Part shown: positions 1 to 45,044 of the stretch, one piece after another
How the letters are laid out: each line of letters starts with the position of its first letter
How positions within the stretch are numbered: the stretch's first letter is position 1
Assembly: GCA_027491215.1 (NCBI GenBank)
Contig: JAIXWP010000137.1
Location: 1-45,044 of the forward strand
DNA from: Flavobacteriales bacterium
GTDB taxonomy: Bacteria; Bacteroidota; Bacteroidia; Flavobacteriales_D; Sanyastnellaceae
Reading direction: 5' to 3'
Length of the DNA: 45,044 nt
Made by a program: the position numbers and the translations under genes
The notes under the pieces: generated by a model
Seen by the model: the letters and a program-made list of their open reading frames with translations, nothing else
What the model was told of the DNA's origin: nothing
Databases searched by the model: none

Positions 1-648
1 AAAGGGGAACTCTATCTTTTGATGGGAAGACAAACCGCTATTTATATCTCGAAAAAAGGTAAATTAGAATTGCTTGCGGGCACCAAGGAAAAGGGATATG
101 TAAATGCTAAAGAAGGCAAATTGGTGTCATTCAATCAGCCTGTGAATATGGAGTTGAATGGAGGGGATTTACTAGTTTGTGATTTTGGGAATCACGCACT
201 GCGAGAGGTTTCAATAGCCAAGGGTGCAACAAACAGCATCGTGCCTCAATATGTCTTTGACTATATGGTTACGGGAGATGCGCTCAATGTCGGCGAACCT
301 ATTTTTTTCGAGTCAGAAATATTTGGTGAAGGAGTGAATACTGTAAAAATAGCTTGGGATATCACAGGCTGGGAATTCCTACCAGAGGGACGCAATGAAT
401 TAAATGCAGAAGAACCATCGGGTATCACTTGGGATCCTGAAAAATTCACTGATAAGGGTTGTGAGTTAATGATTCCAACAGATCTGTCACCTGAGTTTGC
501 GCAAATTGAACTCTATTGGACCTTGCGTAATTTGGTGAATCCAGACCTGGTAATTATAAAGAAAGCTGTATTCAATTTATCTTACACCGTAATTCCAGGG
601 GAAGCCACAACTCACGAGTTTAATGCGCAACCTCATTTATTACCTTAA
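1..648 (+). CDS. NHL-repeat protein, C-terminal part (5' end outside window)
   Basis: The reading frame is open from base 1 and ends at TAA 646-648, so only the C-terminal ~215 residues are present. TTG at 19 and ATG at 22 are internal codons. An early stretch has the look of an NHL beta-propeller blade: GKLVSFNQPVNM followed by GGDLLVCDFGNHALREVS. After that comes a ~130-residue beta-rich domain without recognisable catalytic residues. NHL blades usually make scaffolds for protein or ligand binding in the periplasm or outside the cell; the exact function here is unknown. The stop codon abuts the stop of the convergent TPR gene with no spacer. Confidence 0.7.
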   Translation, partial: KGELYLLMGRQTAIYISKKGKLELLAGTKEKGYVNAKEGKLVSFNQPVNMELNGGDLLVCDFGNHALREVSIAKGATNSIVPQYVFDYMVTGDALNVGEPIFFESEIFGEGVNTVKIAWDITGWEFLPEGRNELNAEEPSGITWDPEKFTDKGCELMIPTDLSPEFAQIELYWTLRNLVNPDLVIIKKAVFNLSYTVIPGEATTHEFNAQPHLLP

Positions 649-1677
649 TTATTCTCCTAAAACTCTGCTCAGAGATTTAGCAGCCTCCGTATATGTTGGT
701 TGGATGCGTAAGGCTTGACGATAGTCATTCTCAGCATCTTTGATTTTATTCATACTCTCGTAGCAAAGTCCACGATTGTAATAGGCTTGATAATAGTTTG
801 GTAGTTTTTCAATGGCCTTTGAAAATTCTACAACCGCTGAATCATACTGTTGTAAGAATTCAAGATGAATAAATCCTTTGTTGAAATATGCTGTCGCAAA
901 TGATGGATCTATTGAAGCAATAGTATCGTACGCAGCAAAAGCCAATTGATAGTTTTGCTTGTATTTAAAACCTGTTTCTTGATAGAACATTGCAAGGTTA
1001 TACCAAGGCTCGACAGTGCGCGGTCTAAGCTCAATTGCAGAGTTATAATATTCCTTCGCGAGATTGTGTTTTTGACGGTGAAATAAAAGGCCTGCTTCGA
1101 TGTAGGCATCATAGTAGGTTGGGTCTACTTCAATCGCAGTTTGATAGGAGCTGCACGCTAGAGTGGTGTCTCCAGTTTCCTTGTACATTCTACCTTTGAG
1201 ATAATATGCGTATGGAAGAGTTTCATTGATTTTCAATGCAGCATTGATGTGATTAATTGCAAGGCTATAATTCTTCAGAAGAATATCGATGGCTGCTTTT
1301 TTTAATAGGCAATCTGTATTGTTGGCATCGAAAGCAAGACAATGTTCATATTCTTTGTAGGCTTCTTTTTCATTAAGCATTTTGAAATGCATATCTCCCT
1401 TGAGTAGATAGATCTCGCTGTGAGCGCTGTCTGCAATAATTGCACGTTCGATGTCTTTCATTGCGTCTACATAGTTTTGGAGTGTACCATAGTATGTCGC
1501 GCGTTCTAAGTAGTGTGCATAGTTATTAGGTTCCGCCTCAATCTTTGCGTTGATACGCATGAGAGTAGAGTCCAGCTGTTCAGTTGGATGTTCAGATTGT
1601 GCAGTGCTTGAAGTTGCAGTATCGCAAGCGATAAAGGCACAAGCTGCGAAGGCGATATAGAAGTAGACTTTAATCAT
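649..1677 (-). CDS. TPR-repeat lipoprotein
   Basis: A 342-residue protein with an N-terminal lipoprotein signal ending in the lipobox AFIAC, so probably anchored in the envelope, followed by about eight tetratricopeptide units (for example YAYYLKGRMYKETGDTTLA, then FATAYFNKGFIHLEFLQQ) to the C-terminus. TPR arrays are protein-interaction scaffolds; the partner is unknown. I chose ATG 1677 rather than the in-frame ATG at 1704. The upstream codon lies in the T-tract of the recA terminator and precedes the promoter element TATTTTTG (1691-1684), and only the shorter form starts directly with a signal peptide. The gene follows recA but the terminator separates them. Confidence 0.8.
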   Translation of the reverse strand: MIKVYFYIAFAACAFIACDTATSSTAQSEHPTEQLDSTLMRINAKIEAEPNNYAHYLERATYYGTLQNYVDAMKDIERAIIADSAHSEIYLLKGDMHFKMLNEKEAYKEYEHCLAFDANNTDCLLKKAAIDILLKNYSLAINHINAALKINETLPYAYYLKGRMYKETGDTTLACSSYQTAIEVDPTYYDAYIEAGLLFHRQKHNLAKEYYNSAIELRPRTVEPWYNLAMFYQETGFKYKQNYQLAFAAYDTIASIDPSFATAYFNKGFIHLEFLQQYDSAVVEFSKAIEKLPNYYQAYYNRGLCYESMNKIKDAENDYRQALRIQPTYTEAAKSLSRVLGE

Positions 1678-1683
1678 CGAGAG

Positions 1684-1691
1684 CAAAAATA
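1684..1691 (-). promoter_or_regulatory. -7 promoter element TATTTTTG for the TPR lipoprotein
   Basis: Perfect match to the Bacteroidota -7 consensus TAnnTTTG, read on the minus strand, ending 6 nt before ATG 1677. No clear -33 TTTG was seen. The position implies a very short or absent 5' leader. Confidence 0.5.
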
Positions 1692-1702
1692 GGGTGATGT
1701 TC

Positions 1703-1738
1703 AAAAAAAAAGCCCATGATTCGTGAGAATCATGGGCT
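1703..1738 (-). terminator. Rho-independent terminator of recA
   Basis: Perfect 12-bp inverted repeat (AGCCCATGATTC at 1711-1722 and its complement at 1727-1738) with a 4-nt loop. On the minus strand it is followed by a run of eight T (1710-1703). It lies 16 bp past the recA stop codon. Confidence 0.93.
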
Positions 1739-1754
1739 AAAATATTAGAATTCT

Positions 1755-2768
1755 TTACGCGTTAGCGGTTGCTTTTGCAGCAATAGCGGCGCGCACGTTG
1801 GTTTCGATTTCGTCTGCCAACTCAGGATTGTCTTCAAGAAGTTGTTTAACAGCTTCACGACCTTGACCGAGTTTGGTTTCGCCGTAGCTAAACCAGCTAC
1901 CGCTTTTCTTCACAACATTAAGGTCTACACCGAGGTCGATCATTTCACCAATCTTGCTGATACCGTGTCCGAAGATGATATCAAATTCCGCTTGACGGAA
2001 AGGAGGAGCTACTTTGTTTTTCACGATTTTCACTTTCGCGCGGTTACCTACAGGAGTTTCGCCATCCTTGATTTGAGCAGATCTGCGAATATCGATACGC
2101 ACAGAAGCATAGAATTTAAGGGCGTTACCACCAGTAGTTGTTTCAGGGTTACCGAACATTACACCGATTTTTTCACGAAGCTGGTTGATGAAAATGCAGC
2201 AGCAGCCTGTTTTGCTAATAGTAGCTGTCAGTTTGCGGAGAGCCTTTGACATCAAACGTGCTTGAACACCAACGTTAGAGTCACCCATTTCACCTTCGAT
2301 TTCCGAGCGTGGAGTAAGTGCTGCAACGGAGTCAATCACGATAAGGTCGATTGCACCAGAGCGAATAAGGTTATCAGCGATTTCAAGACCTTGCTCACCG
2401 TGGTCAGGCTGAGAGATCAAGAGGTTTTCTGTATCTACGCCGAGCGCTTCTGCATAGAATTTATCGAACGCGTGTTCAGCATCGATAATCGCACAGATAC
2501 CACCTTGCTTTTGACATTCAGCGATAGCGTGAATGGCTAGAGTTGTTTTACCAGATGATTCAGGACCGTAGATTTCTACGATACGTCCTTTTGGATATCC
2601 ACCAATTCCAAGGGCAAGGTCGATTCCGATAGAGCCAGATGGAATTGCTTCAATATGTTCATGAGCACTATCACCTAACTTCATCACCGCACCCTTTCCA
2701 TAGGTTTTCTCCATTTTGTCCATTGCGAGTTGCAATGCTTTTAGCTTTTCTTTATTAATTTCTGCCAT
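1755..2768 (-). CDS. recA: RecA recombinase
   Basis: Full-length RecA (337 residues), the ATP-dependent strand-exchange protein of homologous recombination and co-protease for SOS induction. Visible motifs are Walker A GPESSGKT (residues 68-75), the MAW-like [14 protein letters not shown], Walker B LIVID (142-146), the L1 region [19 protein letters not shown] and the L2 region [21 protein letters not shown]. The C-terminal tail ([11 protein letters not shown]) is alanine-rich rather than strongly acidic. The gene has its own upstream region with a -7-like element and a perfect palindrome, and a strong terminator downstream, so it can be a single-gene unit even though the serC operon points at it from upstream. 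Confidence 0.99.
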
Positions 2769-2789
2769 GGTTTTTTTCTTTTGATGGGT

Positions 2790-2797
2790 GCAAGGTA
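2790..2797 (-). promoter_or_regulatory. Possible recA -7 element (TACCTTGC)
   Basis: TACCTTGC on the minus strand, 21 nt before the recA ATG, resembles the TAnnTTTG/TAnnTTCG elements elsewhere in the window but matches only 6 of 8 positions. Its placement just downstream of the 2808-2824 palindrome makes it plausible. Confidence 0.35.
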
Positions 2798-2807
2798 GTG
2801 TGCCTGA

Positions 2808-2824
2808 TTGTAACCTATTTACAA
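2808..2824. promoter_or_regulatory. Operator-like palindrome upstream of recA
   Basis: TTGTAA-CCTAT-TTACAA is a perfect 6+5+6 dyad located 40-56 bp upstream of the recA start codon and 10 bp upstream of its -7-like element, where a repressor would block RNA polymerase. A second, overlapping dyad is AACCT-N7-AGGTT (2812-2828). SOS regulation by a LexA-type repressor is inferred from the neighbouring gene only. Confidence 0.5.
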
Positions 2825-2849
2825 GGTTGAAAAGTTTATATATTGTTGA

Positions 2850-3080
2850 TTACTCATTCGAGGAGCCTTTGTACAGGTCTCTAATGACTAAATAAGCTCC
2901 AAGGTATATCGCGGTGAATATACTTGCATATATAAACGGCTTACTATTCGACTCAGATTGCATTTCTCCTGTAGCCAAACTCATAAATCGTATCTGAATA
3001 CGATGGGAGATATACCAACTCAAAGCAAACAGTGCAGGAGCAATAGCGAGGTAAATCAGGGTAAATCTTTTTGTTATCAT
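2850..3080 (-). CDS. Small two-helix membrane protein, function unknown
   Basis: A 76-residue protein with two predicted membrane helices (about residues 6-24, LIYLAIAPALFALSWYI, and 49-66, YASIFTAIYLGAYLVI) joined by a short polar loop, with a charged C-terminus. I do not recognise a family. It starts 19 bp after yggS on the same strand, so it probably is the last gene of the serC-serA-DUF1015-yggS transcript. An 81-bp gap with promoter-like sequence separates it from recA. The hydrophobic pattern and tidy fit between genes support coding. Confidence 0.6.
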   Translation of the reverse strand: MITKRFTLIYLAIAPALFALSWYISHRIQIRFMSLATGEMQSESNSKPFIYASIFTAIYLGAYLVIRDLYKGSSNE

Positions 3081-3099
3081 GAGATATTTGTTTCAATTA

Positions 3100-3768
3100 T
3101 TAAAGTCGCGAACCGAAGATAGATGAACCCACTCGAATCATGGTACTCCCTTTATCAACGGCTAATGGCCAATCACCACTCATCCCCATTGAGATCTCAG
3201 TGAAGTTGGCGTTATCCTTAAAAATACTTGATTTTAATTCTTGGAAGATATGCGTGAGCTTTTCAAACTCAAGTTCTATCTGTTTCTGATTTTCTACAAA
3301 AGATGCCATCCCCATCACCCCAGATATTTCAACATGCGGAAACTCCGACCAGTTAACGCCTGACAATTCTTCTTTATAAGCAGAAGTGTCAAATCCATGC
3401 TTTGTGTCTTCATCTGCAATATGGAATTGAAGAAAGCATTTGATCATGCGCTCGTTCTTAGCTGCTTGCTTTTCGATTTCTTGTAAAAGCTTCACGCTAT
3501 GAACTGCATGGATATAACTTACAAAAGGAGCGATGTTTTTTACTTTGTTGCTTTGGAGGTGTCCAATAAAATGCCATTCAATATCCTGTGGGAGTTGTGG
3601 CTGCTTTTCGATAATTTCTTGAACATAATTTTCTCCGAATGCTCTTTGACCAGCCTCGTAAGCCTCTCGAATAGCGGTGATGGGCTTGGTTTTCGAAACT
3701 GCTATAATCTTAACGTGGGATGGAACCGTTTTTCTTAACTCGAGAATGTTTTTTTTGATGTCTGACAT
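3100..3768 (-). CDS. YggS-family pyridoxal phosphate homeostasis protein
   Basis: A 222-residue PLP-binding protein of the YggS/PROSC family (PLPHP), a non-catalytic fold-III TIM barrel that buffers intracellular PLP and affects amino-acid and keto-acid pools. Visible signatures are AVSKTKP with the PLP lysine at K26, FGENYVQEIIEK, WHFIGHLQSNK, and the C-terminal phosphate-binding segment ISMGMSGDW...GSTMIRVGSSIFG. Length is typical. It starts 4 bp after the DUF1015 stop. Its presence in an operon with the PLP-dependent enzyme SerC fits a cofactor-supply role, which is an inference. Confidence 0.93.
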   Translation of the reverse strand: MSDIKKNILELRKTVPSHVKIIAVSKTKPITAIREAYEAGQRAFGENYVQEIIEKQPQLPQDIEWHFIGHLQSNKVKNIAPFVSYIHAVHSVKLLQEIEKQAAKNERMIKCFLQFHIADEDTKHGFDTSAYKEELSGVNWSEFPHVEISGVMGMASFVENQKQIELEFEKLTHIFQELKSSIFKDNANFTEISMGMSGDWPLAVDKGSTMIRVGSSIFGSRL

Positions 3769-3772
3769 TTCC

Positions 3773-4996
3773 TTAACTCAATTCGTACACAATCAATCCA
3801 CTTCTTAGCTTTGGTTCTACCCATGTGCTTTTTGGAGGCATGGTGCCATTGATATCTGCGATATGCTTCAATTCTTCAATAGCAACAGGATATAAACCAA
3901 ATCCAGCTATAAATTGTTTTTTGTCTATCAATTGTTTCATTCCTTCCATCCCCTTGGGTCCGTCAAGAAAGGAAACGCGTTTGTCTTTTCTAAGATCTTT
4001 AATTCCTAAGATTGGATTCAATACCAAATCGCTCAACACTTGTGCATCTAAGGTTTCCTGATGCACCTTCAGGTTTAATGCAAACCATTGTTTATGGATG
4101 TAAAGACTGAATTCTCCTTTTTGAGATGGCTTGAAATTTTCTGGAGCTTCATTAACATAAAAATCTTTTTCTAAAGCTTTCAAGAATGCGGAAACCTCCA
4201 AACCATTCAAATCTTTTACTAAGCGGTTGAATTCATAAATTCTTACCGTGTTTTCATCTAGGATATACGCTAGGAAATAATTCCAAGGTTCTTTGCCAGT
4301 GGGGTTTGAAGTGTCCAGAGCTCTGCTTTCGCAAAGCTTAGCACTTGATGCGCTGCGATGGTGACCATCAGCAATGTACAATGCATCAATTTGTGCGTAG
4401 ATCTCTTCAATCTTTTGTATGTCTTCCTTGGCATTTACTATCCACAATTGATGGCGGTCGCGATTGGTCGTGGTAAAGTCGTAGGTAGGTCGTTGATCGA
4501 GGTATTTTGCGTAGATAATTTCCAACCCCGTACTTCTCTCAGACATCAACAGCACTGGCTCGGCATTTATATCAGTGATGTCTAGGTATTTTGTAAACGT
4601 GTCTTCTCTTTTTGATAATGTCTGTTCGTGGATTTTGATTTTTCCATTGTTATAGTCTTCGACAGCAACAGCAGCAATCAATCCTGTAAACGGGTGTCCG
4701 TTTTTTATTTGTCGATAGATATAAAAACAAGCCTCTTCTTCACGCACTAAAATTTCCTCTTCTATAAACTCTTTGTACTTCGATTTTACAAGCTCAAATC
4801 GCTTTTCTAAGGTATCTGCTTTATGCAGTTTATTGGAGCCAAGGTCTGGGTGAATGATGTGTAAAAAGCTGTAAGGGTTCTCATGCAGCTTCGAACGCAA
4901 TTGTGGTTTGGTATAACTCACATAGCTTCGCGATGCCACTAAATGCGCTTTATCAGCGGTTGGTCTTACGGCTTTGAAAGGCTTTACAATCGACAT
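3773..4996 (-). CDS. DUF1015 family protein in the serine operon
   Basis: A 407-residue protein of the DUF1015 family, recognised from its N-terminus (VKPFKAVRPTADKAHLVASR, then NPYSFLHIIHP) and the central YIADGHHRSASSAK (A209-R214 at 4372-4355). The biochemical function is not known to me. The ADGHHR segment resembles the DGHHR/DGHRR signature of ParB-fold proteins, including the archaeal free-serine kinase SerK. The gene lies 3 bp after serA and 4 bp before yggS, and adjacency of DUF1015 to serA/serC recurs in Bacteroidota as I recall it. A role in serine or phosphoserine metabolism is therefore a reasonable inference. No signal peptide or membrane segment is visible. Confidence 0.85.
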   Translation of the reverse strand: MSIVKPFKAVRPTADKAHLVASRSYVSYTKPQLRSKLHENPYSFLHIIHPDLGSNKLHKADTLEKRFELVKSKYKEFIEEEILVREEEACFYIYRQIKNGHPFTGLIAAVAVEDYNNGKIKIHEQTLSKREDTFTKYLDITDINAEPVLLMSERSTGLEIIYAKYLDQRPTYDFTTTNRDRHQLWIVNAKEDIQKIEEIYAQIDALYIADGHHRSASSAKLCESRALDTSNPTGKEPWNYFLAYILDENTVRIYEFNRLVKDLNGLEVSAFLKALEKDFYVNEAPENFKPSQKGEFSLYIHKQWFALNLKVHQETLDAQVLSDLVLNPILGIKDLRKDKRVSFLDGPKGMEGMKQLIDKKQFIAGFGLYPVAIEELKHIADINGTMPPKSTWVEPKLRSGLIVYELS

Positions 4997-4999
4997 CTT

Positions 5000-5965
5000 T
5001 TATGCGTTGATTTTCATGATGTCTTGAACTCTGCTTGCGATCTCTAATCCAATTCTCTCTTGTGCCTCATTCGTTGATGCTCCAATGTGGGGTGTTGAAA
5101 GAATTTTTGGATGCTTCAAGATCGCAGCGTTTGGTTTTGGTTCACCAACAAAAACATCCAACGCAGCAAATGCAACTTGACCATTGTCCAGTGCTTCGAT
5201 GAGTGCAGACTCTTCAATAACGCCACCTCTCGAGGTATTCACTAGGATAATTCCTTTTTTACAAGAAGCTAATTCTTCTTTTCCAATTACCGCCGCTCCA
5301 TTCGCTTGCTTCGGTACGTGCAATGAAACGAAGTCGCATGAACTCAAAATTTCTGCAAGTGAAACAAAAGGAACTTTTACATGCACTGGCCCATGTCCTT
5401 CAATCATAAGTTCCACTGGTTGCTCGCTTTGATGAGAATCACAAGCAATAACCTTCATGCCACAACCCAGCGCATAAGAAGCGAGTGAGCGACCGATGCG
5501 GCCAAAGCCAACGATACCTAGAGTTTTACCTCTCAGCTCTGTTCCTTTCGCATATTTCTTCTTTAATGCTTCGAATTGTTCGTCGCCTGTTGTTGGCATA
5601 TGAGTGCCTGCATCATACACTCCGCGCGCTGCTGCAAACATTAATGACATTACCAACTCGGCTACACTCTGACTGCTCGAAGCTGGAGTATTGAATACTT
5701 CAATACCTTTTGAACGAGCGTATTCTGCGTCGATATTATCGATTCCAACACCGCCGCGTCCAATGAATTTTAATCCAGGACAAGCATCGATTAAATCTTT
5801 ACGAGCAGTAGTTGCACTGCGAACAAGAAGTCCGATATAGTTGTCGTTATTGATTGCTTGCGCAAGGTTTTCTTGTGCTACTTTTTCTGTAATTACAGTA
5901 AAGCCTAATGCCTCGAGGGCTTTTTTACCACCAGCATCAATGCCGTCGTTCGCTAAAATTTTCAT
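5000..5965 (-). CDS. serA: D-3-phosphoglycerate dehydrogenase, short form
   Basis: A 321-residue NAD-dependent 2-hydroxyacid dehydrogenase for the first step of serine synthesis (3-phosphoglycerate to 3-phosphohydroxypyruvate). Visible are the substrate loop GRGGVGIDNID, the Rossmann motif GFGRIG (153-158), NTSRGGVI with catalytic R246, E275 and H293 (TPHIGAS). It ends after the catalytic domains, without the ACT domain that gives serine feedback inhibition in longer SerA proteins. The start at 5965 lies 8 bp after the serC stop. A longer frame to 6115 would run inside serC and lacks homology, so it was rejected. It is the second gene of the serC operon. Confidence 0.95.
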   Translation of the reverse strand: MKILANDGIDAGGKKALEALGFTVITEKVAQENLAQAINNDNYIGLLVRSATTARKDLIDACPGLKFIGRGGVGIDNIDAEYARSKGIEVFNTPASSSQSVAELVMSLMFAAARGVYDAGTHMPTTGDEQFEALKKKYAKGTELRGKTLGIVGFGRIGRSLASYALGCGMKVIACDSHQSEQPVELMIEGHGPVHVKVPFVSLAEILSSCDFVSLHVPKQANGAAVIGKEELASCKKGIILVNTSRGGVIEESALIEALDNGQVAFAALDVFVGEPKPNAAILKHPKILSTPHIGASTNEAQERIGLEIASRVQDIMKINA

Positions 5966-5973
5966 CTGAAAAA

Positions 5974-7044
5974 TTATCCTTTGGTTCGTTCGAATTCTTT
6001 CATTACATCCACCAATACTTGCACGCTTTCGATAGGAAGTGCATTGTACATCGAAGCGCGGTATCCACCAACAGAGCGGTGTCCCGCGATTCCGCTGATT
6101 CCAGCTTCTTTCCAAAGTTTATCAAATTCTGGAGCACTTGCTTCGTCATTCAACTTGAAAGTAGCATTCATCCATGAGCGAGCTTCTGGCACGGCGTGTC
6201 CTTTGAATGCGCTGTTGCGATCAAGCTCTGAATAGAATAAAGCCTGTTTCGCGTTATTGCGAACTTCCATTCCCTCTAATCCACCATTTGCTTTGATCCA
6301 ACGAAGGGTGAGCATACTTGCATAAACTGCAAATACTGGAGGTGTATTCGACATAGAATCTTTGTCAATGTGATTCAAAAGATCCATGTAGTTTGGAAGT
6401 TTTCTTCCTGTTTTACCAAGCTGTTCTTTATCGACAATGTATAATACTGTTCCTGCAGGTCCCATGTTCTTTTGAGCGCCGGCATAGATCATTGCGAAAT
6501 CGGAGGCATTGAATTTTTTAGAAAAAATATCAGAGCTCATATCGCAAACGATAGGAACATTTGTTTTTGGAAATGATTGATACTGTGTTCCAAAAATGGT
6601 GTTATTCGATGTGATGTGGAGATAGTCCACATCTGATGGAACTTCAAAGTTTGGGATATAGCTGTGGTTCTTGTCTGAAGAGTCTCCGATTACTTGAACT
6701 TCGCCGAGCAATTTTGCTTCTTTGATCGCGCCTGTCGCCCACACACCAGTATTTACATAGGCAGCTTTGCCGCCCTCTTTCATCATATTGATAGCACTGG
6801 TGTAAAAACCAAGAGTAGCGCCGCCTTGTAGGAATAGCACTTCATAACGTTCAGGAAGACCTAAGATGTCTTTTACCAATTGTCGAGCTTCGTCCATCAC
6901 CTTCTCGAAATTCTTCGAACGGTGAGAGATTTCGATGAGCGACAATCCCATGTTGTCAAACTCTAGGATTGCTTGTGCTGCCTGTTCTGTAACTTCCTTA
7001 GGAAGGATAGATGGTCCAGCGCTGAAGTTGTGTACTTGTTTCAT
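5974..7044 (-). CDS. serC: Phosphoserine aminotransferase
   Basis: A 356-residue class-V PLP aminotransferase that converts 3-phosphohydroxypyruvate and glutamate to phosphoserine and 2-oxoglutarate. It has the SerC N-terminus HNFSAGPSILP, the phosphate-binding GGATLGFY segment, and the PLP lysine K192 in AGAQKNMGPAG. C-terminal SGIAGHRSVGGYRASMYNA is also typical. It is the first gene of the serC-serA-DUF1015-yggS operon. A TACCTTCG -7 element and a 23-bp quasi-palindrome sit between 7049 and 7078, just upstream of the ATG, and may control the whole operon. Confidence 0.97.
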   Translation of the reverse strand: MKQVHNFSAGPSILPKEVTEQAAQAILEFDNMGLSLIEISHRSKNFEKVMDEARQLVKDILGLPERYEVLFLQGGATLGFYTSAINMMKEGGKAAYVNTGVWATGAIKEAKLLGEVQVIGDSSDKNHSYIPNFEVPSDVDYLHITSNNTIFGTQYQSFPKTNVPIVCDMSSDIFSKKFNASDFAMIYAGAQKNMGPAGTVLYIVDKEQLGKTGRKLPNYMDLLNHIDKDSMSNTPPVFAVYASMLTLRWIKANGGLEGMEVRNNAKQALFYSELDRNSAFKGHAVPEARSWMNATFKLNDEASAPEFDKLWKEAGISGIAGHRSVGGYRASMYNALPIESVQVLVDVMKEFERTKG

Positions 7045-7048
7045 GAAA

Positions 7049-7071
7049 GCGACGGTATTTAAATTCGTCGC
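7049..7071. promoter_or_regulatory. Quasi-palindrome at the serC transcription start
   Basis: Arms GCGACG (7049-7054) and CGTCGC (7066-7071) flank an AT core containing ATTTAAAT. On the minus strand it begins where the -7 element ends and stops 4 nt before the ATG. It could be an operator or a 5'-leader hairpin for the serine operon. Confidence 0.45.
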
Positions 7072-7078
7072 GAAGGTA
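7071..7078 (-). promoter_or_regulatory. -7 promoter element TACCTTCG of the serC operon
   Basis: TACCTTCG on the minus strand, 26 nt before the serC ATG, is the TTCG variant of the Bacteroidota -7 box and is identical to the element before bshC. Confidence 0.5.
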
Positions 7079-7090
7079 ATGCAGTATAGC

Positions 7091-7780
7091 CTATTGGAGA
7101 AGCTCTTTTACCTTGTTCTTGTTCCGCTCAAGAAAGAAATCATCAACAATTAATGCGGCCCTATCGTAATCATAAATTCGGGGCTGAGCGAGTTCTAAAA
7201 TTTTAACTTTATTATCCTCCAATTCTAGCTGTGAAATGAGGTAGCGGAGCTGGTCTACTCGGAAGCATTCTACTTGAGAAATTTCTTTTAATTTTTCAAA
7301 ACGCTTGAATTCGAATCCAATTTTAGACAGATTTTCCTTGATGGAAATAAAGTCCACTTCACTCACAGGTTCTGTACAGTTGGTGCGACCGCTGTACTCA
7401 GGCATTACAAGTGTCACTGTATCGACTACCCCTTCTAGGTTTGCTGTGAAGAGAGGGATGTCAAATTGACTTTCGGAAATGGGGAAAAATTGGAATATCC
7501 CTTTGATGGTGCGAAGTTCAAACTGAACAGAAGTATTCTTTTTGATATCGATTGTCTGTTCGAATGCTGGTACAGCTGGGTTGGTAAATTGTACGGCTAT
7601 TTTTTGCTTTCCGCTTAATTCACAGTAAAAAGACATATGAGTGGAAGGCCATGTATTCATTGAGGTTTCGGCCACTTTGAGATAAAACGCCAATGAATCA
7701 GACGACCTGAAATCAAGCTTAGATTGGCCGAAAATGGCCATCGACGATACAATGAAAAGCGAGAAAAAAACAGGTTTCAT
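7091..7780 (-). CDS. Secreted DUF4476-like protein
   Basis: A 229-residue protein with a clear Sec signal peptide (MKPVFFSLFIVSSMAIFGQ). The middle (about 40-130) is beta-rich. The C-terminal ~90 residues (FISIKENLSKIGFEFKRFEK, then VDQLRYLISQLELEDNKVKI and a final DDFFLERNKNKVKELL) match the helical DUF4476 pattern common in Bacteroidota. No enzymatic motif is visible and the function is unknown. It is transcribed from its own promoter (TAAATTTG, 4 nt before the ATG) and lies 46 bp before serC, so some read-through into the serine operon is possible. Confidence 0.65.
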   Translation of the reverse strand: MKPVFFSLFIVSSMAIFGQSKLDFRSSDSLAFYLKVAETSMNTWPSTHMSFYCELSGKQKIAVQFTNPAVPAFEQTIDIKKNTSVQFELRTIKGIFQFFPISESQFDIPLFTANLEGVVDTVTLVMPEYSGRTNCTEPVSEVDFISIKENLSKIGFEFKRFEKLKEISQVECFRVDQLRYLISQLELEDNKVKILELAQPRIYDYDRAALIVDDFFLERNKNKVKELLQ

Positions 7781-7784
7781 AAGG

Positions 7785-7792
7785 CAAATTTA
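7785..7792 (-). promoter_or_regulatory. -7 promoter element TAAATTTG for the DUF4476 gene
   Basis: Perfect TAnnTTTG on the minus strand, ending only 4 nt before ATG 7780, so the mRNA is probably leaderless. Confidence 0.55.
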
Positions 7793-7836
7793 ATAGACCT
7801 ACGCACTAATTAGGCCTAAAGTATTTCCATTCACAT

Positions 7837-9354
7837 TTATTTGAATAAACGTCTGACGATAGGAAGTTGTTTCAATCGTTGTGGCAATAACTCTAAAGGG
7901 CTAATTCCATTCACTTTTAGAATACCGGGTGCAACGTAGATGGTGATGAGCAATGATGTTCCCCAAACGAGCGCGGCAGCTAGTATTTTGAATAAAGGTC
8001 CAAGCGACAATAAGTTTGAAAAAAACATAAATGGCAATGCAGATATCATCGTAATACCTCCCAGTAATAATCCTGGTAGCAAGGCTTTCAATTGAATCCA
8101 ATAACTAGACGATATCAAAACATGACAGAGGTGGATAGACATTAGATAATGAATGAAAGTAGTGGCTACGATAGACCAAGCGATAGCGGTTAGTCCATAT
8201 GGAATGGCCCAATAAACACCGAGGATCATGAGCAGTAAATAAAAGGCTTTATAATAACTTCCTTTCATCACAGCGTTCTTCGCGCGGAGCAATGCATCAC
8301 TAAGACGAGTGAGTGTTCTGAAAACAATAGCAATGAACAATACTTGAAGCACTACCCCCGCGTCTGCGTAAGTTGGGCCGAGATAAATGGTTACCAACTC
8401 TTCTGCAAAAATGGAAATGAATACAGAAGTTGGAATAATGATAATACCGATCATTTGGGTGCCAATCAAAATAAGTCTTCGCAGGCGCTCGAGTTCATCT
8501 TGCATTTTCGACATGCCACTAAAAAGCACATTATCACTGAGCTTTGCCATGATCGTGATGGGCAGGGACATCACATAGGCCGAACGCTCGTAAACACCAG
8601 CAGAGTCAAGTTTGGATCTTCCATCAACGGCTGGCAGTGTATCGACATATTTTGGAAGAAGCATCACATCCACCTTGGTAGCTGCATAATTCAACGAATT
8701 AAAGAGAGTACTTGCACCGCCATAGCCAATGAGTTCGCGGGTTTGTTTCCATTTCCATTTTAGAGGAAAACTTGTAGGTTGAAGAATCCAATAGGAGAGG
8801 GTCATGAGAAGATTTTGGGCAAAAAGTGCCCAGACATAAGCCCACACTTCAAAGCCTGCATATGCAAGGAGAAGACCAACAATTAAATTGCCCCCAACAA
8901 TCGAAATCATTCCGGCGATGAAGAAGTTTTTGAACTTCATTTCTTTCATCATTAAACTGCGAGGAACCACGGCTAGAGCTGAAATCGTAAAGGAAGTACA
9001 TACTACTTGCATGATGGGCTCTAGCTCTGGGAGTTTATAGGCTTTTGAAAAAAGCGGAGCACTGACTACAAAAGCCAAAGTGAAGAGTACTCCAAGAATC
9101 AATGAGGTGTAAAATGCCCCAGTAAGATGCTGCGGCTGAAGCTCCTTTCTTTGAATGAGTGCTGGGCCTATGCCCACTTGAGAAAATATCTCAGCGAACC
9201 CCATAATACTCAATACGACCCCCATGAGAGCAAAGGATTCTTGAGGAATCATTCTAGCAATGATAGCGGTGTAGATCATTTGAATAACGATCTGCAACAC
9301 TACGGTGCTGGTATTCCAACTAAAGCTTGATATAAATTGTCTTTTCTCGGACAC
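7837..9354 (-). CDS. Wzx-like polysaccharide flippase (MOP superfamily)
   Basis: A 505-residue polytopic membrane protein with about 12-14 predicted helices and the N-terminal pattern of the WzxC/PST group (FSWNTSTVVLQIVIQMIYTA, RMIPQESFALMGVV, VGIGPALIQR). Such proteins flip lipid-linked polysaccharide units across the inner membrane. The start is GTG at 9354: an in-frame stop lies two codons upstream and the next internal Met would remove half of helix 1. A perfect -7 element TATATTTG lies 18 nt upstream. Glycosyltransferases are not adjacent; the nearest related genes are the Wza-like exporter and rfbC at 25.6-27 kb. Confidence 0.88.
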   Translation of the reverse strand: MSEKRQFISSFSWNTSTVVLQIVIQMIYTAIIARMIPQESFALMGVVLSIMGFAEIFSQVGIGPALIQRKELQPQHLTGAFYTSLILGVLFTLAFVVSAPLFSKAYKLPELEPIMQVVCTSFTISALAVVPRSLMMKEMKFKNFFIAGMISIVGGNLIVGLLLAYAGFEVWAYVWALFAQNLLMTLSYWILQPTSFPLKWKWKQTRELIGYGGASTLFNSLNYAATKVDVMLLPKYVDTLPAVDGRSKLDSAGVYERSAYVMSLPITIMAKLSDNVLFSGMSKMQDELERLRRLILIGTQMIGIIIIPTSVFISIFAEELVTIYLGPTYADAGVVLQVLFIAIVFRTLTRLSDALLRAKNAVMKGSYYKAFYLLLMILGVYWAIPYGLTAIAWSIVATTFIHYLMSIHLCHVLISSSYWIQLKALLPGLLLGGITMISALPFMFFSNLLSLGPLFKILAAALVWGTSLLITIYVAPGILKVNGISPLELLPQRLKQLPIVRRLFK

Positions 9355-9372
9355 AGGCTATTGTGATGTGAA

Positions 9373-9380
9373 CAAATATA
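9373..9380 (-). promoter_or_regulatory. -7 promoter element TATATTTG for the flippase
   Basis: Perfect TAnnTTTG on the minus strand, 18 nt upstream of the GTG start; this supports the GTG call. Confidence 0.5.
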
Positions 9381-9409
9381 CAAGCAAGTGGAAGTTGAGA
9401 AAGGCGTTG

Positions 9410-9417
9410 TATTTTCG
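9410..9417 (+). promoter_or_regulatory. -7 promoter element TATTTTCG for the C2-like lipoprotein
   Basis: TTCG variant of the -7 box on the plus strand, 17 nt before ATG 9435, divergent from the flippase promoter. Confidence 0.45.
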
Positions 9418-9434
9418 TATTAATTAATAGAGTT

Positions 9435-9938
9435 ATGAAAAGAACAATCCTGTGGAGTTTGTCCCTTTTGCTCCTGCTAACACAATGCAAATCGAGCAAA
9501 GATGCCAATGGAGTGAACAGTCGCACATTTTCCAAAAAAATATTAGTGGGCGCATCGATCACAAGTGTGAAGATCAAGAGATTTCCTGCGTACACAAAAG
9601 ACGGATCGAAGTGGGATTCATTTACTCTATTTAATAAAGAAGCCGATCTTTACGTGACCATGTCACAATTGAATAATACTATATACAAGAGCGAAACGAA
9701 AGAGGATTGTCAGTCAGAAGTGGAACATATTTTCGCCTCTAATCTTCCTTTTGAAATTCGTGCTTTCGCTACGGATGTGAAGCTGGAGATATTTGATGAA
9801 GATGGCGTTTCAAACGATGACAACGTAGGGTATTTTGTTTTTCGACCAGTAAATTATGAGAAGAAGAATGTGATCACATTGGCGAGTTCAGATGCTTCTC
9901 TGATTGTGGAGCTCGGCGTGAATTGGATTTACAATTAA
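9435..9938 (+). CDS. Lipoprotein with a C2-like domain
   Basis: A 167-residue protein with a lipoprotein signal (LLLLLTQC, Cys at about 18). The mature part resembles a C2 beta-sandwich: ITSVKIKRFPAYTKDGSKWD, then ADLYVTM near the first calcium-loop position, and later EIFDEDGVSNDDNVGYFVF, whose clustered acidic residues resemble the second calcium-binding loop. This resemblance is by eye and not certain. A calcium-dependent envelope role is an inference. It is a single gene between its own promoter and a bidirectional terminator. Confidence 0.6.
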   Translation: MKRTILWSLSLLLLLTQCKSSKDANGVNSRTFSKKILVGASITSVKIKRFPAYTKDGSKWDSFTLFNKEADLYVTMSQLNNTIYKSETKEDCQSEVEHIFASNLPFEIRAFATDVKLEIFDEDGVSNDDNVGYFVFRPVNYEKKNVITLASSDASLIVELGVNWIYN

Positions 9939-9958
9939 TCTGTTTTTTGATAGAAAAG

Positions 9959-9985
9959 AAAAAGGGAGCCATCGGCTCCCTTTTT
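9959..9985. terminator. Bidirectional Rho-independent terminator
   Basis: AAAAAGGGAGCC (9959-9970), 3-nt loop ATC, GGCTCCCTTTTT (9974-9985). G/C stem flanked by A and T runs, so it serves both the lipoprotein gene (plus) and rny (minus), whose stops lie on either side. Confidence 0.9.
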
Positions 9986-10006
9986 CATATCATTTTATTT
10001 CCAAGA

Positions 10007-11548
10007 TTATCTCGCGATACCAACGGCGCGCTTTTCACGGATTACCGTTACACGCACCTGACCTGGGTAGGTCATTTCAGTTTCGATTCTGCTTGCAAGT
10101 GAAATCGCAAGAGCATCTGCTTGATCATCTGATACTTTTTCTGCTTCTACCATTACGCGTAGTTCGCGACCTGCTTGAATAGCAAATGACTTGGATACAC
10201 CTGGGTATTCGAGGGCAATGTTTTCAAGATCACGAAGACGTTGGATATAGGCTTCTACTACTTCACGACGAGCACCTGGGCGCGCACCGCTGATAGCATC
10301 ACATACTTGAATGATTGGAGAAAGAAGCGTCTTCATTTCCACTTCATCGTGGTGAGCTCCGATCGCGTTGCAGATATCTGGTTTTTCGCCATATTTCTCT
10401 GCGAGCTTCATACCAAGGATTGCGTGCGGCAATTCGCTTTCGTCATCTGGCACCTTTCCGATATCGTGAAGAAGCCCTGCACGCTTAGCAGCCTTAGGAT
10501 TAAGACCTAATTCGCTAGCCATAGTAGAACAAAGATTGGCAACTTCTCTAGAGTGTTGCAGCAAGTTTTGTCCGTAAGATGAGCGGTATTTCATACGTCC
10601 TACCATTCTGATCAATTCAGAGTGGAGGCCGTGAATTCCAAGTTCGATACAAGTTCTCTTACCAACTTCAACGATTTCCTCTTCGATGTTCTTACGCACT
10701 TTCGCTACGATTTCTTCAATACGAGCAGGGTGGATACGACCATCTGTAACGAGTTGGTGAAGTGATAATCGTGCGATTTCACGACGCACTGGGTCGAAGC
10801 AAGAAAGGACGATTGCTTCTGGAGTATCATCAACGATGATTTCTACTCCTGTTGCAGCTTCGAGCGCGCGGATGTTACGTCCTTCGCGACCGATGATACG
10901 GCCTTTCATTTCATCGTTTTCAATATTGAAAACAGAAACGCTATTTTCAACAGCATGCTCTACAGCGGTGCGTTGAATGGTTTGAATAACAATTTTCTTA
11001 GCTTCCTGATTTGCTTTCAATTTTGCCTCATCAACGATGCCTTGAATCTGTGAAGCAGCCGATTGGCGCGCTTCTTCTTTCAATTGCTCCATTAATTGAG
11101 CCTTTGCTTGATCAGCAGACATTTTTGCTAGGTCCTCAAGCAATGAAATAGACTTTTGATTCGCTTTTTCTAAATCACTCTGCTTTTTCTGATTGAGCTC
11201 AGTCAACTTTTGAAGGTTCTCTTTTGTGCCTTCTAAGTCTTTTTCTTTTCTTTTGTACTGCTCTATCTGTTGAGATAGCTCGCGTTCTTTGTTTTTGAGG
11301 CGGTCTTCAGACTGTTGAACTTTTTTATTTCTTTCGTTCACAGCTTTTTCGTGCTCGCTCTTCATTTCAAGGAATCTTTCCTTGGCTTGGAGAATCTTTT
11401 TCTCCTTGATTGTCTCACCTTCTTTGGTTGCTTCTGCTAAGATGCTTTCTCTTTTCTTATTGAGTACACTCGTGAGGAGGAACCAAGCGGCCCCTGCTCC
11501 GATAATAACACCCACTAGAGCAGCAACAACCATGTAAATTGAATCCAT
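10007..11548 (-). CDS. rny: Ribonuclease Y
   Basis: A 513-residue membrane-anchored endoribonuclease that initiates mRNA decay. Order: N-terminal membrane helix (about 5-25), long coiled coil rich in K/E/Q (about 30-200), KH domain with [15 protein letters not shown] (217-230), then the HD domain with metal-binding H361-D362 ([12 protein letters not shown]), and the conserved C-terminal [16 protein letters not shown]. Length is typical. It is downstream of zapA on the same strand after an 80-bp gap, an arrangement familiar in Bacteroidota. The gap holds a small imperfect dyad (11578-11597). Confidence 0.97.
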
Positions 11549-11628
11549 GATGTTGATGGTTTTATTAAAAAATTAATCCGTCATCCACTGATGGCGGGGT
11601 GCAAAGAATGTGTAATTAAGAAATAAGA

Positions 11629-11943
11629 CTAGTGAAGGTAGCTGTCGAGGAGGTTTTCAAGGGGTTCCAGTTCAGGAGTGATATCTTGATTTACTGGGAC
11701 TTCTACGCGCTCTACCACTTTTTCAATGATGGTTTGTGGTGGAGTGGCGGGGGCTGTTGCTACTTGTAGCGCTGCCATAGCCAAAAGATCTTGCTTATCT
11801 TTTACTGCGTAGTTTTTTTGAAAAACTGCAATGCTGTCTTCTATTTGTTTCTCGACTCTACGAATAGCATCCACTTGTTCGCTGCTTACAGTCAGCGGGT
11901 AAGTTCTGCCGGCAATTGTGACCTTGATGGAAATCTCGTTCAT
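11629..11943 (-). CDS. zapA: Cell division protein ZapA
   Basis: A 104-residue ZapA-family protein. The N-terminal globular part has the signature ISIKVTIAGRTYPLTV followed by DAIRRVEKQIEDSI, then a helix (KQDLLAMAALQVA). ZapA binds FtsZ and stabilises and bundles Z-ring filaments. The C-terminal ~35 residues (PPQTIIEKVVERVEVPVNQD) are extended and less conserved. It lies 8 bp after the small coiled-coil gene, so the two are co-transcribed and probably function together in division. Confidence 0.9.
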   Translation of the reverse strand: MNEISIKVTIAGRTYPLTVSSEQVDAIRRVEKQIEDSIAVFQKNYAVKDKQDLLAMAALQVATAPATPPQTIIEKVVERVEVPVNQDITPELEPLENLLDSYLH

Positions 11944-11951
11944 ACCGATTG

Positions 11952-12245
11952 CTATTTATTGAGGAGTGAGAGACATTCGTCTATTTCTTTCACCAAATCG
12001 TTGATTCTTTGCTTGGTTGCTGTGCGGAACTCGTCCTGTACTGCGGGCTGCAACGAATGGCTGTTGGTTAATTCGCGGTTCTTCTCTTCTAGTTCATCTA
12101 CTTGCGAAAGAAGCTCTTTATTGATTCGATACAATGAAGCATTTTCCTCTTTCAGGCGGTTTACCTGTGCCTCGAGGTCATGACGGATCGCCCCCAAACG
12201 GGTGATCTTGTCTTCTATGCGCTTCAAAATCTCTGAGTGGTTCAT
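11952..12245 (-). CDS. Small coiled-coil protein upstream of zapA
   Basis: A 97-residue, almost entirely alpha-helical protein with heptad-like L/I spacing and many E/K/R/N residues (ITRLGAIRHDLEAQVNRLKE, LLSQVDELEEKNREL). There is no signal or membrane segment. Its size and coiled-coil nature resemble ZapB-type division proteins, and it is 8 bp upstream of zapA, so a division role is inferred from context. It is not a clear ZapB homologue by sequence, so no symbol is given. Confidence 0.8.
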   Translation of the reverse strand: MNHSEILKRIEDKITRLGAIRHDLEAQVNRLKEENASLYRINKELLSQVDELEEKNRELTNSHSLQPAVQDEFRTATKQRINDLVKEIDECLSLLNK

Positions 12246-12419
12246 GCAAATAAGTAAACGCTGTTAAACAACGAATCGAGGTCAAATGTAACACTTTCGA
12301 GGCGTATTTCGACACCCCATTTTTCCAAAAATGATGTTGATATTTCAAAATGAGTGACCTAGAATCTGATGGGCATCATTATTGACTTTTGTAGAATGGT
12401 CAAATTGAAGGGAAATCGT
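12246..12419. other. Divergent intergenic region, 174 bp
   Basis: This region separates the zapB-like/zapA/rny operon (minus) from the M23 peptidase (plus). It must carry both promoters, but only weak -7 candidates are visible, for example GACTTTTG at 12384-12391 (7 of 8 match, plus strand). No RNA gene or strong hairpin was recognised. Confidence 0.4.
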
Positions 12420-14147
12420 ATGAATTGGAGCATCAGACTTATAGCATTGTGTGTATTCTCAGTTCTTGGGACGTCTCTATCATTTGGTCAACAGCTTTAC
12501 CCCACGGATTATTTTCGCTCTCCACTCGAAATCCCACTCAACCTTTCAGGGAATTTCGGGGAACTACGCACCAATCACTTTCACTCGGGAATCGACATCA
12601 AGACCAATCAAATGGAGGGTCTACCTGTAGTTGCAGCTGCCGAAGGTTTCGTCAGCCGAATCAAGGTTTCCGCAGTTGGATATGGATATGCACTATATAT
12701 CGACCATCCCAATGGGTACACTACGGTATATGGTCACTTAAAATCATATAGCGCAAAAATTGACGCCTACGTCAAGGAGCAACAATACAAACAGCAAAGT
12801 TTTGCCGTAGATCTTTTCCCGGCAGCTACGGCATTGCCCGTTGAAAAAGGTGAGCTCGTGGCGCTCTCTGGAAACACCGGCGGTAGCGGTGGTCCGCACC
12901 TACACTTTGAAGTAAGGGAGACGGTTTCAGAAAAATTGATCAACCCTCTGCATTTCGGTTTTCAAGTAAAAGATAAAATTCCTCCTTCCATTCTTGGAGT
13001 GTGGATTATACCTATGTCGGATAGCACTTGGGTAAATGGTGTGAGATCACCTAAGACATTTGAAACAGCAGCTACCAAAGGAAATGTTGGACTTAAAACA
13101 ACCACGCTGCCTACTGTTTATGGAGATATTGCTTTTGCCATTCATACCAGTGATATGTATGATGGAAACGCCAATCGCTGTGGTATTTATCGCATCGAAC
13201 TTTATGTGGATGGGCTGCAAGTCTACGGTCAGCAAATGGATCGTCTCGACTTTACGACCAACCGCGCGATGAATGCACATACTATCTATGAGAAATTCAA
13301 AAAAGATAGAAGCTCTATTCACGGCTCATTCAGACTTCCGGGAAATCCGCTTGATATCTATGATAACCTTGTAAACGATGGTGTCGTCACTTTCAAAGAT
13401 GGCAAAAAACATTTGATTGAATATGTAGTGAAAGATCTGATGGGAAATACTTCTTCCGTTAAATTCAACGTTCAGGCTTTACCAAAAGCAACGGCAAAAG
13501 TGCCGCCCCCAGCAGATTTCATTGCGAGATGGGATTGGGAAATATTGAATACTTATAGTGATGCAAGATTAAAACTTGAAATGCCTCCGTACACACTCTA
13601 TGAGGATTTGAACTTGACAATTTCTGAAAGTAAAACCATAGCAAGCAGCATCACTCCGACCTACAAAATAGCATCTCCCTATGAACCGATTCATAGTCCT
13701 TATACATTATCGATTCACGCTCCGAAAGTTCCAAAAAGTCTTGAATCAAAAGCAGTAGTGGTGCGCTGGGATCCTGATAAAGAAAAACTTTCATCGGAAG
13801 GCGGAAAAATGGAAAACGGATGGATCACCGCAAAGCCAAGCTATTTGGGATACTTCGGAGTGGCCATCGATACCATTGCTCCAAATATTACGAACGTTTC
13901 TTTCGGACCAAACATGGCGGGTAAAGGTTCATTTACGATCAAGATTAGCGATTATTTATCGGGAATCGATAAGTATATCCCAATGATTGATGGACAATGG
14001 GCATTGATGGAACACGACGCGAAGACAAACCGATTGATTTATTACTTCGACCCACGCTATATCAGCAAGGGGACACATACGTTTGAATTAACGGTGATTG
14101 ATGCGGTAGGAAACAGTAAGACTTTTAAAGGGAACTTCGTTTACTAA
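12420..14147 (+). CDS. Secreted M23 (LytM-type) metallopeptidase
   Basis: A 575-residue protein with a Sec signal (MNWSIRLIALCVFSVLGTSLSFGQ). The M23 domain (about 35-175) holds all expected zinc and catalytic residues: H55 and D59 (HSGID), H106 (YGHL), and H160/H162 (GPHLHFE). M23 enzymes cut peptidoglycan cross-bridges; if it is catalytically active this is an envelope-remodelling endopeptidase. The remaining ~400 residues are beta-rich, probably Ig-like modules, with repeated SGIDKY/IYRIEL-type strands. Start 12420 was preferred over ATG 12369 because it begins the signal peptide exactly. The stop overlaps the ACMSD stop on the other strand by 4 bp. Confidence 0.92.
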   Translation: MNWSIRLIALCVFSVLGTSLSFGQQLYPTDYFRSPLEIPLNLSGNFGELRTNHFHSGIDIKTNQMEGLPVVAAAEGFVSRIKVSAVGYGYALYIDHPNGYTTVYGHLKSYSAKIDAYVKEQQYKQQSFAVDLFPAATALPVEKGELVALSGNTGGSGGPHLHFEVRETVSEKLINPLHFGFQVKDKIPPSILGVWIIPMSDSTWVNGVRSPKTFETAATKGNVGLKTTTLPTVYGDIAFAIHTSDMYDGNANRCGIYRIELYVDGLQVYGQQMDRLDFTTNRAMNAHTIYEKFKKDRSSIHGSFRLPGNPLDIYDNLVNDGVVTFKDGKKHLIEYVVKDLMGNTSSVKFNVQALPKATAKVPPPADFIARWDWEILNTYSDARLKLEMPPYTLYEDLNLTISESKTIASSITPTYKIASPYEPIHSPYTLSIHAPKVPKSLESKAVVVRWDPDKEKLSSEGGKMENGWITAKPSYLGYFGVAIDTIAPNITNVSFGPNMAGKGSFTIKISDYLSGIDKYIPMIDGQWALMEHDAKTNRLIYYFDPRYISKGTHTFELTVIDAVGNSKTFKGNFVY

Positions 14148-15151
14148 AGCAATTCTTCCTTGGTCATTCCGAGCCATTCCAGAGCGGAATTGCAGAAGAT
14201 ATCTTCAATCACTTCGTTGCTCAATCCCATTTCGGTAATGAACTTTCCAATTTCCAAATCTCCTAGAGGGAAAGGATAATCAGTGCCAAGTGATACACGC
14301 TTTGAACCTTGATGCTTCAATACATAATGCAAAAGTTCAGGATCGTGTGTGGCTGAATCTACCCAGAAATGTCCCATGTATTCACGAGGTGTGATTGGAT
14401 TGTCTATGGCTACGAGATCCGGGCGGCAATTAAATCCGTGTTCTATTCTTCCAATGGTGGGGATGAATGATCCTCCAGCGTGAGCAAAGTTGAAGCGCAC
14501 TTTTGGGAATCGTTCGAAGATACCTCCGAATAGCAAAGAGCAAATAGCGCGGGTGGTTTCAGCAGGCATACCCACTAACCAAGGCAGCCAATATTTTTTC
14601 ATTTGATCTTCGCCCATCATTTCCCACGGATGCACCAACACACACATATCAAGTTCGTCGAGTGCTTTCCATAAAGGATAGAAATCGGGTTCGCTCAAAT
14701 TTTTACCATTGATATTGCTACCTATTTGAATGCCCTTCATGCCAAGTGCTTTGCAACGGTGCAATTCCTGCACGGACAACTCTATGTCTTGCATAGGTAG
14801 CGTAGCTAGTCCAATGTAATTTTTTGGGTGTTTCTGAATGAGCTCTGCAATATCATCGTTCAAGAATTTCGATACCTCCAATCCATCTGCAGGCTTTGCC
14901 CAATAAGCGAATAAAACAGGAATGGTACACACCACTTGAACTTGTGTGTCGAATTTGAGATAATCATTGATGCGCAAATCGGCGTCCCAGCAATTAGATT
15001 CAATTTCTCGGAAAAATTTTTCGCCTTGCATCATCCGAGCATACCCTTCACGGTGGTGATCCAAGTGAATGAAATTGCCATATCCAAATTTCTTCGTCCA
15101 ATCGGGAAGATTCTTCGGGATGATATGGGTATGCATGTCGATTTTGAGCAC
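14144..15151 (-). CDS. 2-amino-3-carboxymuconate-6-semialdehyde decarboxylase (ACMSD)
   Basis: A 335-residue amidohydrolase-superfamily decarboxylase of the kynurenine/2-nitrobenzoate pathways, diverting ACMS from quinolinate towards 2-aminomuconate. The match to characterised ACMSDs is close: metal ligands H7 and H9 (DMHTHI), H174 (LVHPWEMM), H224 (FAHAGGSF) and D291 (LGTDYPFPLG), the substrate arginine R48 (KFFREI) and the stretch YWLPWLVGMPAETT. It lies 27 bp downstream of the OppA-like gene on the same strand, with no other kynurenine-pathway gene in the window. Confidence 0.93.
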   Translation of the reverse strand: MLKIDMHTHIIPKNLPDWTKKFGYGNFIHLDHHREGYARMMQGEKFFREIESNCWDADLRINDYLKFDTQVQVVCTIPVLFAYWAKPADGLEVSKFLNDDIAELIQKHPKNYIGLATLPMQDIELSVQELHRCKALGMKGIQIGSNINGKNLSEPDFYPLWKALDELDMCVLVHPWEMMGEDQMKKYWLPWLVGMPAETTRAICSLLFGGIFERFPKVRFNFAHAGGSFIPTIGRIEHGFNCRPDLVAIDNPITPREYMGHFWVDSATHDPELLHYVLKHQGSKRVSLGTDYPFPLGDLEIGKFITEMGLSNEVIEDIFCNSALEWLGMTKEELL

Positions 15152-15178
15152 GGCAGGAAAAATTTATCGGTGGCTAAA

Positions 15179-16798
15179 CTAATTCAACTTCTTCACTTTT
15201 TTCAAATCAATCAGATTAATTGGGTTGATTTCCCAATTGTCCACACGCTTGCTGATAAAGTGAGTCACTTGATCATAGTAGAGCGGAATAACAGGATAGT
15301 CGTTTGAGATTTGACGATTCATTTTTTTATAAATCTCTATTCTTAATGAATCGTCATTGGTTTGAATCGCCTCTTCATACCACTGATCATATTGCACATT
15401 ATTATAGTGTGTGTAGTTCGGTCCGGAAGGGCAATAGTTTTTTGATGTAAAAATGCTCAGGAAATTTTCGGGGTCAGGATAATCTGCTAGCCAGCTTTTG
15501 CGAAAAGCGGGGAGTTGTCCTTTTGCAGTGGCTTCGCGAAAAGTGGAGCCTTGCATTACTTGAACCTCGACATTGATTCCAACTTTCGATAGATTGTGTT
15601 GAATGAATTCAATGAGATCTGTATAATCAGAGGTAGTTGCAATGACTAGTTTTGGAAGACCTTTTCCATTTGGGAATCCAGCTTCTTTTAAAATCTCTAA
15701 AGCAAGCGCCGGATTGTACGTTTCTTTTTGTGCTTGATCATCATTCAAAAGAGATGGTGGAAGAAATCCATTTTCTGCAGCGACAACAGTATTGTTGCGT
15801 AAATATTTTACCATTTCTTTTTTGTCAATGGCACAATTGACAGCCCTTCTGATAGATTGCAATAAGAAAGGAGAATCAGCGTTTAGTGGCGTTTTTTCAT
15901 CAATGTAAAATCCAATATAGTCTGTCTTAATGAAAGGTGTTTTGATCATCTGAAGTTTGTCTTCATAAGCTGCAACGAGATCTCCATTGCTTGTTAAGAT
16001 TTCGTCTTTGAATGCAGGATGAATTCCCGAAATGAAATCATACTTATCGAGAAGTAATCCATGGAATTCGACAGATACGTCCTTAACAAAATCAATTTTA
16101 ATAGCATCTAAAAAAGGAAGTGCATTTCCAGTTTCATCTTTTTGCCAAAAGCTTTTGTTTTTATGAAAAACGAGTGCGTTGTTTTCATACCAGAATGCAA
16201 ATTGAAAAGGACCAGTTCCGATGGGGTGTGATCTAAAGTCTTTTCCATAGTGCTCTACCACTTCTTTAGGAACTACATTACAGTATTGTGTAGTTAGCAT
16301 TCCGAGAAATGGTTGAAATGGTTTTTTCAGATGAATGATAAATGTTGAATCGTTTGGGGCTTCGAAGGGAGAAGAGGAAGTGTCCAATTGCGAAAAAATC
16401 CATGAGCCTGGTGAAGCGAGCGTTGGATCGATGATTCTATTGAAGGAGTAAACAAAGTCTGTAGCAACCACCGATCTGTTTTTTGATGGGCCGAATAAAT
16501 CAGACTCATGGAATAGTACATTTTTTCTTAGAAAAAATGTGTAAGTCAATCCATCAGGAGATACTTCCCATCTTGAAGCGATGGATGGGATGACTTCAAG
16601 CGATGGTGACATCTCGACGAGTCCGTCGAATAGCTGATTGGTGGCCCACATGATTTCTAGATCCCGCGCAAAGGCAGGGTCAAGTGTCGTGATGCCGTTG
16701 CTTTCATTGTAACGAAACACATTCGACTCATCGTCTTTGCGAGTGGAACAGCCAAATGAGAGAAGCGCAACTGAGAGTGTGAAAAGCCAAATCTTCAT
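15179..16798 (-). CDS. Family 5 (OppA/DppA-like) solute-binding lipoprotein
   Basis: A 539-residue ABC-transporter substrate-binding protein with a lipoprotein signal (LSVALLSFGC, lipobox LSFGC). It has the family 5 layout: FRYNESNGITTLDPAFARDL near the N-terminus, the WEVSPDGLTYTFFLRKNVLF signature at about 80-100, ATDFVYSFNRIIDP, and IGTGPFQFAFW. Members bind oligopeptides, dipeptides or other solutes; the ligand cannot be deduced. No permease or ATPase genes are adjacent, so transport partners must be elsewhere. It has a perfect -7 element (TACATTTG) 8 nt before its ATG and appears to share a transcript with ACMSD. Confidence 0.92.
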   Translation of the reverse strand: MKIWLFTLSVALLSFGCSTRKDDESNVFRYNESNGITTLDPAFARDLEIMWATNQLFDGLVEMSPSLEVIPSIASRWEVSPDGLTYTFFLRKNVLFHESDLFGPSKNRSVVATDFVYSFNRIIDPTLASPGSWIFSQLDTSSSPFEAPNDSTFIIHLKKPFQPFLGMLTTQYCNVVPKEVVEHYGKDFRSHPIGTGPFQFAFWYENNALVFHKNKSFWQKDETGNALPFLDAIKIDFVKDVSVEFHGLLLDKYDFISGIHPAFKDEILTSNGDLVAAYEDKLQMIKTPFIKTDYIGFYIDEKTPLNADSPFLLQSIRRAVNCAIDKKEMVKYLRNNTVVAAENGFLPPSLLNDDQAQKETYNPALALEILKEAGFPNGKGLPKLVIATTSDYTDLIEFIQHNLSKVGINVEVQVMQGSTFREATAKGQLPAFRKSWLADYPDPENFLSIFTSKNYCPSGPNYTHYNNVQYDQWYEEAIQTNDDSLRIEIYKKMNRQISNDYPVIPLYYDQVTHFISKRVDNWEINPINLIDLKKVKKLN

Positions 16799-16806
16799 GA
16801 TTGGTT

Positions 16807-16814
16807 CAAATGTA
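16807..16814 (-). promoter_or_regulatory. -7 promoter element TACATTTG for the OppA-ACMSD unit
   Basis: Perfect TAnnTTTG on the minus strand, 8 nt before ATG 16798, implying a very short leader. Confidence 0.55.
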
Positions 16815-16867
16815 GGATATAAGCCGTTTCAATCTTTTAATGCATCTTGCGAAAAATTTTGACAAAA

Positions 16868-17905
16868 ATGAAAATGATGAAAGCGGCGGCAATATGTATA
16901 GCTGCGATTGTAATGTGGAGCGCTTCGTGCAAGGATACGACTTCATCGAAGGGCAATGTGAGCGGGCCAGACAAGTCTGAGTTGGTCGTAGGGTTTTACA
17001 ACGTTGAAAATATTTTTGACACAGAGAATGATCCCAAGACTAACGATGATGACTTTACTCCATCAGGCAAGTTGCAGTGGACACCGGATAAGTATTTAGT
17101 AAAGTTGGATCGCACCGGAGAAGCATTTCAAATGATGGACGCCAACTTTCCAGATGTAATTGGATTATGCGAAGTTGAGAATCTTAAGGTTTTGACTGAT
17201 CTGGTGGCAACAGATCGATTGAAGTCGCAAGGTTATAAGATTGTCCATATGGATAGTGAAGACGAACGCGGAATTGATGTTGCTCTTATATATAAGGCAA
17301 GTTCGATCGAAGTAGTAAGTTCAAAGAAGATTAAAGTTTCATTGGCAGATGCGAATGATCGCACGCGTGACATATTATATGTAGAGGGTGTTGTTCATGG
17401 AGAGAAGATTCACTTCTTTGTAAATCACTGGCCAAGTAGAAGCGGTGGTCAGGAGCAAAGTGAGCCGAATAGAATTGCTGCTGCAAAAACATTGAAGTCG
17501 GAGATCGATGTGATTGTGAAGAAGGATGCGAATGCGAAAGTGATTTGTATGGGCGACTTCAACGATCATCCAAATGATAAGAGCATGATGGAGGCGTTAG
17601 GTGCAAATGGAACTGTTGGTGCGCCATTGATAAATTTGATGGCAAAGAAGCACGCTGCGGGTGAGGGTTCATATTGGTATAAGGGTTCATGGGGAGCACT
17701 TGATCAATTTATTGTGAGCAGTGCTTGGACATCAATGAAAGGTTGGTCATGTACCGAGGCTGATGCTCGCATTGTAAAAGAGCCAAAGCTTTTGTTTACC
17801 GATAGTAATGGTGTAGCTCGCCCGAGCAGAACTTATGCAGGCGATGATTACAAGTCAGGATACAGTGATCACTTGCCAGTGGTGGTGAAGTGTAGTTGGA
17901 AGTAA
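16868..17905 (+). CDS. Endonuclease/exonuclease/phosphatase family lipoprotein
   Basis: A 345-residue protein of the EEP (DNase I-like) fold with a probable lipoprotein signal (AAIVMWSASC). Family motifs are present in order: GFYNVENIFDTENDP, GLCEVEN (metal-binding Glu), GIDVALIYK, NHWPSRSGG, MGDFNDHP (Asp/Asn pair) and a final YSDHLPVVV (catalytic His). It is a metal-dependent phosphodiesterase or nuclease of the envelope; the substrate is unknown. ATG 16868 was chosen; a TTG at 16847 would add seven residues before the signal peptide. A terminator follows, so it is probably a one-gene unit. Confidence 0.9.
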   Translation: MKMMKAAAICIAAIVMWSASCKDTTSSKGNVSGPDKSELVVGFYNVENIFDTENDPKTNDDDFTPSGKLQWTPDKYLVKLDRTGEAFQMMDANFPDVIGLCEVENLKVLTDLVATDRLKSQGYKIVHMDSEDERGIDVALIYKASSIEVVSSKKIKVSLADANDRTRDILYVEGVVHGEKIHFFVNHWPSRSGGQEQSEPNRIAAAKTLKSEIDVIVKKDANAKVICMGDFNDHPNDKSMMEALGANGTVGAPLINLMAKKHAAGEGSYWYKGSWGALDQFIVSSAWTSMKGWSCTEADARIVKEPKLLFTDSNGVARPSRTYAGDDYKSGYSDHLPVVVKCSWK

Positions 17906-17925
17906 AATTCTAGAAAAACATAGCA

Positions 17926-17961
17926 TAAAAAAAAAGCCTCTCGAAACGGGAGGCTTTTTTT
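17926..17961. terminator. Bidirectional Rho-independent terminator
   Basis: An A-run leads into AGCCTCTCG, an AAA loop and CGGGAGGCT, then a T-run. The 9-bp stem has one T-G wobble. It separates the EEP gene (plus) from the histone-like gene (minus). Confidence 0.88.
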
Positions 17962-17979
17962 ATTCGATTTGAAAGTCGA

Positions 17980-18360
17980 TTAGTTCGCAGCAGGTGCTGG
18001 AGCAGAAGCTTTCTTAGCAGCTTTCTTAGGAGCAGCTTTTTTAGCAACTTTCTTAGCAACAGGCTTCTTAGCAGCAGCTTTCTTAGGAGCTACTTTCTTA
18101 GCAACCTTCTTAGCAGCAGCCTTCTTAGGAGCAGCCTTCTTAACTACTTTCTTAGCAGCTGGCTTCTTAGCAGCAGCCTTCTTAGGAGCAGCTTTCTTAA
18201 CTACTTTCTTAGCAGCAGCTTTCTTAGGAGCAGCCTTCTTAGCTACTTTCTTAGCAGCTGGTTTCTTAGCAGCTTTTTTAGCAGCCTTCTTAGGAGCAGC
18301 TTTTTTAGCAGCCTTCTTTGCAGCTTTTGGAGCCGCAGCTGATTTTGACTTTGTTTTCAT
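17980..18360 (-). CDS. Histone H1-like Lys/Ala-repeat protein
   Basis: A 126-residue protein made almost entirely of K, A, P and V in repeats of the type [14 protein letters not shown], resembling the C-terminal tail of eukaryotic H1, chlamydial HctB and AlgP. Such proteins bind and condense DNA non-specifically. The start at 18360 ([16 protein letters not shown]) gives a tail-only protein; an upstream ATG at 18429 lies within the dyad 18403-18431 and adds 23 unrelated residues, so it was rejected. The DNA is a degenerate tandem array of short Lys/Ala/Pro codons, expected to vary in length between strains. Confidence 0.88.
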
Positions 18361-18402
18361 TTTAGTAACGGTTGATTTGTTTCCTAATTTATTTATTTCT
18401 GA

Positions 18403-18431
18403 TTTTGATTTGCGTTGTACGCAGATCAAAA
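18403..18431. promoter_or_regulatory. Strong dyad between DUF2279 and the histone-like gene
   Basis: Two 13-bp arms with one mismatch (left 18403-18415, right 18419-18431) around a 3-nt centre; core TTGATTTGCGT / ACGCAGATCAA. It starts 10 bp after the DUF2279 stop and lies 43 bp before the histone-like ATG. It is not followed by a T-run, so an operator or processing site is as likely as a terminator. Confidence 0.5.
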
Positions 18432-18440
18432 ATTTTAGTT

Positions 18441-19364
18441 CTAAAAAAACAATGCGTGCATTTTCACTTTTCCGCCACTTTGCATTTCGAGTGTTGGTGA
18501 AGGTAGTTTAATGAAGCTTAAAATTCGTGCTGTTGTCTTCATCCACTTCTTCGGCCATCTTACTCGATTCAAATCTGCATCAAATGATAAATAGTATGAA
18601 CGCGTGCGTTGAAAATTATTAACACTATTAACATCAATTTTTGCAGTCGTTAATCCGTCTACTCCGTAACCAATTGCGATATTCATCCACTTCGGGAAAG
18701 CCGCGCCAGAAGCCAGACTCGATGATATGTTGTATGATGCCCAATATGTTTGTCCGTTGTAGTCTTTCAAAATGCGTTGTTGAAAATTACGACCAAGTTG
18801 CTCAGGATTAACATCTGCAAATCTTGAATTTGAATATGAAAATTTCAAATTGATTCTTTGTTCTTTCCAAAATTTTTGTTGCAAAACAAACAAAGTTGTT
18901 CCAGAAAAATTTGCGATTTGATCCCCCCAAGAAAATCCCCATTGCGCAGAATGACCATCTAAAATTTCTATTCCAGTCATGTAAATTAAACCAACGCTTC
19001 CTCCTAAAAATAAAGATGTGTTTTCATTCATTCCACTCCATCGCATCGATTCATATCCAATCATGCCTAAATAATAAGTGGTGGTCATATGACCAACCTT
19101 ATCCATTTGCAGCCATTCATCATTGTCATTGAATGAATGCAACGGACTCTTCGGGTATCCTTTATACCAAAGGCTATTCAACCCAATGTAACTTGCAGTA
19201 GTTAGAACTGCTCCGCTGCTTAATATGATTTTTTTTCTTCGTGCTAATGAGTCCACTTCTGTTTTTTGAGCGAACATTTGAAGGCTTGTGAAAATGACAA
19301 GACATGTCGTCAAAGCTGCATGAAGTGCTTTCTGAAGGATATGAAGTGCATATTTTGAAACCAT
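18441..19364 (-). CDS. DUF2279 family membrane/envelope protein
   Basis: A 307-residue protein with an N-terminal signal or anchor ([17 protein letters not shown]), then the DUF2279 pattern: [30 protein letters not shown], and [21 protein letters not shown], followed by a beta-rich C-terminal half. The family is widespread in Bacteroidota and related to YfiM-type lipoproteins; its function is not established. It is divergent from the first hybrid histidine kinase with a 54-bp gap, so the two promoters must overlap. Confidence 0.78.
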
Positions 19365-19418
19365 TGAGAAAAACTTGCGTAGAAATTTGCTGTTGCGAAT
19401 ATCCCTATTAATAACTGA

Positions 19419-21485
19419 ATGATCAAAGGTATTCTATCTGGCAGAAAAACATATTCTGCTTTTGATTTTTACGCTATCATGGCATTGTTAAGTGCCGTGA
19501 CTCAACTTTTATTGCCATTAAAGTTCAGTTTTTTGGTTTTGGATTTTCAAGAACTTTATTGGGATCGCGCCATCATCATGGTCATTGGATTGGTGCTTGC
19601 ATGGATAGGTTTTAGGCAGAGCATGAAAATAGAGTTGTACTATACACTCGTTCGTGTGCAGTTTTTCATCTATTCTATTCATGCGTCATTAACAACCTTT
19701 GCGAATGATTATCAACTTGCTTATTTAGCATCGCTACTTTTCACCATCCAACTTGGAGCTTTGTCTTTTAAAACAGCACGGCAGTCGAATGCTTATTTGT
19801 TGATTGTTGTTTTGTTTTCAGAAATTTTACTTTTAATAAATGAAAATGTTACTCCCCTTGTGAAGTGGGAGTTGTCATCTCTCTTTTTCTTTAGCTTTTT
19901 AATCCAATTTGTTTTGATGCGTTCGAAGATTAGAATTCTCTCACGTGTCAAATTGCAGCGCGACGTATTGAAGGCAGTAAGTAATAAAACAGAGCACGCT
20001 CTTCTTATTACGAATATGCAAGGGGAGATTATAGATATGAATAAGGTAGCATGTGAAATGTTTGGCTACACCGAGGATGAACTCACCGACAAGGATTTTG
20101 CTGTTTTAAGAAAGTACATTTTGTCTGAAAGCGATATTGATTTTGCATTGAAGATTTTGGAGCAAAATCATTTTTGGAGTACAGAGACTATATTAATAAG
20201 GAAGGATAATACAGAATTTGATGCTTATGTATCTGTAGGTATGGTGGAGCGGAATGATTTGAGATGTCTTGTATATCGTGTGTCTGACACTACCGCTTAT
20301 AAGAAATCACAAGAGGAGTTGATTCGTGCGAAAGAACAAGCAGAGGCTGCGGTGGTAGCCAAGAGTCAATTCGTAGCTACGATGAGTCATGAGATTCGCA
20401 CACCATTGAATGGAGTGATTGGAATGGCATCGTTGCTTCAGTCTACAAAGTTGGATGGAAGACAAGAAGAATATGTCGAGACCATTCAACGCAGTGGACA
20501 GAGTTTGATGGTGCTTATAAATGACATTCTCGATTTTAGTAAAATTGAGAGTGGCAAAATGAAATTGGATAAACAACCCGTTGATGTACGAGAGTCCATT
20601 AGTGAAGTTGTTGACCTACTTAGGCCACACGCAGAATCAAAGGGTCTTATTATAAGTATGGATGTAGACATTCATGTTCCCGAATTATTGCTACTGGACA
20701 CATCTAGGACCAAGCAGATATTGTTAAACCTAATAGGTAATTCAATCAAGTTTACCGATAAAGGTTTTGTACGTGTTTCGGCGTATATGAAAACAAAATC
20801 AGGATGTAAGCAAGAGTTACACATCGATATTGAGGATACAGGTATTGGTATTCCAAATGATAAAATGCAGAGTTTGTTTGAATCATTTTCACAAGTGGAT
20901 TCAAGCACGAGCAGAAAATATGGCGGAACAGGACTTGGTCTTGCCATTTGCAGAGAGATAGTTCAATTGATGGGAGGAGATATTACTGTTCAAAGTAGGG
21001 AGGGAGTCGGGTCGAAATTCTGTTGTTCGATTGAAGCGGAAGAAGTGAACTGCGAATCTCAGTCAGTGAATCAAGCTCAAATCAAATTTGATAGCACATT
21101 ATTTAATGATGTTAGGATAATGATTGCGGAAGATAATTTCGTCAATCAACGTGTACTGCAATACATGCTTGAAACATTGGGAGTGAAGTCTGATGTGGCA
21201 GCTAACGGAAAAGAGGTTTTGGAAAAAGTAGAATCGATGCAAATTGATGTGATTTTGATGGACGTTCAAATGCCAGAAATGGATGGCATAGAAGCGACCG
21301 AGGAAATACGAAAGCGCGATTGGCATCAACCATACATTGTGGCGATGACTGCAAATACAGGGTCCGGAGATCGTGAACGCTGCCTTTCTTCAGGCATGAA
21401 TCATTTCATTTCAAAACCATTCGTCATCGAACAGGTAGGTGAGTGTCTCATGATGTGGCATCAAGAAAGGGCATTAAAAGCCTAA
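19419..21485 (+). CDS. Hybrid sensor histidine kinase (membrane-PAS-HisKA-HATPase-REC)
   Basis: A 688-residue kinase with about six membrane helices (20-168) and no large periplasmic domain, a PAS domain (about 183-295), a HisKA domain with H324 (ATMSHEIRTPLNG), and an ATPase domain. The ATPase domain has an intact N box (LIGNSIKFT, N441), D473 (EDTGIGI) and G2 loop (GGTGLGLAI). The C-terminal receiver keeps E571/D572, phospho-acceptor D615 (ILMDVQMPEMDG) and K666. All catalytic residues are present. There is no HPt domain and no DNA-binding regulator nearby. It is followed after 49 bp by a second hybrid kinase. Confidence 0.96.
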   Translation: MIKGILSGRKTYSAFDFYAIMALLSAVTQLLLPLKFSFLVLDFQELYWDRAIIMVIGLVLAWIGFRQSMKIELYYTLVRVQFFIYSIHASLTTFANDYQLAYLASLLFTIQLGALSFKTARQSNAYLLIVVLFSEILLLINENVTPLVKWELSSLFFFSFLIQFVLMRSKIRILSRVKLQRDVLKAVSNKTEHALLITNMQGEIIDMNKVACEMFGYTEDELTDKDFAVLRKYILSESDIDFALKILEQNHFWSTETILIRKDNTEFDAYVSVGMVERNDLRCLVYRVSDTTAYKKSQEELIRAKEQAEAAVVAKSQFVATMSHEIRTPLNGVIGMASLLQSTKLDGRQEEYVETIQRSGQSLMVLINDILDFSKIESGKMKLDKQPVDVRESISEVVDLLRPHAESKGLIISMDVDIHVPELLLLDTSRTKQILLNLIGNSIKFTDKGFVRVSAYMKTKSGCKQELHIDIEDTGIGIPNDKMQSLFESFSQVDSSTSRKYGGTGLGLAICREIVQLMGGDITVQSREGVGSKFCCSIEAEEVNCESQSVNQAQIKFDSTLFNDVRIMIAEDNFVNQRVLQYMLETLGVKSDVAANGKEVLEKVESMQIDVILMDVQMPEMDGIEATEEIRKRDWHQPYIVAMTANTGSGDRERCLSSGMNHFISKPFVIEQVGECLMMWHQERALKA

Positions 21486-21500
21486 TTGAAATAGATTTCT

Positions 21501-21508
21501 TATCTTCG
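21501..21508 (+). promoter_or_regulatory. -7 promoter element TATCTTCG before the second hybrid kinase
   Basis: TTCG variant of the -7 box, 26 nt before ATG 21535. It suggests the second kinase can be transcribed separately. A small hairpin AGGGG-TCAG-CCCCT (21512-21525) sits in the predicted leader, 9 nt before the ATG. Confidence 0.45.
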
Positions 21509-21534
21509 CATAGGGGTCAGCCCCTCTATGGATT

Positions 21535-23697
21535 ATGAAAACGAAGTTGAGATTTCAAATTCTTCTATTTATAGCAATAGTCTCCTCCTGCTTGATACTT
21601 GGGGGTGTTGTTGCTTATAATATATATTCTTCAAGCAAACAGTTCAACGCTGGACTCAGCGTATCCATGAAACAAAAGGCAACAGCCTTTGAGATCAATC
21701 AGACGGTTTTTCATCTCGCGTCACTTTCCAAGACAAGGGAGCTAACTAAAGAAGAGCTGAACAAATTTGCTGGATTGGTTTCTAATTGGGAATTGGTACA
21801 GCGAGCCTTAGTTGACGGTAATGAGGTGTATAGAATTTCTCAAGAAAAATCTGCAGAGCTCCGTTCAAAGTTAGAAGCTACCTCAGAACCCCTTTTGAAC
21901 TCGCTTAAAAATCTGAACATCCTGTCGCAACAAACTTCCAATTGGAGTGATGAACAAGTGACAGTCACCATCCAATCAGTGGAGGCCTTTGCACTTGGAA
22001 TGAATGATGTAAGTGGACAATTTAATAAGGAGTCAGACGAAGAACTTTCATCGAGTTTGTATATGCTTATTGCCCTGGGCTTGGGGACTTTTGTTTTGCT
22101 ATGGGTAGCTTCACGAATCCTCTTAATTCCATTATTGAAGCGTGCTGAAGAATCTGAAAGTATTAAAACAATTGTTGGAAAGGAGATCGAAGATGTTCGC
22201 AATAGTAAGGTAGAGTTTCTTGGTAATATGAGCCATGAACTGCGCACGCCTTTAAACGGATTGATAGGAATGACTGAGATTTTGTACAAAACAAAATTGA
22301 CAGAAGAACAGGATAAATATGTGCGTTCAATAAAGAATAGTGCGAATAATCTACTGAATATCGTTTCAGATATTTTGGATCATTCTTCGCTTGAGTCAGG
22401 CGATATTGAAATTAGAAAAGAAAATTTCTCCATTGGGGAATGTGTTGAGCAAGTCGTTGATTTACTTAAGCCATCTATTGGAGAAAAGAAGATAGAACTC
22501 ATCTACGATATTGATGTGACCTTGCCGGATACTGTGATTCAAGATGAGCGACGCATTCGACAAACGTTGGTCAATATTCTTGGATATGCCATTGAGCATA
22601 CCGAAGCAGGAGATATTTTCTTGAAAGTAGAATTGCTCAATCAGGAAGGTGAGTTTATTCAGGCAAAATTCAGTGTTCACTCTTCGGGCTTGGGCATTAC
22701 AGAAGATCAGAAGAGGAGGGCTTTCCAGTCATTTGACGGCTCTTCAAATGGTAGCGAATCGTTGGGGTTAGCTATCACTAAAAAGTTGATTGATCGCTTA
22801 GGTGGAAGAATTTGGGTGGATGGAAATAATGTAAAAGGTACAACTGTTGCCTTTACCGTAGTTGCCGAATCTGGATCTTCTATCGATTTATCCAAGGTGA
22901 GCAAATTGATGGGTAAAAAGGTCTTGGTAATTGACGACAATAAGACCAACCTTAAAGTATTGGTCAAACAATTATCTGTATGGGGAATGCAGGCCACCCC
23001 TTTCAATAGCTCCGATCTAGTGGTAGATATGATTGACAATCTGACCAAGTTTGATCTGTGTATCTTGGATAGCTCAATGGCTTCGGTGGGAGGTATTCCT
23101 TTGGTGGAGAGAATAAGAATGCGCTATTCTCAAGATGAGTTGCCAATTATTCTTACTTCTGCTACTGGGAAGACCATTCAGCAAAATGAAGATGGATTGT
23201 ACACTGCGTTTTTGACCAAGCCAATCAAACAGTCGAAGCTATTGGAAACAGTGCTTCAGATTGTTCAAGGGGACGTGGAGGTGAAATCGAGCTTTGGAAA
23301 TCATGAGGGAGATTTTGGTAAAAAGCATTTGAAGATTCTGATTGCTTATGATAATGATTTAACTAGAGCTGTGACGGAAAAGAATCTGACCATCTTCGGA
23401 CACACATGCACCTCGGTGAAGAGTGGGCGAGATATGGTAGATAAGGCATCAACTGGCCAGTTTGATCTAGTCATAGTAGATAGTCAACTCTCTGAATTGA
23501 GTGGAATAGAAGCCCTACGTCACCTCAAGAAAATTACCAATGAAGACGATATGCCTTTGGTTTTTGGTTTAGCCGAAGAACAAGCTCAAGGTCGTCGATT
23601 GATGAAGCAAGCAGGTGCGGATGAAATTATTCCTATCAAGCACGCAGCGGAAGATATCCAAAAGAAGATAGAAGAGTGGTTTGAAAAAGAAGTCTAG
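21535..23697 (+). CDS. Hybrid histidine kinase with degenerate ATPase domain and two receivers
   Basis: A 720-residue protein: membrane helices at about 8-29 and 174-192 enclosing a helical periplasmic sensor, a HisKA domain with intact H234 (NMSHELRTPLNG), an ATPase-like domain, and two receivers. The ATPase domain is degraded: the invariant N-box Asn is Y351 (NILGYAIEHT), the G1 Asp is S383 (VHSSGLGI), and the G2 glycines are replaced (GSESLGLAI). Receiver 1 is intact (D467/D468, D512, K562). Receiver 2 has Y605 in its acidic pair but keeps D649 and K702. It probably cannot bind ATP normally yet can still carry phosphate on His and Asp; partnership with the upstream kinase is an inference. 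Its TAG overlaps the mltG stop at CTAG. Confidence 0.93.
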   Translation: MKTKLRFQILLFIAIVSSCLILGGVVAYNIYSSSKQFNAGLSVSMKQKATAFEINQTVFHLASLSKTRELTKEELNKFAGLVSNWELVQRALVDGNEVYRISQEKSAELRSKLEATSEPLLNSLKNLNILSQQTSNWSDEQVTVTIQSVEAFALGMNDVSGQFNKESDEELSSSLYMLIALGLGTFVLLWVASRILLIPLLKRAEESESIKTIVGKEIEDVRNSKVEFLGNMSHELRTPLNGLIGMTEILYKTKLTEEQDKYVRSIKNSANNLLNIVSDILDHSSLESGDIEIRKENFSIGECVEQVVDLLKPSIGEKKIELIYDIDVTLPDTVIQDERRIRQTLVNILGYAIEHTEAGDIFLKVELLNQEGEFIQAKFSVHSSGLGITEDQKRRAFQSFDGSSNGSESLGLAITKKLIDRLGGRIWVDGNNVKGTTVAFTVVAESGSSIDLSKVSKLMGKKVLVIDDNKTNLKVLVKQLSVWGMQATPFNSSDLVVDMIDNLTKFDLCILDSSMASVGGIPLVERIRMRYSQDELPIILTSATGKTIQQNEDGLYTAFLTKPIKQSKLLETVLQIVQGDVEVKSSFGNHEGDFGKKHLKILIAYDNDLTRAVTEKNLTIFGHTCTSVKSGRDMVDKASTGQFDLVIVDSQLSELSGIEALRHLKKITNEDDMPLVFGLAEEQAQGRRLMKQAGADEIIPIKHAAEDIQKKIEEWFEKEV

Positions 23698-24713
23698 TTG
23701 ATATTCGCCTCTCGCTGCCACTTTCTATAAGCACTCACATATTTCCCATGTTCTCCAAACGTTCTTGCAAAGTCATGAAGTCCGGTGCCTCTTGGTTGTG
23801 CACACATATAAAAGTAATTATGTGATTCTGCATTGAGAACAGCATCTAAATAGATAGGTTCTGTAAAGAATACAGGACCCGGAGGTAACCCGGTATTTTC
23901 GTAAGTGTTATAACGAGAGTTAGGGTCAGCGTTGCTCAGTTTTACACGAGCTTTTGATCCATTATAATTTTCAAACGTAAGTGTAGGATCTGCTTGAAGT
24001 GCTTGATTGACGCGAATTCTATTGAGGTAGAGTCCTGCTATTTTTGGAGCTTCAGACTTGGTAACTGTTTCTCCTTTAACAATAGATGCCAAAGTATATA
24101 CTTCCGCTTTTGTCATCTTCAAAGCTTCTGCTTTTTTTATTTTTTCTTCAGTCCAGTATTCATCAGTAATGGTCGTCATTTTTTCTAAAAATTCCTCGGG
24201 AGAAATCGTCCAGTAGAACTCGTAAGTATTTGGAAAAATCAGGGATGAGACCTCTTCTTTTTGCACGCCATATTTCTCTAGAATTGCTGTACTTGTAAAT
24301 GCAGAGATGAATTGACTGGAGTCTGCTTGAAGCTGAGCACCAAGGACGCCAGCCAGTTGTTGAATAGAACGAACACCCTCAACCTTTATAAGTAAAGGCT
24401 TTTGGCTTCGAGCTCTTATCTTATTGATAATAGAATTATGACTTTCGCTATTCATGAATTGAAAGCGACCAGGTCGGGCAGATTCAAAGTTTTTGAGAGA
24501 TGCAAGTGCAAGGAATTGCGAAGTTGATGAGATGATAGAGTCCTGGTAAAGTAAATCCGCAAGGGTGGATACATCACACTCATTTTCCAAATAGAAAATT
24601 TTAGATTCGTTTTTGAAAAAGGCCGTTGCTACTATTACACGAGAGGTGAAAAAGATGCCTATGGCTACTGCAATTACTGCGATGATGAGGATGTATTTTG
24701 TCGTTTTTTTCAT
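23694..24713 (-). CDS. mltG: Endolytic murein transglycosylase MltG
   Basis: A 339-residue YceG/MltG protein with one N-terminal membrane anchor (about 7-30), a LysM-like region, and the catalytic domain carrying LIFPNTYEFYW, TLASIVKGET (with the conserved glutamate), KIAGLYLNRI and LQADPTLTFENYNG, then NTYENTGLPPGPV. MltG cleaves nascent glycan strands and sets their length. The usual EKE motif reads KGE here. It is translationally coupled to the upstream acetyltransferase through an ATGA overlap and is the last gene of that operon. Confidence 0.95.
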   Translation of the reverse strand: MKKTTKYILIIAVIAVAIGIFFTSRVIVATAFFKNESKIFYLENECDVSTLADLLYQDSIISSTSQFLALASLKNFESARPGRFQFMNSESHNSIINKIRARSQKPLLIKVEGVRSIQQLAGVLGAQLQADSSQFISAFTSTAILEKYGVQKEEVSSLIFPNTYEFYWTISPEEFLEKMTTITDEYWTEEKIKKAEALKMTKAEVYTLASIVKGETVTKSEAPKIAGLYLNRIRVNQALQADPTLTFENYNGSKARVKLSNADPNSRYNTYENTGLPPGPVFFTEPIYLDAVLNAESHNYFYMCAQPRGTGLHDFARTFGEHGKYVSAYRKWQREANIN

Positions 24714-25210
24714 ACTGTAAAGCGTTCGAAGAAGTATGCAGATTTTTCTTTAAAGGAAGTTTCTCTTGTTTTTTTGAAGCCATTTTTTTCGAAGAGCCGA
24801 ATACTCGGTGCATTGTCTGAATGAATCATGCAATGAATTTTTTCGATTTGAAATGTATTACGAAGATGTGGAATAAGTAATGAGATAGCTTCATTCGCAA
24901 TACCTTTTCCTCGGTCTGAAATATCGGCAATGAGTATTCCTATTCCGGAGGATTTTTCGAAAGCAGAATAATCGAAGAGGTCGAGGGCTCCTATTTTTCG
25001 ATTTGAGTTTTTATCGCAGATAATCCATCGCATTTGTCCGTGTGCAAACAAATCATTGCTGGTGTTGATGAAGTTCTCAATCTCCGATAGCACAAACGGG
25101 CCCGGTGTTTCGGATACCTTCCATAGTTCAGGATTATTTTCCCACTCCAAGATGATTGCGGCATCGGCAAGATGAATCGGTCTGAGAAAAATTTGATTTC
25201 CTTCAATCAT
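24710..25210 (-). CDS. GNAT family N-acetyltransferase (RimJ/RimL-like)
   Basis: A 166-residue GNAT enzyme. It begins MIEGNQIFLRPIHLADAAII and has the central ILEWENNPELWKVSET, acetyl-CoA loop SDRGKGIANEAISLLIPHL and C-terminal NAPSIRLFEKNGFKKTRE, the pattern of RimJ/RimL-type enzymes that acetylate protein N-termini, or of related small-molecule acetyltransferases. The substrate is unknown. ATG 25210 was chosen: it forms a TAATG junction with the upstream stop, whereas ATG 25246 would place 12 extra residues inside the neighbouring gene. The stop overlaps the mltG start (ATGA). Confidence 0.9.
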   Translation of the reverse strand: MIEGNQIFLRPIHLADAAIILEWENNPELWKVSETPGPFVLSEIENFINTSNDLFAHGQMRWIICDKNSNRKIGALDLFDYSAFEKSSGIGILIADISDRGKGIANEAISLLIPHLRNTFQIEKIHCMIHSDNAPSIRLFEKNGFKKTRETSFKEKSAYFFERFTV

Positions 25211-25581
25211 TAATACAAACCTGTGGAGAGAAGCACGAGTGTGCATGCTTCTATTGCTTCAATATTTTGTTGGCTAAGTTCATTTTCAAATTCAGGGTTT
25301 TCAGTTCCAGGGTTGAAAATGACTCGTTTGGGCTGAAGGGAAAGAATGTACTCTTTCCAATCTTCCTGATTAGTTGGGTTCAGATAGAGTGTCACGGTAT
25401 CCACATTATCAATGGATGGCCGATCTGTTATGATAGCGTTTTGTCCGATTTGACCAGCTTTGATTCCGATAGGAAAAACGGGATGTCCATGTTTAGCGAG
25501 TCTTTCAGTTGCCATGAAGGAGTAACGGTCCGACTTTGGGCTTGCCCCTAAGATGACTGTAGTTTTGGTGGTTTTTTCCAT
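25210..25581 (-). CDS. CoA-binding domain protein (YccU-like)
   Basis: A 123-residue single Rossmann domain of the CoA_binding_2 type: TVILGASPKSDRYSFMATER at the N-terminus (nucleotide loop), GHPVFPIGIKAGQIG, VDTVTLYLNP, and PKRVIFNPGTEN near the C-terminus. The family resembles the CoA-binding module of succinyl-CoA synthetase but lacks a catalytic partner; its function is unsettled. Start MEKTTKTTV at 25581 was preferred because an ATG at 25647 would overlap the divergent exporter gene. It is the first gene of the operon with the GNAT and mltG. Confidence 0.88.
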   Translation of the reverse strand: MEKTTKTTVILGASPKSDRYSFMATERLAKHGHPVFPIGIKAGQIGQNAIITDRPSIDNVDTVTLYLNPTNQEDWKEYILSLQPKRVIFNPGTENPEFENELSQQNIEAIEACTLVLLSTGLY

Positions 25582-25645
25582 CTGAAAGGCATTATTGAAG
25601 GTCGGTATGCAATCTGTGCTTACTTTTACGTCCGCACAAAAATAC

Positions 25646-26413
25646 ATGATAATGAGCCTACGTCAGATTTTCGGGATTTTTCTTGTAATTCTAGTGGCAA
25701 GTTCTTGCACGGTGAATAAGGATTTTATGTTCAAGACCGATGCTGATTTTGCCTATGATGCTATTAACAGGGACACGGCTAATGGCGAGTTTGTCCTTGC
25801 TCCGAATGATTTATTTTCATTTGAAGTTTACACCAATCAAGGAAAAGTCATTTTGGAAGCTTATTCATCTACTGAAAGAATATTTTTACCAGGTACAAGG
25901 AGCAGCACTCAATTTAGAGTAGATCCTGATGGAACAGTAGAAATGCCCGTTCTTGGTAAGGTTCAGGCTGCGGGCCTAACTGTACAGGACTTTCAAGATT
26001 ACCTAGAACTACGTTATTCTGAGCAGCTTGTAAATCCATATTGTTTTGTGAAAATTGTCAATAGACGAGTATTGGTATATAATGGAAATGCCAGTGCAGG
26101 AACCGTTGTGGGCCTTGAGACGAACAATATTCGATTAATAGAAGCGCTTACAATCTCGGGTGGTTTAGGCCAAAGAGCGAATGCTTCAAAAATCAAAATT
26201 ATTAGAAGTCTAAACGGTAAAACGGAAGTTTTCTTAGTGGATTTGTCTAAAATAGAAGGCATTCAAGACGCAAATATGATTGTGGAAAATGGTGATATCA
26301 TCTATGTGCAGTCAACTCCCAACATCGGATCTGAAGTGCTTCGTGATGTCAACCCGATTATTTCTTTGACAACTTCTATTGTCCTTCTAATTGCCCTTTT
26401 CGGACGATTCTAA
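25646..26413 (+). CDS. Polysaccharide export lipoprotein (Wza-like)
   Basis: A 255-residue outer-membrane export protein with a lipoprotein signal (ILVASSC, Cys 21), a Poly_export domain (FVLAPNDLFSFEVY, then FRVDPDGTVEMPVLGKVQAAG), a SLBB-like domain (VLVYNGNASAGTVV, ALTISGGLGQRANASKI, VENGDIIYVQ), and a C-terminal hydrophobic helix (ISLTTSIVLLIALFGRF). It should form the export channel for capsule or exopolysaccharide. ATG 25652 is an equally possible start. It is 11 bp upstream of rfbC; no Wzc-type tyrosine kinase follows, which is unusual for a capsule locus. Confidence 0.92.
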   Translation: MIMSLRQIFGIFLVILVASSCTVNKDFMFKTDADFAYDAINRDTANGEFVLAPNDLFSFEVYTNQGKVILEAYSSTERIFLPGTRSSTQFRVDPDGTVEMPVLGKVQAAGLTVQDFQDYLELRYSEQLVNPYCFVKIVNRRVLVYNGNASAGTVVGLETNNIRLIEALTISGGLGQRANASKIKIIRSLNGKTEVFLVDLSKIEGIQDANMIVENGDIIYVQSTPNIGSEVLRDVNPIISLTTSIVLLIALFGRF

Positions 26414-26424
26414 TTAGATTTATT

Positions 26425-26973
26425 GTGGAAATCAAAACTACCCCCTTCAAGGACTTATTGATTATTCAACCTGCTGTGTTTCCCGATGAGCGCGGTTATT
26501 TTTTTGAATCTTTTAATGAATCAAAATTTCGAGTTCAAACGGGCTTAAATATGTCTTTTATACAAGACAATGAGAGTATGTCCTCTAAGGGTGTGCTGCG
26601 TGGCCTACACTTTCAACTTTCCCCGAAAGCCCAAGCGAAATTAGTTCGCGTATCAAAAGGTGCAGTATTGGATGTGGTTGTGGATTTGCGAAGAACACAG
26701 CCAACCTACGGGCAGTCTTTTAAGCTTGTGTTAAGTGCAGAGAATAAAACGCAACTATTCATTCCTGAAGGCTTTGCTCATGGATTCTGCGTTCTGGAAG
26801 ATCAAACGATCTTTTCTTATAAATGCACCAATTATTATAGCAAAGAGAATGAGCGTTCTATTCTCTGGAATGATCCATCATTGGCTATAGATTGGGAGAT
26901 CGAAAATCCGATTATTTCAGAAAAGGATAAGAACGCTCCACTTTTGGAATCTTTACCACATTTCTTTTTCTAA
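26425..26973 (+). CDS. rfbC: dTDP-4-dehydrorhamnose 3,5-epimerase
   Basis: A 182-residue cupin enzyme (RmlC) that epimerises dTDP-4-keto-6-deoxyglucose at C3 and C5 in dTDP-L-rhamnose synthesis. Motifs: FPDERGYFFESFNE, VLRGLHFQ (catalytic His62), VVDLRRTQPTYGQ, IPEGFAHGFCVLED and YSKENERSILWNDPSLAI. The start is GTG at 26425: it gives the usual N-terminus (MEIKTTPFKDLLII), and the next in-frame ATG is about 40 codons in. The rest of the rhamnose pathway (RmlA, B, D) is not in the window. It probably shares a transcript with the Wza-like exporter. Confidence 0.95.
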   Translation: MEIKTTPFKDLLIIQPAVFPDERGYFFESFNESKFRVQTGLNMSFIQDNESMSSKGVLRGLHFQLSPKAQAKLVRVSKGAVLDVVVDLRRTQPTYGQSFKLVLSAENKTQLFIPEGFAHGFCVLEDQTIFSYKCTNYYSKENERSILWNDPSLAIDWEIENPIISEKDKNAPLLESLPHFFF

Positions 26974-27018
26974 GACCATAAATTTTATAGACCTTTGAAG
27001 TGTCTTAAATGATACTTT

Positions 27019-27951
27019 ATGGAATCTCCGAAGAAAATTTATTGGATGTCAGGTTTGATAGGTGCTGCAGCTGCAGTTCTTGTGCTTGTCGTTTCTGCAT
27101 TTATGAATAGCGCCAAACCAGGTCCTGCGGAGAATGAGGAATATCTGAAGCATATCCAAGAGAATTATCGCATTTTTTCATTACCACTTCCAGAGAAAAT
27201 TGATTTCTGTGGTGAGGAGGTTCCTTTGAATGATCCCGATGCTTCAGAAAAATTAGATCGTGAATTATTGGTAAACTCTTATTGGCATTCGAATACACTT
27301 CTATCAATCAAGAGAGCGAGAAGATGGTTTCCTGTCATTGAACCTATTTTAAAGGAGAATGGAGTGCCTGATGATTTCAAATATCTAGCACTAATAGAAA
27401 GTGGATTGCTCAATGTTACTTCTCCTTCAGGTGCAGTGGGCTATTGGCAGTTTTTGCCGGAAACAGCGATTCAATATGGATTGGTTGTTAATGATGAAGT
27501 GGACGAAAGATATAATGTAGAGAAGAGCACTCAAGCTGCTTGCAGATATCTTAAGGAAGCTTTTGCAAGGTTTGGTTCTTGGTCGATGGTGGCGGCATCA
27601 TATAACATGGGAATGGGTGGGCTTTCTAAACAAGTGCAAAAACAAGGTCAGAATAATTATTTCCAACTTCTACTTAACGATGAGACTGCACGTTATGTTT
27701 TTCGTATTCTTTCTATGAAGGAAATCGTCAATAATGCAGATAAATATGGCTTCGTAATTCGCCCTTCTGATTTATATGAACCGTATAAGTTCAGCGTGGT
27801 AGAAGTTGATAGCACCATTGATGATTTCGCTGCTTTTGCAAAACAATATAACCTTACTTACAAGCAGGTAAAAATGTTGAATCCGTGGCTGCGTCAGGGA
27901 TATCTAAAGAATAAGGAACGCAAAGTTTTCCAAATCAAGATAGCGGAGTAA
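27019..27951 (+). CDS. Membrane-anchored lytic transglycosylase, SLT domain (MltD-like)
   Basis: A 310-residue protein with an N-terminal membrane helix (about 12-29) and a lytic-transglycosylase domain (about 100-240): DDFKYLALIESGL with catalytic E127, SPSGAVGYWQFLPETA, VEKSTQAACRYLKEAF and SWSMVAASYNMGMGGL. The C-terminal ~45 residues (DDFAAFAKQYNLTYKQVKMLNPWL) look like one LysM-type glycan-binding repeat. It cleaves peptidoglycan with 1,6-anhydro product formation. It lies 45 bp after rfbC. Its end overlaps the convergent CoA transferase gene by 17 bp. Confidence 0.93.
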   Translation: MESPKKIYWMSGLIGAAAAVLVLVVSAFMNSAKPGPAENEEYLKHIQENYRIFSLPLPEKIDFCGEEVPLNDPDASEKLDRELLVNSYWHSNTLLSIKRARRWFPVIEPILKENGVPDDFKYLALIESGLLNVTSPSGAVGYWQFLPETAIQYGLVVNDEVDERYNVEKSTQAACRYLKEAFARFGSWSMVAASYNMGMGGLSKQVQKQGQNNYFQLLLNDETARYVFRILSMKEIVNNADKYGFVIRPSDLYEPYKFSVVEVDSTIDDFAAFAKQYNLTYKQVKMLNPWLRQGYLKNKERKVFQIKIAE

Positions 27952-29014
27952 GATCTTCGAATGCTATCGAAGTGATTCGACGGGTGTGTTGTCCTTCTAT
28001 AATCTCTTCTCGAATCATCTCCTGTGCTGTTTTAGATTCAAGCACTTCTGCCATGTTTTTAATCAATCCTGCAGGAACATCATTCTCGATGAACGCTGCC
28101 ATCAATTGATCTGCATTTATCAGCGTTGATTTTTCTTGAAGCTTTTCCAGTAATAAAAAGCGATTAACTACTCGAAGCTGATTTGACATGAATCGGACAT
28201 CTGAAGCTAGTTCTGGAATGCTTAAGGTGTTGCAAAGTGAGCTGAATTGACGGTCGCTACCAACGGCAAGTACAATTTGTTTTTTATCAGCACTTGAAAT
28301 TATTTCTCCATAAGGAGCGATATTCGGATGCAAAGAGCCAGCTCTTTTAGCAATCACTCCGGACATAAGATAATTGCTCGCCTGATTGACCAATGAAGAA
28401 ATTCCCGCACGTTCTAAAGAGCAAGAAATGATTTTTCCTTTTCCTGTTTTCAAACGGTTGTAAAGTGCAATGAGAATGGCTTCTTTCAATTGATGTGCAG
28501 CTAGCACATCCATAAGGGCCACAGGCATTTTGGTGGGTGCGGATGTATCCTCACCATTCATAAACATGAATCCTGTTTCGGCTTGCACAACAACATCATA
28601 GGCCACCCGATCTTCGTTGGAAGAAAATCCATAAATGGATGCTTGGATCAATGAAGGATATTTTTGAAAAAGATGAAGTGGCTCAAGCTGAAATTTCATT
28701 GCGTCTCCGCTTTTGAAATTTGTCAAAAGAATGTCTGCACTGGAAATTAATTGCTCCAATTCTGAGCGATCATTACCATCCGTTAAGTTCAAAAATTTGA
28801 TTTCTTTTTTATAGTTAATGCTAGACCAGTATGCACTGATTGAACCCTCCTTTTCGGAGCTGATCTTCCAAGAACGAGTAACATCACCGCCTTGTTTGGG
28901 GTTTTCAATTTTAATCACATGCGCGCCGAGTTCCGCAAAAAACATTCCTACGGAAGGTCCTGCGAGAACACTCGATAAATCAATCACTTTTAATCCTTGA
29001 AAAACCGCTTGCAT
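27935..29014 (-). CDS. Family III CoA transferase (CaiB/BaiF type)
   Basis: A 359-residue CoA transferase with GLKVIDLSSVLAGPSVGMFF at the N-terminus, AHVIKIENPKQGGDVTR, and the catalytic aspartate D140 in VAYDVVVQAETGFM, followed by GKGKIISCSLERAGISSL. Family III enzymes move CoA between carboxylic acids such as formate/oxalate, carnitine derivatives and bile acids, or racemise acyl-CoAs; the substrate cannot be told here. It starts 13 bp downstream of the photolyase gene, probably in the same operon, which is functionally unexpected. Confidence 0.92.
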   Translation of the reverse strand: MQAVFQGLKVIDLSSVLAGPSVGMFFAELGAHVIKIENPKQGGDVTRSWKISSEKEGSISAYWSSINYKKEIKFLNLTDGNDRSELEQLISSADILLTNFKSGDAMKFQLEPLHLFQKYPSLIQASIYGFSSNEDRVAYDVVVQAETGFMFMNGEDTSAPTKMPVALMDVLAAHQLKEAILIALYNRLKTGKGKIISCSLERAGISSLVNQASNYLMSGVIAKRAGSLHPNIAPYGEIISSADKKQIVLAVGSDRQFSSLCNTLSIPELASDVRFMSNQLRVVNRFLLLEKLQEKSTLINADQLMAAFIENDVPAGLIKNMAEVLESKTAQEMIREEIIEGQHTRRITSIAFEDLTPLS

Positions 29015-29027
29015 GGCGCTAAAGTAG

Positions 29028-30329
29028 TTATTCTTTTAGCGCTTTTTTAAATGTTTCAAGACATCTGTTTCGCGCAAAGGTGTGTTCAACTATAGGCTTC
29101 GGATACATTGGTGTTCCGTACTCAGGGACCCAATGCTTGATATATTTTTTTTGGGGGTCGAATTTTTCTGTTTGACTCGTTGGGTTAAATATGCGGAAAT
29201 ATGGCGCGGCATCACAGCCGCTTCCTGCAGCCCATTGCCAACCTCCGATATTACTTGCTAGTTCGAAGTCCAATAATTTTTCTGCAAAATAACGTTCGCC
29301 CCAACGCCAGTCGATAAGCAAATGTTTAGTGAGAAAACTTGCTACAACCATGCGCACACGGTTATGCATGAAGCCGGTGGCATTTAACTCACGCATCCCC
29401 GCATCTACAATAGGATAGCCTGTTTTTCCTTTGCACCACTTTTCGAAATCATCATTGTTATTTATCCATTCAAGACGATCATACTGCGGTTTGAAAGAAC
29501 CTTCAACGCTGTGTGGGAAGTGCCAAATGATCATTTGATAGAAGTCCCGCCAAATAAGTTCATTCAACCATTTTTCGTTTTTAACCAACGCAATTTTAGT
29601 CAGTTCACGGATACTCACTGTTCCGAAACGAAGATGTAAACTCAAACGCGATGTGCCACGCATTGACGGGATATCGCGGGTTTGATCATATTTTTCAATA
29701 ATATCAATTGAAATTTCTCTCGAAGGGATTTCAACTCCTGATGCTTCAAAGCCCATGCTTGAAAGAGTTATATTTTCGAAAGGCGTTGTCTTTATGTATG
29801 CGTTCTCATATTTCTCATTGGGATAAGCTTTGTAGTGATAGGGCTTAAGTAGCGCTTTCCACTTTCGACTGTATGGAGTGAATACTGTATAAGGCTTTTT
29901 ATCATCTTTAGTGACTTCATCTTTTTCAAAAATGACATGATCTTTTGCGCCTTTGAAGACAATATTTTTTTCTTGTAAAAGCTCAAAGATTGTTTTGTCG
30001 CGATCCTGTGCGTACGGCTCATAATCGCGATTGGTCCAGACTTCTGCGATATTATATTCCTCGGTAAGCTGCTTGAAAACTTCATTAGGCGTGCTGTAAA
30101 ACATACGAAGCGAAGAGCCTTTACTTTCCAATACAGCCTTCATCGCTGCTATTTCTTGATGAATAAACTCGACACGCGCATCTTTTTTGGGTAGGAGGTC
30201 AAGAATTGCTTTATCAAAAATGAAAATAGGTAGAACAGGATTTCCAGATTTTAAAGCCGACCAAAGTGCAGCGTTATCATGTAATCTTAGATCTCTGCGA
30301 AACCAGAAAATAGTGATCGCTTGGCTCAT
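29028..30329 (-). CDS. Deoxyribodipyrimidine photolyase (cryptochrome/photolyase family)
   Basis: A 433-residue class I-type photolyase: N-terminal antenna domain (IFWFRRDLRLHDNAAL, VLPIFIFDK) and C-terminal FAD domain with SRLSLHLRFGTVSIREL, WRDFYQMIIWHFP, ELNATGFMHNRVRMVVASF and the FAD signature WAAGSGCDAAPYFRIFNP. It repairs cyclobutane pyrimidine dimers using blue light. The length is slightly short of the ~470 residues common in the family but no motif is missing. Its ATG overlaps the upstream epimerase stop (ATGA), so the two are co-translated. Class I CPD repair is favoured, but a cryptochrome-like role cannot be excluded by eye. Confidence 0.94.
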   Translation of the reverse strand: MSQAITIFWFRRDLRLHDNAALWSALKSGNPVLPIFIFDKAILDLLPKKDARVEFIHQEIAAMKAVLESKGSSLRMFYSTPNEVFKQLTEEYNIAEVWTNRDYEPYAQDRDKTIFELLQEKNIVFKGAKDHVIFEKDEVTKDDKKPYTVFTPYSRKWKALLKPYHYKAYPNEKYENAYIKTTPFENITLSSMGFEASGVEIPSREISIDIIEKYDQTRDIPSMRGTSRLSLHLRFGTVSIRELTKIALVKNEKWLNELIWRDFYQMIIWHFPHSVEGSFKPQYDRLEWINNNDDFEKWCKGKTGYPIVDAGMRELNATGFMHNRVRMVVASFLTKHLLIDWRWGERYFAEKLLDFELASNIGGWQWAAGSGCDAAPYFRIFNPTSQTEKFDPQKKYIKHWVPEYGTPMYPKPIVEHTFARNRCLETFKKALKE

Positions 30330-31225
30330 AAGTAAATTTCGTTTAATGCGGCGTCGATTTGTGGGTATTGAAACTTAAATCCAGTTTGTGCTATTTTTTC
30401 AGAAGAGATACGTTGGCTATTTAACAACATGCTACTCATTTCTCCAAACAACAATTTTAACGCGAAGGCAGGTACATTGGGAAAGAAGAAAGGTTTGCCA
30501 AGTGCTTTTGCCAGGGCCTTAGAAAAAACAGCATTAGTGCAAGTCCCGGGTGCATTAGCATTGAACGTTCCTTCAATATTCTTTTCCAAAGCGTGTATAT
30601 AGAGATTAACGAGATCATCGAGATGGATCCAACTCATGTATTGCTCTCCAGATCCAGTAGCACTGCCTAAACCTAGTTTGAAGAAAGGAACCATTTTCGC
30701 TAATGCTCCCTCATTTTGATCAAGGACAACACCTACTCGCAGAATAACTCTGCGCATTCCCATTTGTACTGCCGGCATTGTGGCGTTTTCCCATGCTAGG
30801 GTGAGATCGGATAAAAATCCTTGTCCAGCCTTTGCTTCTTCATGCTGCAATTCCGTGGAAGAACGATAGTAACCCGAAGCGCTAGTTGAAATGAAGGTGT
30901 GAGGTTTTTTTTCAGCTTGCTCACAAATTTTAATGAGCAAGTTGGTGCTATTAATTCTACTTGAAACTAGAACCTCTTTGGTCTCTTTTGTCCATCGGTT
31001 GGATACATTGTATCCGGCCAAATTAATCACAGCATCGAATGCATTTACCTCACTGGCATTGAATTCTCCAGTGGATGGGTTCCAGTAGCTCTGAACAATT
31101 TGCGGATGATAGCTCTTGAGATTTTTCTTGGTAGTAAGGTTAATCACCGCGTTTCCTTGTGCTACAAGTTTTGCGATTAAATGCGATCCAACGAGGCCAG
31201 AACCTCCGCTAATCAGTATTTTCAT
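30326..31225 (-). CDS. TIGR01777-type NAD(P)-dependent epimerase
   Basis: A 299-residue SDR-superfamily epimerase of the YfcH/SulA-like TIGR01777 group: Rossmann loop ILISGGSGLVGSHL, VINLAGYNVSNRWTKETKEV, SSRINSTNLLIK, STSASGYYRS (Tyr of the active-site region), RVGVVLDQNEGALAKMVPFF, MSWIHLDDL and GTFNANAPGTCTNAVF. The substrate is unknown. ATG 31225 (MKILISGG) starts exactly at the Rossmann fold; 35 extra codons to 31330 would overlap the divergent gene and were rejected. It is the first gene of the epimerase-photolyase-CoA transferase operon. Confidence 0.92.
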   Translation of the reverse strand: MKILISGGSGLVGSHLIAKLVAQGNAVINLTTKKNLKSYHPQIVQSYWNPSTGEFNASEVNAFDAVINLAGYNVSNRWTKETKEVLVSSRINSTNLLIKICEQAEKKPHTFISTSASGYYRSSTELQHEEAKAGQGFLSDLTLAWENATMPAVQMGMRRVILRVGVVLDQNEGALAKMVPFFKLGLGSATGSGEQYMSWIHLDDLVNLYIHALEKNIEGTFNANAPGTCTNAVFSKALAKALGKPFFFPNVPAFALKLLFGEMSSMLLNSQRISSEKIAQTGFKFQYPQIDAALNEIYL

Positions 31226-31274
31226 AGCACATAAAACAAACATCTTATCTGATGGTTCATTGTAAGATTTCACC

Positions 31275-31282
31275 CATATTTG
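31275..31282 (+). promoter_or_regulatory. Probable -7 element CATATTTG for the choice-of-anchor B gene
   Basis: 7 of 8 match to TAnnTTTG on the plus strand, 4 nt before ATG 31287, implying a leaderless message. Confidence 0.35.
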
Positions 31283-31286
31283 TTCT

Positions 31287-32921
31287 ATGAGACCATTAAT
31301 TACCAGCCTTTTAATTCTATTGTCGTGCAAATTATTTTCTCAAACTCCCTGTGAGAATGGCATGGCAGACATTTATCCCTGTGAAAACATTGATTTCTGG
31401 ACCCACATGACACCATCAGAATTTGGCAATGGAACAACTAATGAAGTATGGGGTTGGACTGATCCGTTAGATGGAAAGGAATATGTGATTTTGGGAAAAT
31501 CATCAGGTGTTGCGTTTATTGATATTGAAGATCCTGCGAATCCACTTTATTTGGGAACACTTCCAACTCACACAGTGAGTTCATTGTGGCGCACCTTTCG
31601 AATTTTCAATAATTATTTATTTGTAGGCAGCGAAGCGAATGGACATGGGCTTCAGGTATTCGATCTTACTAAGCTGCGCAATGTTTCTAATCCTCCAGCC
31701 ACTTTTGCTGCCGATGCTCATTACTCAGGCTTTGGAAGATGTCATACACTAGCAATTCATGAAGAAACAGGAATGCTCTATGCTTGCGGCACGAATACTT
31801 ATAGTGGTGGATTACATGTTGTAAATATTAATAATCCTTTACAGCCAGTTATAGCAGGCGGTTACAACTTAGATGGCTACACACACGAGGCTCAAGCTGT
31901 CACTTACAACGGTCCCGATCAGGATTATCAGGGCGCTATAATTGTGTTTTGTTATAATGGAAATAATCCTGCGAATTTGACGATTGTCAACGCTACAGAT
32001 CCAACAGACATCACTACAGTGAGTATTACGGGTTACCCGAATAGTTCTTATTGTCACCAGGGCTGGCTCACTGCGGACGGAAGACATCTTTTGATGAATG
32101 ACGAATTGGATGAATACAATGGAATAGTTGGAAATACCAGAACACTTGTCTGGGATGTAAATAATCTGGATAGCCCAGTCTATATGGGTGACTTTGTGGG
32201 GCCGACTGCTGCGATTGACCACAATTTATACATCTTGGATAACTTATGTTATCAAAGTAATTACACTGCTGGATTGAGAATTTTAGATGTGACTGGCGTT
32301 GAGAATTTGGACATATCAGAAGTGGCTTATTTTGATCATTATTTGAATGATAATCTTCCTACGTTCGATGGAACCTGGATGCACTATCCTTATTTCGCAA
32401 GTGGAATAGTACCAGTGTCAGATATCGATAACGGATTATTCTTGGTAGAGCCTAATTTCTTGCACATAGCCCCACAACAACAGATGGTTCCCGAAAGTGA
32501 AACAGCCTATTTTCAAGTGGATATTTCTGAAGGTTGGAGTGGTCCAATTACATTAACATTAGAAGGCTTGCCATCAGGGTTTGAAGTAGTGTGGAGCGAA
32601 AATAATATCGATTCACCTCAGACTGTGGTGCTATCAATAACTTGCCCAGAAAACAGTGAAGGCGTTTATAATTTAATTGTAAATGGAACGGGTGCCTTTA
32701 GTGAATATCGCAGAGAAGTGACACTTACTGTTACACCAGTGGCTAGCTTTTGTGCAGATTTAAATAATGATAATATTGTGGGAGGGGCTGACCTTGTTAT
32801 CTTTTACAATGAATGGAATTGCACCACAAATTGTATTGCTGACATCAACGGTGATGGAGAGGTTAGTATAGAAGATTTTTTGGTGCTGATTAATTCTTAT
32901 GGAGAAAATTGTTTGGATTAG
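31287..32921 (+). CDS. Secreted choice-of-anchor B protein with dockerin-like tail
   Basis: A 544-residue extracellular protein: signal peptide (MRPLITSLLILLSCKLFSQ), a beta-propeller-like choice-of-anchor B region (about 25-390) with motifs NEVWGWTDPLDGKEYVILG, GVAFIDIEDPANP, WRTFRIFNNYLFVGSEA, CHQGWLTADGRHLLMND and ILDNLCYQSNYTAGLRILDV, a beta-sandwich domain (about 395-480), and a C-terminal dockerin-like pair of calcium loops (DLNNDNIVGGAD and DINGDGEVSIED, residues 491-530) framed by Cys 489, 512, 516 and 542. I see no type A T9SS sorting signal; the dockerin-like pair takes that place. The end overlaps the convergent ABC gene by 4 bp. Confidence 0.88.
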   Translation: MRPLITSLLILLSCKLFSQTPCENGMADIYPCENIDFWTHMTPSEFGNGTTNEVWGWTDPLDGKEYVILGKSSGVAFIDIEDPANPLYLGTLPTHTVSSLWRTFRIFNNYLFVGSEANGHGLQVFDLTKLRNVSNPPATFAADAHYSGFGRCHTLAIHEETGMLYACGTNTYSGGLHVVNINNPLQPVIAGGYNLDGYTHEAQAVTYNGPDQDYQGAIIVFCYNGNNPANLTIVNATDPTDITTVSITGYPNSSYCHQGWLTADGRHLLMNDELDEYNGIVGNTRTLVWDVNNLDSPVYMGDFVGPTAAIDHNLYILDNLCYQSNYTAGLRILDVTGVENLDISEVAYFDHYLNDNLPTFDGTWMHYPYFASGIVPVSDIDNGLFLVEPNFLHIAPQQQMVPESETAYFQVDISEGWSGPITLTLEGLPSGFEVVWSENNIDSPQTVVLSITCPENSEGVYNLIVNGTGAFSEYRREVTLTVTPVASFCADLNNDNIVGGADLVIFYNEWNCTTNCIADINGDGEVSIEDFLVLINSYGENCLD

Positions 32922-34780
32922 TTGTTCTCCATTTTTAATTGACGATCATACATCGCTGCGTATAACCCTTTTCTATTAAGGAGTTCGGCGTGTGTACCTT
33001 CTTCAGCAACCTGGCCGTTATCTAGTACAATGATTTTATCTGCATTTTTGATACTAGATATTCTATGCGAAATGATGATACTTGTTTTGTTCTGCATAAT
33101 GCGATCTAACGCTTGAAGAATGTGTTCTTCAGTTTCAGTATCTACTGCTGAAAGACAGTCGTCAAAAATTAGAATATTGGGGTCTTTAGCAATAGCGCGG
33201 GCTATGGATACCCTTTGCTTTTGTCCGCCACTTAGATTAATTCCTCTTTCGCCAAGAATGGTTTCAAACTGCTTTGGAAAATCTATGATATTATCATAGA
33301 CATCTGCATCTTTTGCTGCTTGATTACGCTGTTCTTCTGTGAGTGTGTTCACTCCAAAAGCAATATTATTTTGGATAGACTCGGAGAAGAGAAATACTTC
33401 TTGCGGAACATATCCAATGGACTCACGAAGGGCTTCAAGATTTTGGTGTTGGATTTTTTTTCCGTCGATTAATATTTCTCCTGCAGTAGTATCAAAGAGT
33501 CGGAGGATCAGTTGGGCAATCGTTGACTTTCCGCTACCGGTGCGGCCTACAATAGCTAGGCGCTCTCCTTTCTTAACTTTAAAAGAAAGTCCTTTAATGG
33601 CTTCAACACCTGTGTCAGGGTATGTGAATCTAACATTGTTGAATTCGATATTGCCCTCCACCGAATGTTTGTTCTGTTCTGTGTTATATACTTCAGGCTT
33701 GCTCAGAAGGAATTCATTGATTCTTGCCTGACTTGCTTCTGCTTTTTGAACAAGACTAGTCACCCAACCAACACTTGCAAACGGCCAAGTCAATTGGTTG
33801 ACATAAAAAACGAATTGCACAATCACACCGTAAGAAAGTTCTCCTGCCATCACTTTCGTAGATCCAATATACACAGTTAGAATAGTACTAAGACCCACGA
33901 GCAAAGCAATTACAGGCATAAATAGCGCGTCTGCTTTTACAAGTCCGAGTTGCTTTTTTTTATAATCGTCACTTTCTTTTTGGAATTCTTTTTCGAAATA
34001 ATCTTCACGGTTAAATGCTTTTAATACACGAATTCCGCTCATGGTTTCTTGCACCATGGTGGCAAGTTTCGATTGCTGTTTTTGAACGCGATCTGTTCTT
34101 CGATTGATGATAGTGCTCACATAAAAAATCAGCAACATCATAAATGGAAGAGGGGATAGGGTGTACAATGTAAGTTCACTATCAATGTCCCACATAACCC
34201 AAATGCACATCACTACGAGAATGATGAGATTGATGGTGTACATGACTGCGGGGCCGAGATACATTCTCACACGATTTACATCTTCGCTAATGCGATTCAT
34301 GATGTCGCCAGTGCGATTCTTTTTGTAAAAAGAGGTGTCAAGTTTTTGATATTGATCGTAGATCTCATTTTTTAGATCATATTCAATATAGCGGGACATT
34401 ACTATGATTGTCTGACGCTGATAGAACAAGAAAACGCCTTTTATTAAATAGAAAATTAAATAACCAAGTGCAAGCAGAATTCCGACCCAAACGATTTGTC
34501 CAATATAACTTTCTTTATAGAGAGCCACAGTGTGATTGTCTATATTAAAAAGGTCATAGAAGTATTGAAGACTCTTCGGATTGTCAATCGTCACTTCTTG
34601 TGTTCCCGCATTCATCTTATTTACTGCTGAAATTGATTCGGCAAGAAAATCAATTCCGTCTCCAACAATAATTGGAGCGTAGACATTAAAGATATTGGCG
34701 AGCACAATAAAGAAGAATCCCATGAAAAGGCGTCCTCTGTATTTCCAAAAATACTTATTGAGATATCCTAGATTCTTCAT
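32918..34780 (-). CDS. ABC exporter (fused membrane and ATPase domains, MsbA-like)
   Basis: A 620-residue half-transporter with six membrane helices (about 15-340) and a nucleotide-binding domain (about 375-615): Walker A GRTGSGKS (412-419), Q-loop YVPQEVFLF, signature LSGGQ (516-520), Walker B ILIFD (536-540) and switch H572. The residue after Walker B, normally the catalytic Glu, is Asp (D541, DDCLSAVD). The family exports lipids, drugs or peptides; the substrate is unknown. Its start overlaps the TonB receptor stop by one base (TAATG), which suggests coupled expression. Confidence 0.94.
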   Translation of the reverse strand: MKNLGYLNKYFWKYRGRLFMGFFFIVLANIFNVYAPIIVGDGIDFLAESISAVNKMNAGTQEVTIDNPKSLQYFYDLFNIDNHTVALYKESYIGQIVWVGILLALGYLIFYLIKGVFLFYQRQTIIVMSRYIEYDLKNEIYDQYQKLDTSFYKKNRTGDIMNRISEDVNRVRMYLGPAVMYTINLIILVVMCIWVMWDIDSELTLYTLSPLPFMMLLIFYVSTIINRRTDRVQKQQSKLATMVQETMSGIRVLKAFNREDYFEKEFQKESDDYKKKQLGLVKADALFMPVIALLVGLSTILTVYIGSTKVMAGELSYGVIVQFVFYVNQLTWPFASVGWVTSLVQKAEASQARINEFLLSKPEVYNTEQNKHSVEGNIEFNNVRFTYPDTGVEAIKGLSFKVKKGERLAIVGRTGSGKSTIAQLILRLFDTTAGEILIDGKKIQHQNLEALRESIGYVPQEVFLFSESIQNNIAFGVNTLTEEQRNQAAKDADVYDNIIDFPKQFETILGERGINLSGGQKQRVSIARAIAKDPNILIFDDCLSAVDTETEEHILQALDRIMQNKTSIIISHRISSIKNADKIIVLDNGQVAEEGTHAELLNRKGLYAAMYDRQLKMENN

Positions 34781-37212
34781 TAGAATTTAAAGTTCCAAGT
34801 TACACTTGGTAGAACAGGGAATAGGCTTACTTGATATGCTTTGATTTGAAGAGTGCCAGCTTGAAGATCGCCGTCATTTCCAAAATATAAGAAATATGGA
34901 TTTCTACGATTGTAGAGATTATATACGCTGAAATTCCAATTGCTTTCAAACTTTCTCTTTCTTTTCACTACTACTTCTTCAGGAAGTAATTCGCTTTTAG
35001 GCTCTTCTTTTTTCTTTGGATATAATGTACAGGAAATGTCCGCTCGGTGGTAAGGTGCCATGCGGAAGCTATTTCTTTCTCCATATACATCTACTACTCT
35101 GTTTTCATAGAAATAGCGCTCTACAGGAAGTGTAATTGCATTCCCCGTTCCATAAACAAATACAAACCCAAGTTCCACTCGAGGAGATACTTTCACAGTA
35201 GAAACAAAGCTTACATCATGTCTTCTATCCCAGCGCGAAGGGAACCAGTTTCCCGAGTTGAGGTCCTCGAACAAACGTTCGGTTTTAGAGAGGGTGTATC
35301 CCATCCATCCAGTCCAAATGCCCAGTCTTTTTTTGATAAATAATTCTGCACCGTAACTTCTTCCTTTTCCGAAGACGAGCAAATTATCAATGTTATCACT
35401 CACGGTATTTTCAGGTTGTGCACCTTCTTCATACTCGGACAAATTCTCCATTGTTTTGTAATAGATTTCAAAGCTTGTCTCGAACATGTCGTTGAAGAAG
35501 TTTCTGAAATATCCTATGCTTACTTGCTGTCCTTCTTGTGGTTGTAATACTTCAGTAGAAGGCAACCATACATCTGTTGGAAGGCTTGTTGGGCTTAAGC
35601 TCGTCAAGTGTATGTATTGGTAGTTTCTCATATACCCACCTTTGATAGATGAATATTTATCGACATTCAATCTGAAGTTAATTCTTGGTTCGAAGCCCGC
35701 GTAATCGCCTACTTTTTGACCGCGCTCATATACCGTAGTGGTCGGGGGAAGTGTTTGTCCAAACGATGGAGTTTGTTGTTGAGTAAAGCGTGTAAATGGT
35801 CCAACATGTGCAAAGTAAGAATAGCGAATTCCCGCGTTGATTCTCAAATTTTCTGTGATGTCAAATTCGTCAAGAATGTATCCTGCCACTTCATGTGAAA
35901 GGAGCTGTACTTTTTCGCCAGTGTCAAATTCTGTATCACCACTTCTAGCATAAACACTGTTCGGAGTAAAAATGTGATAAGTATAATCTACACCCCACTT
36001 GATGCTATGGCGATAGTTTGGGTAATAGTTCCATTGCATTTTAGCTCCCCAATCCTGAATTCCGCTATTGAGGGCAAACTCGAATTGTTCTTGCTTCGCT
36101 TCGAATGAGAATTTATAGTCAGTAAATGTTAGGATTGTATTCATGAAAAGCTTATCACTGATGATACGATTCCAGCGAGCCGTTGCCGTAGCATTACCCC
36201 ATGGAATGCGCGTGGAGAAGCCAGAGTTTTCGCTGCTAAAACCAAATACATCTCTACCGAAATATCCACTCAAAAACACTTGGTCTTTACTGGAAAGTCG
36301 ATAGTTTACTTTCGCATTCAAGTCGTAGAAATAGTATCCTGATCCATCGAGTGCGCTTCCTTCTTTGATAAATGGTTTAAGCAATAAATCAATGTAAGTT
36401 CTGCGCCCGCTGATGATGAAAGAAGAAGTATCCTTTTTTATTGGGCCTTCAACAGTGAATCGAGAAGCAATTAGACCAACACCACCTTCTGCATGGTACT
36501 CTTTACTATTTCCTTCTTTTAATGAAATATCTAATACCGAAGAAAGTCGTCCGCCAAAGTTAGCAGGCACTCCGCCCTTTGTGAGTTCTAGATTTTTTAC
36601 AGCATCTGCATTGAATACCGAGAAGAAGCCAAATAAGTGACTCGCATTGTAGACAGCGGCATTATCAAGTAGAATTAAATTTTGGTCAGCGCCGCCGCCA
36701 CGAACATAAAATCCTGCACTTCCTTCTCCACCCGTTTGCACACCAGGTAACAGTGTTATGGTTTTAAGAATATCGATTTCACCAAGAAGAACAGGAAGTT
36801 TTTTTATTTGATCGACATCCAATTCAATTTTTCCAACATCCGTACTTTCAGTGTTTCTGCTCTTGTCAGCAGTGATCTCAATTACATCAGTTGTTTTAAT
36901 GGACGAGCTCAAAGAGATGTTGCGTCTTTCGTCTTGTTGTAGGTCGATTTGAAATTTTTGCAACGCATATCCTAAATACGAAAACTCAATATCATATTTT
37001 CCTGCAGGTAAAGTGAGGGAGTAGAAACCATATAGATTGGCAGTAGCAGCTCTTGAAATGGGCATTGCTTTGATGGTTGCTCCAGGTAGCGTTTCTCCCG
37101 TTTCAGCATCTCTAATTTCGCCGCTCAAGGTGAATGTTTTAGCTGATTGAGCAAAGGAAAAGAGAGGTGCAATGAAAAGAAAAAGAAAAACTATTTTTTG
37201 AAAGCGCATCAT
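34780..37212 (-). CDS. TonB-dependent outer-membrane receptor with carboxypeptidase-like N-domain
   Basis: An 810-residue receptor: signal peptide (VFLFLFIAPLFSFAQ), a carboxypeptidase-regulatory-like beta-sandwich (about 27-110; FTLSGEIRDAETGETLPGAT), the plug domain (about 135-235; GEIDILKTITLLPGVQ, GFYVRGGGADQNLILLDNA, FGGRLSSVLDI), and a ~570-residue beta-barrel ending in VTWNFKF. It imports an unidentified large substrate using TonB energy. No SusD partner is adjacent, so it is not a typical glycan SusCD pair. ATG 37209 is an alternative start. It has a perfect -7 element (TACTTTTG) 16 nt upstream and is coupled to the ABC exporter. Confidence 0.95.
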   Translation of the reverse strand: MMRFQKIVFLFLFIAPLFSFAQSAKTFTLSGEIRDAETGETLPGATIKAMPISRAATANLYGFYSLTLPAGKYDIEFSYLGYALQKFQIDLQQDERRNISLSSSIKTTDVIEITADKSRNTESTDVGKIELDVDQIKKLPVLLGEIDILKTITLLPGVQTGGEGSAGFYVRGGGADQNLILLDNAAVYNASHLFGFFSVFNADAVKNLELTKGGVPANFGGRLSSVLDISLKEGNSKEYHAEGGVGLIASRFTVEGPIKKDTSSFIISGRRTYIDLLLKPFIKEGSALDGSGYYFYDLNAKVNYRLSSKDQVFLSGYFGRDVFGFSSENSGFSTRIPWGNATATARWNRIISDKLFMNTILTFTDYKFSFEAKQEQFEFALNSGIQDWGAKMQWNYYPNYRHSIKWGVDYTYHIFTPNSVYARSGDTEFDTGEKVQLLSHEVAGYILDEFDITENLRINAGIRYSYFAHVGPFTRFTQQQTPSFGQTLPPTTTVYERGQKVGDYAGFEPRINFRLNVDKYSSIKGGYMRNYQYIHLTSLSPTSLPTDVWLPSTEVLQPQEGQQVSIGYFRNFFNDMFETSFEIYYKTMENLSEYEEGAQPENTVSDNIDNLLVFGKGRSYGAELFIKKRLGIWTGWMGYTLSKTERLFEDLNSGNWFPSRWDRRHDVSFVSTVKVSPRVELGFVFVYGTGNAITLPVERYFYENRVVDVYGERNSFRMAPYHRADISCTLYPKKKEEPKSELLPEEVVVKRKRKFESNWNFSVYNLYNRRNPYFLYFGNDGDLQAGTLQIKAYQVSLFPVLPSVTWNFKF

Positions 37213-37228
37213 TTTTTGGTTTACGGGT

Positions 37229-37236
37229 CAAAAGTA
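37229..37236 (-). promoter_or_regulatory. -7 promoter element TACTTTTG of the TonB receptor operon
   Basis: Perfect TAnnTTTG on the minus strand, 16 nt before ATG 37212. It lies inside a wider pair of inverted repeats (37220-37277). Confidence 0.5.
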
Positions 37237-37352
37237 CGAAGGGAAAACACGATTCGGCTTGTTATGTTTTCCGTAAATCATTACCTACCGCCGCTCATAA
37301 AAGGCTTAACAGAAATTAACCCATCCACGTCGGAGTTATAGGCCCTTAGCAA

Positions 37353-37360
37353 TACTTTCG
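37353..37360 (+). promoter_or_regulatory. -7 promoter element TACTTTCG of the DUF5916 gene
   Basis: TTCG variant of the -7 box on the plus strand, 16 nt before ATG 37377. Confidence 0.45.
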
Positions 37361-37376
37361 CGGAACTACCGGACCT

Positions 37377-39875
37377 ATGTACCACAAACACCTTGTTTAT
37401 CTATTTGTGCTTAGCATTGCTATGATCTATTCTCCCTTAGCCAATGGGCAATATGAGAATAAGTCATTGGAAGCAGTGCGATGTGATATAGCACCAAAGA
37501 TTGATGGTTCATTGGATGATGTTTGCTGGATGAGTGCGCCGAAGGCTAAAGGATTTGTCGAGGATAAGCCTGACCCAGGTACCGGAATGTCCCAAGAAAC
37601 AGAGGTTCAGATTGTCTATGACGATGAGGCGATGTATATCGCTTTCATGAACTACGATAGTGCACCAGACAGTATTCTTCAGCAATTGTCAGGGCGTGAT
37701 TCTGATGGAAATAGCGATTATGTGGCGATTACTTTTTCCTGCTATCGCGATGGTATCAACGGTCTCACTTTTGCGACCACACCAACTGGTGAACAGTGGG
37801 ATGCACGGGAATCGGGAACGTTTGGAGAAGATGTTTCTTGGAATGGTGTGTGGGATTGCAGAGCCAAAATTGTAGCGAATGGTTGGATCGCGGAATTCAA
37901 AATTCCATTTGCCGCTATTCGTTTTCCAGATAGTCCAGAGCAGTTATGGGATATTAATTTCGTAAGAGAGGTTAGGCGTTTTCGTGAACACGGCTTCTGG
38001 CGAGGTGTTGATCCAGAGGTGCCGGGTTACCTCACCCAAATGGGAACGCTTTCAGGAATTAAAAATATCACTCCACCAAAGCGGATTTTCCTTTATCCTT
38101 ATGCTTCTTATTATGAAAATTTCCTTGAGACATCGGAGAATAAAACGCTTCGTCAAACAGCATGGAATGCGGGTTTGGATGTAAAAATAGGTCTGAATGA
38201 CGCGTTTACATTGGATGCAACACTTGTTCCTGATTTCGGGCAAGTGATCAGTGACCAACGAGTTCTTAATCTCACGCCTTTTGAGGTGCAGTTCCAAGAT
38301 AACCGACAGTTTTTTATTGAAGGTACAGAGCTTTTCTCGAAAGGCGGACTATTCTATTCAAGACGAGTGGGGTATTTGAGAGATGATGCTTATAGAGGAT
38401 TGTCACTTACTGAAGATGAATATCTCAAAGAAGGCCCTCAGACCTTACAACTTCTCAATGCATCAAAAGTAAGTGGGCGAAATTCTAAAGGACTTGGGAT
38501 CGGCGTTTTCAACGCTGTTACAGATAGAGCCATAGCTATTGTTGGCTCAACTGCGAGTGATTTAGAGCGAAGTGTGGAGATTAACCCCGTGAGCAATTAT
38601 AGTGTTATCGTACTCGATCAAAATTTGAAAAATAATAGCTATGTGTCTTTGATTAATACGAATGTTCTAAGAATCGGAGAGGCTTATGATGCGAATGTTA
38701 TAGGGACGGAGTTTGATCTTCGTGACAAACGAAACAGATTCAGTATTACCGGAGGTGGCGCCTATAATAGAAAGACAGGAGGGATTTATAAGAATGATGA
38801 TGCTAATGATGACGGATATACAGCGCGCTTCGATTTAAATAAGATTGATGGCAACTGGCGTTTCTCAGCAGGAACGGCTGTTGAATCAGATACCTATGAC
38901 CCACGAGATTTGGGATTTCTTTTTGCAAATAATTCTATTGAAAATTATTTATGGGCACAATACCGTGTGTTCAAACCTTTCTGGCGAATCAATAATATGA
39001 ATACCAGCCTTTCAATGAATTATAATAGGCTATACAATCCTGGGGTATTCACGGATGTCTATCTTCAGTCAACCACCTTTGTCAATACTAGAAGTTTTAC
39101 TACCTATTTTCTGAATGTAAATTCAAGTCCTATTAGAGGCTATGATTATTTTGAGCCAAGGACTGAAGGGCGGTACTTCCGGACATTTAGTTATGTAGGC
39201 ACGAACGGTTGGATAAGCACTGACTATCGCAAGGTCGTGGCTTTGGACATTGGAGGCGGAATTCGTGATTATGAAAATGAAGAAAGGGTTATTCTGAGTT
39301 GGAATGTTTCTCCACGTTGGAGAGTAAATGATCATCTTATGCTCGTTTACAATTACGATTATGAAAAGCACACCAACGACGTAGGTTACGCAACGCAAGA
39401 TGATCTGTCTCAACCCATTTTTGGAAGAAGAGATGTTACCACACACGCGACTACCTTGAGTGCTAATTATGCATTTAATCCTTTCATGACCCTAAATTGT
39501 AGAGTGAGATATTACTGGGGCTTTACAAAGTATAAGGAATTTTATGACCTTGCGGAGAACGGGGAGATTATTCCTTCTGGCTTTGCCGGTTTTGTGGATG
39601 ATAGTGGAGTCAATCAGGAATACAGCGGCGCAGACCAAAGTTTCGCAAGTTTCACCATTGATATGTTCTACCGATGGATATTTGTTCCTGGAAGTGAATT
39701 GAGCATTGTTTGGAAAAATGACGTTTCTCAATACGACCGAGGAAAACCTATTCCGAGCAGGCTTGTGGATGGAGTGGACTATACATTTGCTCAGCCCCAA
39801 AACAATAATATTAGCATCAAAGTCCTATATTTCTTGGACTACAGAAGTCTGATGTCAAAAAAAAATAGGGCTTAA
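37377..39875 (+). CDS. DUF5916 outer-membrane protein with CBM9-like N-terminal domain
   Basis: An 832-residue protein: signal peptide (LFVLSIAMIYSPLANGQ), a carbohydrate-binding family 9-like domain (about 30-215; IAPKIDGSLDDVCWMSAP, VQIVYDDEAMYIAFMNYD, GWIAEFKIPFAAIRF), then the DUF5916 region predicted to form an outer-membrane beta-barrel (GLNDAFTLDATLVPDFGQV, QFFIEGTELFSKGGLFYSRR are family signatures). The family is common in Bacteroidota and its role is unknown; a binding or transport function for sugars or peptides is often assumed. It is transcribed divergently from the TonB receptor and 36 bp upstream of an ECF sigma gene. Confidence 0.92.
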   Translation: MYHKHLVYLFVLSIAMIYSPLANGQYENKSLEAVRCDIAPKIDGSLDDVCWMSAPKAKGFVEDKPDPGTGMSQETEVQIVYDDEAMYIAFMNYDSAPDSILQQLSGRDSDGNSDYVAITFSCYRDGINGLTFATTPTGEQWDARESGTFGEDVSWNGVWDCRAKIVANGWIAEFKIPFAAIRFPDSPEQLWDINFVREVRRFREHGFWRGVDPEVPGYLTQMGTLSGIKNITPPKRIFLYPYASYYENFLETSENKTLRQTAWNAGLDVKIGLNDAFTLDATLVPDFGQVISDQRVLNLTPFEVQFQDNRQFFIEGTELFSKGGLFYSRRVGYLRDDAYRGLSLTEDEYLKEGPQTLQLLNASKVSGRNSKGLGIGVFNAVTDRAIAIVGSTASDLERSVEINPVSNYSVIVLDQNLKNNSYVSLINTNVLRIGEAYDANVIGTEFDLRDKRNRFSITGGGAYNRKTGGIYKNDDANDDGYTARFDLNKIDGNWRFSAGTAVESDTYDPRDLGFLFANNSIENYLWAQYRVFKPFWRINNMNTSLSMNYNRLYNPGVFTDVYLQSTTFVNTRSFTTYFLNVNSSPIRGYDYFEPRTEGRYFRTFSYVGTNGWISTDYRKVVALDIGGGIRDYENEERVILSWNVSPRWRVNDHLMLVYNYDYEKHTNDVGYATQDDLSQPIFGRRDVTTHATTLSANYAFNPFMTLNCRVRYYWGFTKYKEFYDLAENGEIIPSGFAGFVDDSGVNQEYSGADQSFASFTIDMFYRWIFVPGSELSIVWKNDVSQYDRGKPIPSRLVDGVDYTFAQPQNNNISIKVLYFLDYRSLMSKKNRA

Positions 39876-39911
39876 GCAACCCTTTTCAACAAATACGAGT
39901 TTTATAAACAG

Positions 39912-40463
39912 ATGGACGAAATGAAGGACATAATTGAAGGTTGTGTTCGTGGCGAAAAGCGCTTTCAGGACAGGCTGTTCAAGAAATATGCTTCCTTACT
40001 TTACGGGATCTGTCTTCGGTATGCTAAAAATAAAATGGAGGCCGAAGATGTGTTACAAGAGGTGTTTGTAAAGGTTTACACCAATATTCATACCTACCAT
40101 CACGATGGAAGTTTTGAAGGTTGGTTGCGAAGAATTGCAGTAAACACGAGCATTACATATTATCGAAAGAATTTGAAACACGCGTTTCAAGAAGATATCG
40201 ATGATGTGGTGCAACACCGAAATGATCCAGTTCAATACGAAGACCTGGAATACACACAAGAAGAGTTAATGGGTTGTATTAATAAGCTGCCCGTTGGTTA
40301 TAAAACAGTATTTAACCTTTATGTAATTGAAGGTTTTATGCACAAAGAAATTGCTGATATGTTGGGGGTAGATGTGAATACATCCAAGTCCCAGTTATCA
40401 AGAGCAAAGACATATTTACAGAAAGAACTAGCAGAGATTAGTAAAATAAAATTGCAAGCATGA
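39912..40463 (+). CDS. ECF-type RNA polymerase sigma factor
   Basis: A 183-residue sigma-70-family extracytoplasmic-function factor. Region 2 (about 20-90) has FKKYASLLYGICLRYAKN, AEDVLQEVFVKVYTNI and EGWLRRIAVNTSITYYRK; region 4 (about 125-175) has INKLPVGYKTVFNLYVIEGF and HKEIADMLGVDVNTSKSQLS, the helix-turn-helix. It redirects RNA polymerase to envelope-stress or nutrient-response promoters; targets are unknown. Its stop overlaps the next start (ATGA), and that next gene looks like its anti-sigma factor. Confidence 0.95.
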   Translation: MDEMKDIIEGCVRGEKRFQDRLFKKYASLLYGICLRYAKNKMEAEDVLQEVFVKVYTNIHTYHHDGSFEGWLRRIAVNTSITYYRKNLKHAFQEDIDDVVQHRNDPVQYEDLEYTQEELMGCINKLPVGYKTVFNLYVIEGFMHKEIADMLGVDVNTSKSQLSRAKTYLQKELAEISKIKLQA

Positions 40464-41023
40464 TGAGCGAGGAAAAGTTTTTCCAAAAAGTACAATCTGA
40501 ATTATCTGGCTACTCGCCGGAGGTTCCAGCGCATGTATATGCTGGAATGCGCAGAAAGTACGGTTGGGCAAAGTTCACGACTTGGAACGCAACGAAATGG
40601 AACGTTTGGTACTTGGTGATGTTGTTAGGGATAAGCTCAGGTATCGCATATAGCACAACCTCTTCTATGAATACAGATAGTACTCATGCGAAAAGAGGTT
40701 TGTCTAATCCAGTTGAAGCTCCAGTTCTAGAGGCATTGAATACAACCGCTCCTACAGCATGCCAAGGTAGCCACACAGCAGCATGCTCTTCTAGCAGTGT
40801 TACTTGTGCATCTGTGCCAAATGCAAATAGCACTACAAATTTGATGGTAGATCCATCAACCCCTACTGTCGTTGAAACAAATGTTTCAGCGAGTGCTTCA
40901 AACAGTGATCTACCAGAAATTACAGAGCAAGTAAATTCAACTGCGACGGAATCAACCCCGGAGATCTTGGACAAAAAGCCTAAGAAAAAGTTGAAGGTCA
41001 ACGTATATAAAGAAAGAAATTAA
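40460..41023 (+). CDS. Probable membrane anti-sigma factor
   Basis: A 187-residue protein with an N-terminal cytoplasmic part (EEKFFQKVQSELSGYSPEVP, then VYAGMRRKYG), one membrane helix (about 49-66, VWYLVMLLGISSGIAYS) and a low-complexity Ser/Thr/Pro/Asn-rich periplasmic tail ending in a basic stretch (KKPKKKLKVNVYKERN). The N-terminal pattern before a single helix is that of small Bacteroidota anti-sigma proteins, and its start is coupled to the sigma factor gene. No recognisable zinc-binding (ZAS) motif is visible. The assignment rests mainly on position and topology. ATG 40463 is an equally possible start. Confidence 0.65.
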   Translation: MMSEEKFFQKVQSELSGYSPEVPAHVYAGMRRKYGWAKFTTWNATKWNVWYLVMLLGISSGIAYSTTSSMNTDSTHAKRGLSNPVEAPVLEALNTTAPTACQGSHTAACSSSSVTCASVPNANSTTNLMVDPSTPTVVETNVSASASNSDLPEITEQVNSTATESTPEILDKKPKKKLKVNVYKERN

Positions 41024-41061
41024 GAGACCACCTATATTAGCCCGACGAAATTCGAAACGGG

Positions 41062-42048
41062 ATGAGAACTAGTTCAGGTGTGAAACCAAAGATAAAAGGC
41101 AGCGCAGTTCTAACTGTGTTGCTTTTTGTTTTTATATCTGCACCAGTTCTCGCAAATTTTTCTTGCCCATCTGATACAATCATCATTGATGGCGAGGTGA
41201 TCGAGATTGAGCAAAATGATGTCCGCACGAATCTCGATTCTCTTGAGAAGAAAGGACAAAAAGACATTCGTATTCCAATTGGAACCGTGAAAGGTTTTTG
41301 GAGCGTTCAAGCTGGAGGACTAGCGAGCTTTGCGCCATATTCATTCATTCCAGACTCACTACAATATCTCTCGTCTTTCCTAGGATATCAAGAACCCATA
41401 AGCGTCAGCCCGACGGTTGGGGTGCAATTGGGACTCGACTTCAACGACCAATTCGGAATTCGACTTGGAGCGGGTTTCAGCCAAATGAAGTGGAAGTACC
41501 AGGTTCTTGATGAGTCGCAATTGGTCGCTCCGAATTTGAGAACTAACTTCGAAAATCGCTCGGGCGAACTTTGGCAACGCTATGTGATATTTATTGATCC
41601 TGGCTTTGAAGAACGATTTTCTAAAATTGATCTTTCTACTGAATCGATTACCTACACTACTCTGGATGTTTCAGGTGCCTTTCGTTTTTATCCTGTTCGA
41701 AAAAAGAATGGTTGGAGTGTTTATATCGACCTAGGTGTGGCGCCCCGTATTAGTAAAGGGTCGATAAACAAAGCGTCTAGAGCTTATTTTTTAGCGGATA
41801 ACGGAGATTGGAGAAAATTAGATCTGGAGTCTTCGCTAATCCCTAAAACGATAGTTTTCATGAATGCTGAAATAGGAGCACAATACCATTTCGCGGAAAC
41901 TTATGCTGGAGCGTTCCAATTAGGCTATTTCGGGTTGCCTAAAAAGCTGTACACAGAAGGAGCTTTCAGCCGCCAAATCTCATCTGTTTACATAGGTTTT
42001 GCAATCACCCATTTCTTGGAATGGAATAATCCAAGTACTTATAAATAA
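41062..42048 (+). CDS. Outer-membrane beta-barrel protein
   Basis: A 328-residue protein with a signal peptide (about 13-32, AVLTVLLFVFISAPVLA), a short acidic linker, then alternating amphipathic strands typical of an 8-12-stranded barrel (FWSVQAGGLASFAPY, VSPTVGVQLGLDFNDQFGIR, GWSVYIDLGVAPRI, AGAFQLGYFGLPK) and a C-terminal strand ending VYIGFAITHFLEW. It resembles the PorT/OMP_b-brl group in form only. It lies 38 bp after the anti-sigma gene, so it may be a target or signal sensor of that sigma system; this is an inference. Confidence 0.78.
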   Translation: MRTSSGVKPKIKGSAVLTVLLFVFISAPVLANFSCPSDTIIIDGEVIEIEQNDVRTNLDSLEKKGQKDIRIPIGTVKGFWSVQAGGLASFAPYSFIPDSLQYLSSFLGYQEPISVSPTVGVQLGLDFNDQFGIRLGAGFSQMKWKYQVLDESQLVAPNLRTNFENRSGELWQRYVIFIDPGFEERFSKIDLSTESITYTTLDVSGAFRFYPVRKKNGWSVYIDLGVAPRISKGSINKASRAYFLADNGDWRKLDLESSLIPKTIVFMNAEIGAQYHFAETYAGAFQLGYFGLPKKLYTEGAFSRQISSVYIGFAITHFLEWNNPSTYK

Positions 42049-42086
42049 GGTAGACAACCTTCTCAGCTAGTTTGGCGTCTTATTAC

Positions 42087-42094
42087 TATCTTAG
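42087..42094 (+). promoter_or_regulatory. -7 promoter element TATCTTAG of the T9SS cargo gene
   Basis: 7 of 8 match to TAnnTTTG, 5 nt before ATG 42100, implying a leaderless or near-leaderless message. A TTTG lies upstream at 42071-42074, closer than the usual -33 spacing. Confidence 0.4.
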
Positions 42095-42099
42095 CCAAA

Positions 42100-43158
42100 A
42101 TGAGTAAAGAAGTGAAGATCACATTAACCATCCTTTCTTGTTTGTGCTGCTCTTTAATTGGGGTCGCTCAACTTCAAAATGAAAGTTTTGAATTCTACTC
42201 GTCTTTGCCTACAAATACAGGTCAATTCAGCAGGGCCATTGGTTGGTCAAATGCTGGAAGTTTGTATGCCACTCCTGATTATTACAATTACGCTGCAAAC
42301 GAATCGGCAGACATTCCTCAAACCCCAATGGGCATTGTAAATGCTGCAGATGGAAATGCATTAATGGGATTCTGTGCCTCTGGTACCAACGGTACAAATT
42401 TTAGAGAATATCTTTCTACTCATTTCACAGCACCTCTTGAGGTGGGTAAAGAATACACCCTGGCTTTCAGAATTACCTGCGGGGAAATGACAGAGGTAGC
42501 CACTTCGGGTTTAGGTGTTTCTCACTTGGGTGTTCACTTCAGCACCGCGGAGCCAGTACAAATAGGCACCGATCCACTCAATCAGTTGCCTCACTTCAGA
42601 ATTGACACGGTTTTCTACACGAATAATTGGAAGCATATTGTTTTCAATTTTACTCCTGATCAGCCTTTTCGATATTTGACTCTTGGTGTCTTTGCAAATG
42701 ATGCAGATGTAACCATCGAACAAAAGGCGGGTGATAATGCAATGTTTGCATACTACTTCGTAGATGATTTTTACCTCAAACAAGTTCCTGAAAACTACGA
42801 CCCTACGATTGGTAGACCTGGTCGTAATGATGGGATCAATCCAGTTGCTTCAAATCCTGAGTTAGAGGCTACTGAGCCTTTTTATGTGCCGAATTCATTT
42901 ACACCTAATGGTGACAATAAGAATGATGAATTCATTCCCGTTGCAGGAAAAATAAATGAATGGGAGCTAAGCGTATTCAGCCATTGGGGAGATAAAGTTT
43001 TCTGCACTACTGATGAAAACATCGGCTGGGATGGTTCGTTCCAAGGCAAGCCAGCCAATCCTGGCGCTTATGTATGGGAAATTTCATACAGTGAGTTTGA
43101 AGATGAAAAGGGCTGGGTAAAGAAGAATAAGACCGGCGTTTTCCAATTGATTCGTTAA
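42100..43158 (+). CDS. T9SS-secreted protein with CHU_C (type B) sorting domain
   Basis: A 352-residue exported protein: signal peptide (about 6-23, ILSCLCCSLIGVAQ), a jelly-roll-like domain (about 25-230; NESFEFYSSLPTNTGQF, VGKEYTLAFRITCGEM, TLGVFANDADV), and the C-terminal gliding-motility-associated CHU_C domain (about 261-352; FYVPNSFTPNGDNKNDEF, WGDKVFCTTDENIGWDGSF, PGAYVWEISY). This domain directs secretion by the type IX system and is the clearest phylum marker in the window. The ligand of the N-terminal domain is unknown. It has its own promoter. Confidence 0.93.
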   Translation: MSKEVKITLTILSCLCCSLIGVAQLQNESFEFYSSLPTNTGQFSRAIGWSNAGSLYATPDYYNYAANESADIPQTPMGIVNAADGNALMGFCASGTNGTNFREYLSTHFTAPLEVGKEYTLAFRITCGEMTEVATSGLGVSHLGVHFSTAEPVQIGTDPLNQLPHFRIDTVFYTNNWKHIVFNFTPDQPFRYLTLGVFANDADVTIEQKAGDNAMFAYYFVDDFYLKQVPENYDPTIGRPGRNDGINPVASNPELEATEPFYVPNSFTPNGDNKNDEFIPVAGKINEWELSVFSHWGDKVFCTTDENIGWDGSFQGKPANPGAYVWEISYSEFEDEKGWVKKNKTGVFQLIR

Positions 43159-43193
43159 CTTCATTTACCGTCTGCGATTTACTAGCTTCATAC

Positions 43194-43201
43194 TACCTTC
43201 G
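43194..43201 (+). promoter_or_regulatory. -7 promoter element TACCTTCG of bshC
   Basis: TTCG variant of the -7 box, identical to the serC element, 5 nt before ATG 43207, implying a leaderless message. Confidence 0.5.
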
Positions 43202-43206
43202 CAGCG

Positions 43207-44775
43207 ATGAAATTCGATTTTTTTCCATTAGAATCTTCCATCGGCCTTTCAGGCTTGATGCAAAAATATCTTTCCAACGATCTGTCGATCGCTCCGTTCA
43301 CAAATGGTGCACCTTCATTGGAAAAAATGATAGCGGCAGCCAATTCTTCTCGATTCAATAACAGCCAACGTTTACTTTTGGTTGGAGCGTTGAAAAAACA
43401 ACATTCAGAATTTCCAGCTATTCAAAGTCGAATCGACTTGTTTTCGAATGAAAACACTTTTACCGTTACCACAGGACACCAGCTTTGCCTTGCCACAGGA
43501 CCTCTTTATTTTATATATAAAATAGCTTCTGCCTGCTCGTTAGCGCGAATGCTAAATGAAAAGGACCCATCGAAAAAATTCATTCCCGTTTACTGGATGG
43601 CATCGGAAGATCATGATGCAGAAGAAATAAACCATGCTTATTTTTTCAATAAAAAAATTGTTTGGGAAACCGAACAGAAAGGCGCTGTTGGTCGCTTTGA
43701 ACTCAAGGATATTGCTGGATTTATTGATGCTGTAAAAATTGTTTTAGGTGAAAATGAAAAACAAATTGCATGGAATAATTTGTTGGAGAAAGCATATCAT
43801 GCAAAAACGCTAGCTGAAGCCACGCGTGAACTCGTATATGGTATTTTTGGTGAAAATGAACTAGTGGTGATCGATGCGGATGACCACCAACTCAAAAGTT
43901 CTTTTGCACCGATTCTTAAAAATGAAATTTTAAATCGTGCTTCATTTGATAAGGTAACTGCGGCAAATACTGAGCTCGAAAAACTAGGTGTGAAATCCCA
44001 AGTAATGCCGCGTGAGATAAACTTATTTTATCTTAAAAGTCAATCAAGAGAGCGGATAAAGTTCGAAGGCAGTTATCAAGTTGGTAGCATTATTTTTCAG
44101 CAAGAAAGATTACTGGAGGAAGTAGATAGTGCACCAGAGAATTTTAGTCCGAATGTAGTTTTACGCCCCATATATCAAGAAAGTATTCTTCCAAATATTG
44201 CTTATGTCGGAGGCCCTGGAGAATTAGCGTATTGGCATCAATTAAAAGGTGTTTTTAGTCTGTATGAAGTTCCATTTCCAGAACTGGTACTTAGAGATAG
44301 CGCTTTGTTGCTAACAAGCGGCTTCATGAAGCGCCTTCAAAAACTTCAGCTGGAGGTTTCTCATCTTTTCGGAGATAAAAACTTGATTGTCGAGGGATGG
44401 ATTAAGGATGCAGGTTTGTTCGATCTAGAAGACGAAAAGAAAGCATTAGAAGATCTTTTTAATCAAGTAGTAGCGAAGGCGGAGCGAGCAGATCAAACTC
44501 TTACAGGATCAGCGCAAGCCGAAGGCAAGAAGATCTTGAACTCTTTTGAAAATTTAGAAAAGAAAATAACGAAAGCATTTAAAGCACGCGAGGATCAAAA
44601 GATTCAGCAGTTAGAAAAGCTTTGGGCTGAAGTATTTCCTGATGGTGTTCCTCAAGAACGTCATGACAATTTCTTTCAATTTGCATCAAAGTGTCCAGAG
44701 GGATTCATTGAAAGTTTGATTCAAAATTTCAATCCTCTAAAGGCAGAACTCAAAGTAATTTATCTAGAAGATTGA
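43207..44775 (+). CDS. bshC: Bacillithiol biosynthesis cysteine-adding enzyme BshC
   Basis: A 522-residue BshC, the enzyme that adds cysteine to glucosaminyl malate in the last step of bacillithiol synthesis. Family signatures: TVTTGHQLCLATGPLYFIYK in the N-terminal Rossmann domain, IPVYWMASEDHDAEEINH, SFAPILKNEIL, VVLRPIYQESILPNIAYVGG and GELAYWHQLKGVF, and a C-terminal coiled coil (about 400-480). The length is typical. BshA and BshB are not in the window. A leaderless promoter precedes it, and its end overlaps the convergent ruvX by 16 bp. Confidence 0.96.
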   Translation: MKFDFFPLESSIGLSGLMQKYLSNDLSIAPFTNGAPSLEKMIAAANSSRFNNSQRLLLVGALKKQHSEFPAIQSRIDLFSNENTFTVTTGHQLCLATGPLYFIYKIASACSLARMLNEKDPSKKFIPVYWMASEDHDAEEINHAYFFNKKIVWETEQKGAVGRFELKDIAGFIDAVKIVLGENEKQIAWNNLLEKAYHAKTLAEATRELVYGIFGENELVVIDADDHQLKSSFAPILKNEILNRASFDKVTAANTELEKLGVKSQVMPREINLFYLKSQSRERIKFEGSYQVGSIIFQQERLLEEVDSAPENFSPNVVLRPIYQESILPNIAYVGGPGELAYWHQLKGVFSLYEVPFPELVLRDSALLLTSGFMKRLQKLQLEVSHLFGDKNLIVEGWIKDAGLFDLEDEKKALEDLFNQVVAKAERADQTLTGSAQAEGKKILNSFENLEKKITKAFKAREDQKIQQLEKLWAEVFPDGVPQERHDNFFQFASKCPEGFIESLIQNFNPLKAELKVIYLED

Positions 44776-45044
44776 TCTAAAAATTGCTGAAGAATAATCG
44801 CAGCGCTTACCTTATCTAGGTTGCCTTTGTTTTGACGATCTTTCTTTTTCATTCCCCCCGTTACTAGTGCTTGTGAAGCAAGTTTGCTAGTATACATTTC
44901 ATCTATGCGGTGAATCACTACAGCTGGGAATTTCTTGTTGATCTCCTTACAGAATTTCTCTTGAAGTAAAGTGATTTCACTAGCATTGCCATCCAAGTGA
45001 CGGGCTTCGCCCACAACGATATCAACGATTTTTTCTTTGAGAAT
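44760..45044 (-). CDS. ruvX: RuvX/YqgF-family putative Holliday junction resolvase, C-terminal part
   Basis: The reading frame is open to the window's right edge, so the N-terminal part is missing; 94 residues remain. Visible: VDIVVGEARHLDGNASEI (the VVGEP-like motif), VVIHRIDEMYTSKLASQAL, and the C-terminal acidic-residue helix GNLDKVSAAIILQQFL. YqgF/RuvX proteins are RNase H-fold nucleases needed for rRNA 5'-end processing and proposed to resolve Holliday junctions. A GTG at 45014 is internal, not a start. The end overlaps bshC. Confidence 0.9.
   Translation of the reverse strand: MLKEKIVDIVVGEARHLDGNASEITLLQEKFCKEINKKFPAVVIHRIDEMYTSKLASQALVTGGMKKKDRQNKGNLDKVSAAIILQQFLDQSSR

Follow-up and report, generated by a model that had tools for sequence, protein, structure and literature searches.

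A putative lineage-specific pseudo hybrid kinase beside an intact hybrid histidine kinase in a Flavobacteriales genome: a candidate for RetS-like control

The control of an active hybrid histidine kinase by a kinase-dead one has its model case in RetS and GacS, and comparatively few such cases have been worked out. The sensor of RetS is of the 7TMR-DISM type. In DivL, a Tyr replaces the phospho-acceptor His, and in Myxococcus xanthus the hybrid kinases EspA and EspC engage in transfer from one protein to another. ChrS is not known to be a hybrid kinase. As described in PMC5992135, RetS combines a degenerate HATPase domain devoid of G-boxes with an HExxT motif and two receivers, and three actions on GacS have been measured: it accepts phosphoryl groups, dephosphorylates, and inhibits; this provides a close functional precedent for a pair of an intact and an ATPase-degenerate kinase such as an initial, sequence-only reading had proposed for the locus studied here. 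In Corynebacterium glutamicum, the ChrS pseudokinase, with its wrecked CA domain, alters signalling by the intact partner HrrS; native ChrS and HrrS heterodimerise, whereas truncated ChrS gave no significant heterodimer signal in the data presented there (PMC9491836).

We analysed a stretch of 45,044 nucleotides from a Flavobacteriales bacterium (hereafter the window), in which the two open reading frames originally delineated, K1 and K2, follow each other on the forward strand. K1 (19419..21485, 688 aa) codes for a hybrid histidine kinase with a hydrophobic N-terminus, a PAS domain, and HisKA, HATPase_c and single receiver domains scoring 88.2, 99.6 and 94.9 bits (Response_reg) in Pfam. Its DHp (residues 311-380, 20349..20558, forward strand; MSHEIRTPLNG), its ATPase domain (388-545, 20580..21053, forward strand; NLIGNSIKFT, DTGIGIP, YGGTGLGL) and its receiver (564-680, 21108..21458, forward strand; EDN, MDVQMP, TAN, KPF) contain the His, the complete N, G1 and G2 boxes and the phospho-Asp receiver that characterize HisKA hybrid histidine kinases. 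The pair is flanked on the reverse strand by a DUF2279-like gene (18441..19364), a conserved neighbour on the K1 side, and by a YceG/MltG-like gene (23694..24713), the neighbour of K2 in most relatives.

K2 (21535..23697, forward strand, 720 aa) is by descent a hybrid histidine kinase, with HisKA (71.5 bits), HATPase_c (62.8 bits) and two receiver domains all above Pfam cut-offs. In its degenerate ATPase domain (297-446, 22423..22872, forward strand), the fold of which is still predicted, Tyr351 (codon TAT, 22585..22587) stands where the N box has its Mg-binding Asn and Ser383 (22681..22683) where the G1 box has Asp, both as initially described. The G2 glycines had been given as replaced by Ser and Glu; in the G2 box, GSESLGL (406-412, 22750..22770), positions 407 and 409 are indeed Ser, but Glu408 replaces the intervening Thr/Ser and G406 is kept. 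Six residues are missing from the ATP lid before this box relative to most homologues, and the lid is disordered at 400-407 in an AlphaFold model that retains the strands and helices of the domain. Y351, S383, S407 and S409 place K2 outside the catalytically complete hybrid kinases and, judging by these residues, K2 is very probably incapable of autophosphorylation on its own, in agreement with the original view of a probable pseudokinase.

Several comparisons single out this domain. From the 27 HATPase places of the genome, an alignable kinase core was obtained for 15 (a 16th spanned only 38 residues), and K2 alone among these is altered in each of the three boxes (N, G1 and G2). HATPase_c scores 104-116 bits in four K2 homologues without loss, and 86 bits in each of two further homologues (G002 and G022). 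At sites invariant in 18 reference orthologues (a set that left out three eroded K2 as well as G035, G019, G077, G017 and G032), the window K2 is changed at 13 of 38 positions in the ATPase domain, 7 of 34 in receiver 1, none of 16 in the DHp and none of 11 in receiver 2. When each of the 18 orthologues was left out in turn, at most 4 of 42 ATPase positions were changed in any of them; the ATPase-domain changes of the window K2 exceed chance.

The remainder of the protein is better preserved. As proposed, K2 has its own N-terminal, two-helix-anchored sensor (1-198, 21535..22128, forward strand), with hydrophobic segments at 3-32 and 171-202 and four long predicted helices (2-67, 72-94, 107-131 and 139-251 in the model). 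PilJ (PF13675) exceeds its cut-off in one of eight K2 homologues scanned (G013, 32.4 bits) and not in the window K2; the sensor may be called PilJ-like through homology to the K2 of G013. Also in line with the sequence-only reading, the DHp (222-289, 22198..22401, forward strand; FLGNMSHELRTPLNG) carries the phospho-acceptor H234 (22234..22236) within HELRT (HExxT), and receiver 1 (460-578, 22912..23268, forward strand) has D467, D468, D512, S542 and K562 all in place, together with a VKQLSVWGMQATPFNS patch. Receiver 2 (596-717, 23320..23685, forward strand) keeps the phospho-Asp D649 and is degenerate at Y605, A680 and I701; of the two receivers, to judge by these residues, only receiver 1 is intact. 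Relative to the sister genome G002, fourfold sites in the K2 ATPase domain are saturated (identity 0.23 observed, 0.25 expected; 26 sites), while protein identity is 50% in that domain, 54% in receiver 1 and 47% over the whole of K2, about equal to the 49% of K1, indicating that K2 has been constrained over most of the divergence time.

Of 27 K2 homologues whose ATP site can be read, 25 have both the Asn and the G1 Asp, and the loss is consequently not ancestral; these residues suggest that it is lineage-specific. A conserved pseudokinase was rejected on this ground, and an obligate K1-K2 pair because K1 is missing from 9 of the 27 genomes, in which K2 keeps Asn, G1 Asp and GxGLGL. The sequence-only reading had proposed to look for conservation of the altered residues and for constant adjacency of the two genes, and had named orthologues with intact boxes as evidence against it; at the family level, neither expectation holds and this contrary evidence is found. 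The case is a warning that a pseudokinase call from one genome tells little about the family. Where both genes occur, their layout is operon-like, in tandem on one strand and one contig in 16 of 18 genomes, the exceptions being G022 (K2 inverted) and G018 (K1 cut at a contig end). Three genomes were dropped before counting: G026, where a contig end leaves K2 only from residue 385 onwards, G060 (both genes broken, assembly 62% complete) and G001 (locus absent from a 69% complete assembly). A K2-profile search of the whole order gave matches at E<=1e-120 in 38 of 399 genomes; full-length or N-terminal matches were confined to the window's own family, and in a single other family five genomes gave matches starting near profile position 200, thus without the sensor. 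This search missed the K2 of G016, so eroded K2 elsewhere would also escape it. A contig scan for the locus returned three loci, the sole close one (L033) being probably the same record as G002.

Eroded K2 genes were found in four genomes, each adjoining a K1 with its boxes retained: the window, G002, G022 and, in extreme form, G016. The K2 of G002 has lost the Thr of the HExxT (phosphatase) motif and has Gly at D468, the second Mg Asp of receiver 1; that of G022 has lost the H-box and the lid. In G016 nearly all catalytic residues are gone, including His, Asn and the receiver Asp, and in the product of 534 aa the sensor persists, along with a rough ATPase/receiver fold and, in receiver 1, the patch around TPFNS. 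Erosion was not significantly associated with the presence of K1 (4/18 versus 0/9, p=0.27), nor when the interrupted K2 of G032 and G017, which contain in-frame stops, were added (6/18 versus 0/9 without K1, p=0.07). Protein trees were built without G077, G017, G032, G035, G019 and G016 for K2, and without G018 for K1. Viewed by lineage, three K2 erosions all occurred with K1 and three K1 losses all with a complete K2, which is suggestive only.

We give about an even chance to the explanation that K2 is a lineage-specific pseudo hybrid kinase controlling K1 as RetS controls GacS, whether by dephosphorylating it, by accepting phosphoryl groups, by serving as its inactive partner in dimers, or by several of these; the same estimate covers, jointly, the activity of K1 as a hybrid histidine kinase. 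K2 would be unable to bind Mg-ATP normally or to autophosphorylate by itself, with its sensor, DHp (HELRT) and receiver 1 maintained. Mixed DHp dimers of K1 and K2 would lower K1 autophosphorylation, the HExxT motif of K2 could dephosphorylate the K1 receiver, receiver 1 of K2 (D512) could take phosphoryl groups from K1, and the PilJ-like sensor would set how strongly K1 is controlled. This explanation draws on the loss of N, G1 and G2 residues beside an unchanged DHp and the five receiver 1 residues, on the prevailing tandem layout and the intact K1 in all four erosion genomes, and on the constraint relative to G002, the ATPase fold kept in the model and the published RetS precedent. Against it, K2 occurs alone in a third of the genomes (9/27), the link between erosion and K1 is not significant, and no K1-K2 co-adaptation was detected over 13 genomes, either in the DHp (identity 0.527 within versus 0.522 between genomes, p=0.27) or in the ATPase domain (p=0.20). 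Furthermore, with the HExxT Thr and D468 lost, the K2 of G002 would be left with just one of the three actions known from RetS.

A tentative broader account, which we find possible but would not favour, is that K2 is giving up its kinase role, repeatedly and in parallel, and becoming a non-catalytic partner to K1, selection keeping its docking on K1 and its sensor, with helix 1 and strand 2 of receiver 1 as the docking face and phosphotransfer optional. It would fit the observation that three separate lineages (genus g1, G022 and G016) lose different catalytic parts and keep an open K2 by an intact K1. The same diversity of losses would fit plain decay of K2, in which genus g1 no longer needs its function and the gene is becoming a pseudogene, the present protein having no role. 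The in-frame stops in G032 and G017 and the two broken genes of the incomplete G060 assembly agree with decay, and a loss recent on the window's own branch would be compatible with the identity to G002. We nevertheless consider decay unlikely, as the window K2 is a full-length open frame with an unaltered DHp, its ATPase and receiver 1 identities to G002 persist despite saturated fourfold sites, and the G016 frame stays open over 534 codons at 17-21% identity, with a chance of ~5e-11 in random DNA of the same composition.

The relay put forward in the sequence-only reading, in which K1 or a mixed dimer phosphorylates H234 in trans and K2, as a hub, passes phosphoryl groups through receiver 1 to a free HPt and a regulator, appears rather improbable. 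K2 does possess H234, E235 and the five receiver 1 residues, and two free-standing HPt proteins encoded in the genome (contigs C80 and C87) make an Asp to His step possible. However, no HPt or regulator gene adjoins the pair, the DHp co-adaptation signal is absent, and the residues missing from G002 (HExxT Thr, D468) and G016 (His, receiver Asp) render a hub unlikely as a conserved role; at most, it might apply to the window's own species.

It is more doubtful still that K2 pairs with another kinase, or is a homodimeric sensor or phosphatase placed by K1 for historical reasons. K2 does exist without K1, is inverted relative to it in G022, and the genome encodes at least one further hybrid kinase of the same class (C136, 832-aa frame), but the complete ATP sites of K2 in K1-less genomes mean that it may be its own kinase there, and all four eroded K2 adjoin K1. 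Finally, that K2 has retained kinase activity through an atypical ATP site is highly improbable with three separate boxes and the lid changed together, even if sequence-based calls of inactivity can fail, as illustrated by RcsD, which lacks the usual His and is reported to self-label in vitro (PMC3762810).

One conserved gene pair thus displays, across relatives, a complete K2, a K2 without K1, and half-eroded and almost fully eroded forms. It allows one to ask in which order ATP binding, phosphatase activity and phosphoryl acceptance are lost when a partner can substitute, and which surface of K2 remains.

Among known systems, ChrS differs from K2 in that its CA domain was lost by frameshift in laboratory evolution, as reported in PMC9491836. 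DivL of Caulobacter, whose structure 4q20 is among the fold matches of K2, is a pseudo histidine kinase on a hybrid kinase (CckA), as proposed for K2, but K2 keeps H234 and so lies outside the pseudokinases with a replaced His. Residue alignments to known kinases covered ShkA, GacS, 7p8e and RetS. Of the solved structures, those of the RetS kinase region rank among the closest to K2 both in fold (6dk7, E 1.4e-16, TM 0.83 by target length, 32% identity) and in sequence (6dk8, 124 bits), although such RetS-like fold matches are common to the kinase class of K2 in general. K2 differs from RetS in that its sensor appears to be PilJ-like, with a four-helix bundle in the model and no 7TMR-DISM Pfam match at E<=1, and membership of the RetS family was rejected because of this difference. 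Further differences are that K2 adjoins its presumed partner gene, that its orthologues mostly have Asn and G1 Asp, and that the phosphoryl acceptor in RetS is receiver 2, the active site of which is not intact in K2, leaving receiver 1. GacS has an HPt domain according to PMC5992135, whereas K1 has no Pfam match to one. What K2 has in common with RetS of Pseudomonas aeruginosa is a HisKA domain with a kept HExxT, a G-box-degenerate HATPase without the N-box residue, receivers behind these domains, and an intact hybrid kinase as partner, GacS for RetS and presumably K1 for K2.

The ORF check bore out the positions of both genes, K1 (19419-21485, +) and K2 (21535-23697, +) directly behind it, and the observation made from sequence alone, an intact hybrid histidine kinase followed by a partner with an altered ATP site, is confirmed. 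In Pfam, K1 (688 aa) comprises PAS, HisKA, HATPase_c and one receiver, and K2 (720 aa) HisKA, HATPase_c and two receivers. The ATP-binding N, G1 and G2 boxes of K1 read NLIGNSIKFT, DTGIGIP and YGGTGLGL, and the corresponding K2 boxes NILGYAIEHT, SSGLGIT and GSESLGL. As previously claimed, the N-box Asn of K2 is Tyr351 (codon TAT at 22585-22587) and the G1 Asp is Ser383 in SSGLGIT; the G2 glycines are likewise changed, to Ser407 and Ser409 rather than to the Ser/Glu first read, and the lid is six residues shorter. The phospho-acceptor site (H234, followed in the H-box by E235 and T238) and a catalytically complete receiver 1 (D467, D468, D512, S542, K562) also stand as described, and receiver 2 carries Y605, A680 and I701 at active-site positions while retaining D606 and D649. 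Window K2 scores 62.8 bits for HATPase_c, compared with 104-116 in four homologues without loss and 86 in both G002, the sister species, and G022, another relative. In the K2 model (mean pLDDT 80.6) four helices form a long N-terminus, and the ATPase domain is regular, its lid being disordered at 400-407; the closest solved folds are ShkA, GacS and RetS, and the closest sequences ShkA, GacS, 7p8e and RetS. The sensor was named PilJ-like because one of eight K2 homologues scanned, that of G013, passes the PF13675 cut-off (32.4 against 26.6 bits).

At positions invariant among 18 reference orthologues, window K2 departs at 13/38 in the ATPase domain, 7/34 in receiver 1 (none among the five catalytic ones), 0/16 in the DHp helices and 0/11 in receiver 2. 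In a leave-one-out control the references departed at 4 of 42 ATPase sites at most. Of the 27 HATPase places in the window's genome 15 yielded a core that could be aligned, and among these K2 alone has all three boxes changed.

Among 114 genomes of the same family, 24 encode K2 at E<=1e-75; with the shorter, single-receiver homologues of G035 and G019 and that of G016, 27 K2 have a readable ATP site. Full-length K2 was not found outside the family in the 399 genomes of the order searched. The degenerate residues, whose conservation the sequence-only reading had proposed to check, are not conserved: 25 of the 27 have both the Mg-binding Asn and the G1 Asp, and only window K2 and G016 break this rule. 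The K2 of G002, a member of the window's own genus, is 47% identical to window K2; it retains N351 and D383 and shows G407A, GLSL for GLGL, a lid seven residues shorter, T238A in its H-box (FGHEVRAPLDG) and D468G in receiver 1; G022 K2 also retains both residues and reads HELKS, DTGQGM and SGIALSL. Both may still bind ATP. As the relatives display several stages of loss, the case is of moderate interest. Receiver 2 has the look of a pseudo-receiver, also in K2 whose ATP site is complete: among the 15 homologues having it in alignment A2, 8 carry His, Gln or Tyr at its first acidic position. Single in-frame stops occur in K2 of G032 (L053:6602-8827; TAG, G2 region) and G017 (L057:6716-8908; TGA, receiver 1), and may be real, marking pseudogenes, or assembly errors; in G060 (L128), an assembly 62% complete, K1 and K2 are each split into several frames.

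Erosion is extreme in G016, where a 534-aa homologue (L061:8486-10090) lies directly behind an intact K1. A Pfam scan matched no domain in it, and hhalign placed it against the K2 profile across the ATPase and receiver 1 regions (probability 97.9%, E 5e-13). It has two hydrophobic segments, as does K2, and lacks the His, the Asn, the receiver Asp and Lys and all of receiver 2; its model (mean pLDDT 66.6) combines a four-helix N-terminus with a rough ATPase domain and receiver, the top fold match being ShkA (E 3.7e-8). Of the receiver 1 sites that never vary across 12 reference rows, G016 retains 10/18 within residues 470-508 and 2/14 within 509-578, against 15-16/18 and 9-11/14 in the other three eroded K2 (window, G002, G022), a difference in one genome and at few sites that hints at a docking patch in the former stretch.

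Between the window and G002, identity is 47% for K2, 49% for K1 and 46-82% for neighbouring genes. Fourfold sites show random-level identity in every K1 and K2 domain (10-43 sites each), yet the K2 protein is 50% identical in the ATPase domain and 54% in receiver 1, so it was under constraint for most of the time. Decay may have set in recently on the window's own branch, which for the ATPase domain has a length of 0.63 against 0.42 for G002.

Counting K1 as present where a homologue matches from its N-terminal part on, the window genome and 17 of the other genomes used carry it, 16 of these 18 having K1 and K2 in tandem on one contig; K2 is inverted in G022, and a contig end cuts K1 in G018. 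The constant adjacency that was also to be checked does not hold, nine K2-bearing genomes being without K1: seven of genus g9 (G029, G074-G079), G080 and G019. Eight of these have K2 immediately next to a DUF2279-like gene on a single contig; the K2 of G077 is cut by a contig end, and there K1 absence is taken from the search result. All nine keep the Asn, the G1 Asp and GxGLGL. Inversion of K2 relative to its neighbours occurs at L055 (G022, K1 still there) and at L049 and L063-L067 (genus g9, K1 lost). In the trees the window genome clusters with G002, G022 lies elsewhere in the K2 tree, and in the K1 tree G016 falls together with G013 and G032; K2 erosion was therefore counted as three events, and so was K1 loss. 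The two never occur in the same genome, erosion being found in 4/18 genomes with K1 vs 0/9 without (p=0.27, a weak test), or 6/18 vs 0/9 when the two interrupted K2 are added (p=0.07).

Two free-standing HPt proteins and 31 receiver matches were found genome-wide, and no HPt or regulator among the genes directly flanking K1-K2. Nearby, 17980-18429 (-) encodes a 149-aa Lys/Ala-rich AKKA-repeat protein whose likeness to histone H1-like HC2 scores 27 bits, short of the Pfam cut-off (40). At 25595-26973 (+) there is a Wza-like Poly_export gene with a dTDP-4-dehydrorhamnose 3,5-epimerase gene immediately after it; an ORF of ~800 aa separates these two genes in G010, G020, G003 and G007 and is missing in the window, G002, G018 and G074.

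The earlier interpretation, in which K1 phosphorylates K2 as a phosphotransfer hub, is partly supported. Co-adaptation of the K1 and K2 DHp helices was looked for, and none could be shown. Pseudo histidine kinases are on record, though not common, since 0.9% of HisKA domains (722/76,471) are reported without the His (PMC12632262); a protein lacking the usual His is reported to self-label (PMC3762810), a caution on sequence-based calls. One precedent is ChrS (partner HrrS), whose truncated form is described without significant heterodimers (PMC9491836). The nearest is RetS of Pseudomonas aeruginosa, described as having a degenerate HATPase without G-boxes and no autophosphorylation, accepting phosphoryl groups from GacS on its second receiver, dephosphorylating the GacS receiver via HExxT (an activity gone in T428A) and inhibiting GacS autophosphorylation (PMC5992135); RetS-GacS heterodimers are reported as supported (PMC4866733). 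Because window K2 carries a matching feature set (an ATP site that is dead, the HELRT motif, a single intact receiver and an adjoining intact kinase), we favour, with middling confidence, a reading in which it would control K1 in RetS-like fashion. In G002 the Thr to Ala change and the loss of the receiver 1 Mg Asp would leave only dimer-type inhibition, and G016 K2 has nothing catalytic left; a putative shared function, if any, would accordingly lie in contact with K1 rather than in phosphotransfer. The pair adds a new variety to a known type of system, in which a pseudo hybrid kinase accompanies an active one.
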